Position numbers and translations under genes: made by a program
Origin: Candidatus Kuenenia hertensis
Lineage (GTDB): Bacteria > Planctomycetota > Brocadiia > Brocadiales > Brocadiaceae
Assembly (NCBI GenBank): GCA_021646465.1
Contig: SOET01000018.1
Coordinates: forward strand, 1-64,000
DNA: 64,000 nt
Reading direction: 5' to 3'
Shown: positions 1 to 64,000 of the stretch, one piece after another
Layout of the letters: the number at the start of each line of letters is the position of its first letter
Numbering within the stretch: position 1 is the first letter of the stretch
The notes under the pieces: model-generated
What the model was told of the DNA's origin: nothing
Databases searched by the model: none
Seen by the model: only the letters and a program-made list of their open reading frames with translations

Positions 1-59
1 CGAATTATTGGAGGATTCTTATGCTTTCGGCTTCTTAACTTAACACCTATGCCCTTTAT

Positions 60-180
60 CCCCCTCTTGATAGAGGGGACTTGTCCACTCTCCCCTCTAT
101 CAAGAGGGGTCGGGGGTGTGTTTTATCAAATAAATCTATTTTTTCAAAAGCCTAAATTTCGAAAATCAGATTTGTTTGAC
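60..180. repeat. Dispersed intergenic repeat, copy 1
   Basis: The stretch contains a perfect 18-bp inverted repeat (arms 61-78 and 92-109, 13-nt spacer) built from CCCCTC and GAGGGG blocks. It is followed by a G-rich segment and a tail ending in TTCGAAAATCAGATTTG, positions 159-175. The same layout recurs at 721-841. The tail is the right terminal inverted repeat of the complete element at 682-841. No left terminus is visible here, but the window begins with CGAATTATT, which could be the inner edge of one cut by the window boundary. It carries no credible coding sequence. Confidence 0.75.
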
Positions 181-222
181 TATAAGCTGTCTACAGTAAA
201 AATCCCCCTTTTGCTGGTCTTC

Positions 223-341
223 TGCTGGTTCAATCTTGTAGATTGAACCGGAAGTTTTGAACCATGCAGCAGGCAGTAAATTGATTCAGCCTTTGAAAAA
301 TACTAAATGTTTTGGTTCAATCGAGGACGATTGAACCAGCA
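223..341. repeat. Paired-hairpin element with 13-bp inverted ends
   Basis: Two perfect hairpins share the core GGTTCAATC. The first has arms 227-236 and 240-249 with a 3-nt loop; the second has arms 314-323 and 328-337 with a 4-nt loop. The outer edges also form a 13-bp inverted repeat, TGCTGGTTCAATC at 223-235 and its complement at 329-341. This makes a 119-bp unit that looks like a small non-autonomous element or a structured RNA. No reading frame in it is convincing. Confidence 0.6.
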
Positions 342-681
342 AAGAAATACAATAATCCTTAACTTAATGACATTGCCTTGCATACCTGATAGTCTACCTG
401 ATGAGAGCAAACACTTGGCCATTTCTGATGGTCTGCGCCCAGCTCTCTTCCTTTATCTGCCCAATGTTTTCGCAGGATGTTCATCAATCTCGTTTGTATT
501 CATCAGTCAATTCATTAAAAAAAATGTCATTTTGTTGCTGTTTCTCAATAAAAATCCTTGGGAAAACTCATTGATGACGTATGTTTTAAAAATTTATTTT
601 ATAAAAATGCCTTTGCCCATTAAACTATGTTAAGATCAAAACAATGCGGAATCCTTACCGTATCCAATTTTCATTTATCGT
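342..681. other. Gene-free stretch between two repeats
   Basis: No gene is supported here. Short frames on both strands lack a ribosome binding site and recognisable domains. On the minus strand, roughly 364-484, a 40-codon frame could be the decayed end of a mobile-element gene, given the repeats on both sides, but nothing in it is diagnostic. Confidence 0.4.
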
Positions 682-841
682 CAAACAAATTTGATTTTCG
701 AATATTTATATACCCCTAAATCCCTCTTGATAAAGGGGACTTGCCTTCTCTGCCCCTCTATTAAGAGGGGCAGGGGGTGTGTTTCATCAAATAAATCTAT
801 TTTTTTCAAAAAGCTTAATTTTCGAAAATCAAATTTGTTTG
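682..841. mobile_element. MITE-like element with perfect 21-bp terminal inverted repeats
   Basis: The element is 160 bp. Its left end (682-702) is the exact reverse complement of its right end (821-841); each is 21 bp. Inside lies an imperfect inverted repeat, 722-738 versus 753-770, and a G-rich run, matching the repeat at 60-180. Small size, perfect terminal repeats, no coding capacity and a second copy in the same gene desert are typical of a miniature inverted-repeat transposable element. No clear target-site duplication is visible. Confidence 0.7.
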
Positions 842-917
842 TTTACATTAAACGATTATGTTCATACACTCTCTTTTCTTAAAAAGATTAATTAAGAAAA
901 TAATTTTAAGGAAACCA

Positions 918-1580
918 ATGGCAAACAGAACTCTCTTCCTTACAAACGAATTATACAAATACATGATCTCTTCATCCGTCCGCGAGCCTGATATTTTAAG
1001 GCAATTAAGACGGGAAACTTCCCATGATCAAATGTCCGCCATGCAGATATCACCTGAACAGGGACAATTCATGGCATTTTTGTTAAAATTACAAAAAGCA
1101 ACGAAGGCCATTGAAATTGGCGTATATACGGGATATAGTTCCCTTTGTATCGCACTAGCGCTTCCCCCAGACGGAAAATTGGTTGCGTGTGATATCAACA
1201 AAGAATGGACATCGGTTGCGCAACGCTATTGGGAAAAAGCAGGCGTTTCAAAGAAAATAGATCTGCATCTCGCGCCGGGAATAGAAACATTGAATCATCT
1301 TATCTCAAATGGCAATGCAAATACTTACGATTTTATCTTTATTGACGCTGATAAGAAAAATTATGACATCTATTATGAACGAGCTATTAATTTGCTGCGT
1401 CCGGGAGGAATTATCGTCATTGACAATGTATTCTGGCTTGGAAAGGTAACCGACCATAAAATAATTGATGATGAAACCAACGCTATTCAACGCCTCAATA
1501 AAAAACTTCACAATGACGAAAGAATTGATTTGAGCATGATACCTGTTGGTGACGGGTTAACACTTGCCATGAAAAGGTAA
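918..1580 (+). CDS. Class I SAM-dependent O-methyltransferase (caffeoyl-CoA OMT type)
   Basis: The 220-residue protein belongs to the Methyltransf_3/COG4122 family of small cation-dependent O-methyltransferases. The SAM-binding loop reads EIGVYTGYSS. The metal-binding segment FIFIDADKKNY and the following IIVIDNVFWLGKV strand match the family. Length is normal for bacterial members, about 215-225 residues. An in-frame ATG at 858 would add 20 AT-rich codons, but the ATG at 918 is preceded by AAGGA at good spacing and gives the standard N-terminus MANRTLF. The physiological substrate cannot be read from sequence. It stands alone downstream of repeats and is convergent with nifJ. Confidence 0.9.
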   Translation: MANRTLFLTNELYKYMISSSVREPDILRQLRRETSHDQMSAMQISPEQGQFMAFLLKLQKATKAIEIGVYTGYSSLCIALALPPDGKLVACDINKEWTSVAQRYWEKAGVSKKIDLHLAPGIETLNHLISNGNANTYDFIFIDADKKNYDIYYERAINLLRPGGIIVIDNVFWLGKVTDHKIIDDETNAIQRLNKKLHNDERIDLSMIPVGDGLTLAMKR

Positions 1581-1845
1581 AATCGGGAATGCTCCCGGTA
1601 AAATCTCATTCATATATACTCAACAGGCTCACGATTTGAGATTTATAGACAATGCCGCACATGCTCAACACGAAAAAAAATAGAGACGCATTGCTATACG
1701 TCTTTACAGTCCGTAGTGCCACCCTTATTATGCTTTGACGGAGTTTATACTGAACGTGTGATGTGCTCAGCATAGATGACTCCGCTGTCACCCTGAACGG
1801 AGTCGAAGGATTGAGGTCTCTAAGCATCAGAATCAAATACGTGTT
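1581..1845. repeat. Intergenic region with degenerate dispersed palindromes
   Basis: The gap between the convergent O-methyltransferase and nifJ holds no gene. A hairpin CGGGA-ATGC-TCCCG lies just after the methyltransferase stop but lacks a T-run. At 1681-1706 is a degraded palindrome beginning TAGAGACGCATTGC, related to the perfect palindrome at 51719-51750. At 1787-1816 is the segment CACCCTGAACGGAGTCGAAG, which resembles intergenic repeats common in many bacterial genomes. Confidence 0.55.
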
Positions 1846-4800
1846 TTACGGAGTCCATTCTGCCATATGTTTTAACAATTTCCATCTTCTCTGAATATCT
1901 GCTTCAGCACGTTTCATCAGTTCTTTTGCCGCCTCAGGATTGCTTGCTCTTAATGCCTTATATCTGTTTTCCCGATAGGCGTATTCTTCAAATGGGATAG
2001 AAGGGTCTTTACTATTAATTACTAAAGGACTTTTCCCCTGTGCTTCAAGGTCAGGGTTATACCGATACAAAGGCCAATATCCACAAGCGACGGCCTTTTT
2101 CTGCGCCTCTATCCCCTTGCTCATATCCATACCATGTGCAATGCATGTTGAGTATGCTATTATTAAGGCGGGCCCGTTATACGCATCCGCCTCCAGAAAT
2201 GCTTTTAGCGTTTGCGCCTGATTTGCACCGAAAGCCACTTGTGCAATATACACATTACCATAAGTGGACATAATCATCCCGATATTCTTTTTTGGCGTCC
2301 GTTTTCCACCTGCAGCAAATTGCGCTATTGCCCCTAAAGGAGTGGCCTTTGACATCTGCCCGCCGGTATTCGAATACACTTCCGTATCTAAAATAAGAAG
2401 TTTAATGTTTTCCCCTGACGCCAAAACATGATCAACACCGCTATATCCAATATCATATCCCCAGCCATCGCCACCTATAGACCATACAGATTTTTTCACC
2501 AGATAATCTGCAAGAGAAAGTAAGTGTTTTGCTTCCGATGAACTATCATTTTTTAACAACTGTTTAAGCTTCTCAACACGCTTTCTTTGTTCTTCAATTG
2601 CTTCCTGCGTGGATTGATCTGCATTAATTAACGAATCAAATAGTTCTTTCGAACCTGCATAGGCGTCTTTTGCCGATAACTTATTAGCTAATTCTACGGC
2701 CTGTTTGTAAAAACTGTCTACCGTTTGTCTCATGCCTAGACCAAATTCCGCCGTATCTTCAAATAATGAATTTGACCATGCAGGCCCCCTTCCGTCACCA
2801 CGTTTTGTGTAAGGAGTTGTTGGCAAATTTCCACCATAAATAGAACTGCAACCAGTAGCATTCGCTATTAACAACCGGTCACCAAATAATTGTGTAAGTA
2901 ATTTAATATAAGGGGTTTCCCCGCAACCAACGCATGCACCGCTATATTCAAAAAGTGGTTTTACGAATTGACTGCCTTTTACGTTTGAAACACTAAATCT
3001 TGAAGGGTCCGTTTCCGGTAAATCTAAAAAGAATTTATAATTTTCTGCTTCCAGGCATCGTAAAGGTTCTTGCAGTTTCATATTTATTGCCTTTACCCCT
3101 GGTATTTTATTACCAGCAGCATCCTTTTTCTGCCCAGGACAGTTGAATACACAGGATGCGCAACCGGTACAATCTTCAGGAGCAACTTGTACGGTAAATT
3201 TAAGCCCCTGAAGGTCTTTTCCCGTAGCGTCTATAGATTTAAACGCAGAAGGAGCATTTTTAAGCAACGATGGATCATATGCTTTAATTCTGATAGATGC
3301 ATGAGGGCATACAAAAGAACACTGACCGCATTGTATACATGCATCAGGCTCCCATTCCGGGATATGAACACCAATGTTTCTTTTTTCGTATTGTGTAGTT
3401 CCGGTTGGCCATGTGCCATCAGGGGGAATTGACGATACAGGCAATGAATCTCCTTTATTTGCAAGCAGCGTTGCCGTTACATTCCTGACAAATTCCGGTG
3501 CATCATCCGGTACAGGGTTGATCATCCTCACTTTACTCATAGCTTTATCAGGAACAGGCACTTCAACAATATTTTGCAGCGCCCGGTCAACTGCTTCATA
3601 ATTTAGCTTTACTACGTCCTCACCCTTCTTCATATAGGTTTTTTTAATCTCTTTTTTAATAGATTCTACGGCTTTTTCTTTTGGGATAATGCCTGATATA
3701 ACAAAAAAGGCCGTTTGCATTATCATATTTATTCTTGCACCAAGACCAATTTCTTCCGCAAGTGAAATGGCGTCAATTATGTAAAATTTCATCTTTTTCT
3801 GAATGAGTTGTTCCTGGACTTCAACCGGCAGGGCATCCCAAACTTCATCCTTATTATGGGAAGTTGTAAGAAGGAATGTAGCGCCTTCTTCAGCATTGGA
3901 CAACATATCAATTTTTTCCGGGAAAGCAGGATTATGACAGGCAATAAAATTTGCTTTTGAAACAAGGTATGGCTTATTTATCTTTTCTTTCCCAAACCGG
4001 AGATGAGATACGGTTGTCGCCCCTGCTTTTTTAGAATCATAAACAAAATATGCCTGGGAATAATTATCCGTTTCGTTGCCTATGATTTTTATGGTATTTT
4101 TGTTCGCACCCACCGTACCATCCGAACCTAATCCGTAAAACAATGCGCGGAATACATTGCTTTCATTCGCAGTATTAAAGTTTTCATCATATTCCAGGCT
4201 TGTATTACAAATATCATCGTTAATACCAATGGTGAAGTGATTCTTTGGCATATCCTGTGATATATTATCATATATGGCTTTTACCATTGCAGGGGTAAAA
4301 TCTTTTGATCCAAGGCCATACCTTCCGCCTACTATTTTTGGATATTCCTTAAATTTTGCCATACCTTTTTCCATTGCTTCGCCAATTGCGGTTCTCACAT
4401 CAAGATAGAGTGGTTCCCCGATAGCGCCAGGCTCTTTTGTCCTGTCAAGCACTGCAATAGATTTAACACTTGCTGGCAACGTTTTGACAAATACGTCAAT
4501 ATCAAATGGTCTAAACAACCTGACCTGAATAAGCCCCAGTTTTTTCCCAGTTTTATTTAGTGCACTGATGGTATTTGCCACTGTTTCTCCGCCAGACCCC
4601 ATAATAACGATAACACTTTCCGCATCAGGCGCTCCATAATAGTCAAAAAGTTTATATTGACGCCCCACAATACTTGCAAACTTGTCCATCGCTTTTTGAA
4701 CTATTGCAGGAGTTTCGTTGTAATATTTATTAACTGTTTCCCTGCCTTGAAAATACACGTCAGGATTTTGTGATGTTCCTCTAATAGCAGGACGATCAGG

Positions 4801-5427
4801 AGAAAGCCCTCTTTGACGATGAGCAATTACATGATCATCATTTATCATTGCACGCATATCGTCAAAGCTGAGTTCCTCAATCTTCTGCACCTCGTGCGAG
4901 GTTCTAAAGCCGTCAAAGAAGTGAATAAAGGGAATTCTTGACTCAAGAGTGGCGGCCTGTGATATAAGGGCAAAATCCATTGATTCCTGAACGTTCTGGG
5001 AGCACAGCATTGCAAATCCGGTTGCACGGGCAGCCATTACGTCAGAATGGTCACCAAATATCGATAACCCCTGGCATGCCAAAGAACGCGCAGTTATATG
5101 AAAGACAGTAGGAGTTAATTCCCCCGCTATCTTGTACATATTCGGTATTATAAGTAATAATCCCTGAGAAGCAGAAATAGTCGTAGCTAATGCACCTGTT
5201 GTTAAAGATCCGTGGACAGCGCCTGCAACACCTGCTTCTGACTGCATTTCACTCACTTTGGGAACTGTACCCCATATATTTATTTCTCCTTTTGCCGTCT
5301 TGGCATCACAAATCTCAGCAATTGGTGACGAAGGGGTTATTGGATAGATTGTAATTATTTCGTTTGTAGCATGCACAACATGTGCACATGCAGTACAACC
5401 ATCAACTATTACTGTCCTACGATTCAT
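1846..5427 (-). CDS. nifJ: Pyruvate:ferredoxin (flavodoxin) oxidoreductase, single-chain
   Basis: The enzyme oxidatively decarboxylates pyruvate to acetyl-CoA, or runs in reverse for CO2 fixation, passing electrons to ferredoxin. It is 1193 residues, the usual size of the homodimeric one-chain form. Seen in order: the N-terminal TPP domain (YPITPSSPIAE), transketolase-C-like and gamma domains, a two-cluster ferredoxin domain around residues 685-760 (CIQCGQCSFVCPH and CTGCASCVFNCPG), then the C-terminal TPP domain with CVGCGETPY and GDGWGYDIG. TPP and Mg binding is supported by DTEVYSNTGGQMS. The ATG is preceded by AAGGAG. It is monocistronic with a 480-bp gene-free region upstream. Its presence points to anaerobic or acetyl-CoA-pathway metabolism. 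Confidence 0.97.
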   Translation of the reverse strand: MNRRTVIVDGCTACAHVVHATNEIITIYPITPSSPIAEICDAKTAKGEINIWGTVPKVSEMQSEAGVAGAVHGSLTTGALATTISASQGLLLIIPNMYKIAGELTPTVFHITARSLACQGLSIFGDHSDVMAARATGFAMLCSQNVQESMDFALISQAATLESRIPFIHFFDGFRTSHEVQKIEELSFDDMRAMINDDHVIAHRQRGLSPDRPAIRGTSQNPDVYFQGRETVNKYYNETPAIVQKAMDKFASIVGRQYKLFDYYGAPDAESVIVIMGSGGETVANTISALNKTGKKLGLIQVRLFRPFDIDVFVKTLPASVKSIAVLDRTKEPGAIGEPLYLDVRTAIGEAMEKGMAKFKEYPKIVGGRYGLGSKDFTPAMVKAIYDNISQDMPKNHFTIGINDDICNTSLEYDENFNTANESNVFRALFYGLGSDGTVGANKNTIKIIGNETDNYSQAYFVYDSKKAGATTVSHLRFGKEKINKPYLVSKANFIACHNPAFPEKIDMLSNAEEGATFLLTTSHNKDEVWDALPVEVQEQLIQKKMKFYIIDAISLAEEIGLGARINMIMQTAFFVISGIIPKEKAVESIKKEIKKTYMKKGEDVVKLNYEAVDRALQNIVEVPVPDKAMSKVRMINPVPDDAPEFVRNVTATLLANKGDSLPVSSIPPDGTWPTGTTQYEKRNIGVHIPEWEPDACIQCGQCSFVCPHASIRIKAYDPSLLKNAPSAFKSIDATGKDLQGLKFTVQVAPEDCTGCASCVFNCPGQKKDAAGNKIPGVKAINMKLQEPLRCLEAENYKFFLDLPETDPSRFSVSNVKGSQFVKPLFEYSGACVGCGETPYIKLLTQLFGDRLLIANATGCSSIYGGNLPTTPYTKRGDGRGPAWSNSLFEDTAEFGLGMRQTVDSFYKQAVELANKLSAKDAYAGSKELFDSLINADQSTQEAIEEQRKRVEKLKQLLKNDSSSEAKHLLSLADYLVKKSVWSIGGDGWGYDIGYSGVDHVLASGENIKLLILDTEVYSNTGGQMSKATPLGAIAQFAAGGKRTPKKNIGMIMSTYGNVYIAQVAFGANQAQTLKAFLEADAYNGPALIIAYSTCIAHGMDMSKGIEAQKKAVACGYWPLYRYNPDLEAQGKSPLVINSKDPSIPFEEYAYRENRYKALRASNPEAAKELMKRAEADIQRRWKLLKHMAEWTP

Positions 5428-5911
5428 TCCTATCTCCTTGCAGATTATATTTGTTTCCAGTACTCAATACTTCGTTGAAGTCAGAAAAGCTTTGTTTTCT
5501 ATAAAAACAGAAAAATCTCATATTGCCTTTATAATATAAAAAAGAAAATAATTTTACACGCAAAAATTGAATTTTATCTTAAATTAACAATGAACTCTCC
5601 AACAAAACTCTAAAAAACACAACACGTTAGACCTTTTTTTCTTTTGGGGCAACAAATTTTTACCAAATTATTTATTTTCACACACATCGTATGAGCGTTT
5701 TTTTTATACGAGGCGAAACCTGAATGTTGTGCTGAAACAAAAAAAGCCGCACAACGATTATTTTTTTCATTGTACGGCCTATCCTTTGACAGACGATATA
5801 ATTACCGTCCCTCTTGTTTCTGCCATAAAGTCTGATTGTTATGCATGTTATATAAAAAATCTATGAAGTCAAGCCAAAAAGTGTATTTGCACACATTTAA
5901 TACCTGCCTTA
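5428..5911. other. Gene-free region upstream of nifJ
   Basis: This 484-bp AT-rich region should hold the nifJ promoter (minus strand); TATATTATAAAGG on the minus strand near 5530-5545 is a plausible -10 area, but no clean -35 was found. The only well-defined structure is the minus-strand terminator at 5738-5778. No coding sequence is supported. Confidence 0.5.
5738..5778 (-). terminator. Rho-independent terminator downstream of the GNAT gene
   Basis: On the minus strand a GC-rich stem (arms 5769-5778 and 5746-5755, closed with G-U wobbles) is followed directly by a run of T residues (the A-run 5738-5745 on the plus strand). It lies about 130 bp beyond the stop of the acetyltransferase and would end the parA/GNAT transcript before nifJ. 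Confidence 0.65.
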
Positions 5912-6337
5912 TTAGTCGATATTTGTGCGAATCATCGTATAATGTTCTTTACCGGCTTCTTGAAATATTTCACCGGCAATGGCAAATCCATGCTTTTTAT
6001 AAAATTCTGTTAAATACGTTTGAGCATGAATTTTTACCTTTTTATATCCTTGTTCTTTTGCAATCGAAATCATAAAATCTATCAGTTCATGGCCAAGTTT
6101 TTTCCCCCGATGTGATTTTCTTATTGCTATACGTTCAAACTTTGCGTAATCACCAAATTTTCGTATCCGACCGGCGCCAAAGGGTTCTCCGTTCTCTTCT
6201 CCCAATACGTGTGTTGATGTATAATCATAAATATCACGCTCTATTCCATACGGAACTTTTTGCTCTTCCAAAAAAACTATTCCGCGCACGATAAATACTT
6301 TAATCAAGTCTTCAAAATTTATTACTACTTTAAACAC
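5912..6337 (-). CDS. GNAT family N-acetyltransferase
   Basis: The 141-residue single-domain acetyltransferase has the ElaA/YjcF-type opening in which EEQKVPYGIERD is followed by a strand carrying HVLGEENGEPFGAGRIR. The acetyl-CoA pyrophosphate loop is in IRKSHRGKKLGHEL, and the C-terminal YKKHGF motif is present. It probably transfers acetyl from acetyl-CoA to a small amine or protein N-terminus; the substrate is unknown. The gene follows the orphan parA with about 90 bp between them and may share its transcript, which ends at the terminator at 5738-5778. Confidence 0.85.
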   Translation of the reverse strand: MFKVVINFEDLIKVFIVRGIVFLEEQKVPYGIERDIYDYTSTHVLGEENGEPFGAGRIRKFGDYAKFERIAIRKSHRGKKLGHELIDFMISIAKEQGYKKVKIHAQTYLTEFYKKHGFAIAGEIFQEAGKEHYTMIRTNID

Positions 6338-6428
6338 CGGGAATCAGGCCTCTATTAAATATAGAAATCATATAGCTTTGAATAGTGCACTATTCTTCAT
6401 TTTGATTCGTACGATGTTGAGGGCAAAA

Positions 6429-7217
6429 TCATTCGGTAGTCATATCTTTTTTCATGTTTTTTTCCAGTTCAACTACTTCTTTTGCCAACTCTATATAATC
6501 TTTTGCTCCGGAGCTTTCCGGCGCATACAATGTGATCGGTTTTGCGGAAATAGGACATTCTGCCAAACGTACATTTTCGCGAATTATCGTATTGAAAACC
6601 TTTTCATGAAAACGATCTTTAACCTGCTTATATACCTCATTGCTAAGATTTGTCCTGCTATCAAATCTACAGGCAATAATACCGGTGACTTCCAATTTAT
6701 GGTTCAGCCTCTCCTTAACCACTTGTACAGTATTTACAAGCGTTACGAGTCCATTCAGTGCAAGAACTTTCGTTTCTAACGGAATAAATACCTCTTTTAC
6801 AAAAGTCAGTGCATTTACCGTTATCAAACCTAACGATGGCGGGCAATCCAACAAAATATAATCATAATTATTTGCAACAGGAGAAATTCTCTTCCGCAAT
6901 ATAAGGTCGCGTTCTTTTTCATTTGCCAGGATTCTTTCGACACCTGCCAATGCCACATTAGAGGGTGCAAGAGTGAGATTTTCCACACAAGTATCCTTCA
7001 GTATCTCTTCAAAATAAACCTCTTCCAAAAAAACATTGTACATTGATTTTTCCAGGGAATGTATGTCCAGCCCAAACCAGGAACTCATGTTGCCTTGAGG
7101 ATCCAAATCAACTAATAATACCTTCTTTCCCATATCAGAAAGACAGGCGCCCAGATTTACCGTTGTCGTTGTTTTTGCCACTCCCCCTTTTTGATTTGTC
7201 AACGCAATACTACGCAT
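6429..7217 (-). CDS. parA: ParA/Soj-type P-loop ATPase
   Basis: This 262-residue ATPase belongs to the ParA/MinD superfamily that positions DNA or other cargo by ATP-dependent binding and release. The deviant Walker A motif KGGVAKTTTTVNLG starts at residue 10. Also present are VDLDPQGNMS (A') and YILLDCPPS (Walker B). The protein starts directly at the P-loop and lacks the N-terminal HTH found in plasmid types, so it matches chromosomal Soj. No parB or parS-like repeat is adjacent, so it is an orphan and the cargo is unknown. No clear ribosome binding site precedes the ATG. Confidence 0.88.
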   Translation of the reverse strand: MRSIALTNQKGGVAKTTTTVNLGACLSDMGKKVLLVDLDPQGNMSSWFGLDIHSLEKSMYNVFLEEVYFEEILKDTCVENLTLAPSNVALAGVERILANEKERDLILRKRISPVANNYDYILLDCPPSLGLITVNALTFVKEVFIPLETKVLALNGLVTLVNTVQVVKERLNHKLEVTGIIACRFDSRTNLSNEVYKQVKDRFHEKVFNTIIRENVRLAECPISAKPITLYAPESSGAKDYIELAKEVVELEKNMKKDMTTE

Positions 7218-7362
7218 GTTTTTCGGTTTAAAATGTTTTTATAAATGACTATATTTTTTGTTGAATAAAAATAACACATTGAATATACATAATCAAAACA
7301 AAAACCTTTCTCGTTTTTATATTGCAGGCTGTCAGGATTGCTTTATATTTATTAGTTAGTCA

Positions 7363-7391
7363 TTGACACTACTTTTTTTGCCTGATATAGT
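7363..7391 (+). promoter_or_regulatory. Sigma-70-type promoter for the NnrS-like gene
   Basis: TTGACA at 7363-7368 and TATAGT at 7386-7391 are separated by exactly 17 bp. Transcription would begin near 7398, leaving a leader of about 95 nt before the ATG at 7493. No FNR-type TTGAT-N4-ATCAA site was found beside it. Confidence 0.6.
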
Positions 7392-7492
7392 ATTTTCATC
7401 TAATTGTTTTTGTAATTTATCATAAACCATAATAACCACTAATAAAAGCAGTCTTTCTAAAAATTTATTTTTAAAAATTTCAGGATTTTTTT

Positions 7493-9274
7493 ATGAACAA
7501 GATTCGGGAAAATAATACGGTGAAGGAAATAGCGGAAAAGTTTCCGGTAACCCGAAAGATATTTGATACCTATGGAATAATGTGCGGCGGAGATTCGCTT
7601 CCGGACAAACCAATTTCTTTTTTTGCCAAGATGCATAACGTTAATCCATCTACATTAATCGAAGATCTGCAAAATCTTATTGATGGTAAAGAAGTAGAAA
7701 ACGACGAAGTGTCATTAATTAAACCTCAAACGGAACATATTTATGAATTTTTTATAAAAACCTCAATTATCATCGTACTTTCGACTGGCTGTCTTTATGG
7801 AGCCTCAATTTTGGCATATATGGCGTATAAGAGGTCATTCCTTTCCGTTCCCTGGGTGCTGTTAGAAACACATGGAGACACACAAGTCTATGGGTGGGTG
7901 GGATTATTTATCATGGGTATTTCCTTCTTTGCTTTACCCAGGTTTTGGAATTCGATTTTGCATTGCACTCAACTTGCGTATAAAACGTTTTTCCTGATGG
8001 TGGCAGGAATTGTATTATCTTTTGTTTTTAAAACAATTTCATATTATTCAGGGGCGTTTTTCTTCAAAATCCCCGTATTAATAGGATTGTCACTTCAAAC
8101 AGCTTCTATTGCCATTTTCATGTACGTACTGATCAGAACATATTTTTCTTCCGAAAAAAAAGAATATGAAGTTTACGAAGGTTTCATACTATCAAGTTTT
8201 CTATGGTTTTTCCTCCAGGCACTTGCTTTTGCTGCCCTGCATTTTCATTACTGCATCGTAAATAATACAGATATCCCCGTATATTTTAAAGATCCCATCC
8301 GGCATATTCAGATTGTCGGTTTTTCATGTATGGTAATAATCGGCATTTTTACTAAAACGTTACCAATATTTCTCGGTATACAGGTACCCAACAAAAAAAA
8401 CAGCTTTTACGTATTAATACTGCTGAATTTTTCAATAGCTTTAAGAGTTATCGCTGAATTTTACAAGGGCTATACTCTTAATCTTCACGGGTTTTTTATT
8501 ACATTGTCTTGTGTTGCAGGGCTTTTAGAAGCTTTTAGCATTTTTCTCTTTATCTATAATTTAAACCTGTTCGACAAACGAAAACTCGTTAAAAATAAGG
8601 TAAAACTTCCGACCGGATTCAGAAAATACATACGGGCGGCATTATTCTGGTTGTTTATCTCTGAAAGCGCCTTTTTAACTTTTACCATTTATGAGACAGT
8701 GGCAGGTGAAAAAGTTTCTCATGCCTTATTCGGGGCATATCGGCACGCGATTTTTGTGGGGTTTATCAGTATGATGATTATCGGATGCGCATCGAAAATG
8801 ATTCCATTAAGCAAGGGAGTAAAACTGTATAGCCCAAAACTGCTGAACATAACATTTTTCCTCATCACATTAGGTTGCGTCAGCAGGGTCGTCACACAGC
8901 CTGTCTCATTTCACTTTAACCCGCAATTTTATTCCATGCTGGGAATCAGTGGTTTTATAGAATATGCTGCTATATTCTTTTTTAGTGTTAATGTATGGAA
9001 AACGCTGAAATCGGAACAAGAAGAAATTACCGAAGAAATAAACTCTGCAACTGCCGCTACAAATGTATATCAATTGGTGAAGCAATATCCGCAAACATTA
9101 GATATTTTAGTAGGATATGGCTTTAAACAACTAAAAAATCCTGTATTAAGAAATACGCTGGCGAGAACAATTAGTTTGGGACAAGCAGTACAAATTGTAC
9201 CGGTAAATCTTGAGGATTTGTTAAAAGATCTGAATGCAGCAATAAAGCCGCATATCACCACCTCGTCTCAATAG
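7493..9274 (+). CDS. NnrS-like polytopic membrane protein with N- and C-terminal DUF542/DUF1858-type domains
   Basis: The 593-residue protein has three parts. Residues 1-65 form a helical domain like the DUF542/ScdA-N domain of Fe-S repair proteins (FDTYGIMCGG, then HNVNPSTLIEDL). Residues 80-500 hold about twelve hydrophobic helices with HGDTQVYGWVGLFIMG and YRHAIFVGFISMMIIG, resembling NnrS, a haem- and copper-binding membrane protein linked to nitric oxide tolerance. Residues 515-590 match DUF1858 closely (VYQLVKQYPQTLDILVGYGF, then NPVLRNTLA), but the usual Cys is missing. NnrS proteins normally lack these flanking domains. Function is inferred: NO or nitrosative-stress sensing or detoxification. 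It ends 2 bp from the convergent pgsA stop. Confidence 0.75.
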   Translation: MNKIRENNTVKEIAEKFPVTRKIFDTYGIMCGGDSLPDKPISFFAKMHNVNPSTLIEDLQNLIDGKEVENDEVSLIKPQTEHIYEFFIKTSIIIVLSTGCLYGASILAYMAYKRSFLSVPWVLLETHGDTQVYGWVGLFIMGISFFALPRFWNSILHCTQLAYKTFFLMVAGIVLSFVFKTISYYSGAFFFKIPVLIGLSLQTASIAIFMYVLIRTYFSSEKKEYEVYEGFILSSFLWFFLQALAFAALHFHYCIVNNTDIPVYFKDPIRHIQIVGFSCMVIIGIFTKTLPIFLGIQVPNKKNSFYVLILLNFSIALRVIAEFYKGYTLNLHGFFITLSCVAGLLEAFSIFLFIYNLNLFDKRKLVKNKVKLPTGFRKYIRAALFWLFISESAFLTFTIYETVAGEKVSHALFGAYRHAIFVGFISMMIIGCASKMIPLSKGVKLYSPKLLNITFFLITLGCVSRVVTQPVSFHFNPQFYSMLGISGFIEYAAIFFFSVNVWKTLKSEQEEITEEINSATAATNVYQLVKQYPQTLDILVGYGFKQLKNPVLRNTLARTISLGQAVQIVPVNLEDLLKDLNAAIKPHITTSSQ

Positions 9275-9275
9275 T

Positions 9276-9842
9276 TTACCTTTCTAATAACGCGGGACTT
9301 GCTTTTACCATATACTTTATACCGGAAACCACCGTTATAATCACCGTCGACCATAACAGAGCAATGATTATATTTCTTACGCTTTCCACATGTTGCAGAT
9401 AAGCGGAAAAGAGTAAAATTAAACTGATTGTCAATGCCTGGACAAACATCTTTGCTTTCCCCCACATTGTAGCGCCGAATTCAATACCTCTTGCTTCAGA
9501 ATAACTTCTTATACTGCTGACAAAAAATTCTCTGGCGACAATCACAACTACCATCCAGGGGGGAATATTCTCTTGTCCATGTTTTATCAGCAAGATAAAA
9601 CCTCCACAAACAATAATTTTATCTACAAAGGGATCCGCAAGGCGCCCAAAATCAGTTAAAAGGCCTTTCTTCCTCGCCAAATAACCATCTAACCAGTCGG
9701 TTAATGATGCTACTAAAAATGAAAAAAGGGATATCGTGTAACAATGGTAAGACAGAAAAATAAAAAATATAATAGCCAGCAAAAGTCTGAGTAATGTCAG
9801 ACTATTCGGCAGATTAAACATGGTTGATTTTTGGAAGCCCAT
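9276..9842 (-). CDS. pgsA: CDP-diacylglycerol-glycerol-3-phosphate 3-phosphatidyltransferase
   Basis: This integral membrane enzyme makes phosphatidylglycerol phosphate from CDP-diacylglycerol and glycerol-3-phosphate, the committed step to acidic phospholipids. The CDP-alcohol phosphatidyltransferase signature D-x2-D-G-x2-A-R-x8-G-x3-D-x3-D is intact (DWLDGYLARKKG, then GRLADPFVDK). Four to five membrane helices are apparent. The start is uncertain: a TTG at 9848, ATG at 9842 or ATG at 9821; the last gives the family-typical MFNLPNSLT. It is the last gene of the ten-gene minus-strand block, about 45 bp after rimO. Confidence 0.9.
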   Translation of the reverse strand: MGFQKSTMFNLPNSLTLLRLLLAIIFFIFLSYHCYTISLFSFLVASLTDWLDGYLARKKGLLTDFGRLADPFVDKIIVCGGFILLIKHGQENIPPWMVVVIVAREFFVSSIRSYSEARGIEFGATMWGKAKMFVQALTISLILLFSAYLQHVESVRNIIIALLWSTVIITVVSGIKYMVKASPALLER

Positions 9843-9886
9843 AAGCAATAACTCACTTTTTAATTTAATTACTTGTTTTTAAAAAA

Positions 9887-11206
9887 TCACGCAACTAAAT
9901 CATAACCGTTCACATTGGCAATAACCACTTCTCTAATTTCTCCCGCATTTATCTGATGGTCATTCATAAATACTTTTCCATCAACTTCAGGAGCGTCTCC
10001 GTATGTCCGTCCTATCAAACCTCCGGTGACAGTATCCTTTTCATCTACGATCACAGAAACTTTCTTTCCAATAAGATTTTTGTTATTTTCCAAAACAATA
10101 TCACGTTGAGCCAACATTATTTCTTCTACCCGTCGTTGCTTTACTTTTTTGCTTACTTGTTTACTAAAATTTGCTGCAGGAGTATTTTCTTCTTTAGAAT
10201 ATACAAACGCCCCGAGCCTTTCAAATTTAATTTTTTTAACAAATTCTAAAAGTTCCTGAAATTGCTCGTCTGTTTCTCCCGGAAATCCGACAATAACAGA
10301 AGTCCTTAAAACAATAGAATGCATTGATTCCCTTAAATTATTTATGAGAGTAACGATACTTTTACGGGTAATTTTTCTGCCCATTTTTTCAAGGATAGTA
10401 TCATTAATATGTTGAATCGGCAAATCGACATATTTGCAAATTTTATCTTGTACACTCATGGTCTTAATCAATTCCGGATAAAAATGTCGGGGATGTGTAT
10501 ATAACAATCTTATCCACTGAATACCTTCAATCTCAGCAATATTCTCCAGCAATACATGCAACATCTGTTTCCCATATATGTCAACACCATATGAAGTAGT
10601 ATCCTGTGAAATAATATTTATTTCTTTCACCCCTTCAAAAGCCATTTGTCTGGCCTCTTCCATAATATTCTCAACAGTTCTGCTCATAAAAGTTCCGCGT
10701 ATTCCGGGAATGGCGCAGTATGTACACCTATTATCACAACCATCTGAAATTCTCAGATATGAATAATGTTTAGGGGTGAGTCTGATTCTATTTCGCCAAT
10801 CATCATTATTATGATAAAAATTATTGTTATCATTTTTCTTTTTCTTAAGTTTACCCGTCAGATGAGTTATTTTTTCAAAATTTTTTAGACCAACAACATC
10901 ATCTATCTCAGGAATATCATTTTTCAATTCAGCAGAATAACGTTGCGCCAGGCAGCCTGTTACAATTAGTTTTTTACACCGGGCATTTTCTTTAAGCTTC
11001 GCCATCTTGAAAATCATATCGATTGATTCCTTTTTTGAATCATCGATGAAACCACAGGTATTTACAACAAGCACTTCAGCATCTTCAGGACGTTGGCATA
11101 TAGTACTGCCACCGGCTGCGATTCTGCCAAGCATTTCCTCCGCATCCACTAAATTTTTGGTGCATCCCAAATTAATTAATGCTACCGTTTTTGATTTGTT
11201 ATTCAT
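9887..11206 (-). CDS. rimO: Ribosomal protein uS12 methylthiotransferase
   Basis: RimO is a radical SAM enzyme that adds a methylthio group to the beta-carbon of an aspartate in ribosomal protein S12. The N-terminal MTTase domain carries the three conserved cysteines (LGCTKNLVDAE, NTCGFID, GCLAQRY). The radical SAM motif is CDNRCTYC, and a TRAM domain follows at the C-terminus. GCTKN rather than GCQMN separates it from MiaB. An upstream extension to 11254 is open, but the ATG at 11206 overlaps the ftsK stop by 8 nt (ATGAATAA), which implies translational coupling and gives 439 residues, the normal length. Confidence 0.95.
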   Translation of the reverse strand: MNNKSKTVALINLGCTKNLVDAEEMLGRIAAGGSTICQRPEDAEVLVVNTCGFIDDSKKESIDMIFKMAKLKENARCKKLIVTGCLAQRYSAELKNDIPEIDDVVGLKNFEKITHLTGKLKKKKNDNNNFYHNNDDWRNRIRLTPKHYSYLRISDGCDNRCTYCAIPGIRGTFMSRTVENIMEEARQMAFEGVKEINIISQDTTSYGVDIYGKQMLHVLLENIAEIEGIQWIRLLYTHPRHFYPELIKTMSVQDKICKYVDLPIQHINDTILEKMGRKITRKSIVTLINNLRESMHSIVLRTSVIVGFPGETDEQFQELLEFVKKIKFERLGAFVYSKEENTPAANFSKQVSKKVKQRRVEEIMLAQRDIVLENNKNLIGKKVSVIVDEKDTVTGGLIGRTYGDAPEVDGKVFMNDHQINAGEIREVVIANVNGYDLVA

Positions 11207-13460
11207 TTTTATCTTCTTCTCTGCCTGCTGAAGATATTTGTGCGTCCCATTCATCTAATGTCAAAAACACTTCCCTTGCCTGGCTACCTTTGTATTCGCC
11301 GACAATTCCTGCCTCTGCCATAAGCTCTATGAGTCGTGCGGAACGGGAATATCCAATTTCCAATCTCCTTTGCAAAAGAGATACGGAACCCCTCTGCGAT
11401 TCCAATACAATTCTCACCGCCTCATTAAACAGCGGATCTTTGTTACCATTCTCCTTATCAGATACATCTTTCCATTTTTTCAATTCTTTGTTAAATTTTG
11501 GTTTTGCACAGTTTCTAAGATAGTCAACAACGTTTTTTACTTCCTCTTCGCTTACATATGCACCCTGAACACGAACTAATTTAGAAGTTCCTGGCGGTAA
11601 AAAAAGCATGTCTCCGCTTCCCAATAACTTTTCAGCACCATTTTGATCTAATATTGTTCTGGAATCAACTTTTGAAGCAACGTAAAATGATATCCTTGAG
11701 GGCAAATTTGATTTAATCAGTCCTGTAATTACGTCAACTGAAGGTCTTTGCGTTGCAAGGATGAGGTGTATGCCTACAGCACGCGATTTTTGTGAAAGAC
11801 GTATAACAGAAGATTCTACCTCTTTTGATGCAACCATCATTAGATCCGCCAATTCATCCACGACGATAACAATATGGGGAAGATGAAAAGGAATATCATC
11901 TAATTTGTCGTCTTCTTCAGCATTTAATCGTTTTTTTATTTCTGACACGGACAATTTGTTATATCCGTTAATATTTTTAACACCAACGCTGGCAAGCAAC
12001 GCATATCGCTCTTCCATCTTGTTCACTGCCCACTCAAGAACCGCCGCTGCCTTTTTCATGTCTGTTACAACAGGACTTATCAGATGAGGTATTTCGCTGA
12101 ACAATGAGAATTCGACCATTTTTGGATCTACCAAAAGCAGCTGAACATCACTGGGGAAACGGGTATACAGAATACTTAATATTATGGAATTCAGACATAT
12201 TGATTTTCCGGAACCAGTCGTACCTGCAATTAGTAAGTGTGGCATCGATGCTAAATCTGAAATAAGAGGTTTTCCTGCCACATCTTTGCCAATTAAAAGT
12301 GGAATAGCCATCTTCTTTTTCATTTCATCAGAAGCTTCCAGCAATTCTCTCAATGATACCATCTTTCTCTGCGTATTGGGGACTTCAATACCAATAGAAG
12401 ATCTGCCTTCTAATGGTGCAACAATCCTGACGCTTGGTGCTTTCAAAGCAATTGCAAGGTCATCAGATAACCCTATCACCTTTCCTACCTTCGTACCAGG
12501 GGCCAATTCGATTTCAAACATTGTAACGACAGGACCTCTTTGTATATCGACGATTTCAGAATGTACATTAAATTGCTCAAGTGTATCCCTTAAAACATGG
12601 GCTCCCTGTGTAATTTGCTCTAAATCGTCCTTATAATGTTTTGTAGCAGGTTTCGTCAGAATCTCGACCGAAGGCAATTTGTAATAATCATCCATATTCT
12701 CTTTATTTGCCAGAGAAATAAGAGTATTTTCATTACCTTCTTTATATTTTCCGGCATCAGATGCCTCATTTATGTTTTTCTTTTTGTGTGATTGATACGC
12801 TGGCTCAGTCTTTGTTTCCTTAGACATTCCGATAACATTTTTCAAATCTTTCTCAATTTCTTTTTGTGGTAATATTACCGGAGAAATCCTGTCTTTCCCA
12901 TTTCTTAAAGAAAAATTCCTTTTTTCTTCCGGTTTTGTTTTCAGGGAATTAATAAACGGAGAAAATGGGGTTCGGTTTACCAAAAGCATTATTGAAATCG
13001 ACATACCGGATATCAAAACGAGGGAAGTCCCGGCAATATTAAAGTACTCACACAATCTTGATGTGATTACCAGGCCAAACATACCTCCCCAATTCATGTA
13101 TAAAAGAGATTGTTTAAAGGTACATACTGCAAGTGTTAACAGTGGCGATATGGTAAAAAGCAAGAGAAATGCTCCCAGCAGCTTTACAAATAAATATTTT
13201 ATTGTCCCGTAAAAAAAAAACTGTATACCAAACCATCCCAAAATAATTACTATTACGTATGAAGTCTTCCCTAATGTTTCCATTGCGTATCCAGAGATTT
13301 GAGCGCCAACTACACCACAAATATTTGCGATTGGAATGTTAGGGGGATAATCTGCAAAAGGAGGGTCGTTATGAGAATAACTAAGAAGACTTAGCAAGAT
13401 GAATAACGTCGTGGCTAAAAAGGAAATCGCAATGACGCGACGCAAACAAATAGAAAACAT
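11199..13460 (-). CDS. ftsK: DNA translocase FtsK/SpoIIIE
   Basis: FtsK is the septal DNA pump that clears chromosome DNA during division and assists dimer resolution. The 753-residue protein has four N-terminal membrane helices (residues 8-165), a short linker, then the motor: Walker A AGTTGSGKS at about 412-420, LLVDPKMVEFSLF, and Walker B IVVDELADLMM. The C-terminal winged-helix gamma domain (SVSLLQRRLEIGYSRSARLI) reads polar DNA sequences. The linker is short, as in SpoIIIE, not long as in E. coli FtsK. It is followed by rimO with overlapping codons. No ftsZ or other division gene is in the window. Confidence 0.96.
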   Translation of the reverse strand: MFSICLRRVIAISFLATTLFILLSLLSYSHNDPPFADYPPNIPIANICGVVGAQISGYAMETLGKTSYVIVIILGWFGIQFFFYGTIKYLFVKLLGAFLLLFTISPLLTLAVCTFKQSLLYMNWGGMFGLVITSRLCEYFNIAGTSLVLISGMSISIMLLVNRTPFSPFINSLKTKPEEKRNFSLRNGKDRISPVILPQKEIEKDLKNVIGMSKETKTEPAYQSHKKKNINEASDAGKYKEGNENTLISLANKENMDDYYKLPSVEILTKPATKHYKDDLEQITQGAHVLRDTLEQFNVHSEIVDIQRGPVVTMFEIELAPGTKVGKVIGLSDDLAIALKAPSVRIVAPLEGRSSIGIEVPNTQRKMVSLRELLEASDEMKKKMAIPLLIGKDVAGKPLISDLASMPHLLIAGTTGSGKSICLNSIILSILYTRFPSDVQLLLVDPKMVEFSLFSEIPHLISPVVTDMKKAAAVLEWAVNKMEERYALLASVGVKNINGYNKLSVSEIKKRLNAEEDDKLDDIPFHLPHIVIVVDELADLMMVASKEVESSVIRLSQKSRAVGIHLILATQRPSVDVITGLIKSNLPSRISFYVASKVDSRTILDQNGAEKLLGSGDMLFLPPGTSKLVRVQGAYVSEEEVKNVVDYLRNCAKPKFNKELKKWKDVSDKENGNKDPLFNEAVRIVLESQRGSVSLLQRRLEIGYSRSARLIELMAEAGIVGEYKGSQAREVFLTLDEWDAQISSAGREEDKNE

Positions 13461-13546
13461 TTTATTTCCATGATTATTGTTTTTTGGTGCGTGATAATTT
13501 CGGAAATTCTTTTTGTAACGAAAAGTGCCTCAATGAACCTTGGATG

Positions 13547-13996
13547 CTAATGCCCGGTATGGCCAAACCCCCCTTCTCCACGATATGACTCTTCTAACTG
13601 ATCCACTTCTATCAACTCTGCTCTCACTACAGGTTGAATGACCATTTGAGCAATCCTTAAACCGCGTTTTACAACAAACTGTTCTTTCCCAAAATTACAT
13701 AATATAATTCCAATTTCACCACGGTAATCACTGTCTATAGTGCCGGGAGTATTTAAAAGTGTTAAACCGTGTTTCAATGCCAAACCACTTCTTGGTCTTA
13801 CCTGAGCCTCATACCCAAAGGGCAATTCGATATATAAACCTGTAGGAATAAGTTTAATTTCGCTCTGTTTTAATGTTAAATCACTTTCCACCGCTGCATA
13901 AAGATCCATGCCGCTCGCTGCATCGCTCATATATTGAGGCAATGGTAAATCATCCGTCCCTTCTTTTCTTTTTATTTTTATCTTAACCGTATTCAT
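13547..13996 (-). CDS. dut: Deoxyuridine 5'-triphosphate nucleotidohydrolase (dUTPase)
   Basis: Trimeric dUTPase hydrolyses dUTP to dUMP and pyrophosphate, keeping uracil out of DNA and supplying dUMP for dTMP synthesis. All five motifs are present in order in 149 residues: [26 protein letters not shown] with the catalytic Asp, RIAQMV, and the glycine-rich [10 protein letters not shown] tail. It starts 11 bp after the coaC stop and lies 86 bp before ftsK. Confidence 0.97.
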
Positions 13997-14007
13997 AGTT
14001 TTAAATT

Positions 14008-14550
14008 TTATTTATTTTTAAGTGTTTCTAATATTACAGAAATTATAGTTTCGTTTGAAGCAAGCCTCCCCTTTCCGATTTTCCCAGTACACAACCGGCC
14101 TTCTTCTGGTTCGATTATTATATATCCGTGATCCTTCAACTTTTCAATATTCTGCTGTACTATCGAATTTGAATACATACTATCATTCATTGCCGGAGCG
14201 ATTATCACTGGAATTTTTGCTGCCATAACCGTGCAGGTTAATGCATCATCAGCTATTCCGGAAGCCACTTTTCCTATAAAATTTGCAGTAGCCGGAGCTA
14301 CTAAAACTAAATCAGCTTTCTCTGCAAGGGATACATGATTTGGATTATAATTTTCGTTTTCGACAAATAAATCTGTAACAACTCTGTTGTGGGAAATCGA
14401 GCTAAAAGTTATCGGATGAACAAAACGTTGCGCATTGGCCGTCATTATCACCAGAACACTGTTGCCTTTTTTAACCAAACCCGATACAATTTCAACCGCC
14501 TTGTAAGCAGCGATACTTCCGGTCACCCCTACAACTACGCATTTATGCAT
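14008..14550 (-). CDS. coaC: Phosphopantothenoylcysteine decarboxylase (CoaC flavoprotein domain only)
   Basis: This HFCD flavoprotein converts phosphopantothenoylcysteine to phosphopantetheine in coenzyme A synthesis. It shows the FMN-binding [11 protein letters not shown] start, [10 protein letters not shown], the [10 protein letters not shown] motif and the substrate-clamp cysteine in [14 protein letters not shown]. At 180 residues it contains only the decarboxylase half; most bacteria fuse it to CoaB in a protein of about 400 residues, and no CoaB frame follows. It starts 2 bp after gmk. UbiX-type flavoproteins are related, but the PxMNxxMW-like and clamp motifs favour CoaC. Confidence 0.88.
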
Positions 14551-14552
14551 AA

Positions 14553-15098
14553 TTACAATAAATTCAGAATTTTACGAATTGTATTTACAGTAACATCTAA
14601 ATCATCATTAACAACGCAATAGTCATATTTATCTTTATATTCCAGTTCTTTTTCTGCTATTTTTAAGCGATTCGCAAGGTCCTGCTCAGTATCAGTATTT
14701 CTGCTAATTAAGCGCTGACTTAATGTCAATCTATTTGGTGGCAACAAAAAAATCATGATAGCATCCGGAAATTTTTCTTTAATTTGCATAGCCCCCTGTA
14801 CATCAATTTCAAGAATATAAAAAATTCCCCTTTTTATTGCATCTTCCAATGCACTTAAAAGTGTACCGTAATAGTAACCGCAATATTCAGCAAATTCGGC
14901 AAATTCCCCATTCTTAATCATTTCCTTAAACCTGGCATTTGAAACAAAATGATATGATTCACCATCTTTTTCATTTTTTCTGGGAGAGCGAGTTGTTACA
15001 GAAATTGATTGTTCGACATTGGAATGTTGCTTCAATATTTTGCAAACTGTCGTCTTGCCAGATCCTGAAGGTCCTGAAATGATTACAATTTTCCCCAT
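14553..15098 (-). CDS. gmk: Guanylate kinase
   Basis: The enzyme phosphorylates GMP to GDP with ATP. The 181-residue protein has the P-loop GPSGSGKTT near residue 9, the GMP-binding TTRSPRKNEKDG, YHFVSNARF, and EIDVQGAMQIK. Length is slightly short of the usual 200 or so but all motifs are present. The yicC-gmk-coaC order is a widespread conserved gene string. No strong Shine-Dalgarno precedes the ATG. Confidence 0.96.
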   Translation of the reverse strand: MGKIVIISGPSGSGKTTVCKILKQHSNVEQSISVTTRSPRKNEKDGESYHFVSNARFKEMIKNGEFAEFAEYCGYYYGTLLSALEDAIKRGIFYILEIDVQGAMQIKEKFPDAIMIFLLPPNRLTLSQRLISRNTDTEQDLANRLKIAEKELEYKDKYDYCVVNDDLDVTVNTIRKILNLL

Positions 15099-15159
15099 TA
15101 AAATATGAATTTGCCATTAAATATGTTTAAACATATATTATCGGTCATTTAACAATTTT

Positions 15160-16044
15160 TTATTCAATATTAAATGATTGCTCGCGGATTTTCTCAATTT
15201 CCATTTTAATATCTATTAAATCTTTCAGTAATATAGTATCGTTTGCTTTAGAACACATTGTATTTGTCTCACGAAACATTTCCTGAATGATAAAATCAAG
15301 TTTTCTGCCGATGGGTTCATCCGAATCCATTGTCTCTTGCAGCTGATTAATGTGGCTTTTAAGTCTATTTATTTCTTCTGCAATATCGCTTCTTTCTGCA
15401 AAAATGGCAACTTCACGACATAAATTACTGTCAGTCAATTCAACATCAGTTTCAGAAAGCAGCAATTTCACTCTGCTATGGAGCCGTTTCGCATATTCCT
15501 GAATTATTACAGGCAATCGCTCCTCGAATTTATCCATCATTGACAATATAAAATCTTTTCTTTGCAATATGTCTTTTTTAATGTGGCTGCCTTCGTTTAT
15601 ACGCATTTCCATCAATTTTTCCAAGGCTTCAACAATGAGAGTGTGGCATGTGTTTAATAATGATTCAGTACTACTCTCATCACCCTTGCTTTTTTGTAAA
15701 ACTCCAGGCAACAATACTATTGAATTGATTGAAATTTCATCAGCACAGTTAATTTCACTTTTTACCCCTTTTATTAAATGATAATACTCCTTTATTTTAT
15801 CCGTGCTTAATGTAAACTCATTTTCTTGTCGAAGTGATTTGTAGTTTAGAGACAAAACAACGGAACCCCGAACGATTTTTTTCCTAATTGTACGATCAAA
15901 CTCACTTTCAAAAGACTGAAATTGTTCCGGCAAACGCGTAATTATTTTTAAAAATTTACTATTTTCAGAACGGATTTCCACCCGCAACGAAATCTCATCA
16001 TCATTATATTCCGCAGTCCCAAATCCCGTCATACTCTTAGGCAT
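15160..16044 (-). CDS. yicC: YicC/YloC family endoribonuclease
   Basis: The family opens with the invariant PKSMTGFG, seen here at residues 2-9, followed by EIRSENSKFL. The C-terminal DUF1732 half includes DSNLCREVAIFAERSDIAEE and a closing section ending GRKLDFIIQEMFRETNT. Members in E. coli and B. subtilis have been reported as ribonucleases involved in RNA turnover; here that role is by family only. Length is normal at 294 residues. The gene sits between secG and gmk, 61 bp before gmk, a conserved placement. Confidence 0.93.
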   Translation of the reverse strand: MPKSMTGFGTAEYNDDEISLRVEIRSENSKFLKIITRLPEQFQSFESEFDRTIRKKIVRGSVVLSLNYKSLRQENEFTLSTDKIKEYYHLIKGVKSEINCADEISINSIVLLPGVLQKSKGDESSTESLLNTCHTLIVEALEKLMEMRINEGSHIKKDILQRKDFILSMMDKFEERLPVIIQEYAKRLHSRVKLLLSETDVELTDSNLCREVAIFAERSDIAEEINRLKSHINQLQETMDSDEPIGRKLDFIIQEMFRETNTMCSKANDTILLKDLIDIKMEIEKIREQSFNIE

Positions 16045-16088
16045 AATAATGCTCCATCACTTGCATAAACTGTTGCTCGCTTGCTTTT

Positions 16089-16682
16089 TCACTTTTTTCC
16101 TTCATCTTCACTTTTTTGCTCATCATGAATGTTTGTTGTTTGTTCTGTTTCCTCCACAGAGTTCATATCTATTGCCTGATCGTGTGATAGTTGAACTTCG
16201 GTTGCTTCTTCACTATGGCCATGCATTTGCTCTTCATGAGCTGCTTCAGATACCTCTTTTAACCCAACATTCGCAACATTGCTCTCTTCTTCATAAGCAT
16301 GTGAAGCATGATCATGATTACCTTCTTCTGTGTGTTCGTGTTGTTCATGTGTAATCATTGATCCTATATCTCCTACAGGTGAAGAAAGTTTAAAAAGGAA
16401 AATTGTTGCTACGATAAAGGCAGCTCCGATTAAATAGGTTACTTGTGTAAGAAATGAGCTTGTCCTTGTCCCGAATGCGGCCTGATCTCCCAATCCTCCT
16501 ATAGCAGCCAGGCCTCCACCTTTACCCGACTGTAATAATATTGCCCCGATTAAAAATACACATAATATCGGCAATATTATTTTAAACGCAGCAATCCAAC
16601 TTAAAAAAAAGAAAGCATTCAGAATGCCAAAGATAACAAAAATAGCAATTCCCCATTTAAACGCCTTTTCAGCCTTAACCAT
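16089..16682 (-). CDS. secG: Protein translocase subunit SecG with long His-rich acidic tail
   Basis: SecG assists the SecYEG channel. The family core is clear: a helix ending LIGAILLQSGKGGGLAA (about residues 42-58), the GFGTRTS-like AAFGTRTSSFLTQVTYLIG, and a second helix to about residue 97. Two features are odd. An extra hydrophobic helix (residues 8-30) precedes the core. A C-terminal extension of about 95 residues, rich in Glu, Asp and His (11 His, for example HEQHEHTEEGNHDHASH), roughly doubles the normal 75-110 residues. The tail could bind metal or be a cytosolic or periplasmic spacer. A good ribosome site, GGGAGAG, precedes the ATG. It follows tpiA, a common order. Confidence 0.9.
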   Translation of the reverse strand: MVKAEKAFKWGIAIFVIFGILNAFFFLSWIAAFKIILPILCVFLIGAILLQSGKGGGLAAIGGLGDQAAFGTRTSSFLTQVTYLIGAAFIVATIFLFKLSSPVGDIGSMITHEQHEHTEEGNHDHASHAYEEESNVANVGLKEVSEAAHEEQMHGHSEEATEVQLSHDQAIDMNSVEETEQTTNIHDEQKSEDEGKK

Positions 16683-16729
16683 CTAACTCTCCCACCTATT
16701 CATATAAAATCACAATATCACACTAAAAA

Positions 16730-17509
16730 TCAACACCCTAAGACGACTTCAAAAATTTTTAAAAAAGATTCTAATTCGAGACTGGCGCCACCAACCAAAA
16801 GCCCGTCAATTTCCGGTTGTTTTATCAATGCTCTGGTATTTTCTGCTTTTACGCTTCCACCATATAAAATACTTAGTTTTTTTGCAACATTTTCACCATA
16901 GTCTTCAGATAAACTTGTCCTAATAAAAGAATGAACTTCATTTGCCTGTTCTGGTAATGCCGTTCTTCCGGTACCAATAGCCCAAACCGGCTCATACGCA
17001 AGAATAACACTCTCTAATATTTCAGTATCAATACTTAGCAAACCATTTTTAAGTTGCCTTAGAACAACATCTTTTGTGTTTCCTGTCTCTCGCTCTTCTA
17101 ACGTCTCGCCAATACAAAGTATGGGCACTAATTCAAAGGATATGGCCTTTTTAACTTTTTCATTTATAAAAAAATCGTCTTCTCCAAAAATGTGCCTTCT
17201 CTCTGAATGGCCAATGAGTACATGAGAACACCCAACTTCCTTTAACATTGGAGCAGCAACTTCTCCTGTAAATGCCCCATTGCTTTGACTGTGCATATTT
17301 TGTGCAGCAACACAAACTGCACTGCCCTCCAAAGCTGCACAAATATCCTTTAAAAAAACATAAGGAGGGCAAATACCACACACGATCTCGTTTTTACGAT
17401 CTACAACTGCTTTCAAAGACCTGGCATATTGCACTCCATCCTGTAACGACTTATTCATTTTCCAATTTCCGAAAATGACAGTTCTGTTTTTTTTACTGCC
17501 CGAATTCAA
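16730..17509 (-). CDS. tpiA: Triosephosphate isomerase
   Basis: This glycolytic enzyme interconverts dihydroxyacetone phosphate and glyceraldehyde-3-phosphate. Active-site residues are all visible: Lys in GNWKMNK, His in IGHSERR, Glu in AYEPVWAIGTG, and the phosphate-gripping LYGGSV. The frame begins at a TTG (17509), 6 bp after the pheA stop and with GGGGA about 12 nt upstream. This gives eight residues before the usual RTVIFGNWKMN start; no ATG is available upstream of the first conserved lysine. Length is 259. Confidence 0.96.
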   Translation of the reverse strand: MNSGSKKNRTVIFGNWKMNKSLQDGVQYARSLKAVVDRKNEIVCGICPPYVFLKDICAALEGSAVCVAAQNMHSQSNGAFTGEVAAPMLKEVGCSHVLIGHSERRHIFGEDDFFINEKVKKAISFELVPILCIGETLEERETGNTKDVVLRQLKNGLLSIDTEILESVILAYEPVWAIGTGRTALPEQANEVHSFIRTSLSEDYGENVAKKLSILYGGSVKAENTRALIKQPEIDGLLVGGASLELESFLKIFEVVLGC

Positions 17510-17515
17510 TGCTTT

Positions 17516-18595
17516 TTAATCCCCTTTTGGAAAAGAGCCGATAATTTTTACATCAAAACATTTTTTAGATATCTCTTCAAGGGCATTCTGAACATTTTGG
17601 TCTGATACATGCCCTTCAAAATCCAAATAAAAGCAGTATTCCCACGCCTTTTTTCTTGTAGGCAATGATTCTATGTTCGTAAGATTAATGTTAAAGGACT
17701 TAAATGGTTCTAAAATTTCAGCTAATGCCCCTGCCCTATTTTTCACATAACACATTATAGCAGTTTTGTCGTTACCGCTAGGACCACTATACTCTTTACC
17801 AAGTATAAAAAACCTCGTTGTATTGTCAGGTTCGTCCTCAATATTTTCAAAAAGAATACCTAATCCATATTTATTGGAAATTTCAACATTGCCAATGACG
17901 GCAAAATACCGGCCTTCACCCGATTTCTGAGCATTTTCAACAATTCTCGCAGCCTCCGCACTGCTGCTTACCTCAACAAGTTCAATGCAGGGAAAGTTCT
18001 TTGCCAGCCAATTTTTACATTGTGATAAAATTTGTGGTTTGGAGAATACCTTCTTAATTTCTTCTTTTTTGCAATTTGCCATCAGATAATGATGTATAGG
18101 GAGGATTATCTCAGAACAAACCATTACATCATATTCAACAAACATGTTTAATGTTTCACGAATACCTCCCTCAATGGTATTTTCTACAGGAACAATACCA
18201 TAATCAGTTCTATTGCTGGCTACATCCCTGAAAACACAATCTATTCCTCTTGCAGGTATGTACTCAACAGACGAACCAAATTTCTGTTTAGCAGCAAAAT
18301 AACTGAATGTACCTTCAGGGCCAAGATAGGAAACCTTAATTGCTTTCTCTAATACTAATGAACCGGCCATTAACTCGCGGTATATTGCTTTTAAACATTC
18401 ATTAGACAACGGACCTTTATTTTTTGATGTGATTCGTAAGTATACTTCTGCTTCTCTTTTAGGAACGTAAACTTGCGAACGGTTTTGCTGTTTAATTTCA
18501 CCAATTTTTAAAACAAATTTCGCTCTTTCGTTAAGCAAATCCACAATTTTATCATCAATTACGTCAATTTCGTTCCTTAAATCATCTATATTCAT
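17516..18595 (-). CDS. pheA: Bifunctional chorismate mutase/prephenate dehydratase
   Basis: It converts chorismate to prephenate and then to phenylpyruvate for phenylalanine synthesis. Residues 1-85 are an AroQ-type mutase (LRNEIDVIDDKIVDLLNERA). Residues 88-265 are the dehydratase (YLGPEGTFS and DNTTRFFILG, with the catalytic Thr-Arg-Phe). An ACT domain from about 275 holds RAGALAEIL and ESLP, matching the GALV and ESRP loops that bind feedback Phe. Length 359 is normal. It is the first gene of the ten-gene minus-strand block. Confidence 0.96.
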   Translation of the reverse strand: MNIDDLRNEIDVIDDKIVDLLNERAKFVLKIGEIKQQNRSQVYVPKREAEVYLRITSKNKGPLSNECLKAIYRELMAGSLVLEKAIKVSYLGPEGTFSYFAAKQKFGSSVEYIPARGIDCVFRDVASNRTDYGIVPVENTIEGGIRETLNMFVEYDVMVCSEIILPIHHYLMANCKKEEIKKVFSKPQILSQCKNWLAKNFPCIELVEVSSSAEAARIVENAQKSGEGRYFAVIGNVEISNKYGLGILFENIEDEPDNTTRFFILGKEYSGPSGNDKTAIMCYVKNRAGALAEILEPFKSFNINLTNIESLPTRKKAWEYCFYLDFEGHVSDQNVQNALEEISKKCFDVKIIGSFPKGD

Positions 18596-18988
18596 GATCC
18601 ATTTCTCTATTGGCCGGAATTAATCGTTTTTTATTTATTTTATTTAATGGTTAGTTATTGATAATAAAGCATTTATATGTAAAATTTTATGTAAATTTAT
18701 CACAATTCATCATGAGAGTCAATAAAATTAAGTTATTCATCGTTTTTTAATTGACTGTAGATAAAACATTGTTAAAATCAATAAAACAAAACCTAGCATT
18801 GCTCTAATATTTTGCATCAAGGCATGTTATGATGTAAACCACAACAATGCTTTTGTTCTTTGAAATAGTACACATTTATGATTGATTTATTATTTTCCTA
18901 CCCAAAGTTTGTTATTGGTATTTTAAAATTTTTAAGTATTTGTATTGTAATGATTTATATTAACATGTTCAGAAAGGATTATATATTT
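18596..18988. other. Divergent promoter region between pheA and the NYN gene
   Basis: No gene is supported in this AT-rich stretch apart from a possible in-frame N-terminal extension of the NYN protein from an ATG at 18878; the extension is hydrophobic and has no ribosome site. It should contain the pheA promoter on the minus strand and the plus-strand promoter at 18751-18778. Confidence 0.5.
18751..18778 (+). promoter_or_regulatory. Candidate sigma-70 promoter for the NYN-rnc unit
   Basis: TTGACT at 18751-18756 and TAAAAT at 18773-18778 are separated by 16 bp. Transcription would begin near 18785 and read into the NYN-domain gene. Confidence 0.45.
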
Positions 18989-19522
18989 ATGGTAGGAGGG
19001 AAAATAAGCGGTTCTCAGCAAAGGATTGGAGTCTTTGTTGACGTTCAAAATATGTTTTATTCCGCAAAGGCATTACATCAGTCCAAGATTGATTATAGTA
19101 AACTACTGCTGGAAATTGTCGGTGGCAGAAATTTGGTACGTGCAATAGCGTATATTGTGCAAAAACCAGATGTTGATCAATCCAGTTTTACAGATGCACT
19201 GTGTCGGCTTGGTTATGAAATCAAGACGAAAGAATTGCGTTTGAGACCTGATGGTACTGCAAAAGGTGATTGGGACATGGGTATTGCAATTGATACGATA
19301 TCCATAGCATGTAAATTGGACACGGTTGTATTGGTAACGGGTGATGGAGATTTTGTACCACTTGTGGAGTTACTGAAATACCACGGTTGCAGGGTTGAAA
19401 CTGTTTCATTCAGACGTAGCACCGCAATTGAGCTCATCAATGTTTCTACAAAATATACTGCTATTGAAGAATCTATGTTATTCAAAGAAAAAAAGTTTCA
19501 GAAAAATGATTCTACAAACTAA
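18989..19522 (+). CDS. NYN/LabA-like domain protein (predicted PIN-fold nuclease)
   Basis: The protein (177 residues from this start) has the NYN signature: VFVDVQNMFYSA with the first acidic residue, GDWDMGIAIDTI, and VLVTGDGDFVPLVELLKYHG with the metal-binding Asp cluster. NYN domains are PIN-like, predicted metal-dependent RNases; LabA-type members are known in cyanobacteria. The ATG at 18989 is preceded by AAAGGA about 10 nt upstream. An earlier ATG at 18878 would add 37 mostly hydrophobic residues. The coding end overlaps the rnc start by 17 nt, so the two are probably co-translated and may act in the same RNA pathway. Confidence 0.85.
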   Translation: MVGGKISGSQQRIGVFVDVQNMFYSAKALHQSKIDYSKLLLEIVGGRNLVRAIAYIVQKPDVDQSSFTDALCRLGYEIKTKELRLRPDGTAKGDWDMGIAIDTISIACKLDTVVLVTGDGDFVPLVELLKYHGCRVETVSFRRSTAIELINVSTKYTAIEESMLFKEKKFQKNDSTN

Positions 19523-20234
19523 CTCGCATATAAACCCGGAAAAACTTATTGCGTGCCAAAGCGTTATTGGCTACTCTTTTAAAAAAACAGTATTACTTGA
19601 AAAGGCATTGACGCATACTTCGTGCAGGGTAGAAAACAATTTTTCCAACGAGCGATTAGAATTTCTGGGTGATGCTGTATTAGGAATGATTATTTCCGAC
19701 TATCTTTACAAAACAATGCCGGATTACACCGAAGGTGAATTAACAAATGTGAAGTCTGTTGTGGTAAGTCAATCGACGCTTGCAAAAATTGGTATGGAGG
19801 CTGGCTTTAAAGAATTTCTTTCTGTAGGAAGAGGTTTAAACGACAAGGATCTCTTTCCGAAATCGCTACTTGCAAATGTTTTTGAAGCATTAATTGCCGC
19901 AATTTACCTAGATGGTGGCATAAATGCTGCCTGCGAATTCACTTTAAGATATTTAAAAAAGGAAATAGATCTCGTTTGTAAAAACCAACACAAAAAAAAT
20001 TACAAATCAATGCTGCAGCAATACAGCCAAAAAGAATACGGTATTACTCCGAATTATCGGTTATTGCAACAAGTAGGGCCAGACCATGGTAAATCTTTCG
20101 AAATCATGGTATTGATTAAAGGTAACGAATACGGCAGGGGATGGGGAAAAAGTAAAAAAGAAGCGGAACAATCTGCTGCGAAAGAAGCATTGAAAATATT
20201 ATTGCCAGATTCAATCTTCTGCGCAAATAAATAA
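19506..20234 (+). CDS. rnc: Ribonuclease III
   Basis: RNase III cleaves double-stranded RNA during rRNA maturation and mRNA decay. The nuclease signature NERLEFLGDAVLG is intact, with the downstream catalytic Glu region NVFEALIAAIYLDGG. A double-stranded RNA-binding domain closes the protein (from KSMLQQYSQKEYG to WGKSKKEAEQSAAKEAL). The ATG at 19506 gives 242 residues, the usual length, and overlaps the NYN gene; the longer frame from 19395 lies wholly within that gene and is rejected. Confidence 0.96.
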   Translation: MILQTNSHINPEKLIACQSVIGYSFKKTVLLEKALTHTSCRVENNFSNERLEFLGDAVLGMIISDYLYKTMPDYTEGELTNVKSVVVSQSTLAKIGMEAGFKEFLSVGRGLNDKDLFPKSLLANVFEALIAAIYLDGGINAACEFTLRYLKKEIDLVCKNQHKKNYKSMLQQYSQKEYGITPNYRLLQQVGPDHGKSFEIMVLIKGNEYGRGWGKSKKEAEQSAAKEALKILLPDSIFCANK

Positions 20235-20276
20235 TTCTTTTTGTCATAAACATTACACAATTAAAGGAGGCAACAT

Positions 20277-20513
20277 ATGGTGGTAAAACAATTAAATAAA
20301 AAGAAAATAGTCGGTATTTGCCCTGTTGGCATGAAAAAAGCGTTATGTCCCAGCATTAAAAAAACCCGACAAATACACACGCAGTTAATGGTTTTACAAA
20401 GACAAAAAAATGCCGATTCAGCGCAAATTGAAAACTTAAGGCAGGCTTTGAAAAAAAGGAAGAGCCAGGGAATTGCAGCCGAATGCGATACCTGCATTTA
20501 TAACACGCGTTAA
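20277..20513 (+). CDS. Small cysteine-containing hypothetical protein
   Basis: The 78-residue basic protein is not recognised. The start is well supported: AAAGGAGG lies 6 nt before the ATG, among the best ribosome sites in the window. It has four cysteines, in GICPVGMKKALCP near the N-terminus and CDTC near the C-terminus, separated by a Lys/Gln-rich, probably helical middle. It could bind zinc or an Fe-S cluster as a pair of Cys pairs; this is inference. It lies 42 bp after rnc and is probably co-transcribed. Confidence 0.7.
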   Translation: MVVKQLNKKKIVGICPVGMKKALCPSIKKTRQIHTQLMVLQRQKNADSAQIENLRQALKKRKSQGIAAECDTCIYNTR

Positions 20514-20534
20514 TTCATTCCAAACGCATGTGTA

Positions 20535-21050
20535 TTACGCATTGCTTAAAATGCTTTGTTCCATATAGGGATATTCAATAAGCTGTACCATTTCACTGGT
20601 AAGTGATTCTATTTCTTCTTCGTTGATATCAGGATTAAAAACAAAATATTCTTTATCTTCTTTTGAGTATTGGACAACGATAAATTCTTTATCTTCCTGT
20701 TTTTGCAGGTTTTTGAATTTAAATAGCTTCTTGCGGATTAAATACAACGCTAAAACATAGCGCAAATTTCTTTTGTGGGTCTCTTCACTACCTTCTAATC
20801 TGCAAAATATATCCAGAATCAAGTCGATATTAACAAACTTTTGAACCGGTTTATCTTGTCTTGGCATCTTTGTTTTCCAAAAAGAAAAAAGGTTATCAAG
20901 CGTACCTTTTTTCCAACAGTCAGCGCAAAAATCTTTTCTTGTAAAGTTTTCGTTTTCATCGAAAAGGGCTGAATAATAGTCCTCTTCTTCTTTAAATTTT
21001 TTTACACATGCACTGCATTCAGTATTTCCTTTGTTTATTCTCCATTCCAT
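20535..21050 (-). CDS. Hypothetical protein with N-terminal paired CxxC motifs
   Basis: The 171-residue protein is not assigned to a named family. It begins with CSACVKKF and, about 28 residues on, DFCADCWKKG, a layout typical of a small treble-clef or zinc-ribbon site. The remainder is charged and helical with LALYLIRKKLFKFK in the middle and an acidic stretch near the C-terminus. It follows the cyclodeaminase-like gene by 5 bp, so it is the last gene of the motA operon. A metal-binding role is inference from the cysteines. Confidence 0.75.
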   Translation of the reverse strand: MEWRINKGNTECSACVKKFKEEEDYYSALFDENENFTRKDFCADCWKKGTLDNLFSFWKTKMPRQDKPVQKFVNIDLILDIFCRLEGSEETHKRNLRYVLALYLIRKKLFKFKNLQKQEDKEFIVVQYSKEDKEYFVFNPDINEEEIESLTSEMVQLIEYPYMEQSILSNA

Positions 21051-21055
21051 AACAG

Positions 21056-21697
21056 CTATGATTTTTTCCCCTTATATAATTTTTTTTGTACGATGTCATA
21101 AATTTCATTAAAATATATTTTACCTATTTTCTCAGCTTCGTGTATCTCCTTACGTACCTTTTGATGAATTTCTTGATTGTTGATGTGCGAAAGATTAATA
21201 TCAACATTGACCTTCCCACATTGGAAAGCAGCATCTGCAAGTAATGCTGCAACACACACCTCTGATATAAGACATGGATTGGTAATGTCCGCCAGCTCCC
21301 TGATTAATTTCAGTACGTAAAGACATGACATAGAAGTTTTTAAAGGCACTATCATTGCATATATCGTTGCCCTTCTAATGGATGTGATTCTCAATTTTTT
21401 TTCATTATCTGTAATCTTTGGCATCTGCAATGCCTTATCTACTTCATTATAAACATTAATATCTTCCTGCATTAATGATGCTAACACCTCTTTACTCTTT
21501 TTACACCCTTTCAGCAGTTCCTTCAACCGGGCTGTATTTTGTTCAAATCCTTCTTTTGCAACAGTAAAATTAATCGACATCGAAGCCATTGTTGACGCTA
21601 ATGCACCAACCAGTGCAGACACACTTCCCCCTCCGGGAGCAGGAATATCAGCAGCAGAATCATTTAAATACTTTTCAATGGAGTCTTGTAGGTACAT
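21056..21697 (-). CDS. fchA: Cyclodeaminase/cyclohydrolase family protein (methenyl-THF cyclohydrolase type)
   Basis: It belongs to the FTCD-C family, all-helical proteins that include formiminotetrahydrofolate cyclodeaminase and stand-alone methenyltetrahydrofolate cyclohydrolase (FchA). The diagnostic loop PAPGGGSVSALVGALA sits near residue 20. The second half shows LLADAAFQCGKVNVDINL, also family-typical. Length 213 fits. In acetyl-CoA-pathway organisms such proteins act in one-carbon metabolism. Its position inside a mot/L,D-transpeptidase operon, 7 bp after the transpeptidase, is unexplained. Confidence 0.85.
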   Translation of the reverse strand: MYLQDSIEKYLNDSAADIPAPGGGSVSALVGALASTMASMSINFTVAKEGFEQNTARLKELLKGCKKSKEVLASLMQEDINVYNEVDKALQMPKITDNEKKLRITSIRRATIYAMIVPLKTSMSCLYVLKLIRELADITNPCLISEVCVAALLADAAFQCGKVNVDINLSHINNQEIHQKVRKEIHEAEKIGKIYFNEIYDIVQKKLYKGKKS

Positions 21698-21704
21698 AAA
21701 TACA

Positions 21705-22730
21705 TTATTTCTGAATTATGATCTCGGTATCGGATGTAATAAAATCATACACTTCTTCAACATCTTCATTTTTCATTCGAACACAGCCATCTGAAGATGC
21801 GGTACCAATTGATTCCGGCAAAGTTGTACCATGTATCCCGAATCCTGCCAGATTTTCTTTTTCTTTAAAACCGACCCATCGTGTGCCCAGTATGTTTTTT
21901 TCGTCACCATATGGATAAACACCACCGTACGGCGAATACCAGGTAGGGTTCTTCATCTTGTTTTTTACTTCAAAGGCACCTTCAGGCGTTTTATTATTTC
22001 TACCCGTACCAATACGATATTGCTTAACATAATGATCATTCAGTAACAGCGTCAAAGTAAATTCATTTTTACTAATCAAAACCTTTATTTTGCCTTTTAG
22101 GATTTTGAGTCTTTCCCCCACGTTTATTCTTGAATCAGGTTTTTTGTTTATCCTCACAATGAGTTCATAATTTGTATTAAATTGTTTTGCAATTCTTGTC
22201 AGTGTATCTCCTGACTGGACAGTATACATCACTGCATCTTCTGAAGGTTTTACAGAAAAAATCAATTCGCTGTTTAATTCATCTAATAATTCTTTAATTT
22301 CGTTCTGTTTTTCGGGAATCTTTTTATTCAAGAAAATTTCTGAAAGATAATTTCTAACTTCATAATTTTTTCCTTCTTTTAAGTATTCATTAATTATACC
22401 AATATTAAGTCTGTCCTTTTTTTCATTAACAGGTTCCTTATTATTTGAAGTTTTTCTTTTGTCATTTTTTAGATCATCAGAACTTACTATAATATCTTTT
22501 TTGTACAATATGATATCGTCATTTCCTGCCAGTAAAATGTGCGCTCCGCGATCTCTTTCGGCATAAACGTGGGTACTATTAAGTGAAAATAGTCTACTGT
22601 GCACAAGTAATAAAACAAATATAAATAGTAAAATTTTATTTAACGTAATTTTTTTTATGAATGAAGGATTAATAACACACCTCCCGTTTAATATTATCAA
22701 GACGATTAACAGTTCTTTGAAAAATAACAA
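21705..22730 (-). CDS. LysM-L,D-transpeptidase (YkuD) exported cell-wall enzyme
   Basis: It should cross-link peptidoglycan 3-3 or attach proteins to it. After hydrophobic N-terminal segments comes a linker, then LysM at about 168-212 (YTVQSGDTLTRIAKQFN) and a YkuD catalytic domain at 214-340. The catalytic signature is complete: His300 in FGIHGTTLPESIG and Cys316 in SSDGCVRM. The start is uncertain. The frame opens at a TTG 7 bp after the upstream stop, but the only strong ribosome site, GGGAGG, lies inside, 6 nt before an ATT codon at 22673; starting there would give one clean signal peptide. The presence of peptidoglycan machinery is notable if this is a planctomycete. Confidence 0.9.
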   Translation of the reverse strand: MLFFKELLIVLIILNGRCVINPSFIKKITLNKILLFIFVLLLVHSRLFSLNSTHVYAERDRGAHILLAGNDDIILYKKDIIVSSDDLKNDKRKTSNNKEPVNEKKDRLNIGIINEYLKEGKNYEVRNYLSEIFLNKKIPEKQNEIKELLDELNSELIFSVKPSEDAVMYTVQSGDTLTRIAKQFNTNYELIVRINKKPDSRINVGERLKILKGKIKVLISKNEFTLTLLLNDHYVKQYRIGTGRNNKTPEGAFEVKNKMKNPTWYSPYGGVYPYGDEKNILGTRWVGFKEKENLAGFGIHGTTLPESIGTASSDGCVRMKNEDVEEVYDFITSDTEIIIQK

Positions 22731-22737
22731 ACTGCCA

Positions 22738-23427
22738 TCATCTCAACTTATTGATAACAATAGATACTCTGTCATTATATCTGTCACCACCAGGACTTTT
22801 AACAAAAGAATTGTTGTTACCATGTCCAACAGTTATTAATCTTTTAACCGAAATATTCCCTCTTTCATGCAAATAATCAGCAACGACTTTTGCTCTCTCT
22901 ACTGACAATTTCCAGTTTGTATCATATTTTTTCGAAGGTTTAAAATCCACTCTCGTATGGCCTTCTATCGTCAACAAAACAGGCCTGTCCATAACCAAAT
23001 CAACCAAATCATTTAAAGAATGCATTCCTTCCAGTGACAATGTTGCATCATTATCTTCAAAATATATTACAACCGCAGCAGGGATATGATCCGCTTCATT
23101 CTTCAACCGGTCTATTTCTTTATCACCCGCTTGTACCGGGATATTCTCAGTATCTTCATTAGAAAAGGTATATTTCATATCATGTATTTTTTTACTCTCT
23201 TCAATGCTGTTCCCTGATAATAAACCTCCCATACCCAAGGTTATAGCATTTCTATGGAATGATTTTTGAAATGCTTCTAACATTTTTTTATTTCGGTCAT
23301 CAGTAAAAGTATTAATAATAATAAAAAAAGCCAAAAGTAACGTTGCCAATGCCGCATAAGAAAGCAAAAACATGTCGGGTGGCTTTGCGGGGAAAAACCT
23401 TTTCTTTTTCTTTTTATTAGAAGACAT
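22738..23427 (-). CDS. MotB/OmpA-domain protein lacking the stator aspartate
   Basis: The 229-residue protein has a basic N-terminus (KKKKKR), one membrane helix, a linker and a C-terminal OmpA-like peptidoglycan-binding domain (about 115-228) with NWKLSVERAKVVADYL and the GHGNNN loop. The helix reads FLLSYAALATLLLAFF and aligns with the MotB stator helix, but the proton-carrying Asp is replaced by Ala26. It therefore cannot conduct protons in the known way. It lies 32 bp after motB. It may be an anchoring partner or a structural peptidoglycan-binding subunit; this is inference. Confidence 0.85.
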   Translation of the reverse strand: MSSNKKKKKRFFPAKPPDMFLLSYAALATLLLAFFIIINTFTDDRNKKMLEAFQKSFHRNAITLGMGGLLSGNSIEESKKIHDMKYTFSNEDTENIPVQAGDKEIDRLKNEADHIPAAVVIYFEDNDATLSLEGMHSLNDLVDLVMDRPVLLTIEGHTRVDFKPSKKYDTNWKLSVERAKVVADYLHERGNISVKRLITVGHGNNNSFVKSPGGDRYNDRVSIVINKLR

Positions 23428-23459
23428 CTCAACGTATTTTCTGTAAAATTCTGAAAAAA

Positions 23460-24167
23460 TTACACCATTTTTTTTAATACAACAATGGCAATTTTATCTG
23501 TGCCACTTATTTCATTAATACGTTTGCCTGATAATGCAATTCTGGAAGGATCGATCTCTTCAAAAGTCAACAAATAATTACAGATACTTTCTGCCCTATC
23601 AATCAGTAAATTTCTTTGTGCTATAATTCTTTGCCATTCAATACCTTCCACATTCGTATCCACAATAATCTTTCCTCGCATCATTCCCAGGGCATAGCTC
23701 AGTTTTTTGAAAATATTGTTTGCTTCCCATGTCAAAATAGACTCGCCTCTCTCAAAGCAAATATCCATTGGTATTTTTACAACATATCCTATTTTTAATT
23801 CCTCAAGCTCAACATAATTTTTTAATTCGGTTTTAGTAACATAATCACTTAAATATTGATACCATTCTTTATCATCAACAAATTTTTCCGTCTCAATCTG
23901 TTCTTGTATTTTTATTGGCGGGAAATTCATTTCAGTAATGTCAATTCCTGGTTCTGCTTCTGTATCAAAAGGTTTCTTGCTGCCTTCCAATACATGGTCA
24001 CCCCCCATGCTTGCCTGAACCTGTTTCATGACTTCTTTATATTTGTCAACATTGATCGTAGAAAGGCTTATTAACATAACAAAAAATGTTACCAACAATG
24101 TCACCATATCGCCGTATGTCAGCAACCACCCCGGTGTTTCTTGTCCTTTTGGTGCTTCATCAGACAT
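23460..24167 (-). CDS. motB: MotB-type stator protein
   Basis: This inner-membrane protein should pair with MotA to form an ion-driven stator. The stator helix PGWLLTYGDMVTLLVTFF is intact with the conducting Asp at residue 20. A linker and a C-terminal OmpA-like domain follow (from about 115), with RNLLIDRAESICNYLL in place of the usual NWELSAxRA; the peptidoglycan motif is thus divergent. Its ATG overlaps the motA stop by 1 nt (TAATG). No flagellar structural gene is in the window, so the driven machine could be a flagellum elsewhere or a gliding or envelope system. Confidence 0.88.
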   Translation of the reverse strand: MSDEAPKGQETPGWLLTYGDMVTLLVTFFVMLISLSTINVDKYKEVMKQVQASMGGDHVLEGSKKPFDTEAEPGIDITEMNFPPIKIQEQIETEKFVDDKEWYQYLSDYVTKTELKNYVELEELKIGYVVKIPMDICFERGESILTWEANNIFKKLSYALGMMRGKIIVDTNVEGIEWQRIIAQRNLLIDRAESICNYLLTFEEIDPSRIALSGKRINEISGTDKIAIVVLKKMV

Positions 24168-24961
24168 TATTTTTCTTCCTTTTTACTTTCTTCAGATAGT
24201 TTACCTGCGTCCTTCGGCTGTAAAAATGCCTTTAACTTGTCTTCTGTGATCATGGGTGCATCACCTTTTTGTATTGAAACTACACCTTCCATTATAATCT
24301 CTTTTGACAAAAGCTCTTTACCGCTCAATGTTTCCAATCTACCGCCAAGCGGTATAAAAATAAGATTCGATAAAATAACTCCATACAATGTGGTGATAAG
24401 AGCAACTGCCATACCTCCGCCAATTTTCGAAGGATCATCGAGATTTTTTAACATATTTACAAGACCAAGCAATGTTCCAATCATACCAAAAGCAGGGCAT
24501 ACCATGCCTGCAAAATCAAGAATACCTTTACCCGATGTATGTCTTTGTCTGATTTTATCAATTTCTGTTCCGAGTATGTCTCTTAAGGCATCCGAATCCG
24601 AACCGTCAACCAGTAATCGCACTGCCTTAACCAAAAAAGGATCATCGATCTTTTCCACCTCCTTCTCCAGCCCTAAGAGACCTTCACGGCGGCTAACTTT
24701 GCAAAATTCAACCAACCTCTTGATTTCTTCTTCTACCGGACCGAATTTAACAAATACTGCTTTTTTGGCTACTGCAATAGCACCTATAACTGTCGGTATT
24801 GGATATCGTACAATAGTTGCAGCCAATGTTCCCCCGACAACAATCATCATGGAAGGAATGTTGATATAAGCAATAACTGCCGCCCCACCTCCATCCATCA
24901 CAATGGACACCAATATCAATGCAGCACCAATTATTATTCCTATCAGTGCACCAGGATCCAT
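24167..24961 (-). CDS. motA: MotA/PomA-type stator protein
   Basis: The 264-residue four-helix membrane protein opens with LIGIIIGAALILVSIVMDGG and IPSMMIVVGGTLAATIVRYP. The cytoplasmic loop (EGLLGLEKEVEKIDDPFLVKA region) and the C-terminal helix pair (GMVCPAFGMIGTLLGLVNML and GVILSNLIFIPLGGRLE) are typical of MotA of the PomA/MotP branch. With MotB it converts ion flow to work on a rotor. A strong ribosome site, GGGGAGA, precedes the ATG. It is the first gene of a six-gene operon ending at 20535. Confidence 0.92.
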   Translation of the reverse strand: MDPGALIGIIIGAALILVSIVMDGGGAAVIAYINIPSMMIVVGGTLAATIVRYPIPTVIGAIAVAKKAVFVKFGPVEEEIKRLVEFCKVSRREGLLGLEKEVEKIDDPFLVKAVRLLVDGSDSDALRDILGTEIDKIRQRHTSGKGILDFAGMVCPAFGMIGTLLGLVNMLKNLDDPSKIGGGMAVALITTLYGVILSNLIFIPLGGRLETLSGKELLSKEIIMEGVVSIQKGDAPMITEDKLKAFLQPKDAGKLSEESKKEEK

Positions 24962-25119
24962 AATTTACATTCTCCCCACAAAAAAATTAAAAGTTTTAGA
25001 AGTAAATTTTGCGGATATACATTTTTTCTGCCCAAAATATTACCTTCTATTTAAAAATTACGCAAGTTCTTTTTATGTAAATATTTGGATTTGAGAAACA
25101 CCTTATTTGAATGATTGAT

Positions 25120-25776
25120 TTAACCTTGCCGCACATAAATATCGCGTGCAACAGTTGAATCAATTGCAATTTGCGTTTGGCCCATCTGTATTACGTAGGT
25201 GGGATATTTCTGGTGAAGGTGAATTTTGACGCCCGGCAACAAGCCCATGGAAGAAAGCCTGTCCATTCTGCTATGAAATTTCGTAACAATATACGAAATT
25301 TTAGCGTAATTTCCCGGTTGTAATTCGGTGAGGGGAAACACTACAGGTCGTATTTCTTTATTTGCTTTCTCGCAACAATCACCTGGAGGTATAGGTTTTC
25401 CATGCGGACATGTTAACGGATGGCCTAAAAGTGTGCATATACTTGTTGTTACTTCTTCACTTAAAAAATGCTCAAACTCACAGGCGCTGGAATCCATTGT
25501 TTCATCCTTTACCTCTAAAACATCATGCAGCAATCTTTCCGCAAGCCTGTGCCTTCTGATTATTAATCGTGCTTCCTCCTGGCCCTTTTCCGTTAAAATG
25601 ACCTTATTATCTTTTACCGATATGTATCCATTATTGATAAGCGTTTGCAGATAATCTTCAGCAGAAGCACTGCCTTCCTTTTTCATCAGCAATTCCTTAT
25701 CTGTTTCACCGCGTTCTTCGTCAATTGTCCATATTAACTCCAGTAATTCTTCGTGACAAGACTCAATCATGCTCAC
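25120..25776 (-). CDS. DtxR/MntR-family metal-dependent transcriptional regulator
   Basis: Such repressors bind Fe(II) or Mn(II) and switch off uptake genes. The 218-residue protein has an N-terminal winged HTH (residues 5-65, with SAEDYLQTLINNGYI), a dimerisation and metal-binding region (RRHRLAERLL, CEFEHFLSEE, and CPHGKPIPPGDCCE), and a C-terminal FeoA/SH3-like domain (150-218). The start is a GTG at 25776 overlapping the upstream stop, or the ATG at 25770; both follow GGAGAG. As the last gene of the feoB operon it probably regulates that operon through the palindrome at 28491-28510. Confidence 0.92.
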   Translation of the reverse strand: MSMIESCHEELLELIWTIDEERGETDKELLMKKEGSASAEDYLQTLINNGYISVKDNKVILTEKGQEEARLIIRRHRLAERLLHDVLEVKDETMDSSACEFEHFLSEEVTTSICTLLGHPLTCPHGKPIPPGDCCEKANKEIRPVVFPLTELQPGNYAKISYIVTKFHSRMDRLSSMGLLPGVKIHLHQKYPTYVIQMGQTQIAIDSTVARDIYVRQG

Positions 25777-26183
25777 GTTTTTTTCTCTCCATATAATTCC
25801 ATTTTAAAGAAATAGTTTGGTTTCGTTATCCTTATAAGAATCATCATAATAACAATGAGAATACCGCCGCCAATGAAATCATATTCTGAGCGATGTACTT
25901 CAAGCGGCATAATTTTAAACAATACTTCTGTAAGAATTACCCCGAAAACAAAGCTGCCTGTTAATGAAAATACCTTGTTTTTATTTATCCAATTTCTGTT
26001 ATCACGCAAAACAACAAGCTGGCCTATCTTTGCATTTTTAATGGGAGAAACCTTTACGACATTTTTTGTTCCATTCTTCCCGAAACATACAGAACAATTC
26101 CCGCATAATTTTCCTGCATCAATAACACATACCTCAGCACATTCTCTTGAAAGAGAAACAATCTTACCTATCAGTTGTTCCAT
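25773..26183 (-). CDS. RseC/MucC-like (SoxR-reducing system) membrane protein
   Basis: The 136-residue protein has the RseC layout: a small soluble N-terminal domain with clustered cysteines (CGNCSVC), then two closely spaced membrane helices (about 72-92 and 98-116) and a short basic tail. RseC-type proteins act in Rnf/Rsx electron transfer and in sigma-E control. Here it lies between feoB and the DtxR regulator: its ATG overlaps the feoB stop (TGATG) and its stop overlaps the next start. The context suggests a redox or iron-handling partner of FeoB; this is inference. Confidence 0.78.
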   Translation of the reverse strand: MEQLIGKIVSLSRECAEVCVIDAGKLCGNCSVCFGKNGTKNVVKVSPIKNAKIGQLVVLRDNRNWINKNKVFSLTGSFVFGVILTEVLFKIMPLEVHRSEYDFIGGGILIVIMMILIRITKPNYFFKMELYGEKKT

Positions 26184-28450
26184 CAAAATACACGCAAAAC
26201 AATTCTTAGCAAACCTCCAATGAGTATAGAATATGGCAATATGAATGCAAACATTAAAAAAGCATTTTTCGTACCACGTTCTTTAATCATAACAAAAAAA
26301 TTTGCAATGCAGGGGATAAATAAGGTAATTACCACCAGAGAAACCAATAGCTGTTTTGGGTCTATTCCATGCCCTCCCCCTTGTTCTTCTAATACTTTAA
26401 AAATACTTACGGCTCCATAATCTCTCCTTAAAAACCCTAAAATGAATCCGCGGGTCGTTTCAACCGGCAATCCTAAAAAATGCAGAATAACCGGCTTCCC
26501 CATTCTTTCAATAAAAGATAATACCCCCAGTTTTGTTGCAACAAATAATACAAGCGTACCCAACACAAACAAAGGCACTGCTTCTTTCATAAACCAGTTA
26601 ACCCGATAAAATGTCTTAATGAAAATATTTGATAGTTTCGGCATTCGAAACGGAGGGATTTCCATTAAAAAATCCGATGGTGCACCGGGCAGGATTATTG
26701 ATGATAAATAACCTACAAAGAGAAGCTGCGAACAAATTATCAGGGCATAAGCGGCAAAATATATTCCGGAAATACTGCCAAGAACACTTGCAATAACCCC
26801 CAACTGTGCGGAACAAGGAACAGCTAACGCTAACAACAAAGTAGCAATAATCCTTTCTTTTTTCGTATTTAATATCCTGGTGGTCATTGTTGCCATTGTG
26901 TCACATCCCAAACCCAAAACCATGGGAAGCACTGCCTTTCCGTTTAATCCGATCCGCTTGAATATCTTGTCTACCATCACAGCTAATCTTGGTAAATACC
27001 CGCTATCTTCCATAATACCAAATGCAAGAAAGAAAAACCCAACAATAGGAAAAACAATCGCAATTGCATAGGTAAGGCCTACACGAATCAGACCCGATTG
27101 TTCACTTAAAAATAATTCGTATAGTAAATTATCTTTACTTATTACTTTTTGTGCCAACAGACCAATATAATAATTTATTCCCTGAAAGTTGACGTGAGTA
27201 AAAGTATAGATCTTTTTAAGAAAAGGGATATAAATGCATAAATCAAAACCATCTGATGGTATTTCCGCACTTCCAAATATCTTGTTTTCTAAAAAATCCA
27301 CGCACACACCCGAACCGAACTCCCCCACCCATTTGTAAACTATCCATAAAATGGTAATCAGCAGCGGAAATGCTGCTAACGGATGCATAGTGATACGTCC
27401 CAATACTTCATTAATATTTCTCCGTGCTTTAAACTCTGTTTTATACAAATACCACGTAAAACAAAGAGACATTATTCCGCCTGCTGAAAGTTTTATTACA
27501 TAATCAAATATCTCAGATATTGACCACTTCATGGAAATTACAAACATTAATAGCGATATAAGTTTGTATCCGATAAAAAAAGCCGCCAGAGGAACAAGAA
27601 AAAAGAAAAATATCCCCCGCGTAAATGGACGTGTTTCAACCTTATTCCCAACTGCTGTTGTAACTTCTTCAATAAGACTATCCACAAAGTGAGAGCGTTT
27701 AATGCTTATAACGTAACTTAACGGATTGCTGAAATGCCTCTGAACGTCTTCGCGTATTCTTGCTATTTCCTGCAGCGAATTATCTGGCAATTTTACCATT
27801 AATTTTTTTTCCAGAGATTCGTCGTGCGATAGCAGCATAATTGCTAATGCCCTGTCATTTACCACCGTTGCATTATTAAGAATCTTAGTGATATCTGTAA
27901 TTCCTTCTTCAATAAATTTACCGTAATTAATCTGAAGCTCAGGAACACTTGCAAGCGGTATTGAATTAAACAGCTCTCTAAACCCTACCTTGTGCGTTGC
28001 GATAGTTTTAACGATGGGACTTTTCACAGCGTCCTGCAAAGCATTAATATCAACATTCATACCCCGGTCCAGGAGTTCATCCCACATATTCAACACAAGC
28101 AATACCGGCAACCCCATTTCAGCAATCTGAGTTGTTATCAATAAGCCGCGTCTCAGGTTTTTTGCGTCGATAACCTGAATAATACGCTTATCGTAATTTT
28201 CGAGCAAAATATCCCTGGCAACGGCTTCATCCTCAGAAAGTGGTATTAAACTATTAGAACCTGGTGTATCAATGACTTCAATGCCGCCATCATGCCCTTT
28301 ATATACCCCTTTCGAAACTTCCACGGTGGTACCGGGATAGTTTGATACCGTTACATATTTACCTGTAAGTAATCCAAATATAACACTCTTGCCAACATTC
28401 GGATTTCCAACAAGTGCTAGTTTTGAAGTATTTGTCGTATCAATATTCAT
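26183..28450 (-). CDS. feoB: Ferrous iron transporter FeoB
   Basis: FeoB imports Fe(II) across the inner membrane. The N-terminal G domain has GNPNVGKS at 15-22, the G2 region YPGTTVEVS, DTPG, and NMWD as G4. A helical spacer follows, then a membrane region with two Gate halves: GLGCDTMATMTTRIL and ALAVPCSAQLG carry conserved cysteines. Length 755 is normal. No feoA gene is adjacent, but the last gene of the operon carries a FeoA-like domain. The first bases lie 40 bp from the palindrome at 28491-28510. Confidence 0.96.
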   Translation of the reverse strand: MNIDTTNTSKLALVGNPNVGKSVIFGLLTGKYVTVSNYPGTTVEVSKGVYKGHDGGIEVIDTPGSNSLIPLSEDEAVARDILLENYDKRIIQVIDAKNLRRGLLITTQIAEMGLPVLLVLNMWDELLDRGMNVDINALQDAVKSPIVKTIATHKVGFRELFNSIPLASVPELQINYGKFIEEGITDITKILNNATVVNDRALAIMLLSHDESLEKKLMVKLPDNSLQEIARIREDVQRHFSNPLSYVISIKRSHFVDSLIEEVTTAVGNKVETRPFTRGIFFFFLVPLAAFFIGYKLISLLMFVISMKWSISEIFDYVIKLSAGGIMSLCFTWYLYKTEFKARRNINEVLGRITMHPLAAFPLLITILWIVYKWVGEFGSGVCVDFLENKIFGSAEIPSDGFDLCIYIPFLKKIYTFTHVNFQGINYYIGLLAQKVISKDNLLYELFLSEQSGLIRVGLTYAIAIVFPIVGFFFLAFGIMEDSGYLPRLAVMVDKIFKRIGLNGKAVLPMVLGLGCDTMATMTTRILNTKKERIIATLLLALAVPCSAQLGVIASVLGSISGIYFAAYALIICSQLLFVGYLSSIILPGAPSDFLMEIPPFRMPKLSNIFIKTFYRVNWFMKEAVPLFVLGTLVLFVATKLGVLSFIERMGKPVILHFLGLPVETTRGFILGFLRRDYGAVSIFKVLEEQGGGHGIDPKQLLVSLVVITLFIPCIANFFVMIKERGTKNAFLMFAFILPYSILIGGLLRIVLRVF

Positions 28451-28490
28451 ATGCTTTATGTCCGCAATAACTTATGTAATTGAATTTGAT

Positions 28491-28510
28491 TGATAATGAG
28501 TCTCATTCAA
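28491..28510 (-). promoter_or_regulatory. Palindromic metal-regulator box upstream of feoB
   Basis: AATGAG at 28495-28500 and CTCATT at 28502-28507 form a perfect 13-bp palindrome around one base, within TGATAATGAGTCTCATTCAA. It resembles Fur and DtxR-type operators (GATAATGATAATCATTATC for Fur) and lies 41-60 bp before the feoB start, in an operon that encodes its own DtxR-family protein. Autoregulation by iron is the likeliest reading. Confidence 0.6.
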
Positions 28511-28578
28511 AAATAGTCTAATTTATTTCCTGCTCAAGTCAAGTAATTTTTCTGTAAATAAAGGGAAGAACTACGTTT

Positions 28579-29031
28579 TTATTTGTCAGGTGCAGGTGTG
28601 GCTTTACAGCTTTTCAATTTATTTGATTTCAATCCATTGAGTAGTGAAAGAAATGGTCTGTATTCCCATTCCAGATGGTATTTATTATAGAGATCCTTGA
28701 TCATTCGATGGTATTTCTCGTGCAAGGATTGAGTTTCTTCTTTATGTTTTTCATCGCAATAAAATGACCGGCAGGAAAACATTCGAAAGTCTCTGACACC
28801 ACATGAATCATTTTTAAGAAATGGACAAATACTTTTTGAAATGTCAAAATCAGGAATATCTACATTTCGCTCAAGGTAATTAACTTCAACGCTGCTTGCA
28901 TACAAGACATGATCATATTTCCCGAAGTTACAGCACGAACCACATTTATTACAACGCGGATTGATCAAAGACAAGTCATGCTCAAAAAGACGGTAAAGCT
29001 CTCTTAACTCTGAAAATAATCGTTCGTTCAT
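28579..29031 (-). CDS. YkgJ-type cysteine cluster protein
   Basis: The 150-residue protein carries the family signature CNKCGSCCNFG, then CPFLKNDSCGVRDFRMFSC further on, matching the zinc- or iron-chelating CxCxCC proteins (PF03692). The conserved cysteines probably bind a metal or Fe-S cluster; the biological role of the family is not known. It follows a second member by 29 bp, and both lie directly upstream of the feoB operon on the same strand. Confidence 0.85.
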   Translation of the reverse strand: MNERLFSELRELYRLFEHDLSLINPRCNKCGSCCNFGKYDHVLYASSVEVNYLERNVDIPDFDISKSICPFLKNDSCGVRDFRMFSCRSFYCDEKHKEETQSLHEKYHRMIKDLYNKYHLEWEYRPFLSLLNGLKSNKLKSCKATPAPDK

Positions 29032-29060
29032 GCTATCGTATTTTTTTCAATGCTTTATGG

Positions 29061-29516
29061 TTACTCAAACCGGTTTGCGTACATCCTCAGATTTTTCCGT
29101 ATGGTTTTTAAATTATGCAACTGCCCTTTGTCTATTCCCGGGCACTGCCCCTTCAACTTTTCCCACTCGTTCTTTTCCTTCAGATTCGGGGACCAGAAGG
29201 GAAATGTTCTGCACTGGCATGGCCTTACTTCATATATAACGCAACCGTTGTTATACATAACACAATCGCCATTGCCATATTCCACCAAACTGATTCTCCC
29301 ATGAATCATTCTTAAATATTTTTTTGCAAACATTTCCTGGGTCATGCCCAGGAACTCCGAGATATCTTTAATCTCTTTGTTATTTACCCATACAACCCCC
29401 GGCTCCCCGCGGCAACATTTGCCACACCGCTGACATTCAAATCGTAACCCTTTTTTATACCAGGGATTACACTCCGTGCCTTCTACTTTGTCTTTTGTTT
29501 GTTTTCTGTAATCCAT
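29061..29516 (-). CDS. YkgJ-type cysteine cluster protein
   Basis: This second member of the pair has 151 residues with CQRCGKCCRGEPG near residue 28, followed by CVMYNNGCVIYEVRPCQCRTFPFW. The last segment, RPxxCRxFPFW, is diagnostic of the family. It also has a middle helix with IKDISEFLGMT. It is closer to the family consensus than its neighbour. The tandem pair suggests duplication or a functional couple. Confidence 0.88.
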   Translation of the reverse strand: MDYRKQTKDKVEGTECNPWYKKGLRFECQRCGKCCRGEPGVVWVNNKEIKDISEFLGMTQEMFAKKYLRMIHGRISLVEYGNGDCVMYNNGCVIYEVRPCQCRTFPFWSPNLKEKNEWEKLKGQCPGIDKGQLHNLKTIRKNLRMYANRFE

Positions 29517-29794
29517 GTTGTAATTAATTTATTCTAAATTTCTCTCTTTGTGTATTTATTACATAAAATAAATTCTCTCATGTATTGAAAACCAGGACCA
29601 ACCAGGTAAATAACAATACAATTTTACTTTTAAAATGTAAAGGAAGAAATGATGGATTAATTCTACGTTCTGAAACAATGTATAAAGAGGTAACAATTGA
29701 ATAGCTATTAACAAAAAAGCATACTAAAATATGTTTTCCGTCTTTCTGAATGAACGGTAGTTGAACATTTGTCTTATGGGTTGACATTTAAGTA

Positions 29795-31228
29795 GTGAAT
29801 ATCCTTCTTATTGTTACCAATCGTTATCGGGGACCGACACCGGTGATACCCCTCGGGGCATGTATGATAGCGGATTCCACTGTACGGGCTGGCCATCATG
29901 TTCATGTATTAGACTTACTTTTCGTACGCAATCCATTAAGAGCCCTCTGCACAACACTCGATAAAATACAACCAGAGGTCATAGGACTCTCGGTACGAAA
30001 TATTGACAACAATGATATGCAGTATCCGGTTGCATTTTATAAAGATTTGAAACCACTCATCGATACTATTCGCACAAAAACCCAAGCAACGATTCTTCTT
30101 GGGGGTGCGGCTGTCGGAGTAATGCCGGAACAACTCCTCAATTATACCGGAGCAGATTGGGTAATAACAGGAAACGGAGAAGTCATCTTTCCCGAAGTGC
30201 TGGATGTTCTTTCTAAAAATGAAGAACCAACTCATGTGCCGGGTATTGCCTGGAGAGATAATACGGGTTTTAAAGTAAATACTCTTCAGGAAAATAATTT
30301 TGCGTTGAACGACGTAATTCCTGATTTTTACCGATGGATTAACGTGCCAGCGTATCTATCACGGTTTTCCACTATTCCCGTTCAGACGAAACTCGGATGC
30401 CACTTTCAATGTGTCTATTGCACATATAGAAGGCTTGAGGGCAATACTTACCAGTTATGTGATCCTGAACATGTAGCGAATGCAATTATAAAGTTAATAA
30501 AAAGTGGTATGAGCGATATTGAATTTGTAGATAATGTATTTAACTCCCCTTATGAACACGCGCTGGAGATCTGTGAGGCGATTGCAAAGACTGGGGCAAA
30601 TGCCAGGTTTCAAACGGTTGAGTTAAACCCCCTTTTTATTAATGATGAACTTCTTCTTACAATGGAACGGGCAGGTTTTGTTGGTATAGGTATTACCGTT
30701 GAAAGTGCCGCTAATCCAGTCCTGGAACGTTTAAAGAAAGGTTTTACCTCCTATGATATCTTTAAGGCATCTGAAATCGTCAGGAAACATAAAATACCCT
30801 GTCTCTGGATATTCATGTTCGGTGGCCCCGGCGAAACGGAAGAAACAGTTCTGGAAACGCTTCATTTCGCGAAAAAACAAATTCGGCCTGAAGATGTAGC
30901 GCTTTTTATGATAGGAATACGTATATATCCTGGTACTGAGATTGAAAATATAGCACGGTCGGAGGGCGTATTAACCGTTTCTCCCCATAATATGCTTGAA
31001 CCGGTATTCTACTTTTCTCCAGCCATTCAGTTGGAATGGTTATTGAAAACAATCCGTTCTGCCATGTCGGCACACATGAATTTTATGACTCCCAAAGCAA
31101 TAGGTTTACCATTCCTTCCTGCAATAAATCGTATGGGATATTGGTTGGGAATCAAACCGCCTCTCTGGAAAAATACGCGTTTAATTCGAAGATGCCTCAG
31201 ATATTTAGGGAGAGATATATTAATGTAA
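29795..31228 (+). CDS. B12-binding-domain radical SAM protein
   Basis: The 477-residue protein has an N-terminal cobalamin-binding-like Rossmann domain (about 1-150; PLGACMIADSTVRAGH at the start and GADWVITGNGEVIFPEVL at the end). The radical SAM core has CHFQCVYC binding the 4Fe-4S cluster (about residue 204), GIGITVESAANPVLERL, and MFGGPGETEETVLETL. The C-terminal ~100 residues are hydrophobic in part, as in lipid-modifying members. The frame begins at a GTG without a clear ribosome site. It is 20 bp from a type III polyketide synthase, so it probably acts on that enzyme's product. The precise reaction is not known. Confidence 0.85.
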   Translation: MNILLIVTNRYRGPTPVIPLGACMIADSTVRAGHHVHVLDLLFVRNPLRALCTTLDKIQPEVIGLSVRNIDNNDMQYPVAFYKDLKPLIDTIRTKTQATILLGGAAVGVMPEQLLNYTGADWVITGNGEVIFPEVLDVLSKNEEPTHVPGIAWRDNTGFKVNTLQENNFALNDVIPDFYRWINVPAYLSRFSTIPVQTKLGCHFQCVYCTYRRLEGNTYQLCDPEHVANAIIKLIKSGMSDIEFVDNVFNSPYEHALEICEAIAKTGANARFQTVELNPLFINDELLLTMERAGFVGIGITVESAANPVLERLKKGFTSYDIFKASEIVRKHKIPCLWIFMFGGPGETEETVLETLHFAKKQIRPEDVALFMIGIRIYPGTEIENIARSEGVLTVSPHNMLEPVFYFSPAIQLEWLLKTIRSAMSAHMNFMTPKAIGLPFLPAINRMGYWLGIKPPLWKNTRLIRRCLRYLGRDILM

Positions 31229-31248
31229 TAGTCTCGCGCATATAAATT

Positions 31249-32304
31249 ATGAAGAATGAAAATGTCACCATAGCCTCATTATCAACTGCAACACCACCAT
31301 ATGTGATAAAACAGGCTGAAGCAGAATCTTTTCTCGCAAAACATTATTCTAATAAACTAGGGCCAGGGAATCTTGTAAAAATGCGAAAGATTTTCGCTCA
31401 TCCGGGTGTATTATACAGACATATTGCAACGGAAGACATTGAGCGCCTTGCTAATGAACATCCGGATAGTCGTATAGACCGTTTTACAAATTGGGCAATA
31501 GAACTTTCGTCTCAAGCTATTAATGACGTTCTCACACAGGCAGGTTTAACAAAAAATGATATAACAGGATTGGTAGTAAATACCTGTACCGGATACATTT
31601 GCCCCGGAATTTCCACATATCTTATAGAAAAGCTCGGATTATCTGAGCAAATAAGGACCCACGACCTTGTAGGAAGCGGTTGTGGCGGTTCTATTCCAAA
31701 TCTGCAAATTTGCAAAGATATGATACAGGCAAACGGAGATGGAGTAGTCGTGAGTGTTTCGGTAGAAATTTGCAGTGCAACATTTCAAATGGCAGACGAT
31801 TTGAGTTTAATCATATCAAATGCAATCTTTGCTGACGGCGCAGCAGCCTCTGTTCTATGGAAACGCCCCGGCATATTTACCTTGGTTGCTTCTGCCAGCA
31901 GATGTGACACTCATTATCGTGAAGATATCCGATACATTTACAAAAATGGACAATTACATAACCAGCTTTCCAGAAAATTACCTGGGATTGCCAGTAAAAC
32001 CGTTTCTCAGCTTGTAATGGATCTGCTAAACCCCATTGGTTTAAGGCTTGAGGATATTCAACACTGGGCTTTCCATCCGGGAGGAGATAAAGTAATTAAT
32101 GCTATCGGGAACGATCTTGGACTTTCCGAATCACAACTGCAACCAACCCGTGACGTTTTGACGAGGTACGGAAACATGTCTTCTCCGACGGTATTGTTTG
32201 TGTTGCAGGAAATAATAAAGAAAGGCATTAACCCCGGTGATTGGTGTGTAATGATTGCATTCGGCGCCGGGCTGAGCGCCCACGGGTTTCTTCTGAAACA
32301 TTAA
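31249..32304 (+). CDS. Type III polyketide synthase (chalcone/stilbene synthase family)
   Basis: It should condense an acyl-CoA starter with malonyl-CoA units to make pyrones, resorcinols or related lipids. The catalytic triad is complete: Cys145 in GSGCGGSIPN, His276 in FHPGGDK and Asn309 in YGNMSSPTVLFVL. The last two contexts separate type III PKS from KAS III (FabH). Length 351 is typical of bacterial members such as PKS18 or ArsB. It lies 20 bp after the radical SAM gene on the same strand. A role in unusual membrane lipids, for example a ladderane precursor step or alkylresorcinols, is inference. Confidence 0.9.
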   Translation: MKNENVTIASLSTATPPYVIKQAEAESFLAKHYSNKLGPGNLVKMRKIFAHPGVLYRHIATEDIERLANEHPDSRIDRFTNWAIELSSQAINDVLTQAGLTKNDITGLVVNTCTGYICPGISTYLIEKLGLSEQIRTHDLVGSGCGGSIPNLQICKDMIQANGDGVVVSVSVEICSATFQMADDLSLIISNAIFADGAAASVLWKRPGIFTLVASASRCDTHYREDIRYIYKNGQLHNQLSRKLPGIASKTVSQLVMDLLNPIGLRLEDIQHWAFHPGGDKVINAIGNDLGLSESQLQPTRDVLTRYGNMSSPTVLFVLQEIIKKGINPGDWCVMIAFGAGLSAHGFLLKH

Positions 32305-32370
32305 GTTATGTATCCTTGCATAAATAACACAACATTTGTTTAGCAATTAAAATTTTTAGTACTCACGTAG

Positions 32371-33015
32371 AAACCCACACTCTCTGAGTGTGGTCAGAGA
32401 GAGAAGGCTTTGCCAGTAAAACGACCCATTGTTACAATCTCAGTTGAGTTGTCCCCACAACATCAACGAAGGAGTAACAAATGAGTCGATTTCGTAAATT
32501 ATCGCATACGATATGGCATTGTCAATATCATATTCTGTGGACGCCGAAATATCGTTTAAGGATTCTCACAGGGCAAGTAGCGGATGAAGTAAACAGGTGC
32601 ATAAGGGCATTTTCTGAGCAGAAAGGTTGTGAAGTAATGGAATTGAATGTGCAGATAGATCATGTTCATTTGATAGCGATGGTAGTGCCCAATGTATCGA
32701 TATCAGAATTTGTGGGAATAGTGAAAGGTCGAACAGCGATACGAATATTTAACAAGTATCGGCATTTGAAGCAGAAGCCGTATTGGGGGAATCACTTTTG
32801 GTCAAGGGGGTACTGTGTAGATACAGTGGGATTAGATGCAGAAAAGGTGCGTAAATACGTGAAATATCAAGAGCAGAAAGAACGTCAAGAAGAACAAAGA
32901 AAAGTGAAAGGGTAAAATGGTCAGGGGACAACTCACCTTGCTTCCTTTGGGAGCAAGGCATATTTATCCCCTTCCAGGGGTTATCCCAAAGCCACCTGCT
33001 CCGCGGGTGGATTCT
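32371..33015 (+). mobile_element. IS200-type single-gene insertion sequence
   Basis: A Y1 transposase gene is flanked by subterminal hairpins as in IS200/IS605. The left hairpin has arms 32375-32382 and 32386-32393 with loop TCT. The right hairpin has arms 32992-32999 and 33003-33010 with loop TCC and one G-U pair. An 11-bp inverted pair (GAGTTGTCCCC at 32446-32456 and its complement at 32924-32934) flanks the gene just inside and covers the region before the start codon. Exact cleavage sites were not determined. There is no tnpB. Confidence 0.8.
32481..32915 (+). CDS. tnpA: IS200/IS605-family transposase TnpA (Y1 HUH)
   Basis: The 144-residue single-strand transposase has the HUH pair in QIDHVHLIAMVV and a catalytic tyrosine in VRKYVKYQEQ near residue 130. 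The opening HTIWHCQYHILWTPKYR is typical. AAGGAG precedes the ATG. The frame is intact, so the element may be active. A GTTGT-CCCC-ACAAC hairpin covers the ribosome-site region and could limit translation, as known in IS200. Confidence 0.93.
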   Translation: MSRFRKLSHTIWHCQYHILWTPKYRLRILTGQVADEVNRCIRAFSEQKGCEVMELNVQIDHVHLIAMVVPNVSISEFVGIVKGRTAIRIFNKYRHLKQKPYWGNHFWSRGYCVDTVGLDAEKVRKYVKYQEQKERQEEQRKVKG

Positions 33016-33061
33016 TTACTTGAGGCTATGCCATGCTATGTTAATTGATTTTCTGTCACTA

Positions 33062-33535
33062 TCATTCATGGTGATATTTTTCATTCCTGATAATGGTCAG
33101 CACCCTGTAGAGTTGTTCAACAAAGAACAGGCGCACCATCTGGTGGGAAAATGTCATACGGGACAATGATAGTGTAAAATTCGCCCTTTTCTTTATCTGT
33201 GCTGCAAGGCCGTAAGCGCCTCCAGTAACGAATTTAACAACCCTGACGCCCGTATACATCTTTTGTTGTAAAAAACCTGCAAATTCAACGGAAGTCATTT
33301 CACTTCCCTTTTCATCTAACAGTACAACAAAATCGGTTGGAATAAACAGTTTTTCGAGGGCTGCGGCCTCTTTCTCTTTTACCGCTTCAGGAGTCTTGCT
33401 GCCGGAAGGTTTTACTGAAGGGATTTCCACAATATCAAAAGTACAATAGTGCTTTAACCTTTTTGTATAGACAAATATCCCTTTCTTCAGATAGTCATCT
33501 TCCGTTTTCCCTATTACTATCAATTCGATCTTCAT
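33062..33535 (-). CDS. rlmH: 23S rRNA (pseudouridine1915-N3)-methyltransferase
   Basis: This SPOUT-class methyltransferase modifies pseudouridine 1915 in helix 69 of 23S rRNA. The 157-residue protein has LDEKGSEMTS, FVTGGAYG and the C-terminal signature MTFSHQMVRLFFVEQLYR, ending NEKYHHE. All are hallmarks of RlmH. It stands alone, just downstream of the IS200 element and convergent with it. Confidence 0.96.
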   Translation of the reverse strand: MKIELIVIGKTEDDYLKKGIFVYTKRLKHYCTFDIVEIPSVKPSGSKTPEAVKEKEAAALEKLFIPTDFVVLLDEKGSEMTSVEFAGFLQQKMYTGVRVVKFVTGGAYGLAAQIKKRANFTLSLSRMTFSHQMVRLFFVEQLYRVLTIIRNEKYHHE

Positions 33536-33733
33536 ACAAGAATCCTATATCCATGCATTAATTGTAATTTCTCGCCGAAGGTGGTATTCCCTATTAACGA
33601 TTTTACTTATCTTATATCCCCCTACTTTAAGCTATACATGGGAAAGTGTCCAGTTATTAATTAATTCAAGTGGAGCAGCATCTATTGTAATTAATTTCTT
33701 TGCAAGGATTTCTTTAGCTGATAAAATTCCATT

Positions 33734-34369
33734 ATGTTAATTAACGAAATATTCAGGAGTATACAGGGAGAAACGACTTTTGCCGGTCTTCCATTTGTTT
33801 TTGTCAGGCTAACCGGATGCAATATGCGCTGCAGTTATTGCGACACACAATATGCCTATGACGAAGGTAATGAAATGCCAATTCCTTCCGTTATTGAAAA
33901 GGTTGATTCTTTCGGATTGAAGTCTGTATGCGTTACGGGAGGAGAACCTCTGGCAAATTCAAATACACCACTGCTGATACGAGAATTACTCAATAAAGAT
34001 TATACGGTTCTTGTTGAGACAAACGGCAGCTACGACATCAGTATATTACCGCAAGCGGCAATAAAGATTATGGATATAAAGTGTCCTGGCAGCGACATGA
34101 ACCACAAGATGCTGTGGGGAAATATATCGTATCTAAAAAAAAATGATGAAGTCAAATTTGTTTTATCTTCGCGCAACGACTATGAATGGGCACGGACAAT
34201 GATTGACAAGTACCGTCTGGAAGACGTTGCCAATATTTTAATGAGCGCTGTCTATGGGACTATTCAACCTTCTTTGATTGCTTCATGGATTTTAGAGGAT
34301 CGCCTTAACGTAAGGTTACAACTTCAACTGCATAAGTATATCTGGGGGCCTGAGGCAAGGGGTGTATAA
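33734..34369 (+). CDS. queE: 7-carboxy-7-deazaguanine synthase
   Basis: QueE is a radical SAM enzyme that contracts the ring of 6-carboxy-tetrahydropterin to form the deazaguanine core of queuosine. The sequence opens with the family start INEIFRSIQGE and carries GCNMRCSYCDT, whose three cysteines bind the 4Fe-4S cluster, and VCVTGGEPL. Length 211 is normal. It is followed 3 bp later by queC; queD and queF are not in the window. Confidence 0.95.
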   Translation: MLINEIFRSIQGETTFAGLPFVFVRLTGCNMRCSYCDTQYAYDEGNEMPIPSVIEKVDSFGLKSVCVTGGEPLANSNTPLLIRELLNKDYTVLVETNGSYDISILPQAAIKIMDIKCPGSDMNHKMLWGNISYLKKNDEVKFVLSSRNDYEWARTMIDKYRLEDVANILMSAVYGTIQPSLIASWILEDRLNVRLQLQLHKYIWGPEARGV

Positions 34370-34372
34370 ATC

Positions 34373-35050
34373 ATGAAAAGAAAAGATACTGCTATTGTTC
34401 TTGCCAGCGGCGGACTGGACAGTTGTGTAACTGTTGCAATCGCAAACGAAGAGTATGAACTTGCATTATTGCATATCAACTATGGACAACGAACCGAATC
34501 AAGAGAACTTTTGGCATTCCATGAAATAGCCGCATACTATAACATCCCGGGGGAACGAATTCTTATTGCCAATATTGATTATTTCAGGAAAATCGGCGGC
34601 TCAAGCCTTACCGATTTGAAGATACCAGTGCAAGATGCAGAAACCGACAGCAAAGGAGTCCCAACAACCTACGTACCGTTTCGAAATACCCTTTTTCTTT
34701 CTGTAGCGGTTTCATGGGCGGAAGTTATCGGCGCCGGGAAGGTTTTTATCGGCGCAGTAGCGCAAGACAGTCCGGGATATCCTGATTGCAAACCACTTTA
34801 CTATGAAGTGTTTAACAAATTGATTGTTGCGGGAACAAAGCCAGAGACTCGTGTGGTAGTGGAAACTCCGCTTATTTTTAAAACAAAAGCAGAAATTGTA
34901 ACGTTGGGGTTTTCGCTGAAGGCGCCGCTTCATCTCAGCTGGTCATGTTACAAAAACACTGAAAAGGCGTGCGGTGTATGCAATAGCTGTTACTTGAGAT
35001 TAAAGGCATTCAAAGATTCTGGGCATAAAGACCCTGTTAAATATGAATAA
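34373..35050 (+). CDS. queC: 7-cyano-7-deazaguanine synthase
   Basis: QueC converts 7-carboxy-7-deazaguanine to preQ0 with ATP and ammonia. It shows the PP-loop SGGLDS near residue 13, PFRNTLFLSVAV, GAVAQDSPGYPDC, and a zinc site made of SCYKNTEKACGVCNSC near residues 194-208. Length 225 is normal. It forms an operon with queE and converges on hemA. Confidence 0.96.
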   Translation: MKRKDTAIVLASGGLDSCVTVAIANEEYELALLHINYGQRTESRELLAFHEIAAYYNIPGERILIANIDYFRKIGGSSLTDLKIPVQDAETDSKGVPTTYVPFRNTLFLSVAVSWAEVIGAGKVFIGAVAQDSPGYPDCKPLYYEVFNKLIVAGTKPETRVVVETPLIFKTKAEIVTLGFSLKAPLHLSWSCYKNTEKACGVCNSCYLRLKAFKDSGHKDPVKYE

Positions 35051-35064
35051 CTACAGCAGGAAAG

Positions 35065-36354
35065 TTATTTATTTGAATCATCCGGATGGTGATGAAAGAT
35101 GCCAAAGAGTTTTTTAATTGTCTCTACGTAACGGTATCCTCCCCCGTTTCTTGCTTCCTGTTTTGCCACCTTGGCAGGATGATGGAGGAGTTTATTGAGG
35201 GTCCTTTCCATAGTATAAACCACCTGATTCCACTCTTCATCATTGATATTCTTCAGTTTTGGTTTCAATCGGTTTAACTCATCTTTCCCTATCGTATGAA
35301 AACTGTTTCTCAATAAGGTTATTGCAGGTTCTATCTTTATTTGTTCAAGCCTTGCCATGAAGTGTTCGACTTCTTTTTCAATGATTGCCCGGCATTTTTC
35401 GATTTCGCGGGTCCTGTCGTCAATGTTCTGGTTTACGACGGTTTGCAGATCGTCAATATTATATAAGTACACATTGTCAATATTACCCACTCCGGGCTCT
35501 ATATCCCTTGGAACGGCAATGTCGATGAGGAAGATGGGATTTCCCCTGCGATGTTTAATTGCATCCTTTACCTGGTCGGTATGAATTACGTAATGCGGTG
35601 CAGAAGTAGAAGTAATAATAATATCCGCCTTCGAGAGGTATTCTCCGAGCAATTCATATTTAATGGCCTGACCTTGGAATGCATCGGCAATTGCCTGAGC
35701 ACGTTCAAAGGTACGGTTCGCGACAATAATCGTTCGTGCCCCCTCTTCATAAAGATGTTTCAGCAAGAGTTCGCACATTTCACCTGCCCCTACCACCAGT
35801 ACCATTTTGCCGGTAAAATCCTGGAATATTTTTTCTGCGAATTCAACAGCAACAGAGCTTATGGAAACCTTACCCTGTCCTATGGACGTATTGGTGTGTA
35901 TAGTTTTGGAAAGATTCAGCGCCTGTTGAAATAACTGATTCAGAATTTTGCCTGTTGATTGTTCCATACTGGCAAGTGTATATGCCTCTTTCACCTGCGA
36001 AAGGATTTGCGATTCTCCGATTACCATAGAATCTATGCTTGAACTCACATGGAAGAGATGTGTCACCGCACGGTCATCTTTATAATGGTACATATATTGA
36101 GAAAATGCATCTTTTTCGATTTTATGAAATTCAGCAAGAAACGAGAGAATATCTTCCAGTTTAACGGCATCCGATGCGGAGGACGCATATATTTCTACCC
36201 GATTACAGGTAGATAAAATAACCGCTTCCGATGACGGATATTTTTGTGTAAATACGGACAGTGCGTTTGAAACACTATTGTTATTAAATGCGAGCTTTTC
36301 CCTGACGTCAACCGGAGCAGATTTATGATTTAATCCTACCACCAAAATACTCAT
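35065..36354 (-). CDS. hemA: Glutamyl-tRNA reductase
   Basis: It reduces glutamyl-tRNA to glutamate-1-semialdehyde, the first step of C5 tetrapyrrole synthesis. Visible motifs are LNHKSAPVDVREKL at the start, STCNRVEIY with the catalytic Cys near residue 50, DSMVIGESQILSQVKEAY, and the NADPH-binding VVGAGEMCELLLKHL. The dimerisation tail closes the 429 residues. It is 115 bp after a hemX/ccsA-like gene on the same strand. Confidence 0.96.
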   Translation of the reverse strand: MSILVVGLNHKSAPVDVREKLAFNNNSVSNALSVFTQKYPSSEAVILSTCNRVEIYASSASDAVKLEDILSFLAEFHKIEKDAFSQYMYHYKDDRAVTHLFHVSSSIDSMVIGESQILSQVKEAYTLASMEQSTGKILNQLFQQALNLSKTIHTNTSIGQGKVSISSVAVEFAEKIFQDFTGKMVLVVGAGEMCELLLKHLYEEGARTIIVANRTFERAQAIADAFQGQAIKYELLGEYLSKADIIITSTSAPHYVIHTDQVKDAIKHRRGNPIFLIDIAVPRDIEPGVGNIDNVYLYNIDDLQTVVNQNIDDRTREIEKCRAIIEKEVEHFMARLEQIKIEPAITLLRNSFHTIGKDELNRLKPKLKNINDEEWNQVVYTMERTLNKLLHHPAKVAKQEARNGGGYRYVETIKKLFGIFHHHPDDSNK

Positions 36355-36469
36355 AATTTAATCTTATCCCTATTGCCAACCATAATATGATTTTACTTCG
36401 TCATCATTCTATAATATTGCCTACTATGAAACTATTTACATAAATAATCCTTGAGTACTATATTTAGGG

Positions 36470-37363
36470 CTATAGATGAGAATAATGTAATTTACTCTCC
36501 CCTAAAATTTCAATGTGAGTTACATTTTTGCTCACTTTTTGAAAAGCATGTTTCGATCCGATAAAAAATGTTCCTATAAAAGTAAAAAGGACAAAACAGA
36601 AACCTGCAATTGTTAATAATGCTATCTTTGTACCGTGAAATGATGCAACCAGTCGCATATGTAATAAAGCGGCATAAATAAGCCATGTAGCGAGGCCAAG
36701 GATTACTTTAGAGTCCAAATACCACATCTCACCCAAAATATTCTGCGTCTTTACCCAGAAAGTACCAAATACTAATCCGAGTGTAAGTAATGGAAAACCA
36801 AATGAGATTGTCTTCCAAATGAGATTATCAATACCTTCCAAAGAAGGGAGTTTGCTAAACAGACGCCCGAAAAGTTTATGTTTTAACTGCCTCTGTTGCG
36901 TTAAATACATCACACTTAAACTAAAAGATATCGTAAAAGCTGCATAACCGATAAAAATAGGAATAATATGAGCAATAAGCCAAAATTTCTGGAGACTGAC
37001 GGTAATAAACATGTCACGCTTATCGAAAGTAAGCGCCCAAATAGAAAGCGCACTAACAAGAGGCATGAGAAAAGTGTCCAGGGAAGGTAATTTATAAAGA
37101 TAGTCTATGTTTATAAAAACAAATAAGACGCACCAGAGCAAAGAGACAAAAGACTCATAAACGTTTGTAATGGGAATGCTGTTGGAATTTATACCAAGAA
37201 ACGCCAGATATCCGCTGTGGATTAAAAAACCCATTATTGTAGACCATCTTGCTACCTTTTTGTTAAATATATCCGATTTGATAATGTGGCCAATTGACCA
37301 TGTGGAAGAAACAAGGTACAAGGCAATACTTATTATAAAAGGAATGTGAGACAGCGTAAACAT
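36470..37363 (-). CDS. HemX/CcsA-family cytochrome c assembly-type membrane protein
   Basis: The 297-residue protein has eight or so membrane helices and belongs to the CcmC/CcsA/HemX superfamily. Its likely haem-handling loop, FGTFWVKTQNILGEMWYLDSK, is a degenerate form of the WWD signature, as in HemX-type proteins. Direct placement before hemA mirrors the hemA-hemX pairing in Bacillus, where HemX lowers HemA levels. CcsA of system II cytochrome c maturation remains an alternative, but ccsB is not adjacent and the WWD motif is incomplete. Confidence 0.75.
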   Translation of the reverse strand: MFTLSHIPFIISIALYLVSSTWSIGHIIKSDIFNKKVARWSTIMGFLIHSGYLAFLGINSNSIPITNVYESFVSLLWCVLFVFINIDYLYKLPSLDTFLMPLVSALSIWALTFDKRDMFITVSLQKFWLIAHIIPIFIGYAAFTISFSLSVMYLTQQRQLKHKLFGRLFSKLPSLEGIDNLIWKTISFGFPLLTLGLVFGTFWVKTQNILGEMWYLDSKVILGLATWLIYAALLHMRLVASFHGTKIALLTIAGFCFVLFTFIGTFFIGSKHAFQKVSKNVTHIEILGESKLHYSHL

Positions 37364-37455
37364 AATAGGTTAATTTAAAAAATAACCATACATTAATCAA
37401 CTATTATTTTCAAATGCACAATCTGATTATGAGAGAATTATTGATTTTTTTTTAA

Positions 37456-37484
37456 TTGACAAACATTAATTTGTCAGATAACCT
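37456..37484 (+). promoter_or_regulatory. Promoter with overlapping inverted-repeat operator
   Basis: A perfect inverted repeat, TGACAAA at 37457-37463 and TTTGTCA at 37470-37476 with a 6-bp spacer, overlaps a TTGACA -35 (37456-37461). A weak -10-like TAACCT lies 17 bp further on (37479-37484). It lies 137-165 bp before the DUF1858 gene and also faces the divergent hemX-like gene. It could be an operator for a dimeric regulator; which one is unknown. Confidence 0.5.
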
Positions 37485-37620
37485 GAAATTCGTAATCGTT
37501 CTTGGTTTGGTATAGTAAGCCGTTCATAATAGGCTCTGTTTTAGTTAAGGTTCTCTTTGCGGTTATTCTGAATTACATAGCTTTTACTTTTTAAACTTAT
37601 TATTTAGAGAGGTTAAAATT

Positions 37621-37845
37621 ATGTCAGAAACAAAACCGAAGATAACAAAGAAGACTTCCATAGGCGATGTAATTCAACATTATCCCGAAACAGAACCTGT
37701 TATAAAGAAATATTTTGGAGCAGGTTGTTATACATGCCCAGGCTCAAAGACGGAGGACATAGCGTTTGGTGCAACCATGCACAATGTAGACCCCGAGGTT
37801 ATAATAAAAGAATTAAATGAAATTATCGAAAAACATAAATCATAA
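37621..37845 (+). CDS. DUF1858-type small redox-disulfide protein
   Basis: The 74-residue protein is a stand-alone DUF1858/ScdA-N-like helical domain: [19 protein letters not shown], then AGCYTCPG with a CxxC, then [20 protein letters not shown]. The family is often beside hybrid-cluster and Fe-S genes, and the CxxC is predicted redox-active or metal-binding. A good ribosome site (AGAGAGG) precedes the ATG. It is the first gene of a four-gene unit with an Nfu-type protein 17 bp downstream. Confidence 0.88.
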
Positions 37846-37862
37846 TTTTAAGGAGGAATATG

Positions 37863-38081
37863 ATGAAGGAAAGAATTGAAGAAGCTCTCAAAGGTATCAG
37901 ACCGGCACTACAAGCTGATGGCGGAGACATTGAACTTGTTGATTATGAAGATGGCATTGTTAAGGTTCGGTTAAAAGGTGCTTGTGGTTCATGTCCCAGC
38001 TCCCTTGCCACATTAAAGTATGGAGTTGAAGCCAGGCTTAAGGAAATTATTCCTGAGGTAGAATCCGTAGAGTTGGCGTAA
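37863..38081 (+). CDS. NifU C-terminal-domain (Nfu-type) Fe-S scaffold protein
   Basis: The 72-residue protein is a minimal Nfu domain that carries or transfers Fe-S clusters. It has [19 protein letters not shown] and the cluster-binding CGSCPSS. AGGAGG lies 6 nt before the ATG at 37863; an ATG one codon earlier is too close. It lacks the IscU-like and A-type domains of larger scaffolds. It lies between the DUF1858 gene and the Cys-rich gene. Confidence 0.93.
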
Positions 38082-38141
38082 ATTTCATCTTATTTGGCAA
38101 CGCACCGATGAAGAAAGACTAATAAATAAAGGAGCATTATT

Positions 38142-38816
38142 ATGAGTATGGTCTTGGGGCCGATACATCACTGGATGTTTGGAAAAATAAAAACTTCAGA
38201 GGCACGTGAACATTCTATCGTCTCTGCATTCAAAGCTAAATATGGTACTGAAGCAGACGCATTGCTCAATCAGGTATATGCAAAACATCCACAACCAGAC
38301 AATACTAAACCGTTAGAAGAATTACTGGCAAACAAATCAATTCACCAGGGAATCCAAAACCTTATTATAGAAACAGAAACACGTGAGGCAGCTATTATAG
38401 CTGCCTTTTGTGCAAAGTACGAAGATGCTGAAAAAGTTGCCATAGATGCAGCGTATGCACATGGCATTCAATGCGGTGAAGAGGCTGTGAAGAGCAAAGG
38501 CTTATCTGCAAACGAGTGCAAAAGCACATCAAAAGCATTTGAATTATTGGGTGATTACCTATGCGATGGAATGCCTTGTGACAGAGGCGCACAGATTGTG
38601 GATGACTCGGAAGAATGCACTACTTGGGACCATGAAGACTGTGTACATGAAAAAATCTGGAAAAATGCAGGGGCAAATTTTTTAACGATGTGCAATATTG
38701 TAAACGCGTGGATTTCCGGATTCTGCAAAGGAGTATGTTCCAGCTCTGAATATACAAGAGAAAAAGCTATTGCATCCGGTGATAAATCATGTTTAAGTGT
38801 TCTGAAAAATAAATAA
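38142..38816 (+). CDS. Cysteine-rich hypothetical protein of the Nfu-ThiF unit
   Basis: This 224-residue protein is not confidently assigned. It is helical with about twelve cysteines, nearly all in the second half (DYLCDGMPCDRG, EECTTWDHEDCVHEK, GFCKGVC, GDKSC). The layout of a Trp, a late Asn-x-Trp and a GDxxC end is weakly reminiscent of the L-2-amino-thiazoline-4-carboxylate hydrolase/V4R-type fold, but this is not secure. An AAGGAG site precedes the ATG. It ends 5 bp before the ThiF-like gene, so a role in metal, Fe-S or sulfur chemistry is inferred from company and cysteines. Confidence 0.7.
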   Translation: MSMVLGPIHHWMFGKIKTSEAREHSIVSAFKAKYGTEADALLNQVYAKHPQPDNTKPLEELLANKSIHQGIQNLIIETETREAAIIAAFCAKYEDAEKVAIDAAYAHGIQCGEEAVKSKGLSANECKSTSKAFELLGDYLCDGMPCDRGAQIVDDSEECTTWDHEDCVHEKIWKNAGANFLTMCNIVNAWISGFCKGVCSSSEYTREKAIASGDKSCLSVLKNK

Positions 38817-38821
38817 TTAAC

Positions 38822-39847
38822 ATGCCAGAACGTTATGCCCGGCAGGAATTATTCTATGGTATAGGACAAGAAGGACAAAAAAAACTTGCCACTAAGACGG
38901 TAGCCCTCATTGGTTGCGGCGCATTGGGTTGTACTTCAGCGAATCTCCTGGTGCGCAGCGGTGTTGGTTGTGTAAAAATAATCGACCGGGATTATATTGA
39001 AGAAAGTAATTTACAACGCCAGGCATTATTTGACGAAGATGACATCAAAAATAATCTGCCAAAGGCAATCGCCGCCAAAAAGAAACTGCAAAAAATCAAT
39101 TCCGGTGTCATAATAGAAGCATCCATTACGGATCTTAACCCCGCTAATATCGAAACAATCTTACACGATGCACACCTTATTATCGATGGAACCGATAATT
39201 TTGAGACACGATTCCTCATTAATGATTATTGTGTTAAAAATTTCATTCCATGGATTTATGGCGCATGTATCGGCAGCGTCGGAATAACAATGACAATCGT
39301 TCCGGGAGAAACCCCCTGCTTACGTTGTGCACTGCAAGATATCCCCCCTTTCGGAACGACTGAAACGTGTGATACCGCAGGAATACTATCACCTGTCTCC
39401 AGCGTGATTGCATCGATTCAGGCTGCCGAGTCGTTAAAAATTCTCACGGACAATGTTGCCTCTATTAACAGACACCTTTTAAAAATTGATTTATGGAGAA
39501 ATCAGATAACCCGGCTTAATATTAATACCCTTAAAGAATCAAGCAACTGCAAAACATGCAGAAATAATCAGTTTGAATATCTAATGAGGGAAAAATATTC
39601 TTCAACCACATCTCTATGCGGGAGAAATGCTGTACAAATCGCACCAACAAATGGTTCTACTATTGATTTATCAACACTTGCCTCACGTTTGGAAACAATA
39701 GGAAGGGTTTCTTTTAATAAATACATGTTACGGTTGAAGATAAATAACTATGAATTAACTGCTTTCCCTGATGGGAGGACAATCATAGCCGGAACAGATG
39801 ATCTGTCAACGGCAAAAGGCATTTACGCGAAATATATAGGTATGTAA
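38822..39847 (+). CDS. ThiF/MoeB/HesA-family E1-like adenylyltransferase
   Basis: Such enzymes adenylate the C-terminal glycine of a sulfur-carrier protein (ThiS, MoaD or related) so it can take up sulfur. ATP binding is shown by LIGCGALGC and NLQRQ. Zinc is held by CLRC and CKTC. CDTAGILSPVSSVIAS carries the conserved region near the catalytic cysteine. A C-terminal extension (residues 250-341) with LCGRNAVQI matches ThiF-type enzymes of Bacillus. No ThiS/MoaD gene is in the window, so the partner must be encoded elsewhere or the enzyme acts on a different substrate. Confidence 0.9.
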   Translation: MPERYARQELFYGIGQEGQKKLATKTVALIGCGALGCTSANLLVRSGVGCVKIIDRDYIEESNLQRQALFDEDDIKNNLPKAIAAKKKLQKINSGVIIEASITDLNPANIETILHDAHLIIDGTDNFETRFLINDYCVKNFIPWIYGACIGSVGITMTIVPGETPCLRCALQDIPPFGTTETCDTAGILSPVSSVIASIQAAESLKILTDNVASINRHLLKIDLWRNQITRLNINTLKESSNCKTCRNNQFEYLMREKYSSTTSLCGRNAVQIAPTNGSTIDLSTLASRLETIGRVSFNKYMLRLKINNYELTAFPDGRTIIAGTDDLSTAKGIYAKYIGM

Positions 39848-39933
39848 CATAAATCCCTGTTCATCTGTTGCTTAATCTCTTCACTGGACCATGTTTATTA
39901 TATGAATCCAATGTTTTACATTTTCCCTAAAGA

Positions 39934-41070
39934 TCAATCTTTTAATGTATTATTAACAGAACGCAATACATCTTCTAATTCGAAGGGCTTGTTGATAACA
40001 AAATCAGATTGCAACTCCCTGCCAGGAAATACGGCTGATGTATTCAGGAATCCGGTTATTATGCCAACCTTTGGTTTCTTCACCATAGTATCGATTACAT
40101 TCAGAATATCCCAGCCTGATACGTCAGGCATCCCAAGGTCGCACAACACGAGATCAAATTCATCCTTTTTGAGAAGTTCTAATGCTGCGGCGCCATTATT
40201 GATAAAAACAACTTTATAACCTTCCTCTGAAAGGAATTCATCCAATACATTTCCAATCGCCTCTTCATCATCCACGATAAGTATGCGGTTTTTCCTGCCC
40301 TCTTTCTCTGATCCCGCTTTGCATTGTTCCGGAGCACTCGCCAAAATATACATAGGCTCTTTAGCTGCGGGTAAGCTTATGGTGAAGGTGCTACCTTTCC
40401 CTTTTTGGCTTTGCACCTCTATTTTGCCTCCATGACGTTTAACAATTCCAAAAACAACACTCATCCCCAGGCCGGTACCCTTGTCCCTCGTGGTAAAAAA
40501 AGGATCAAAGATTCTTAACTGTGTATCTTCGTCCATACCAGTGCCTGTATCTGAAATTTCTAAAACGACTCTTCCGTTTTCTTCCTTTGTAGAAAATGAA
40601 ACCGTTCCACCCGCAGGCATGGCGTCAATTGCATTATGAATGATGTTTATCAATGCTTCCCGCAATTCCGAAGGATTCCCCTTTATGTGCAGAGCATCCA
40701 TAACACTCTTCGAATTTATGGTATATACAACTCCTTTTCTCTTTGCACCCTCATCCCATTCAGAACGTGTTAAATCAATTGCATTTTTTATTTCTTCGCC
40801 CAAATCCATGGTTATACCATGGTCACAATCTTCCCTGCGGTTTGCAAACTTATTCATACGATGAACAATTTCAGCTCCGTTTCTGACAAACTTGCGGATA
40901 AAACGTAATTCATCCAGTAATTTCTCCCTGCCCTTATTTTCCCGCATTAATATCTGTATCTTTCCGTCTATAATAGCAAAGATGTTATTAAATTCATGTG
41001 CAATCCCCTTTGCCATAACATCCAATGCCTGTAGTTTTGATACATTCCTGAATTCTTTATTTATAAACAC
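39934..41070 (-). CDS. Sensorless hybrid histidine kinase with C-terminal receiver
   Basis: From residue 20 on, the protein has a HisKA-type phosphoacceptor region (GIAHEFNNIFAII with the phosphorylated His), a HATPase domain with ALINIIHNAIDAM and GTGLGMSVVFGIVKRHGG, and a receiver (RILIVDDEEAIG and LVLCDLGMPD with the acceptor Asp). No sensor domain is encoded; about 30 residues lie before the H-box. The start is uncertain: the open frame begins at a TTG at 41115, but the GTG at 41070 is preceded by AGAGG. It is NtrB-like in its kinase core and lacks a DNA-binding output. Confidence 0.85.
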   Translation of the reverse strand: MFINKEFRNVSKLQALDVMAKGIAHEFNNIFAIIDGKIQILMRENKGREKLLDELRFIRKFVRNGAEIVHRMNKFANRREDCDHGITMDLGEEIKNAIDLTRSEWDEGAKRKGVVYTINSKSVMDALHIKGNPSELREALINIIHNAIDAMPAGGTVSFSTKEENGRVVLEISDTGTGMDEDTQLRIFDPFFTTRDKGTGLGMSVVFGIVKRHGGKIEVQSQKGKGSTFTISLPAAKEPMYILASAPEQCKAGSEKEGRKNRILIVDDEEAIGNVLDEFLSEEGYKVVFINNGAAALELLKKDEFDLVLCDLGMPDVSGWDILNVIDTMVKKPKVGIITGFLNTSAVFPGRELQSDFVINKPFELEDVLRSVNNTLKD

Positions 41071-41228
41071 CTTCCTCTTCCATCGAAACAACAACTTTAA
41101 AATATAACAATGCAAAATTTATATAACTACAAGATATATTTGTCAACATATTTTTTGCCAAAGATTTTTTAACGTTCTATTTTATTGAAACCGTTTGAGG
41201 ATGGAGGAAAAGGGGAAAATGCGTTGAA

Positions 41229-41606
41229 TTACTGCACCAACTCTTTTTCCCTGATTTCTATCTCGGCTTGAAGGATAATCCGGTAATGATCAATTACGGA
41301 GGTAGGAAGCTTGTCTAACAGGTCGATAATATTGTCGTAGATGCGCCTTCTTTTCCCGTATGGCTGGGGTTGTTCTGCTATTATGGTGGACGCCTTTTCC
41401 CCCTTTTCCTCAAAAAGTTCGGAAATCATTATCCCAAGTGCATGTGCAATCTTTTCCAACGACTTTTCGCTGTATCCCCTTTTACCATTTTCCAGAAAAT
41501 TTATATAACCCTGCGTCAGGTTACATCGCAGTGCCAGTTCCTCCTGTGTGATCCCTAACCGTTCCCTCATTGCCCGTAAATTGGTTCCTACGAGATTTTT
41601 TTTCAT
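41229..41606 (-). CDS. XRE-family helix-turn-helix regulator
   Basis: The 125-residue protein has a Cro/CI HTH at residues 8-65 (LGITQEELALRCNLTQGYINFLENGKRG). The remaining 60 residues form a helical tail with DNIIDLLDKLPTSVIDHYR. It faces a 304-bp divergent region containing three related palindromes, the nearest 11 bp from its own start, which suggests self-regulation. Next to it are a histidine kinase on the same strand and a desulfurase-like gene on the other. Confidence 0.88.
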   Translation of the reverse strand: MKKNLVGTNLRAMRERLGITQEELALRCNLTQGYINFLENGKRGYSEKSLEKIAHALGIMISELFEEKGEKASTIIAEQPQPYGKRRRIYDNIIDLLDKLPTSVIDHYRIILQAEIEIREKELVQ

Positions 41607-41910
41607 AACAAAAGACTATAACAAGACGTTATAAAATGTTCAATTACCAGAAGTAATATTTGGCTGTTAAATACAATAACTTATGGTTATTATGTATTTT
41701 GGATATTGGTATTTTATTTATATTGCAGCAGAATAATATAACCAATGTTATTTCTTCGCATTTTTTGAAAAAAATTAGATTTGTTCATTTTACAAAAATG
41801 CAAAAAGCTTATTTTTATGAAAAAGATTGTAAGGTTTGGAAAAAATTGTAAAATCAATACGTCTTTCATTTTCTAGTATTTTAAAACTTTATAGAGACTT
41901 ATTGACAACT
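41607..41910. promoter_or_regulatory. Divergent regulatory region with three ATAAC-N4/5-GTTAT boxes
   Basis: Three perfect inverted repeats share ATAAC/GTTAT half-sites: 41618-41632 (spacer 5), 41676-41690 (spacer 5) and 41738-41751 (spacer 4). The first two are 58 bp apart centre to centre. They lie between the XRE gene and the plus-strand desulfurase-like gene. The region has no gene and very high AT content. The XRE protein is the natural candidate to bind them. Confidence 0.6.
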
Positions 41911-43068
41911 ATGATTTATTTAGATAATGCAGCGACAAGCTACCCGAAACCGGAAAGTGTTTACACATCAATGGATACCTTTTACAGAACAATGGGGGCC
42001 AATCCCGGCCGTTCGGGACACAGGATGGCAGTAACTGTTGAAAGGGAGATAGAAAATACACGAAAACTCATCGCTGATTTTTTTGCCATAAAAAATCCAA
42101 ACAGATTTGTTTTCACCTTTAACGCAACAGACGCGATAAACATGGGCATAAAAGGTTTGCTTAAAACAGGCGACCACGCCATTACCACCTATCTGGAACA
42201 CAATGCCGTATCCCGCGCATTACATGGACTAGAAAAAAACAACATAATAAGCGTAACAAAAATTAAGAATTCTTCTGATGGCTTTATTAATCCTGATGAC
42301 ATAAAAAATGCTATTACTCAGAAAACCCGTTTAATAGTCCTCTCCCATGCGACAAACGTTCTTGGCACAATTCAACCGATAAAAGAAATTGGTTTAATTG
42401 CCAAAGAACGAGATATCGTATTTATGGTAGATGCGGCGCAAACTGCCGGAGTATGTGATATCAACGTCAACGAATACAATATTGATATGCTTGCGTTTAC
42501 GGGGCACAAAGGCCCCTTTGGCCCAACGGGAACCGGAGGTCTTTATGTTCATGAACGTATTTTACTTAAACCATGGAGAGAAGGAGGTACAGGATTTGAG
42601 CCTGCCTCTTTATCACAACCGGAAGAAATGCCGTTTCGAATGGAAAGCGGCACACCGAATACGGTGGGCATTGTCGGCTTAAAGGCAGGAATTGAATATG
42701 TTCAGTCAAAAGGGACGCATACGATCAGAGAACATGAACAAAAATTAATTCAAAAGATAATCCACGCCTTGCAAGACGATGAACGATTTATTCTTTACGG
42801 AACGAAGGATGTTTCAAGGAAGGTAGGAATACTTTCAATAAACATAAAGGGATATACCGCAGCGGAAGTTGGTACAATATTGGATCAATCATTTACTATA
42901 GCCGTTAGGCCTGGTCTTCATTGCGCGCCTTTTATCCACCAGGAAATGGGTACGTATCCCGATGGTACAATAAGAATCAGCCCGGGGATTTTTAACACAG
43001 AAGAGGAAATAGGCATATTAATCTCTGCCCTGAATAGCATAGCAAACGAAACTATAAATTCACTATGA
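41911..43068 (+). CDS. Class V aminotransferase, cysteine desulfurase family
   Basis: This PLP enzyme (385 residues) removes sulfur from cysteine or a related substrate. It starts IYLDNAATSYPKP and has TFNATDAINMG, LEHNAV with the base-stacking His, VDAAQTAG with the PLP-binding Asp, and GHKGPFGPTG with the Schiff-base Lys. The C-terminal RPGLHCAPFIH carries a cysteine where SufS/CsdA enzymes have their sulfur-accepting Cys. The frame is open to a TTG at 41836, but the ATG at 41911 fits the family N-terminus. Its nearness to the DUF1858-Nfu-ThiF unit makes it a possible sulfur source. Its stop overlaps the next start. Confidence 0.88.
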   Translation: MIYLDNAATSYPKPESVYTSMDTFYRTMGANPGRSGHRMAVTVEREIENTRKLIADFFAIKNPNRFVFTFNATDAINMGIKGLLKTGDHAITTYLEHNAVSRALHGLEKNNIISVTKIKNSSDGFINPDDIKNAITQKTRLIVLSHATNVLGTIQPIKEIGLIAKERDIVFMVDAAQTAGVCDINVNEYNIDMLAFTGHKGPFGPTGTGGLYVHERILLKPWREGGTGFEPASLSQPEEMPFRMESGTPNTVGIVGLKAGIEYVQSKGTHTIREHEQKLIQKIIHALQDDERFILYGTKDVSRKVGILSINIKGYTAAEVGTILDQSFTIAVRPGLHCAPFIHQEMGTYPDGTIRISPGIFNTEEEIGILISALNSIANETINSL

Positions 43069-43979
43069 ATCAAGAACTCCATGCCGTTACAGGAGCTTTC
43101 GGATTTTCCGGAAGATATATTGCAAGGAATTTGTTAGACCGTGGGCTTAATGTTCTCACCCTGACCAATTCTTTGCACTTGGCTAACCCTTTTGGTGAAA
43201 GAGTAAAGGCGCATCCTTTTCATTTTGACAAGCCTGACAAGCTTGCCGAATCATTGAGTGGTGTTTCAGTTCTCTATAACACGTATTGGGTTCGTTTTAA
43301 CTATAAGACCTTTAATTACTCCACTGCGGTAGACAATACTTTTACCTTGTTTGAAGCAGCGAAAAAAGCCGGAGTAAAAAGGGTCGTACACACCAGTATA
43401 ACGAATCCTTCTGAAAATTCTCCTTATGAGTACTTCAGGGATAAGGCAATAATCGAAAAAAGGCTTATAGAATCCGGTATTTCCTATGCTATTTTAAGGC
43501 CTGCGGTATTGTTTGGCAAAGAAGGCATTTTAATCAATAATATTGCATGGGCTCTGCGGAAGTTTCCTTTTTTTAGTATATTTGGAGATGGTAATTATCG
43601 TTTGCAACCAATCTACGTAGACGATTTTGCCAAACTGGCAGCAGAGCAGGGTGAGAAAAACGAAAATACCATTATTAATGCCATTGGCCCTGAAACGTTT
43701 TCCTATCGTGGATTAGTAGCAGAAATCGGCAGCATCATCGGGAAAAAACGACCTTTTATTTCAGTCCCCCCTGCCTTCGGATATTTTTTCGCTCTTATTA
43801 TCGGTAAATTTGTCCATGATGTCATGTTAACAAAAGACGAAATTAACGGACTCATGGACAACCTGCTTTATATTGATGCGCCACCTGCGGGCAAAACAAA
43901 ACTAACGGAATGGGTGAGGGAAAATGCCGATATACTTGGCTCACATTATGAAAGCGAACTTGCAAGAAGAAAACGATAA
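43065..43979 (+). CDS. NAD(P)-binding SDR/NDUFA9-like epimerase
   Basis: The 304-residue extended or atypical SDR protein has a Rossmann start with VTGAFGFSGRYIARNLL. Also visible are LYNTYWVRFN, RVVHTSITNPSENSPYEYFRD (the Tyr-x3-Lys site becomes Y-x-x-F-R, so classical reductase catalysis is doubtful), LRPAVLFG and QPIYVDDFAKL. It resembles complex I NDUFA9-type and NmrA-like proteins. The ATGA overlap with the desulfurase gene implies coupling. The substrate is unknown. Confidence 0.82.
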   Translation: MNQELHAVTGAFGFSGRYIARNLLDRGLNVLTLTNSLHLANPFGERVKAHPFHFDKPDKLAESLSGVSVLYNTYWVRFNYKTFNYSTAVDNTFTLFEAAKKAGVKRVVHTSITNPSENSPYEYFRDKAIIEKRLIESGISYAILRPAVLFGKEGILINNIAWALRKFPFFSIFGDGNYRLQPIYVDDFAKLAAEQGEKNENTIINAIGPETFSYRGLVAEIGSIIGKKRPFISVPPAFGYFFALIIGKFVHDVMLTKDEINGLMDNLLYIDAPPAGKTKLTEWVRENADILGSHYESELARRKR

Positions 43980-43990
43980 AAGATAGAAAC

Positions 43991-45493
43991 TTATTTTTCA
44001 TGTTTCCCATTATTTTTCATATTTAACCTTCTGACAAATTCTTCAATAATAATCTGGTATAACTTATCCCCTAAACATTCATCTTCCACACCAACTTCAA
44101 TTGTCGGATTATCGTTTATCTCCATAACAAGCACACCTTTGTCTGTCTGCTTTAAATCTACTCCATACAATCCATTACCTATAAGATTTGCTGCTTTTAC
44201 GGCAATGTAAATAATGTCCTGAGGAATGTCTTCAACGTGAAATGTTTTATAGTCGCCACCCGTAAAACGGCCATCAGGGCCATGGTGTATTATTTGCCAA
44301 TGTTTTTTTGACATAAAATACTGACAAGCATATATCGGATGACGATTTAAAATCCCTATACGCCAGTCAAAAGGGGTATATAAAAATTCCTGCGCCAAAA
44401 TCAAATCAGATTCTTCAAACAGGCGGTTTGTTATTTCTTTCAACTCTTCAGGGTTATCCGCTTTCACTACTCCTTTTGAAAATGAACTATCGGGTATTTT
44501 CAAGACAATCGGATACGAAAATTTTAATTCAAGGTTTTTTACTATTTTATTAATATCTTTCTTTTGCAACAATACCGTTTTAGGAACAGGTACTTTATTG
44601 GCAGATAATAATTCAAAGAGATATACCTTATTGGTGCATTTTACAATTGAATCGGGATCATCTATGACAACCATACCTTCATTCTCGGCTTTTTTTGCAA
44701 ATCTAAATGTATGGTGATTAATCCTTGTTGTTTCACGAATGAACAGCGCATCATATTCCGCAAGCTTTGAATAGTCTTTTTTCTCAATTAAATCAACATT
44801 AACATCGAATTTTTTGCCAATTTTGATAAATTTTTGCAGAGACCTTTTATTTGAAGGAGGCAGTTGTTCTTTGGGATTATATAAAATTGCAAGATCATAC
44901 TTTTCTTTGCTTTTTATTTTCGGAGTTTGCCATCGTTTTGTTAAATAGTCATTGAATGCATGGAAAAAAATAGGCTCCTGGTCTTGCGGGAGATTATGTA
45001 CGTATGAAGATTTTATTGCGAATATGTTCCACTTACCCTGAAAACGAAACTCTACCTTGAGAATCGGACATCGAAACATGTCAAACAGTTGCCGTGCAAG
45101 TTCCTGTAAATCATTATCTTCACATTGCCCGAAATATATCATGGAGTCAAATGACGTTGCAGTTTCCGGCAAGTGTTTCGCTCTCTTCTTTAAGCTTTTC
45201 TGAATTGATACGTCCAGGTCTTCTACATTGAGGCTATAAATTGACTTGCTGCTCAAATCATTAATTGTTTTTACGGAAGGGATTACCTTATGCCGTCTTG
45301 CTTCTGCAAGAAGCGAACAATAATAACCAAGACTTAGATACCGATAGCTACGGCACAAATTAACAATTTTTATATCTTTTATTTTCAAATATTCCTGGTG
45401 TGCAACATAATCTTTTGCAATAACGACTAATGCATCAGGATAATGTGGCTTCCAATCCTTATAATTTTCCACTAACACAATATGAGTTGCCAT
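43991..45493 (-). CDS. RimK-family ATP-grasp protein with RLAN N-terminal domain
   Basis: The 500-residue protein has an N-terminal half matching the RimK-like ATP-grasp N-terminal domain (LVENYKDWKPHYPDA, then NLCRSYRYLSLGYYCSLLAEARRH). The C-terminal half is an ATP-grasp ligase (about 280-490) with PDSSFSKGVVK, GVDLKQTDKGVLVMEINDNPTIE. ATP-grasp enzymes form amide bonds via an acyl phosphate. It pairs with a GNAT/C39 peptidase fusion upstream on the same strand. The pair is known in comparative genomics as a predicted peptide-ligation or modification module; the product is not known. Confidence 0.88.
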   Translation of the reverse strand: MATHIVLVENYKDWKPHYPDALVVIAKDYVAHQEYLKIKDIKIVNLCRSYRYLSLGYYCSLLAEARRHKVIPSVKTINDLSSKSIYSLNVEDLDVSIQKSLKKRAKHLPETATSFDSMIYFGQCEDNDLQELARQLFDMFRCPILKVEFRFQGKWNIFAIKSSYVHNLPQDQEPIFFHAFNDYLTKRWQTPKIKSKEKYDLAILYNPKEQLPPSNKRSLQKFIKIGKKFDVNVDLIEKKDYSKLAEYDALFIRETTRINHHTFRFAKKAENEGMVVIDDPDSIVKCTNKVYLFELLSANKVPVPKTVLLQKKDINKIVKNLELKFSYPIVLKIPDSSFSKGVVKADNPEELKEITNRLFEESDLILAQEFLYTPFDWRIGILNRHPIYACQYFMSKKHWQIIHHGPDGRFTGGDYKTFHVEDIPQDIIYIAVKAANLIGNGLYGVDLKQTDKGVLVMEINDNPTIEVGVEDECLGDKLYQIIIEEFVRRLNMKNNGKHEK

Positions 45494-45575
45494 ATATTAT
45501 TATCAATATGTAATGAGTATTCTAAAATAAGGTTTACATTAAAATAATTCACGGTATATATCCTAAATAGAATCG

Positions 45576-46685
45576 TCAAGAGAGGTGCCTGACTTTTTCT
45601 TTTTTTAAGATAATTACAGATTTCTGCCCGGATTTTCCGTATTTTGCCATACGTTCAAAATCTTTTTTCAGAATAGGCATATTTATACAATCCGTTTCTG
45701 TTTTAAAAACCTCCACATCCACAAAGGGATCATGTACATAGATATATTTTTCATCAAACCCGGTTACTACTACCCAGTGAGGAAATTTTTCATGATAGAT
45801 ACGGTAAGAACTTATCAGAACAACGGGGATACCGCCTCTGTCAAACTTTTCCTGGATTTCAGAGACACTTAACGTTTTGTATTTTAATTCGATAGGTAAT
45901 TGGCGAAGTTCTTCAAGAAAATCTTCCTGAACAAGTCGTATCACCTCTTTCTTTTCCGTGCTTCTTACAGAATCAATAAAAAACGCGCTGCTTTCATTTA
46001 CATACACTTCAACATCAAAACCTCTATGAAAAGCAGACAGAGCAAGACCGTAAGGCCCGCAGCCTCCGTACCCCGAAGTCATAAAAATGGTAGTAGATTC
46101 ACGCCAAATTCTTAATTCCATCTGACGATTTATTTCTGTTGCAGGGGACAAAGCCTTCATAGCCATCATTAATGCCGAAGGGCCACAGGTAAAATCTAAT
46201 GTTTGCCGGTAATAAGGAACATTTACCATCTCAAGTTTAAGATGGGGCGCTAAAAGTTTTTCGTAACGAATAGCGTCCATATGGTCCTCATAATAATCTT
46301 CAATAACGCCAATTGGTTTATATTCGTTTTTTTTATAAAATTGAATAGCGTTATAGTTGTCCCTCCTTACTTCAAGCCTCATGGAAACACAATCGTTGTC
46401 TCGTGCGGCTTGTTCAGAAGCTCCTAAAAGTTCTTTGCCAATCCCCTGATTTCTAAAGTCAGGATCAACTGCAAAAGAATAAAGCCGCGCTAATGATGTA
46501 CCGGTATGAAAAAGTACAATAGAATACCCTCTCATCGTGCTATTGACTATATCCGCAAGGGTTATTGCATTTGCTTTTGTCAGGAGATATCGAAAATTCC
46601 TGCGCGATAACCTGTCCGTAATAAAGCTTCTATTCTCCAGTTTTTCCAAATCATCTAAATTGTCTAATGTAATCTCCTGGATCAT
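45576..46685 (-). CDS. GNAT acetyltransferase-C39-like peptidase fusion
   Basis: The protein (369 residues from this start) has an N-terminal GNAT domain (about 1-160) with VDPDFRNQGIGKELL binding acetyl-CoA, and NAIQFYKKNEY. From 175 on is a papain-like C39 peptidase: catalytic Cys in LDFTCGPSALMMAM, His in FPHWVVVTG, and Asp in VHDPF. An upstream ATG at 46742 adds 19 residues with no ribosome site; neither start is well supported. It precedes the ATP-grasp gene by 82 bp. It may acetylate and cleave the same peptide substrate; this is inference. Confidence 0.88.
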   Translation of the reverse strand: MIQEITLDNLDDLEKLENRSFITDRLSRRNFRYLLTKANAITLADIVNSTMRGYSIVLFHTGTSLARLYSFAVDPDFRNQGIGKELLGASEQAARDNDCVSMRLEVRRDNYNAIQFYKKNEYKPIGVIEDYYEDHMDAIRYEKLLAPHLKLEMVNVPYYRQTLDFTCGPSALMMAMKALSPATEINRQMELRIWRESTTIFMTSGYGGCGPYGLALSAFHRGFDVEVYVNESSAFFIDSVRSTEKKEVIRLVQEDFLEELRQLPIELKYKTLSVSEIQEKFDRGGIPVVLISSYRIYHEKFPHWVVVTGFDEKYIYVHDPFVDVEVFKTETDCINMPILKKDFERMAKYGKSGQKSVIILKKEKVRHLS

Positions 46686-46934
46686 GTGAAAACTATTTAT
46701 GCTGCTGTTGTATAAAAAAAGAAAAAATATGTGCCGATGCATTATAGAATGGAAAAACTATCGTCTGTAATCATTCCATCCCTTCATGATTTATTGCTTC
46801 TTCACGAAAGTTAATTTGCATATAAGAATCCACGAACCTTCTTAGTGTAGTATAAATTGTCTTATATCTCCGATTCATAATAAAGTAAAGAAACAATTAT
46901 CTTTTTTACCGTAAAAGGTTTTTCCCATAATGAG

Positions 46935-48347
46935 TTAATAAATATTCTCTAAAGAATTGGTAAGAAGAGATTGTTTATTATTTTTCAATTCATACCTTTC
47001 GATCACCCCGGCGCCAACACTATCACCCCACACGTTTACCGTAGTGCGGAATCTGTCTAAGAGCCAATCAATTGTCAATATCAATCCGATGCCTTCTATG
47101 GGCAAACCAACGGCTTTGAGTACTATCACCATAGTAATTAATCCAGCCTCAGGAATACCCGCAGCACCAATGGCTGCGAGTGTTGCCGTAACAAATATAA
47201 TGACTTGCATTGCGGGCGTCAGGGTTATGCCATATGCCTGTGCAATAAATATTGCGGTAACCGCTTCATAGAGCGCAGTCCCATCCATATTTATTGTCGC
47301 GCCTAACGGAAGAACAAAACTTGCCGTTCTGTTGGTAATTTTATTTTTTTCTTCCGCACATTGCATGGTAAGTGGAAGGGTTGCTGAACTGGACGCAGTA
47401 GAAAAAGCATTTAACAATGCGGCGCTCATTCCTTTTCCATAAATGACAGGATTCCTTTTCCCAAATATTTTAAGTATTACAGGTAATATAACGAAACCAT
47501 GAATGGCAAGGCCAATCAAAACCGTGAAAGAATATTTTCCCAGTAACCATAATTCAGGAATAAATCCACTAAATCCTCCTGCCTTTCCAACCCTGGATGA
47601 AATCAAACCAAAAATTCCTATGGGAGCAATAAACAGAATCCAATGTATAATTTTCATAACAGCATCATTGAGAACAGAAATGATATTAATAGTAGATTGA
47701 GCTTTCTCCCCTAAGACGGATAAAGCCAGGCCAATTAATATGGAAAAGCCAATTAACGGAAGAATCTCCATTTGTGCCATTGCGGCAAAAATATTTTGCG
47801 GCAGCATGCCCTGCTTTCCACTGTTTTTGTCGCCTATTAACATTTGCTTAAAGACGTCGCCGATTGTATTCTCTTCATGCGTTACATTATATGATTTATT
47901 CTCCCATTCTTTATCTCTATGTATCGCATAAGGACTTTTTTCTTCAGTTGCGTAATGTAAGTGTGGATGGTTTTCACCTGTAGATGATAACCCTTTCCCT
48001 GGTTGAATAATGTTTACCATTACAATCCCAAGCAATACGGCAATGCCTGTCGTTACCATATAATAAACGAGCGTACGCCAACCAATTGTTCCAAGGCTGC
48101 GAATATCTCCAAGATTTGTAATTCCAACAATAAGCGACAGAATAACAACCGGAATTACGAGCATCATTAAAGCATTTATGAAAATTTCACCCAGCAGGGA
48201 AAACTTGACTGCTATATGAGGAACGAATCCCCCCATTACAATCCCCACGACAACGGCAATAACGATAAACAGTATTATTTTTGAATGGTTGTTTGTTGGT
48301 TTCTCCTGTAAAGAGGAATAGGTATGGCTTGAATAGTTTTTCGTCAT
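46935..48347 (-). CDS. Dicarboxylate/amino acid:cation symporter (DAACS/GltP family)
   Basis: The 470-residue transporter moves glutamate, aspartate or C4-dicarboxylates with Na+ or H+. The substrate and ion-binding signature GATINMDGTALYEAVTAIFIAQ is nearly perfect, preceded by a serine-rich hairpin AFSTASSSATLPLTMQCAEE, and AAIGAAGIPEAGLITMVIVL. A soluble insert of about 75 residues between helices 3 and 4 (HLHYATEEKSPYAIHRDKEW) is longer than in most relatives. It is the last gene of the four-gene transport operon, 5 bp after the MOSC gene. Confidence 0.93.
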   Translation of the reverse strand: MTKNYSSHTYSSLQEKPTNNHSKIILFIVIAVVVGIVMGGFVPHIAVKFSLLGEIFINALMMLVIPVVILSLIVGITNLGDIRSLGTIGWRTLVYYMVTTGIAVLLGIVMVNIIQPGKGLSSTGENHPHLHYATEEKSPYAIHRDKEWENKSYNVTHEENTIGDVFKQMLIGDKNSGKQGMLPQNIFAAMAQMEILPLIGFSILIGLALSVLGEKAQSTINIISVLNDAVMKIIHWILFIAPIGIFGLISSRVGKAGGFSGFIPELWLLGKYSFTVLIGLAIHGFVILPVILKIFGKRNPVIYGKGMSAALLNAFSTASSSATLPLTMQCAEEKNKITNRTASFVLPLGATINMDGTALYEAVTAIFIAQAYGITLTPAMQVIIFVTATLAAIGAAGIPEAGLITMVIVLKAVGLPIEGIGLILTIDWLLDRFRTTVNVWGDSVGAGVIERYELKNNKQSLLTNSLENIY

Positions 48348-48352
48348 AGAAA

Positions 48353-48862
48353 TTATTGAAGTGTTTTATCAGGACATTTTCCGTTTATTCCAGGAATAAA
48401 GGATGACTCTGTTAAGGAGCATACTGTTACTGCATCACCAACAGAAATTTCACCTCCTTTTATCACACTGCATTTAACCCCACAACGCCAATCTGTGTTC
48501 AGTGAGTCCATTAATCCCTGTGCAATCTCATCCATACGCCAGCAGGGTGTAGTTTTCCCATTTATTTTTAAAACAACATCACCAATGCATAAGAGATTAT
48601 CTGTGCTATTCATGAGAGAAACGCCTTCTATAAGTAAATTTGCCCTTCTGCTTGTCCAGTGCAATTCCACTTTTATTTGAGCACATGCTTCATCCCATGC
48701 CTCACATGCCAATACAGTAATTTGTCTTTTTTTTATACTTCCTTTGTAATCGTTTTCGATACCTTCATCAACAGTAACAGTTGCATGTTCAACAAGTATC
48801 ATTGGTTCGCGTGAAGCTTTTTTTATGGCAATACCGATTAATTTCCCCGTTGTACTTTTCAT
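48353..48862 (-). CDS. MOSC-domain protein
   Basis: The 169-residue protein consists of one MOSC domain (the C-terminal domain of Moco sulfurase). It shows EGIENDYKGSIKKRQITVL, TSRRANLLIEGVSL, and the domain's conserved cysteine in RMDEIAQGLMDSLNTDWRCG or GVKCSV. MOSC proteins bind molybdenum cofactor or handle sulfur. It sits between two transporter genes in a tight operon (13 and 5 bp gaps), where its role is unclear. Confidence 0.85.
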   Translation of the reverse strand: MKSTTGKLIGIAIKKASREPMILVEHATVTVDEGIENDYKGSIKKRQITVLACEAWDEACAQIKVELHWTSRRANLLIEGVSLMNSTDNLLCIGDVVLKINGKTTPCWRMDEIAQGLMDSLNTDWRCGVKCSVIKGGEISVGDAVTVCSLTESSFIPGINGKCPDKTLQ

Positions 48863-48874
48863 AAAATATGTAAT

Positions 48875-49780
48875 TTACTCCGTCAGACTTTTTTTAGACC
48901 AATATTTGGCGAGAGTAATTCCTGATATATTATGCCATAAACTGAATAAGGCGCTGGGTAAAGCACTTTGAGCACTGAAAAAAACGGTTGCGAGCGACAC
49001 TCCTAGTCCTGAATTTTGCATACCTACTTCTATTGAAATCGTTCGGCAATCCCGCGCACTACATGAAAACAATTTTCCAATTCCAAAACCAATTAATAAC
49101 CCTAAACTATTATGAAAAATAACCGCCAATACAACAAAATGCGGAAAGGTTATAATCATACTCTTATTTAAACCCATAATTATCGCAATGACAAATGAAA
49201 TTGCAATTATGGAAATGCCTGGAAAGATACCGACAAAATACTTTACTTTTGATTTCAGTAAATGTCGCACCAATAAACCATCTGCCAGGGGAAATACTAC
49301 AATCCAGAAAACAGACTTTACCATCATCCAAAAATTGATTTCAATCCATTTCCCTGCTGAAAAATATACTATCGCAGGAGTTATAATCGGTGAAACCATG
49401 GTTGATACAAGAGTCATAGTAACCGACAAGGCAACATTCCCTTTTGCTAAATAGGTAATAACATTAGACGCTGTTCCTCCCGGACATGCACCTAAAAGAA
49501 CCATACCGATAAAGATAGATTCCGGTAATTTTAATAACAGGCTAAGTGTTATCGCCAGCAAGGGCATTACGAAAAATTGTGCTGCCACCCCCAAAAATAC
49601 CGCACGCTTTGATTTCCATACATTGATAAAATCCCGCGTAGTAAGGGTTAATCCCATGCCAAACATAATAATGCCAAGTAAATAGGGAATGCAATCTCTT
49701 GCCCATATGAAGCCGGGTGGATAGAAAAGTGCAATAGCGGAGAGAAGTAAAGAAATGACAAGGAAATAACGCTCTATCAT
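48875..49780 (-). CDS. Bile acid:sodium symporter (BASS) family transporter
   Basis: The 301-residue Na+-coupled transporter has nine to ten helices. The family core is GACPGGTASNVITYLAKG with the Na+-site residues and ISIEVGMQNSGLGVSLA. Bacterial BASS proteins transport organic anions such as bile acids, pyruvate or pantothenate; the substrate here is unknown. It is 25 bp after the BCCT gene and 12 bp before the MOSC gene. Confidence 0.93.
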   Translation of the reverse strand: MIERYFLVISLLLSAIALFYPPGFIWARDCIPYLLGIIMFGMGLTLTTRDFINVWKSKRAVFLGVAAQFFVMPLLAITLSLLLKLPESIFIGMVLLGACPGGTASNVITYLAKGNVALSVTMTLVSTMVSPIITPAIVYFSAGKWIEINFWMMVKSVFWIVVFPLADGLLVRHLLKSKVKYFVGIFPGISIIAISFVIAIIMGLNKSMIITFPHFVVLAVIFHNSLGLLIGFGIGKLFSCSARDCRTISIEVGMQNSGLGVSLATVFFSAQSALPSALFSLWHNISGITLAKYWSKKSLTE

Positions 49781-49805
49781 AACGTTTATTCAAAGCATAA
49801 TGGTT

Positions 49806-51449
49806 TCAGGTTATTTCCTCTATTCCGTATTCAATTTTTTCCTGATTATCAGTGAGACATGGCAGTTTTATATGGTCTTTTTCCCATGCCTTTCTGTCTT
49901 TAATACATGGCGGAACAACTACCTCTTTAGCTCTTGTTTCGCGCAAACCTTTGAGCAGACTAACGCACATAAAAAATAATACAATTGCAAAGGGGAATCC
50001 GGTTAATATCGATGCAGCCTGAAGCGCCTTGAGTCCTCCTCCTATTAGCAAGACGGAAGCAACAACCCCTTCCATAATTGCCCAAAAAACTCTTTGTTTC
50101 AAAGGAGGATGCGTATTTCCTCCCGCAGTAATTATATCAATCACCAATGAACCCGAATCAGATGAAGTTACAAAAAAAGTCGCAACCACAATAACTCCAA
50201 GCAAACAGGTAATAAACGCCATGGGAAAACGTTTCAGCAAGACAAATAATGCCGTAGCAACATTTTCATTTACCGCTTCAGTTATGCCCCCTCCACCATA
50301 TAACTCCTCAAAGAGCGCCGTGCCCCCAAAAACCGTTATCCATAAAAAAGTAAGTACGGTAGGCACCAATAAAACACCCAGAAGAAATTCTCTGACGGTT
50401 CTACCCTTCGACACCCTGGCAATAAACATACCTACAAAAGGTGACCAGGCAATCCACCAACCCCAGTAAAATATTGTCCATCCGTTTTGCCATTTTGATT
50501 GTCGATAAGACTCTGTCCATGTGCTGAATTCAGTAAGCCGTTGAAGGTACGAACCGATATTTTGGACAAATGAATCAAAGATAAATAATGTCGGCCCTAA
50601 AAAAAGCATAAATAATAATAGCACTAATCCTATCACCATATTGAATTCGCTTAACCTGCGAATCCCTTTATCAATTCCAAGTACTACGGACATTGTTGCA
50701 AAGCCGGTTATTATGGCAATTAATATAATCTGCAGCATTGTATTGTGCCCGATGTGAAAAAGATGATCCAACCCTGCATTCACTTGCTGAGCTCCCAACC
50801 CAAGCGAGGTTGCAAGGCCAAAAAGGGTTGCCACAACCGCTACAATATCTATCACATTTCCAAGTGTTCCATGCACGCGTTCTCCAATTAATGGATGAAA
50901 AACTGACCGTATGGTTAAGGGCAACCCCTTGCTGTAACAAAAAAAAGCCAATGCTAAACCAACCATTGCATAAATGCCCCACGCATGAAGTCCCCAATGG
51001 AAAAAAGTAATGTCCATTGCATATTGTGCTGATTGTATTGTATTCGCTTCTCCTTTTGGCGGTGCTGAAAAATGCATCACAGGCTCTGCAACGCTGTAAA
51101 ACAACAGGCCTATTCCCATTCCGGCGCTAAACAGCATGGCAAACCAACTATGATAACTGAACTCCGGTTTTGCCTTGGGCCCCCCGATTCTCAGTTTCCC
51201 ATACCGGCTGAAAAGTAAATAAATTACAAATCCGAGGAAGATGTCTACTAATAATATCAATAACCAACCCGCTTTTTCAGAGATGACAAAGCGAATGGAA
51301 TCAAACACTGCCTTTGTTTGATCTACCAGACACAATCCCATCGCTACAAAAAAAATAATAAGTCCGGCAGATATCCAAAAAACTGTTGGGTGAATTTCCC
51401 ATCCTTTTGAATCACGTTTAATTGACTTTATATAACTCCTACCGCTCAT
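49806..51449 (-). CDS. BCCT-family transporter (betaine/choline/carnitine type)
   Basis: The 547-residue, twelve-helix transporter probably imports a quaternary ammonium osmolyte or related compound. The BCCT signature is present: WTIFYWGWWIAWSPFVGMFI followed by ARVSKGRTVREF, and also FSAGMGIGLLFYSVAEP and FFVTSSDSGSLVID. The first gene of the operon, it is preceded by 350 bp of palindromic intergenic DNA. Substrate type (betaine, choline, carnitine) cannot be decided from motifs alone. Confidence 0.94.
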   Translation of the reverse strand: MSGRSYIKSIKRDSKGWEIHPTVFWISAGLIIFFVAMGLCLVDQTKAVFDSIRFVISEKAGWLLILLVDIFLGFVIYLLFSRYGKLRIGGPKAKPEFSYHSWFAMLFSAGMGIGLLFYSVAEPVMHFSAPPKGEANTIQSAQYAMDITFFHWGLHAWGIYAMVGLALAFFCYSKGLPLTIRSVFHPLIGERVHGTLGNVIDIVAVVATLFGLATSLGLGAQQVNAGLDHLFHIGHNTMLQIILIAIITGFATMSVVLGIDKGIRRLSEFNMVIGLVLLLFMLFLGPTLFIFDSFVQNIGSYLQRLTEFSTWTESYRQSKWQNGWTIFYWGWWIAWSPFVGMFIARVSKGRTVREFLLGVLLVPTVLTFLWITVFGGTALFEELYGGGGITEAVNENVATALFVLLKRFPMAFITCLLGVIVVATFFVTSSDSGSLVIDIITAGGNTHPPLKQRVFWAIMEGVVASVLLIGGGLKALQAASILTGFPFAIVLFFMCVSLLKGLRETRAKEVVVPPCIKDRKAWEKDHIKLPCLTDNQEKIEYGIEEIT

Positions 51450-51796
51450 AACATTCCCGCAACCATAATTTGTGTGTTAAAAAAATATTTATTTCATGCT
51501 CCTGAAGAATGGAAAATCAATGGTATCTTTGTAATAATTTCTTTACTTGCAATTCTGCATTCTTCAGCGCAAAAAACAAAACTTTGCCATGATACCATTG
51601 TAAATAGAAAGATGAAAGGCATTTTTTTCTCCTTTTGTGCCTTTTGTGTGTTTCGCAGTTGAATTTGCAGTGGTGGCAGGAGTTTCCTCCTGCCACCTGA
51701 TACAGCGTTAGGGTTACTGAGTAGAGACGCATTGCAATGCGTCTCTACTCCTGACAGCACGGTGTTTAGATTTTTCAAACGGCCAAATTGATACAT
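51450..51796. other. Intergenic region with perfect palindromes
   Basis: This gap between the BCCT operon and the kinase genes contains no gene. It holds an 11-bp hairpin with a TTTC loop (arms 51672-51682 and 51687-51697) and the 32-bp perfect palindrome at 51719-51750. Both hairpins lie just beyond the start of the BCCT gene and the end of the kinase gene; neither has a T-run. Confidence 0.6.
51719..51750. repeat. 32-bp perfect palindrome (dispersed repeat)
   Basis: The arms 51719-51734 and 51735-51750 are exact reverse complements with no loop, reading GAGTAGAGACGCATTG and its complement. A degraded copy occurs at 1681-1706. Similar short palindromes with TAGAGACGCA cores are a known type of dispersed bacterial intergenic repeat. 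Confidence 0.8.
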
Positions 51797-52939
51797 TTAT
51801 TCAGTAATACCTGCCATACTTAATTCAATCTTAAAAACAGACCCTTTACTTTCCTCACTTTCTACCCAAATTTTACCTCCCTGTACTTCAGCAGCAATTT
51901 TGCAAAATGCCAGCCCCAGGCCAATCCCATATTTCCTCTTTCCGGTAACGGTTTCTATCTGAAAATATTTTTCGAATATCTTTTCTCTGTATTTTTCCGG
52001 AATACCAATCCCATCATCAGCAATGCAAAGAATTGCCTTGCCATTTTGGTGTTTTACAAAAATATCTATTTTCTTTTTAGCGTATCGTAATGCGTTTGCA
52101 AATAGATTCTGTAATATCCGGGAAAGAAGCTCTCTGTCTGCATAAACCATTACGGAATCTGATTCAGGGTCTATTGATACACGTATTTGCTTTTTCTCAG
52201 CGATAGGAGCATATCGATCACACATCCTACTTGCAAAATCCAATAAATTCAATTCTCCATACGATACCGGCATCTCACCGGCCTCAATTCTTGATACATC
52301 AAGAATTCCATTAATGAGAATTGACATTTCTTCCGTTGATTTATAAATACACTCTAAATCTTTACGAATTCTTTTTTCATCAAAACGGTTCTTATCAATA
52401 TCAGACTGTAAAAGCTGCGTATATCCCATAATAGTTGTAACGTTATTACGCAAATCATGAATAATCATGTGGACCATCGCATCTCTGGCTTGTTCGAGCT
52501 TTACAAGTTCATAATAGTTTCTTTCGAGTTTCTCGTGTAATTCCTTTTCCGTATCTCTCAGTATTTTTTTTTCAAGACACGCGCCGATTCTGGCTTTCAG
52601 CAATGTTGGATTAAATGGTTTTATCAGGTAATCATCCGCTCCTTTTTCGATACATCGGACAACACTATCTGTCTCATCAACCGCAGATATCATAATGACA
52701 GGGATATGGCGCAGGTTATCCGTATTTTTAATAAGATCAAGAACTTCATAGCCATTCATTCCGGGCATTAATATATCCAACAAAATAAGGTCGGGTAATT
52801 GCTTCTCAATTATTTCCATAGCATCCTTACCATTCTCTGCCAATATTGGAATACGGCCTAGCCCGAGGACAAGTCCATTCAACACATTACGATTTATTTC
52901 ATTATCGTCGACGATGAGTATCTTTGAGGCATTTACCAT
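51797..52939 (-). CDS. Receiver-histidine kinase hybrid protein
   Basis: The 380-residue soluble protein begins with a receiver (residues 5-120; KILIVDDNEINRN, then LILLDILMPGMNG with the acceptor Asp). A short coiled coil, a HisKA domain (MIIHDLRNNVTTIMGYTQLL with the phospho-His) and a HATPase domain follow (NLFANALRYAKK, then DDGIGIPEKY and YGIGLGLAFCKI). GGAGGTGAT precedes the ATG. It is 63 bp after the large hybrid kinase, which could phosphorylate its receiver, making a relay. No DNA-binding output is visible. Confidence 0.92.
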   Translation of the reverse strand: MVNASKILIVDDNEINRNVLNGLVLGLGRIPILAENGKDAMEIIEKQLPDLILLDILMPGMNGYEVLDLIKNTDNLRHIPVIMISAVDETDSVVRCIEKGADDYLIKPFNPTLLKARIGACLEKKILRDTEKELHEKLERNYYELVKLEQARDAMVHMIIHDLRNNVTTIMGYTQLLQSDIDKNRFDEKRIRKDLECIYKSTEEMSILINGILDVSRIEAGEMPVSYGELNLLDFASRMCDRYAPIAEKKQIRVSIDPESDSVMVYADRELLSRILQNLFANALRYAKKKIDIFVKHQNGKAILCIADDGIGIPEKYREKIFEKYFQIETVTGKRKYGIGLGLAFCKIAAEVQGGKIWVESEESKGSVFKIELSMAGITE

Positions 52940-53002
52940 ACAATATCACCTCCGTAATTTATTCATAAGCGATTCATCTCATGAATAATGATTATTATAA
53001 AT

Positions 53003-55312
53003 TCAGAATTTTGCATTTCGATTTATATTTAGAAATTTACTGATAACGGCAAACAATTCATCAATACGTATCGGTTTTGCAAGATGAGCGTCACATCCCG
53101 CTTCTATTTGCTTTCTAACAGCCTCATCGCCAGTGCTTGCGGTTAAAGCAATAATTGGTATGTTCGCGATATCTTCAACTGTTCGCAACCTTTTTGTTGC
53201 TTCGATACCATCCATAACAGGCATCATTATATCCATCAATATCAATTCCGGTTTCTCTTTTGTTGCAATCTCTAGCGCTTCTTTTCCATTCCTTGCAACC
53301 ATAATTTTATGATTATGAATTTTTAATATATCCACAAGCAATGTAAGGCTAACCTCATTATCATCAACAACAAGAATACGATTGGCGGTTGGAACCATAC
53401 TTTCTGCTTTTTCTTCTTTGTCAAGGACTACTTCTTTTCTGTAAATGTTTTTTTGCGGCAGAGTAAACCAAAAACTGCTTCCTTTACCCGGACTGCTTTT
53501 TACGCCGATATTTCCTCCATGTAATTCTACAAGCCTGCGTGTTAATGCCAAACCAATTCCCGTACCGCCAAGTTGTTCATCTCTTACTTGTTCTGCCTGA
53601 TAAAATTCGGAAAATATTTTATCAATATCTTTTTCTTCAATTCCTATTCCCGTATCAGTCACCTCTACCCTTATTTCAGAATCTGCTTTTTTGTAAGCCT
53701 TAATTTCTACTTGTCCTCCTTCCGGCGTATACTTACAGGCATTTGACAGCAAGTTAAACATAATTTGTTTACACTTTCTGCGATCTGCAATAATTACCAA
53801 TATCTTTTTATCAACAACAATATTCACCTTTATTTTCTTTTTATTAAATTGAGTACTTACCATAGCTACAGTTGCGTTGATAAATTCATCAGGAGATATT
53901 TCAGATATTTCGAGTTCCATTGCGCCCGCATCAATTTTTGCTACATCAAGGATATCGCTTATGAGTGCAAGCAAATGTTTGCCACAATCGTTTATTTGTT
54001 TTACATATTCCATTTGTTTGCTGTTTAGTTCTCCAAAATACTTGCCCGTTAATATGTCGGCAAGGCCTAAAATACCGTTTAGCGGAGTACGCAATTCATG
54101 ACTCATCGTGGAGAGAAATTTACTTTTTGCCTTGTTTGACTCGAGAAGGAGGAGATTTGTTGCTTCTGTTTTTTTCAGTAATTCACGCAATTCCTGAGTA
54201 CGCAATTCTAATTTATTTTGCTTTTCTTCCAATTCGTGTTCAAAATATTTTCTTTCGGTAATATCAAGCGCAACGTATACGATTCCCTCTATATTCCCTT
54301 GAGTATCCCGCATAACAGAATATGAGCAAAGCACCGGAATTTCTTTGCCATATTTCGTCACAAACGTCTTTTCTACGTTGCAGACAGATCCTTTTTCCAG
54401 GAGAGTATGTATCCCCCCCTCATCACATAAAAACCCCTTTTTTGTAAAAACATTTCTGCCAAAAACCATTTCTATAGGTTGCCCCAACAGTTCTTCTTCA
54501 GCGTAATCAAGGAGATTTAAGGTGGTCTTATTTACCGTTTTAATAATACCGTCATCACGGGCAACAATCATACAATCCATCATATTATTAATAATATTAT
54601 CCACATAATCCCTGGAAACTGTGGTCTGCAGCAGATTCTCCGTCATTTTATTAAATGCAGAAGACAACAACCCGATTTCATCATTCGTTTTTATGGCAAC
54701 TTTCTTCTCAAGGTTGCCTTTTGAAATCATTTCTGTTGCAATTACCAATTGCTTAATGGGAATGCCAAGTATACGTTTCAGCAGCCAATAAATGGCCAGT
54801 GAAATTATGGTAACAACAAAGATAATGCTTGCAATTATTATTCTTTTCCCTCTTTCTACTTTTCTGTTTAGCCCTTCCATTGATACGCCAAGATATATTT
54901 TCCCAATCTCCCCGGCCATTTCTTCCTGAACCCCCTGTAATAATTCTTCATCCGTACCTTCTGCATATTTTTTTCCCACAATAGCGGCCTTGTATTCATT
55001 TATCTGCTCATCTGCTTTGGTTCCTTCTTCATAAAATACATTTTCATTGCTATTTTCTATTCGGCAGTAAATTATTTCTTTATTCGATAATACCCCCTTC
55101 ACCAGTTTTGCAATTGCAACTTTATCTTTACTGATTAATGGGTATTCACACATAAGAGAAAGATTATTAATTAATATCGTCACCCGTTCCTTCAACTCAT
55201 GCTTAAGAAAACGCGTTTGATAGCTAATAACATAATATCCAAGGGCCATGCTGAATAAAAGTATGATGCCTAAAACGAGCAGTATTATTTTTGTAGATAT
55301 TGCATATCTCAT
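53003..55312 (-). CDS. Membrane-bound hybrid sensor histidine kinase (HAMP-PAS-HisKA-HATPase-REC)
   Basis: The 769-residue protein has an N-terminal helix (7-27), an extracytoplasmic sensor loop to about 155, a second helix (156-178), HAMP (to about 232), a PAS domain with DYVDNIINNMMDCMIVARDDG and a PAC segment (EGIVYVALDITERKYFE), a coiled coil, HisKA with STMSHELRTPLNGILG, HATPase with LFNLLSNACKYTPEGG and DTGIGIEEKD, and a C-terminal receiver (ILVVDDNEVSLT; LILMDIMMPVMDG). This is the typical BarA-like layout minus the HPt domain. It is the first gene of a two-kinase unit. Confidence 0.94.
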   Translation of the reverse strand: MRYAISTKIILLVLGIILLFSMALGYYVISYQTRFLKHELKERVTILINNLSLMCEYPLISKDKVAIAKLVKGVLSNKEIIYCRIENSNENVFYEEGTKADEQINEYKAAIVGKKYAEGTDEELLQGVQEEMAGEIGKIYLGVSMEGLNRKVERGKRIIIASIIFVVTIISLAIYWLLKRILGIPIKQLVIATEMISKGNLEKKVAIKTNDEIGLLSSAFNKMTENLLQTTVSRDYVDNIINNMMDCMIVARDDGIIKTVNKTTLNLLDYAEEELLGQPIEMVFGRNVFTKKGFLCDEGGIHTLLEKGSVCNVEKTFVTKYGKEIPVLCSYSVMRDTQGNIEGIVYVALDITERKYFEHELEEKQNKLELRTQELRELLKKTEATNLLLLESNKAKSKFLSTMSHELRTPLNGILGLADILTGKYFGELNSKQMEYVKQINDCGKHLLALISDILDVAKIDAGAMELEISEISPDEFINATVAMVSTQFNKKKIKVNIVVDKKILVIIADRRKCKQIMFNLLSNACKYTPEGGQVEIKAYKKADSEIRVEVTDTGIGIEEKDIDKIFSEFYQAEQVRDEQLGGTGIGLALTRRLVELHGGNIGVKSSPGKGSSFWFTLPQKNIYRKEVVLDKEEKAESMVPTANRILVVDDNEVSLTLLVDILKIHNHKIMVARNGKEALEIATKEKPELILMDIMMPVMDGIEATKRLRTVEDIANIPIIALTASTGDEAVRKQIEAGCDAHLAKPIRIDELFAVISKFLNINRNAKF

Positions 55313-55612
55313 TTTCCGAATACCTCATTACTCAAGTTATAACCCCATTAAAAATTGCAGCTTATTATACATAATTGAATTATAGTATTCAGTAATTTTT
55401 AGAAGTATTTAGTTTAAAATATAGTATTTAAGTCAAGTTTATTAAGATACTATTCTAATATTTTCAATAGCCAATTATACTCGTCTGTAATTTTAAAATA
55501 TCGGCAATTATCGTTGCTAAAAATGATTTGACATTATCTAACTCTTTTTATAATCTTGTTAAAACTTTTCTTTTATATTTTTAATTTCATTTTTTTGCAA
55601 TAGAACTGACTA
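55313..55612. other. Divergent AT-rich region before lysC
   Basis: This gene-free 300 bp lies between the hybrid kinase (minus) and aspartate kinase (plus). It contains a good plus-strand promoter at 55528-55556. No riboswitch-like structure (lysine or other) was recognised. Confidence 0.5.
55528..55556 (+). promoter_or_regulatory. Sigma-70-type promoter for lysC
   Basis: TTGACA at 55528-55533 is followed 17 bp on by TAATCT at 55551-55556 (or TATAAT at 55549-55554 with a 15-bp spacer). The leader to the ATG at 55613 would be about 50 nt. Confidence 0.6.
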
Positions 55613-56854
55613 ATGGGACTTATTGTGCAAAAATTCGGTGGTACTTCAGTTGCTAATGCTGAACGTATAAAAGCCGCTGCCAAACGAATTATTGAAACCT
55701 ATGATTCCGGGAATAAAGTGATCGTTGTTGTCTCTGCGAGGGGACAAACAACTGACGAACTTATCGAGCTTGCTAACGAGATTACCGACAAACCTTCTAC
55801 GCGGGAAATGGACATGTTATTGTCAACAGGTGAACAAGTCTCTATTGCCCTTATGGCAATGGCAATTCATGCCCTTGGATATCCGGCAATATCGTTTACC
55901 GGTGGCCAGGTAGGTATTGTTACCGACAGTTTTCACACAAAAGCACGCATTCGTAATATTAATGCAGAGCGAATTCATAAGGAACTGGATAATGGAACTA
56001 TTGTTATTGTAGCTGGTTTTCAGGGTATTGATGCAAATGAAAACATTACCACTCTTGGAAGAGGCGGTTCCGATACAACGGCAGTAGCCCTTGCATCCAT
56101 AATGAATGCTGACAGATGTGATATTTTTACCGATGTAGACGGAATTTATACCGCCGATCCGAGATTGGTTCCCAACGCAAGAAAACTCAGCAAAATTTCC
56201 TACGATGAAATTTTAGAGCTTGCAAGCCTTGGGGCCCAGGTAATGCACTCACGGTCTATAGAATTTGCAAAGAAATACAATGTACCTTTGTATGTTCGCT
56301 CAAGCTTTAATAACTCTGAAGGAACATTGATTTGTAAGGAGATAGGTGATATGGAAGATATCGTTGTAAGTGGTGCAACCATTAGTAAAAACGACGCAAA
56401 AATTACTATCAGGTCAATACCTGATGTTCCCGGCCAGGCAGCAAAAATATTTCACGAAATCGCAAAAAAAAATATTAACGTAGATATGATCATTCAAAAT
56501 GCAAGTGTCGAAGGTCGTGCTGATGTAACGTTCACGGTACCAAGGAGTGATTTGAAAAACGCTCTGGAAATCTCGGAAAAGATAAAAAAAGAGCTCTGGG
56601 CATCAGAAGTGTTGTATGATGACAAAATCGCTAAACTATCGGTAGTTGGCATAGGTATGCGAAGCCACTGCGGTGTGGCGGAAAAGATGTTCAGCGTTCT
56701 TGCGGAAAAAAAAATTAACATCCAGATGATTAGCACCTCTGAAATTAAAATATCCTGCGTTATAGACGAAGCCCACGCAGAACGTGCCTTAAACGCAGTC
56801 CACAATATATTTTGCCTGGGCCCAGCTAAAAACGAAATGGCTTCAAAAGTCTAA
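55613..56854 (+). CDS. lysC: Aspartate kinase
   Basis: The enzyme phosphorylates aspartate, the first step to lysine, threonine, methionine and isoleucine. The 413-residue sequence has VQKFGGTSVAN, LLSTGEQVSIALMAMA, TLGRGGSDTTAVALA, DVDGIYTADPR, and two ACT domains in the C-terminal 150 residues (SIPDVPGQAAKIFHEIA and VGIGMRSHCGVAEKMF), which bind feedback amino acids. It stands alone. Its stop overlaps the convergent radical SAM stop by 4 nt. Confidence 0.96.
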   Translation: MGLIVQKFGGTSVANAERIKAAAKRIIETYDSGNKVIVVVSARGQTTDELIELANEITDKPSTREMDMLLSTGEQVSIALMAMAIHALGYPAISFTGGQVGIVTDSFHTKARIRNINAERIHKELDNGTIVIVAGFQGIDANENITTLGRGGSDTTAVALASIMNADRCDIFTDVDGIYTADPRLVPNARKLSKISYDEILELASLGAQVMHSRSIEFAKKYNVPLYVRSSFNNSEGTLICKEIGDMEDIVVSGATISKNDAKITIRSIPDVPGQAAKIFHEIAKKNINVDMIIQNASVEGRADVTFTVPRSDLKNALEISEKIKKELWASEVLYDDKIAKLSVVGIGMRSHCGVAEKMFSVLAEKKINIQMISTSEIKISCVIDEAHAERALNAVHNIFCLGPAKNEMASKV

Positions 56855-58071
56855 CTCTTGCCTGAACGTGCAAGTTTCGGCTGATAAATGCAATATGGTT
56901 CTTCTGCCAGATAGTTCCCGGTATCATAAAAGGCACGAGCCCTGCAGCCTTCACAAACTTTCTTGTATTCACAGTCTCCGCATTTGCCTTCTAATAAATC
57001 GGGATTACGCAATTTTTCAAATACAGGAGAGTTTTTCCAAATATCTACAAATTTTTGTTTTTTTACATGTCCCGCTTCGACAGGTAAATAACCACAAGGA
57101 AAAACTTCTCCTTTATGAGAAACAAAACAAACACCCGTACCCGCTAAACACCCCTTAGTCATCGCAGCCATGCCATGAGTTTTTGGAGATATTGTAATCC
57201 CTTCTTCTTTTGCCCGTTCTCTCATAATACGAAAATAGTGTGGTGCACAGGTAGCCTTCGTCTGAATTTTTGCTTCTTTTGATAAATCATAGAAATGATT
57301 AAGAACTTCTTCATATTTAGCGGGATGAAGCATTTGGTCATCGGCAATTTGAACTCCACAACCAACAGGTACCAGCATAAACACATGTAAAGCATCTGCA
57401 CCGAGTTCTAAAGCCAGTTTGTAGAGATCGTCTATTTGTTCGACATTATGCTTTGCAATAGTGCAATTTATTTGCATGCTCATACCTAAGTTTTTCAATC
57501 TTTTAAAACCTTCTATCGAACGTTTGAACGAACCCGGTATTTTTCGAAAATTGTCATGCGTCTTTTCGTCAGCGCCATCAAAGCTGATAGAGACCCTGGC
57601 AATACCCGCTTCAACAATCTTTCTGGCGGTATCATCATCAACAAGTGTTCCATTTGTCGCCATAGCCACGCTAAGCCCTCTGCTTACCGCATGTTTCGCT
57701 ATATCAAATATATCAGGCCTAAAAAGGGGTTCGCCTCCGCTTAATACCAAAATCGGGTTTCCTGCCTCTACTATGGCATCGACAAATTCGAGGGCTTCTT
57801 TAGTGGACATATCGTCTTTTGCCAAAGTTGTACTAACATCCAGCCTGCGACAGTGTATACACTCCAAATTACAACCAACAGTTGTCTCCCAAAATACAAG
57901 ACGTAACTGGTTTTTCATGTTTTTCATGTATTCTGTTGCAGTTTTACCCGAAGTATCATGTTTCACGCGCTCATATGTTTGTCTTATCGTTTCAGGATGC
58001 CCCCCATGGCCATGAGGCATTGAATGGCTACCTTTTTCTTTCTGTTCAGTGTGCAAAGAGTTTTCCTCCAT
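56851..58071 (-). CDS. ahbD: Radical SAM/SPASM haem b synthase (AhbD-type)
   Basis: AhbD converts Fe-coproporphyrin III to haem b by oxidative decarboxylation, the last step of the sirohaem-dependent pathway. The 406-residue protein opens with a His/Gly-rich stretch (MPHGHGGHPE), then LVFWETTVGCNLECIHCRR with the radical SAM CxxxCxxC. The SPASM end has KCGDCEYKKVCEGCRARAF and YLAEEPYC. These match AhbD; NirJ of haem d1 synthesis is the main alternative. hemA is in the same window, 20 kb away. It is convergent with lysC. Confidence 0.78.
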   Translation of the reverse strand: MEENSLHTEQKEKGSHSMPHGHGGHPETIRQTYERVKHDTSGKTATEYMKNMKNQLRLVFWETTVGCNLECIHCRRLDVSTTLAKDDMSTKEALEFVDAIVEAGNPILVLSGGEPLFRPDIFDIAKHAVSRGLSVAMATNGTLVDDDTARKIVEAGIARVSISFDGADEKTHDNFRKIPGSFKRSIEGFKRLKNLGMSMQINCTIAKHNVEQIDDLYKLALELGADALHVFMLVPVGCGVQIADDQMLHPAKYEEVLNHFYDLSKEAKIQTKATCAPHYFRIMRERAKEEGITISPKTHGMAAMTKGCLAGTGVCFVSHKGEVFPCGYLPVEAGHVKKQKFVDIWKNSPVFEKLRNPDLLEGKCGDCEYKKVCEGCRARAFYDTGNYLAEEPYCIYQPKLARSGKS

Positions 58072-58265
58072 ATTTTAAGCATTTGTTTTTAACAGACATT
58101 AATATAGGCGTTTATTATAAAAGAATACACATAGTTTGGTCAATTAAGAAAACAAACTTTTCTTTTAATCTTAATTTAACACCAGAAATCATTACCTGCA
58201 TACGAAAATAATATCCGAATATCCTGTAATCGCATGAAAAGAAATTTTTTCAATAACCTTTTAAC

Positions 58266-58294
58266 TTGACAATATATTTTATCATTGATAAGAT
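58266..58294 (+). promoter_or_regulatory. Sigma-70-type promoter for cimA
   Basis: TTGACA at 58266-58271 and TAAGAT at 58289-58294 are separated by exactly 17 bp. Transcription would begin near 58301, giving a leader of about 44 nt. Confidence 0.6.
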
Positions 58295-58344
58295 TTATTT
58301 TTTTGTAACTTATATTTAGACAATATATTATAACCAATTGCCTG

Positions 58345-59916
58345 ATGGATAAAATTTATATTTACGATACAACTTTACGAGACGGAAGCCAGGCAGAAGG
58401 TGTCTCTTTTTCGTTGCAGGATAAGTTAACAATTACTGCCAAATTAGATGATCTAGGAATAGATTTCATTGAAGGCGGTTACCCCATTGCTAACCCGAAG
58501 GACGAATCGTACTTCAAACAAATAAAATCATTACCATTAAAACATTCTAAAATCGCAGCTTTTGGAAGTACAAGGAAAGTTGGAACACGTACTGAAGAAG
58601 ATAAAAATGTAAATGCCCTTCTTTTTGCTGAAACCCCTGTAGTGACTATTGTGGGCAAAAGCTGGGATTTTCAGGTCACAAATGTTTTAAAAACCACGTT
58701 GGACGAAAACATAAAAATGGTAACGGATACTATTTCCTTTCTTAAATCCAGGAGTCGTGAGGTTTTTTTTGATGCAGAACATTTTTTTGACGGATTCAAA
58801 AACAACCGTGAATATGCGTTGAAAATTATCAATGAAGCATGCTCCGCCGGTGCAGACGTAATAGTTTTGTGCGATACTAACGGCGGTAGTCTACCTAACG
58901 AGATTTCAAGCATTGTAGAAGAAGTCAGAAAAATCAACAAATGCACATTAAGTATTCACGCTCACAATGATGGAGATCTTGCCATTGCAAATACCCTTAT
59001 GGCCGTAAACAATGGCGTGCGGCAGGTACAGGGCACAATCAATGGCATAGGCGAAAGATGCGGCAATGCAGATCTTTGCTCAATAATTCCTAATCTGGTT
59101 TTAAAGATGGGTTATCATTGCTTACATGACGGTGGTCTTAAAAAACTGACTGAATTATCACGCTACGTTTATGAAACCGCAAATTTATTGTTTCGCTCAA
59201 ATCAGCCTTTTGTCGGATCGAGCGCTTTTGCGCACAAAGGCGGTTTACATATTAATGCAATTCAAAAAAACAAAATTACTTACGAACATATTTCCCCTGA
59301 ATCAGTTGGTAATGAAAGAAGAATATTGATCTCCGAACTTTCAGGGAGCTCTACGATTCTTTCCAAAACAGAAAAATTTAATTTAACACACGATAGTACT
59401 CTTTTGAGATCGATTCTTGAGGAAGTTCAAAATCTTGAAAATAACGGATATCAACTTGAATCTGCAGAAGCATCCTTTGAATTGCTCGTACGAAAAAAAA
59501 CCGGGAAATATAAAACATTCTTTGATCTTGAAGGTTTCAGGGTTATCGTCGAAAAAAGAGAAAATGGCTTACCAATTACAGAAGCCACCGTTAAAATAAA
59601 TGTCAATAATGAACAGGAACTCACGGCCAGTGAAGGATCAGGCCCTGTAAATGCCTTAGACACAGCACTACGAAAAGCATTGGAGAAATTTTATCCCACC
59701 CTAAAGGACATGAAACTTCTCGATTACAAGGTGAGAGTGATCAATCCCCGCAGTGCTACAGCGGCAAAAGTAAGGGTAATTATAGAATCAAAAGATAAAG
59801 ATGACGTCTGGAGTACCGTTGGTGTTTCCGAAAACCTTATTGAAGCAAGCTGGCAAGCACTTGTCGACAGCATAGAATATAAGTTAATTAAAGAATATGA
59901 ATCGAAGCAGCTTTGA
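58345..59916 (+). CDS. cimA: Citramalate synthase
   Basis: CimA condenses acetyl-CoA and pyruvate to (R)-citramalate, the threonine-independent start of isoleucine synthesis. The 523-residue protein opens [20 protein letters not shown], and the metal site is in [11 protein letters not shown]. It has [17 protein letters not shown] and [10 protein letters not shown]. The C-terminal LeuA-type dimerisation and allosteric domain (residues 380-515) is present. The [12 protein letters not shown] start and length separate CimA from isopropylmalate synthase. Pyruvate use fits with the PFOR gene in the window. Confidence 0.93.
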
Positions 59917-59992
59917 CTCTGCTGGTTAAGACGAACTCAAAACCCCTCACTATTTTTTAAGCATACATAAACTTTCAATCATTTTTAAAGAT

Positions 59993-62680
59993 ATGGAAAA
60001 CAATTTACCTTCTCAATATAACCTAAAAGAAATCGAAGATAAATGGTATCTTTTTTGGGAAGAAAGCGGTTTTTTTCATAGTGAACCGGTTTCTTCACAA
60101 AAACCATACACCATTGTTATTCCCCCTCCGAATGTTACCGGCGTCCTTCATATGGGCCATGCTCTCAACAATATAATCCAGGATATTTTAATTCGCTGGA
60201 AAAGAATGCAGGGATTTAACGTGCTTTGGATGCCAGGGACCGATCATGCGGGAATTGCAACACAAAATGTAGTGGAACGGGAACTCTCTTCAAGAAATAT
60301 CAAACGCCAGGATATCGGACGTGAACGTTTTGTCGAGGAAGTCTGGAAATGGAAACAAAAGTATGGTTCCACCATTATCAAACAATTAAAAAAACTGGGA
60401 AGTTCATGTGACTGGCAGAGAGAAAGATTTACCATGGACGAAGGTCTTTCTGAAGCGGTAAAAGAAACTTTTGTAAGGCTATACAACAAAGGGCTGATTT
60501 ATAAAGGCAAATACATGATAAATTGGTGTCCAAGATGCCGCACCGCAATAGCCGACGACGAAGTTGAACACGAAGAACATGAAAGCTACCTATGGCATAT
60601 CAAATATCCCTTCAAAGAAAATCCACTACAATTTGTCGTAGTTGCAACAACAAGGCCTGAAACTATGCTTGGAGACGTAGCCGTTGCTGTTAATCCGAAG
60701 GATGAACGTTACAGAAACTTTATCGGTAAAACCCTCCTGTTGCCGGTAATAGGCAGGGAATTGCCCATTGTTGCAGACGACTTTGTTAGTTCTTCTTTTG
60801 GTACAGGAGCAGTAAAAGTCACTCCTGCACACGATCCAAACGACTTCGAAATCGGCATGCGGCATAACCTTCCTTCAATTGTTGTCATGGAAGAAGATGG
60901 ATCTATGAATGTTAACGCAGGTGATTACAATGGCCTGGATCGTTTTGAGTGCAGGAATACACTGGTGGAAGATTTAAAATTAAGAAAATATATCGACAAA
61001 ATTATTCCTCACAAACATTCTGTTGGCCACTGTTATCGATGCCACACTGTCATTGAACCGTATTTTTCTAATCAGTGGTTTGTTAAAATGCGCCCTCTTG
61101 CAGATGCAGCAATGAAATCAAGTGCAAACAAATCAGTTACCTTTTACCCGGAACGCTGGGAAAAAATATATTTAAGCTGGTTGGACAACGTAAAAGATTG
61201 GTGCATATCAAGACAAATCTGGTGGGGGCATCGTATACCCGCCTGGTATTGTGATGACTGTGGCGCTGTATCAGTTTCAACGAATGAACCACATCTGTGT
61301 ACAAAGTGTAACAGCTCTCATTTGAAACAGGATGAAGACGTATTGGATACATGGTTTAGTTCCGCTCTTTGGCCATTTTCTACATTGGGATGGCCCAAGG
61401 AGACTCCAGAGTTAAATTATTACTATCCAACATCAACCCTTGTTACTGACAGAGGAATTATCTATTTCTGGGTGGCACGCATGGTTATGATGGGAATTGA
61501 GATGCTGAAGCAGATTCCTTTTTCACACGTATACATTCATGGGACAATCCTCGATGAACAGGGAAGAAAAATGAGCAAATCTTTAGGCAATGGCATTGAT
61601 CCTCTTCTCATGATTGACCGTTATGGAGCTGATGCTGTACGGTTCTCAATTATTATACTGACAACGGAAGGGCAGGATATTAAATTATCCGAAAGTAAAT
61701 TTGAGATGGGGAGGAATTTTACCAATAAACTCTGGAATGCGGCACGATTCATATTTATGAATCTAAGCGAAGAAAAACCGGAAACAATACATTACGATGC
61801 AAATATGCTTCAGTTTGAAGATAAATGGATTCACAGTTGTTTAAACACCATAATCGATGAATGTACTACTTTTTTAAATCAATATAAATTTAATGAAGCC
61901 ACAATGAAAATATATGATTTTACATGGCATTCATTCTGTGATTGGTATTTGGAAATTGTTAAACACCGTTTACATAATGCAACAAATATGACGGACAAAA
62001 AAATCGCACAAACCACTCTTGCGATTATTTTTGGCAAAATATTGCATTTATTGCACCCCATTATCCCTTTTATAACTGAAGAATTATGGAATAAATTAAC
62101 CATTATTTCTAAAAACAATAAAATAAATATTCAGTTTGATCTGATGAGTAATTCTCTTGTAACGAGCAAATGGCCAAAAGTCAGTAAACAATTTGCAGAT
62201 GATACGTCTGAACAGATTATGCTTGTTTTGCAGAACATCATAAGAGCTATTAGAAACATACGCAGTAAAATGAGCATCAAAGAAAAGCAAAGTCTAAATG
62301 CAGTAATTTCTTATCCTCAGAATCACATATACGATTTGCATGAACATGCAAACCTGTTAAAAAGAATGGCAAATCTTGAAGAATTAGAAATGGGAATCGA
62401 TCTGCAAAAACCAGATAATTCTGCTAGTGAAGTAATCGGTAACATACAGGTTTTTGTTTTACTTACCAGCATATTGGATCCACTTACAGAGAAAGATCGG
62501 CAGTTGAAACACTTAAAACAATTAGAAAATCATTTGACCATTATACGCCGTAAACTTAATAATGAAAATTTTGTAACCAAAGCACCAGCACAAATCGTTG
62601 AAACAGAGCAAAAGAAAGAAAATGAGTTACTGCAGCAAATAGAAAAAGTAAAACACATTTTATTAGATATTGGACAATAA
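59993..62680 (+). CDS. valS: Valyl-tRNA synthetase
   Basis: It attaches valine to tRNA-Val. The 895-residue class I enzyme has PPPNVTGVLHMGHAL (HIGH motif, near residue 41), the editing domain with TTRPETMLGDVAVAVNP, WCISRQIWWGHRIPAWYC, KMSKSLGN near residue 525, and a C-terminal coiled coil rich in Lys and Glu. GDxxVS-type editing residues look normal. It lies 76 bp after cimA and 2 bp before the next gene. Confidence 0.97.
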   Translation: MENNLPSQYNLKEIEDKWYLFWEESGFFHSEPVSSQKPYTIVIPPPNVTGVLHMGHALNNIIQDILIRWKRMQGFNVLWMPGTDHAGIATQNVVERELSSRNIKRQDIGRERFVEEVWKWKQKYGSTIIKQLKKLGSSCDWQRERFTMDEGLSEAVKETFVRLYNKGLIYKGKYMINWCPRCRTAIADDEVEHEEHESYLWHIKYPFKENPLQFVVVATTRPETMLGDVAVAVNPKDERYRNFIGKTLLLPVIGRELPIVADDFVSSSFGTGAVKVTPAHDPNDFEIGMRHNLPSIVVMEEDGSMNVNAGDYNGLDRFECRNTLVEDLKLRKYIDKIIPHKHSVGHCYRCHTVIEPYFSNQWFVKMRPLADAAMKSSANKSVTFYPERWEKIYLSWLDNVKDWCISRQIWWGHRIPAWYCDDCGAVSVSTNEPHLCTKCNSSHLKQDEDVLDTWFSSALWPFSTLGWPKETPELNYYYPTSTLVTDRGIIYFWVARMVMMGIEMLKQIPFSHVYIHGTILDEQGRKMSKSLGNGIDPLLMIDRYGADAVRFSIIILTTEGQDIKLSESKFEMGRNFTNKLWNAARFIFMNLSEEKPETIHYDANMLQFEDKWIHSCLNTIIDECTTFLNQYKFNEATMKIYDFTWHSFCDWYLEIVKHRLHNATNMTDKKIAQTTLAIIFGKILHLLHPIIPFITEELWNKLTIISKNNKINIQFDLMSNSLVTSKWPKVSKQFADDTSEQIMLVLQNIIRAIRNIRSKMSIKEKQSLNAVISYPQNHIYDLHEHANLLKRMANLEELEMGIDLQKPDNSASEVIGNIQVFVLLTSILDPLTEKDRQLKHLKQLENHLTIIRRKLNNENFVTKAPAQIVETEQKKENELLQQIEKVKHILLDIGQ

Positions 62681-62682
62681 CT

Positions 62683-64000
62683 ATGAAACAAAAATATGAA
62701 ACACTTGCAACCTCAACAATGAAGCTCGTGAAACTTTTATTAAATAAGAAAACAAATCGTTTTCTCTTAATGTTTTTCCTTTCCGTATTGTTTAATTTTG
62801 CATTACTTGAAGCAAACGAACAACTTTCAAATACAAAAACTAAAGTTTGCCCAACATGCAATGAACTTTATCAGGATAACGAAAAATTCTGTGGAAAAGA
62901 TGGAACTAAGTTAATAGACACTGCGGCTGCCAAGTTAGTCTGCCCTGTTTGTAAAAAAGAAGGAGCCGAAAATGAAAAATATTGCGTTGAACACGGACAA
63001 AAACTAATACCGGTCCATAAGCTTTCTGTGACAGAAGTACCTACGGATTTAACTGAAGACATTTTGCTCGCCAAGAAATATTATCAGGAGGGAAATAATC
63101 ATTGTGACAGCGAATCGTATGATTTAGCTTTAAAATCTTACATGAAAGCGGAAGAACTTTATTCTGATTTTCCGGAATTGCATTATAACTTGGGATGGCT
63201 TTATAGTAAACTTGGAAATGTTGATCTTGCCATTGACCATTTACAAAAATATATTATCCTAGCTCCGGGAAATAAGGACATAACAGAAGTACAAAGTTAT
63301 ATTGTATTATTAAAACAAGCTTCTCAGGAAAAAAATGAAATTATTGAAAAATACAAAGAGCGTGATGAAGTAATGAAAAATGCACTTGAAATTCAAAATG
63401 AAAAATTTGATTCCGTTCTTGTACCGGCGGGCAAATTTACGATGGGTACAAATGACGGGCGCGATGTTTGTCAACCAGAGCATACCGTATACCTGGATGC
63501 GTTTGAAATAGATTGTTACGAGGTAACAAATGCTCAATACTGGGAATTTGTAAAGTATATAGAAGAAACAAATGACCATAGTAAATGTTTTGAAGGTGAA
63601 CCAAGCGGTAAAGATCACAAACCAAGGTACTGGGAGGAAGAATATTACAATGTACCGGATTATCCGGTGGCAAGAATTGATTGGTACGATGCTTATGCTT
63701 ATGCTGCCTGGAAAGGAAAGAGATTACCTACTGAAGCTGAATGGGAAAAGGCTGCAAGGGGATTGGATGGAAGAGCATTTCCATGGGGAAATGAATGGGA
63801 TCATACACGGTGCAATTTGACAGGTGAACCAAAACCGGCAGGAAGTATTGAATCAGGCAAAAGTATATATGGTTGTTACGATATGAGCGGGAGTGTCTTT
63901 GAATGGTGTTCTGATTGGTTTTCAAGAACGTATTATCAACATTCTCCTTCAATGAATCCAAAAGGCCCGGAAAAAGGGATACGCAAAGTTATACGTGGCG
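62683..64000 (+). CDS. Exported zinc-ribbon/TPR/formylglycine-enzyme (SUMF1)-type protein, partial
   Basis: The frame begins at an ATG 2 bp after valS and stays open to the window end (439 codons), so the 3' end is missing. Residues 1-46 hold a hydrophobic signal-like segment (FLLMFFLSVLFNFALLEA). Two rubredoxin-like CPTC/CPVC zinc ribbons follow, each with a late Cys (about 50-100), then TPR-like helices (about 120-215) and the FGE-sulfatase domain with VPAGKFTMG, LPTEAEWEKAARG, FPWGNEWD and a Trp-Cys segment EWCSDW. The FGE fold occurs in formylglycine-generating enzymes and many non-haem iron or non-enzymatic relatives; the catalytic end lies beyond the window. Confidence 0.85.
   Translation, partial: MKQKYETLATSTMKLVKLLLNKKTNRFLLMFFLSVLFNFALLEANEQLSNTKTKVCPTCNELYQDNEKFCGKDGTKLIDTAAAKLVCPVCKKEGAENEKYCVEHGQKLIPVHKLSVTEVPTDLTEDILLAKKYYQEGNNHCDSESYDLALKSYMKAEELYSDFPELHYNLGWLYSKLGNVDLAIDHLQKYIILAPGNKDITEVQSYIVLLKQASQEKNEIIEKYKERDEVMKNALEIQNEKFDSVLVPAGKFTMGTNDGRDVCQPEHTVYLDAFEIDCYEVTNAQYWEFVKYIEETNDHSKCFEGEPSGKDHKPRYWEEEYYNVPDYPVARIDWYDAYAYAAWKGKRLPTEAEWEKAARGLDGRAFPWGNEWDHTRCNLTGEPKPAGSIESGKSIYGCYDMSGSVFEWCSDWFSRTYYQHSPSMNPKGPEKGIRKVIRG

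Follow-up and report, generated by a model that had tools for sequence, protein, structure and literature searches.

A gene for a B12-binding radical SAM protein and the type III polyketide synthase (PKS) gene that follows it form a real, conserved and functionally coherent module that is spread over several phyla. We see an even chance that this two-enzyme module makes a C-methylated polyketide lipid. A more specific reading is possible, although we hold it with less than even confidence: that the pair constitutes a so far undescribed anaerobic pathway, common to Nitrospirota, a third phylum and the anammox bacteria. A TsrM-like B12 enzyme would here C-methylate the ring of a type III PKS product, and the resulting phenolic lipid would be new and either redox-active or a membrane component. 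If true, type III PKS modules centred on a B12 radical SAM enzyme would have their first example here.

The gene pair in the window

The pair was found in the window, by which we mean the whole 64,000-nucleotide stretch of DNA that was analysed. The features discussed below are as follows.

29652..29794, + strand: intergenic stretch upstream of the pair; left edge of a variable segment, from the comparison with genome G228
29795..31228, + strand: B12-binding radical SAM protein gene, 477 aa, GTG start; predicted C-methyltransferase
31249..32304, + strand: type III PKS gene, 351 aa; triad C145, H276, N309
32481..32915, + strand: IS200-type transposase gene directly 3' of the pair; a neighbour outside the pathway, within the variable segment

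The open reading frame positions place the PKS gene 20 bp downstream of the radical SAM gene on the same strand, and the window sequence thus confirms the coordinates and spacing given in the preliminary description. The pair is flanked by genes for FeoB, two CxxCxxCC proteins, the transposase, RlmH, QueE and QueC (FeoB, RlmH, QueE and QueC were assigned by eye). An operon role for the CxxCxxCC proteins and these four was considered and dropped, because outside Kuenenia they are not conserved beside the pair. The segment that holds the transposase gene (32481-32915) varies among related genomes. The earlier statement that the pair faces no other metabolic gene holds within the window; in Brocadia/Jettenia-like relatives WrbA is found upstream. 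Hydrazine synthase alpha (PF18582) was detected in the window's own genome, and the assignment to an anammox-type host is therefore right.

Conservation and co-inheritance

Loci were drawn from named genomes, Planctomycetota, the phylum to which a Nitrospiraceae MAG belongs, and a small phylum around the isolate bin47. Of the 40 loci, from three phyla, that have a PKS of 47% identity or more and available upstream DNA, 38 have the radical SAM gene immediately before the PKS gene on the same strand. None of 26 loci whose PKS is more distant has it there, so the adjacency is not a matter of chance. Order and strand are kept in the 38 loci although the surrounding genes differ, and the gap ranges from an overlap to about 400 bp, with overlapping ends in many cases. 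In the two exceptions, L007 and L060, the PKS has no radical SAM gene beside it. The radical SAM gene of a Scalindua MAG (L002 6530-7955) is broken into two reading frames that overlap (residues 1-371 and 361-475), reflecting either a sequencing error or a frameshift.

Trees of the two proteins contain the same clades in agreeing topology, namely Kuenenia with Scalindua, a Brocadia-like clade, a Nitrospirota group, G413 with G555, and bin47 with G315. Compared with Kuenenia stuttgartiensis (G088), the two genes have dN/dS values of 0.175 and 0.166; purifying selection acts on both. The PKS is present in 23 of the 33 genomes of the window's own family (18 of the 23 high-quality ones), and the pair as such occurs in Planctomycetota, Nitrospirota and the bin47 phylum. 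The preliminary description had read the two adjacent genes as one biosynthetic module, and the locus counts and congruent trees bear this out; the cross-genome search for the pair excludes the contrary case, that it is not conserved.

Genome G088 belongs to the same genus as the window's genome and carries the pair at 83% and 87% identity. Its hydrazine synthase alpha equals a chain of structure 5c2v residue for residue over 782 positions, and we take that structure to be from K. stuttgartiensis. We thus regard G088 as K. stuttgartiensis and the window as coming from another Kuenenia-like species. K. stuttgartiensis has been stated to have no polyketide synthase (Rattray 2009, PMC2649909; Javidpour 2016, PMC4790861). 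Its type III PKS gene, intact and next to a B12 radical SAM gene, contradicts that statement for type III enzymes. Type III PKSs have been noted at lower abundance in Ca. Brocadiae (Milke 2024, PMC10896814). Anammox lipid studies have so far dealt mainly with ladderanes, and the pair has gone unnoticed in an organism reported as lacking a PKS. The open-licence literature that we searched holds no description of the pair or of the related family TIGR04072, which agrees with the earlier remark that no described pathway uses exactly these two enzymes.

The polyketide synthase

The PKS scores above the Pfam cut-offs for Chal_sti_synt_C (PF02797, 79.3 bits), Chal_sti_synt_N (PF00195, 58.2 bits) and FAE1_CUT1_RppA (PF08392, 63.8 bits). 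The full Cys-His-Asn triad of type III PKSs, already pointed out for this protein, was recovered as Cys145-His276-Asn309 and is invariant in 34 of 34 PKS sequences of the pair clade. By its domains and triad, the protein is a type III PKS with predicted condensing activity. The closest fold to its predicted structure (pLDDT 87.7) is that of Mycobacterium tuberculosis PKS11, an alkylpyrone synthase (Z 45.1); the resorcinol synthase CylI and others lie within 2 Z units of PKS11, and many plant enzymes within 3. These scores are so close, and sequence identity to structurally characterised enzymes is so low (about 28% at most), that the fold alone is not decisive and the class of product is loosely constrained.

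Residues T114, C118 and C175 correspond to T144, A148 and C205 of Pks18; they are small and invariant in the 34 sequences. In Pks18 these residues line the long acyl tunnel, the C205F mutant being entry 1tee. Family and fold together make a resorcinol- or pyrone-type lipid, as proposed in the preliminary description, a plausible product. Among curated families the best match is DpgA (NF042429), at 168.3 bits for the window's PKS and 171 bits for another pair member; membership was rejected, as the score is far under the cut-off of 425.

The radical SAM protein

The partner protein has an N-terminal B12-binding domain (PF02310, 44.7 bits) and a radical SAM domain (PF04055, 69.8 bits), both over the Pfam cut-offs, the latter with a CX3CX2C motif (C202-C206-C209) that is invariant in 28 of 28 pair members. 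These are the features of a B12-dependent radical SAM enzyme. Its closest curated family is TIGR04072 (rSAM_ladder_B12), which it matches over the full length. We nevertheless rejected it as a TIGR04072 equivalog, since it scores 319 bits against a cut-off of 360, with the pair members tested at 303-324 and true members at 412-440. The pair proteins form a clade of their own, apart from TIGR04072 and on a long branch (support 100/99). Location also speaks against equivalence: the pair lies outside the fatty-acid/KAS gene cluster, of which L141 holds the cluster copy. The true TIGR04072 genes (L141 and L144) sit in an anammox fatty-acid cluster with KAS, FabG, FabZ, MMPL and phytoene-dehydrogenase-like genes, these neighbours having been assigned by eye. 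The window's genome (G000) has 37 TIGR04072 matches at E ≤0.001, several of them on contig C79 (for example L056 16938-18305), and one of the matching proteins resembles BzaD (268 bits, cut-off 450).

The predicted structure (pLDDT 86.8) is closest to TsrM among solved folds, with Z 36.7 over 464 residues at 2.6 Å, followed by MgmA (Z 27.7) and OxsB (Z 26.9). A profile search also places TsrM first (E 1.1e-39). Absence from a fold-search listing was not used to exclude any family. Membership of the TsrM family (TIGR04428) was rejected at 111.9 bits against a cut-off of 500, and a fold in common with TsrM shows no function by itself. TsrM performs a polar methyl transfer to the sp2 C2 of tryptophan, for which Arg69 under the cobalt is required (PMC9692996, PMC13331322). 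The equivalent position here is R68, invariant in 28 of 28 pair members. As the same arginine is present in TIGR04072 and in BzaD-like relatives, it marks a wider group and not the pair alone. Two further residues are replaced, TsrM Glu273, which caps the iron-sulfur cluster, by V248 and Glu236 by Y211; the analogy is therefore partial, and the TsrM mechanism may not carry over. The closest fold and the invariant R68 point to the enzyme as a likely methylase of the polyketide, in line with what had been suggested for it.

Relation to ladderanes

The preliminary description had raised a ladderane link, and it is here that our data depart from it. Ladderane production is established for all cultured anammox bacteria; for the small-genome families it is deduced. 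A ladderane gene should thus occur in all anammox genomes and only there, and the pair shows neither pattern. At least eight genomes that encode hydrazine synthase lack it (G070, G267, G284, G138, G182, G195, G217 and G292), and it occurs in Nitrospirota and another phylum; hydrazine synthase was not found in the two pair-bearing genomes tested from there (those of loci L014 and L015). The 100% complete anammox genome G267 retains a 68-residue radical SAM stub (L140 8394-8597; G267:C2:728393-728593) beside an intact WrbA gene, with the PKS gone; we read this remnant as a decayed copy of the module.

Genome G228, from the same genus as the window and likewise 100% complete, lacks both genes. 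Its homology with the window stops at about position 29652, which puts the pair in a variable segment with its left edge there; because the right edge could not be matched, loss and insertion are indistinguishable in this case. Hydrazine synthase is itself missing from G228, and also from the pair-bearing G049. Since a draft assembly may fail to include a gene, an absence from one genome says little; taken together with the G267 stub, we count the absences as strong.

That the pair builds or modifies ladderane chains, with the radical SAM enzyme doing ring-forming chemistry, has very little probability left. The idea draws on the anammox host and on the sister family, whose true members lie inside the anammox fatty-acid cluster (L141, from K. 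stuttgartiensis, at 440 bits), a locus type that was proposed for ladderanes (Rattray 2009, PMC2649909). The pair, however, lies outside that cluster, and we rejected the role on the distribution set out above, by which the pair is independent of ladderanes. The true TIGR04072 gene (L141 7352-8713, L144 6840-8237) itself turned up in few of the sampled anammox genomes, and its standing as a general ladderane gene is therefore doubtful as well.

Neighbouring genes in relatives

In Brocadia/Jettenia-like loci the radical SAM gene is immediately preceded by a gene for the NAD(P)H:quinone oxidoreductase WrbA, and some of these loci also have a pirin or cupredoxin upstream. Neither WrbA nor pirin was found next to the pair in loci of Kuenenia, Scalindua or Nitrospirota. 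Pirins lie upstream of WrbA in L003, L004, L005 and L008, and the gene immediately before the radical SAM gene encodes a small cupredoxin-like lipoprotein in L010 (5930-6331), L005 (4922-5293), L011 (5945-6325) and L190 (3-410, incomplete at the contig start). At L060, in the planctomycete genome G012, where hydrazine synthase was not found, a pirin gene (8773-9489) overlaps a pair-clade PKS gene (9482-10567) that has no adjacent radical SAM gene. In several Nitrospirota loci, among them L179 (8867-9718), L182 (6691-7464) and L184 (8653-9453), the PKS gene is immediately followed by a gene of DUF5714 type (Pfam match tested on L179 only), which is possibly a third pathway member in those loci.

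Proposed pathway and alternatives

In the pathway that we propose, the type III PKS would load a fatty acyl starter, extend it with malonyl-CoA and cyclise the product to an alkyl-α-pyrone or alkylresorcinol, as its family and fold suggest. The radical SAM enzyme would then move a methyl group from SAM via cobalamin to a nucleophilic sp2 ring carbon, by analogy with the indole C2 methylation of TsrM. R68 under the cobalt would favour polar transfer; as the counterpart of TsrM Glu273 is lacking, a radical route stays open. Aerobic planctomycetes have PKS operons for C-methylated alkylresorcinols with an ordinary methyltransferase and an FAD oxidoreductase; the B12 radical SAM enzyme may take the place of these in hosts that live without oxygen, which would make the pair an oxygen-independent counterpart of such operons. 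Since WrbA and pirin adjoin the pair in some relatives, a redox-active product of the quinone/quinol type is suggested; as a guess, WrbA might be the electron donor of the iron-sulfur cluster or of cobalamin, or else use a quinone-type product as its substrate. We infer the substrate, the product, the order of steps and the methylation itself. That the pair travels together across several phyla makes a phenolic or pyrone lipid formed by an oxygen-free route likely. If the pair works as proposed, phenolic lipids would be decorated without oxygen by a different type of enzyme from those of aerobic relatives, and TsrM-like aromatic C-methylation may extend to a second enzyme class.

The strongest alternative to this pathway concerns the reaction of the radical SAM enzyme. 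It may act otherwise on the polyketide or acyl chain, by oxygen-independent oxidation or cyclisation as in BchE or OxsB, or by methylation of an sp3 carbon along the usual radical route, and although we consider this unlikely it deserves to be taken seriously. Because V248 replaces Glu273, the way to the cluster iron could be open for SAM. The related families include BchE, and several enzymes of the B12 radical SAM class do something other than methylation (PMC13331322). Redox chemistry is hinted at by the neighbouring WrbA and pirin genes, and the enzyme would on this account replace the O2-dependent FAD oxidoreductase of aerobic operons. On the other side, the closest relative in both fold, by a margin of 9 Z, and sequence is a methylase of sp2 carbon, and the arginine at the Arg69 position is invariant, where OxsB has an Asn-water and TokK a Trp.

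The PKS could also be of DpgA type, using malonyl-CoA only to make a small aromatic, non-lipid product of the 3,5-dihydroxyphenylacetyl kind. DpgA is indeed the top-scoring curated family, yet the score falls far below its cut-off, no DpgB-, DpgC- or DpgD-like genes were seen next to the pair in the loci inspected, the closest folds include alkylpyrone and resorcinol synthases, and the long-tunnel positions hold small residues; we judge this alternative improbable. Finally, the two genes could be co-located yet serve separate pathways, as L007 and L060, with a PKS and no radical SAM gene, might indicate. Against this are the constancy of order and strand in differing surroundings, the many overlapping ends, the congruent trees, and the joint absence of the intact pair from G228 and G267, the latter with its stub, all of which leave it a very slim prospect.

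Comparison with known systems

The M. tuberculosis alkylpyrone synthases PKS11 and PKS18 share the fold, the triad and the small tunnel residues with the pair PKS, but they are about 28% identical to it and have no known B12 radical SAM partner. DpgA (3,5-dihydroxyphenylacetyl-CoA synthase) differs from this PKS, for which it is the best curated match, in the sub-cut-off score and in partner genes that were not noticed at pair loci. For the radical SAM protein, TIGR04072 (Kuste2803-type) offers a full-length match, an RNID motif and a lipid context in common, set against the lower score, the separate clade and the location outside the fatty-acid cluster. TsrM is nearest in solved fold and sequence and keeps Arg69 as R68, whereas the pair protein is only about 22% identical to it, lacks Glu273 and Glu236, and has no tryptophan or thiopeptide context.

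As to organisation, the planctomycetal mtr-fdo-t3pks and cyanobacterial hidABC systems (PMC10896814) are likewise small operons with a type III PKS. The planctomycetal PKSs of the methyltransferase-oxidoreductase-PKS operons make pentadecyl- and heptadecylresorcinols (Milke 2024, PMC10896814), and they are only about 30% identical to the pair PKS. The closest PKSs outside the pair clade (36-41% identity) adjoin genes for an FAD-binding monooxygenase and a UbiE-type methyltransferase; a search of the window and the pair-clade loci showed neither a methyltransferase nor an FAD oxidoreductase beside the pair, and an mtr-fdo-t3pks operon was accordingly rejected. In Gimesia maris, from the same phylum as the window's host, the partner genes add one methyl group to the alkylresorcinol, probably on carbon (PMC10896814), so that there too a partner C-methylates the PKS product. 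In the mtr-fdo-t3pks operons the PKS is accompanied by a methyltransferase of the ordinary kind and by an FAD oxidoreductase; in the pair it is accompanied by a B12 radical SAM enzyme.
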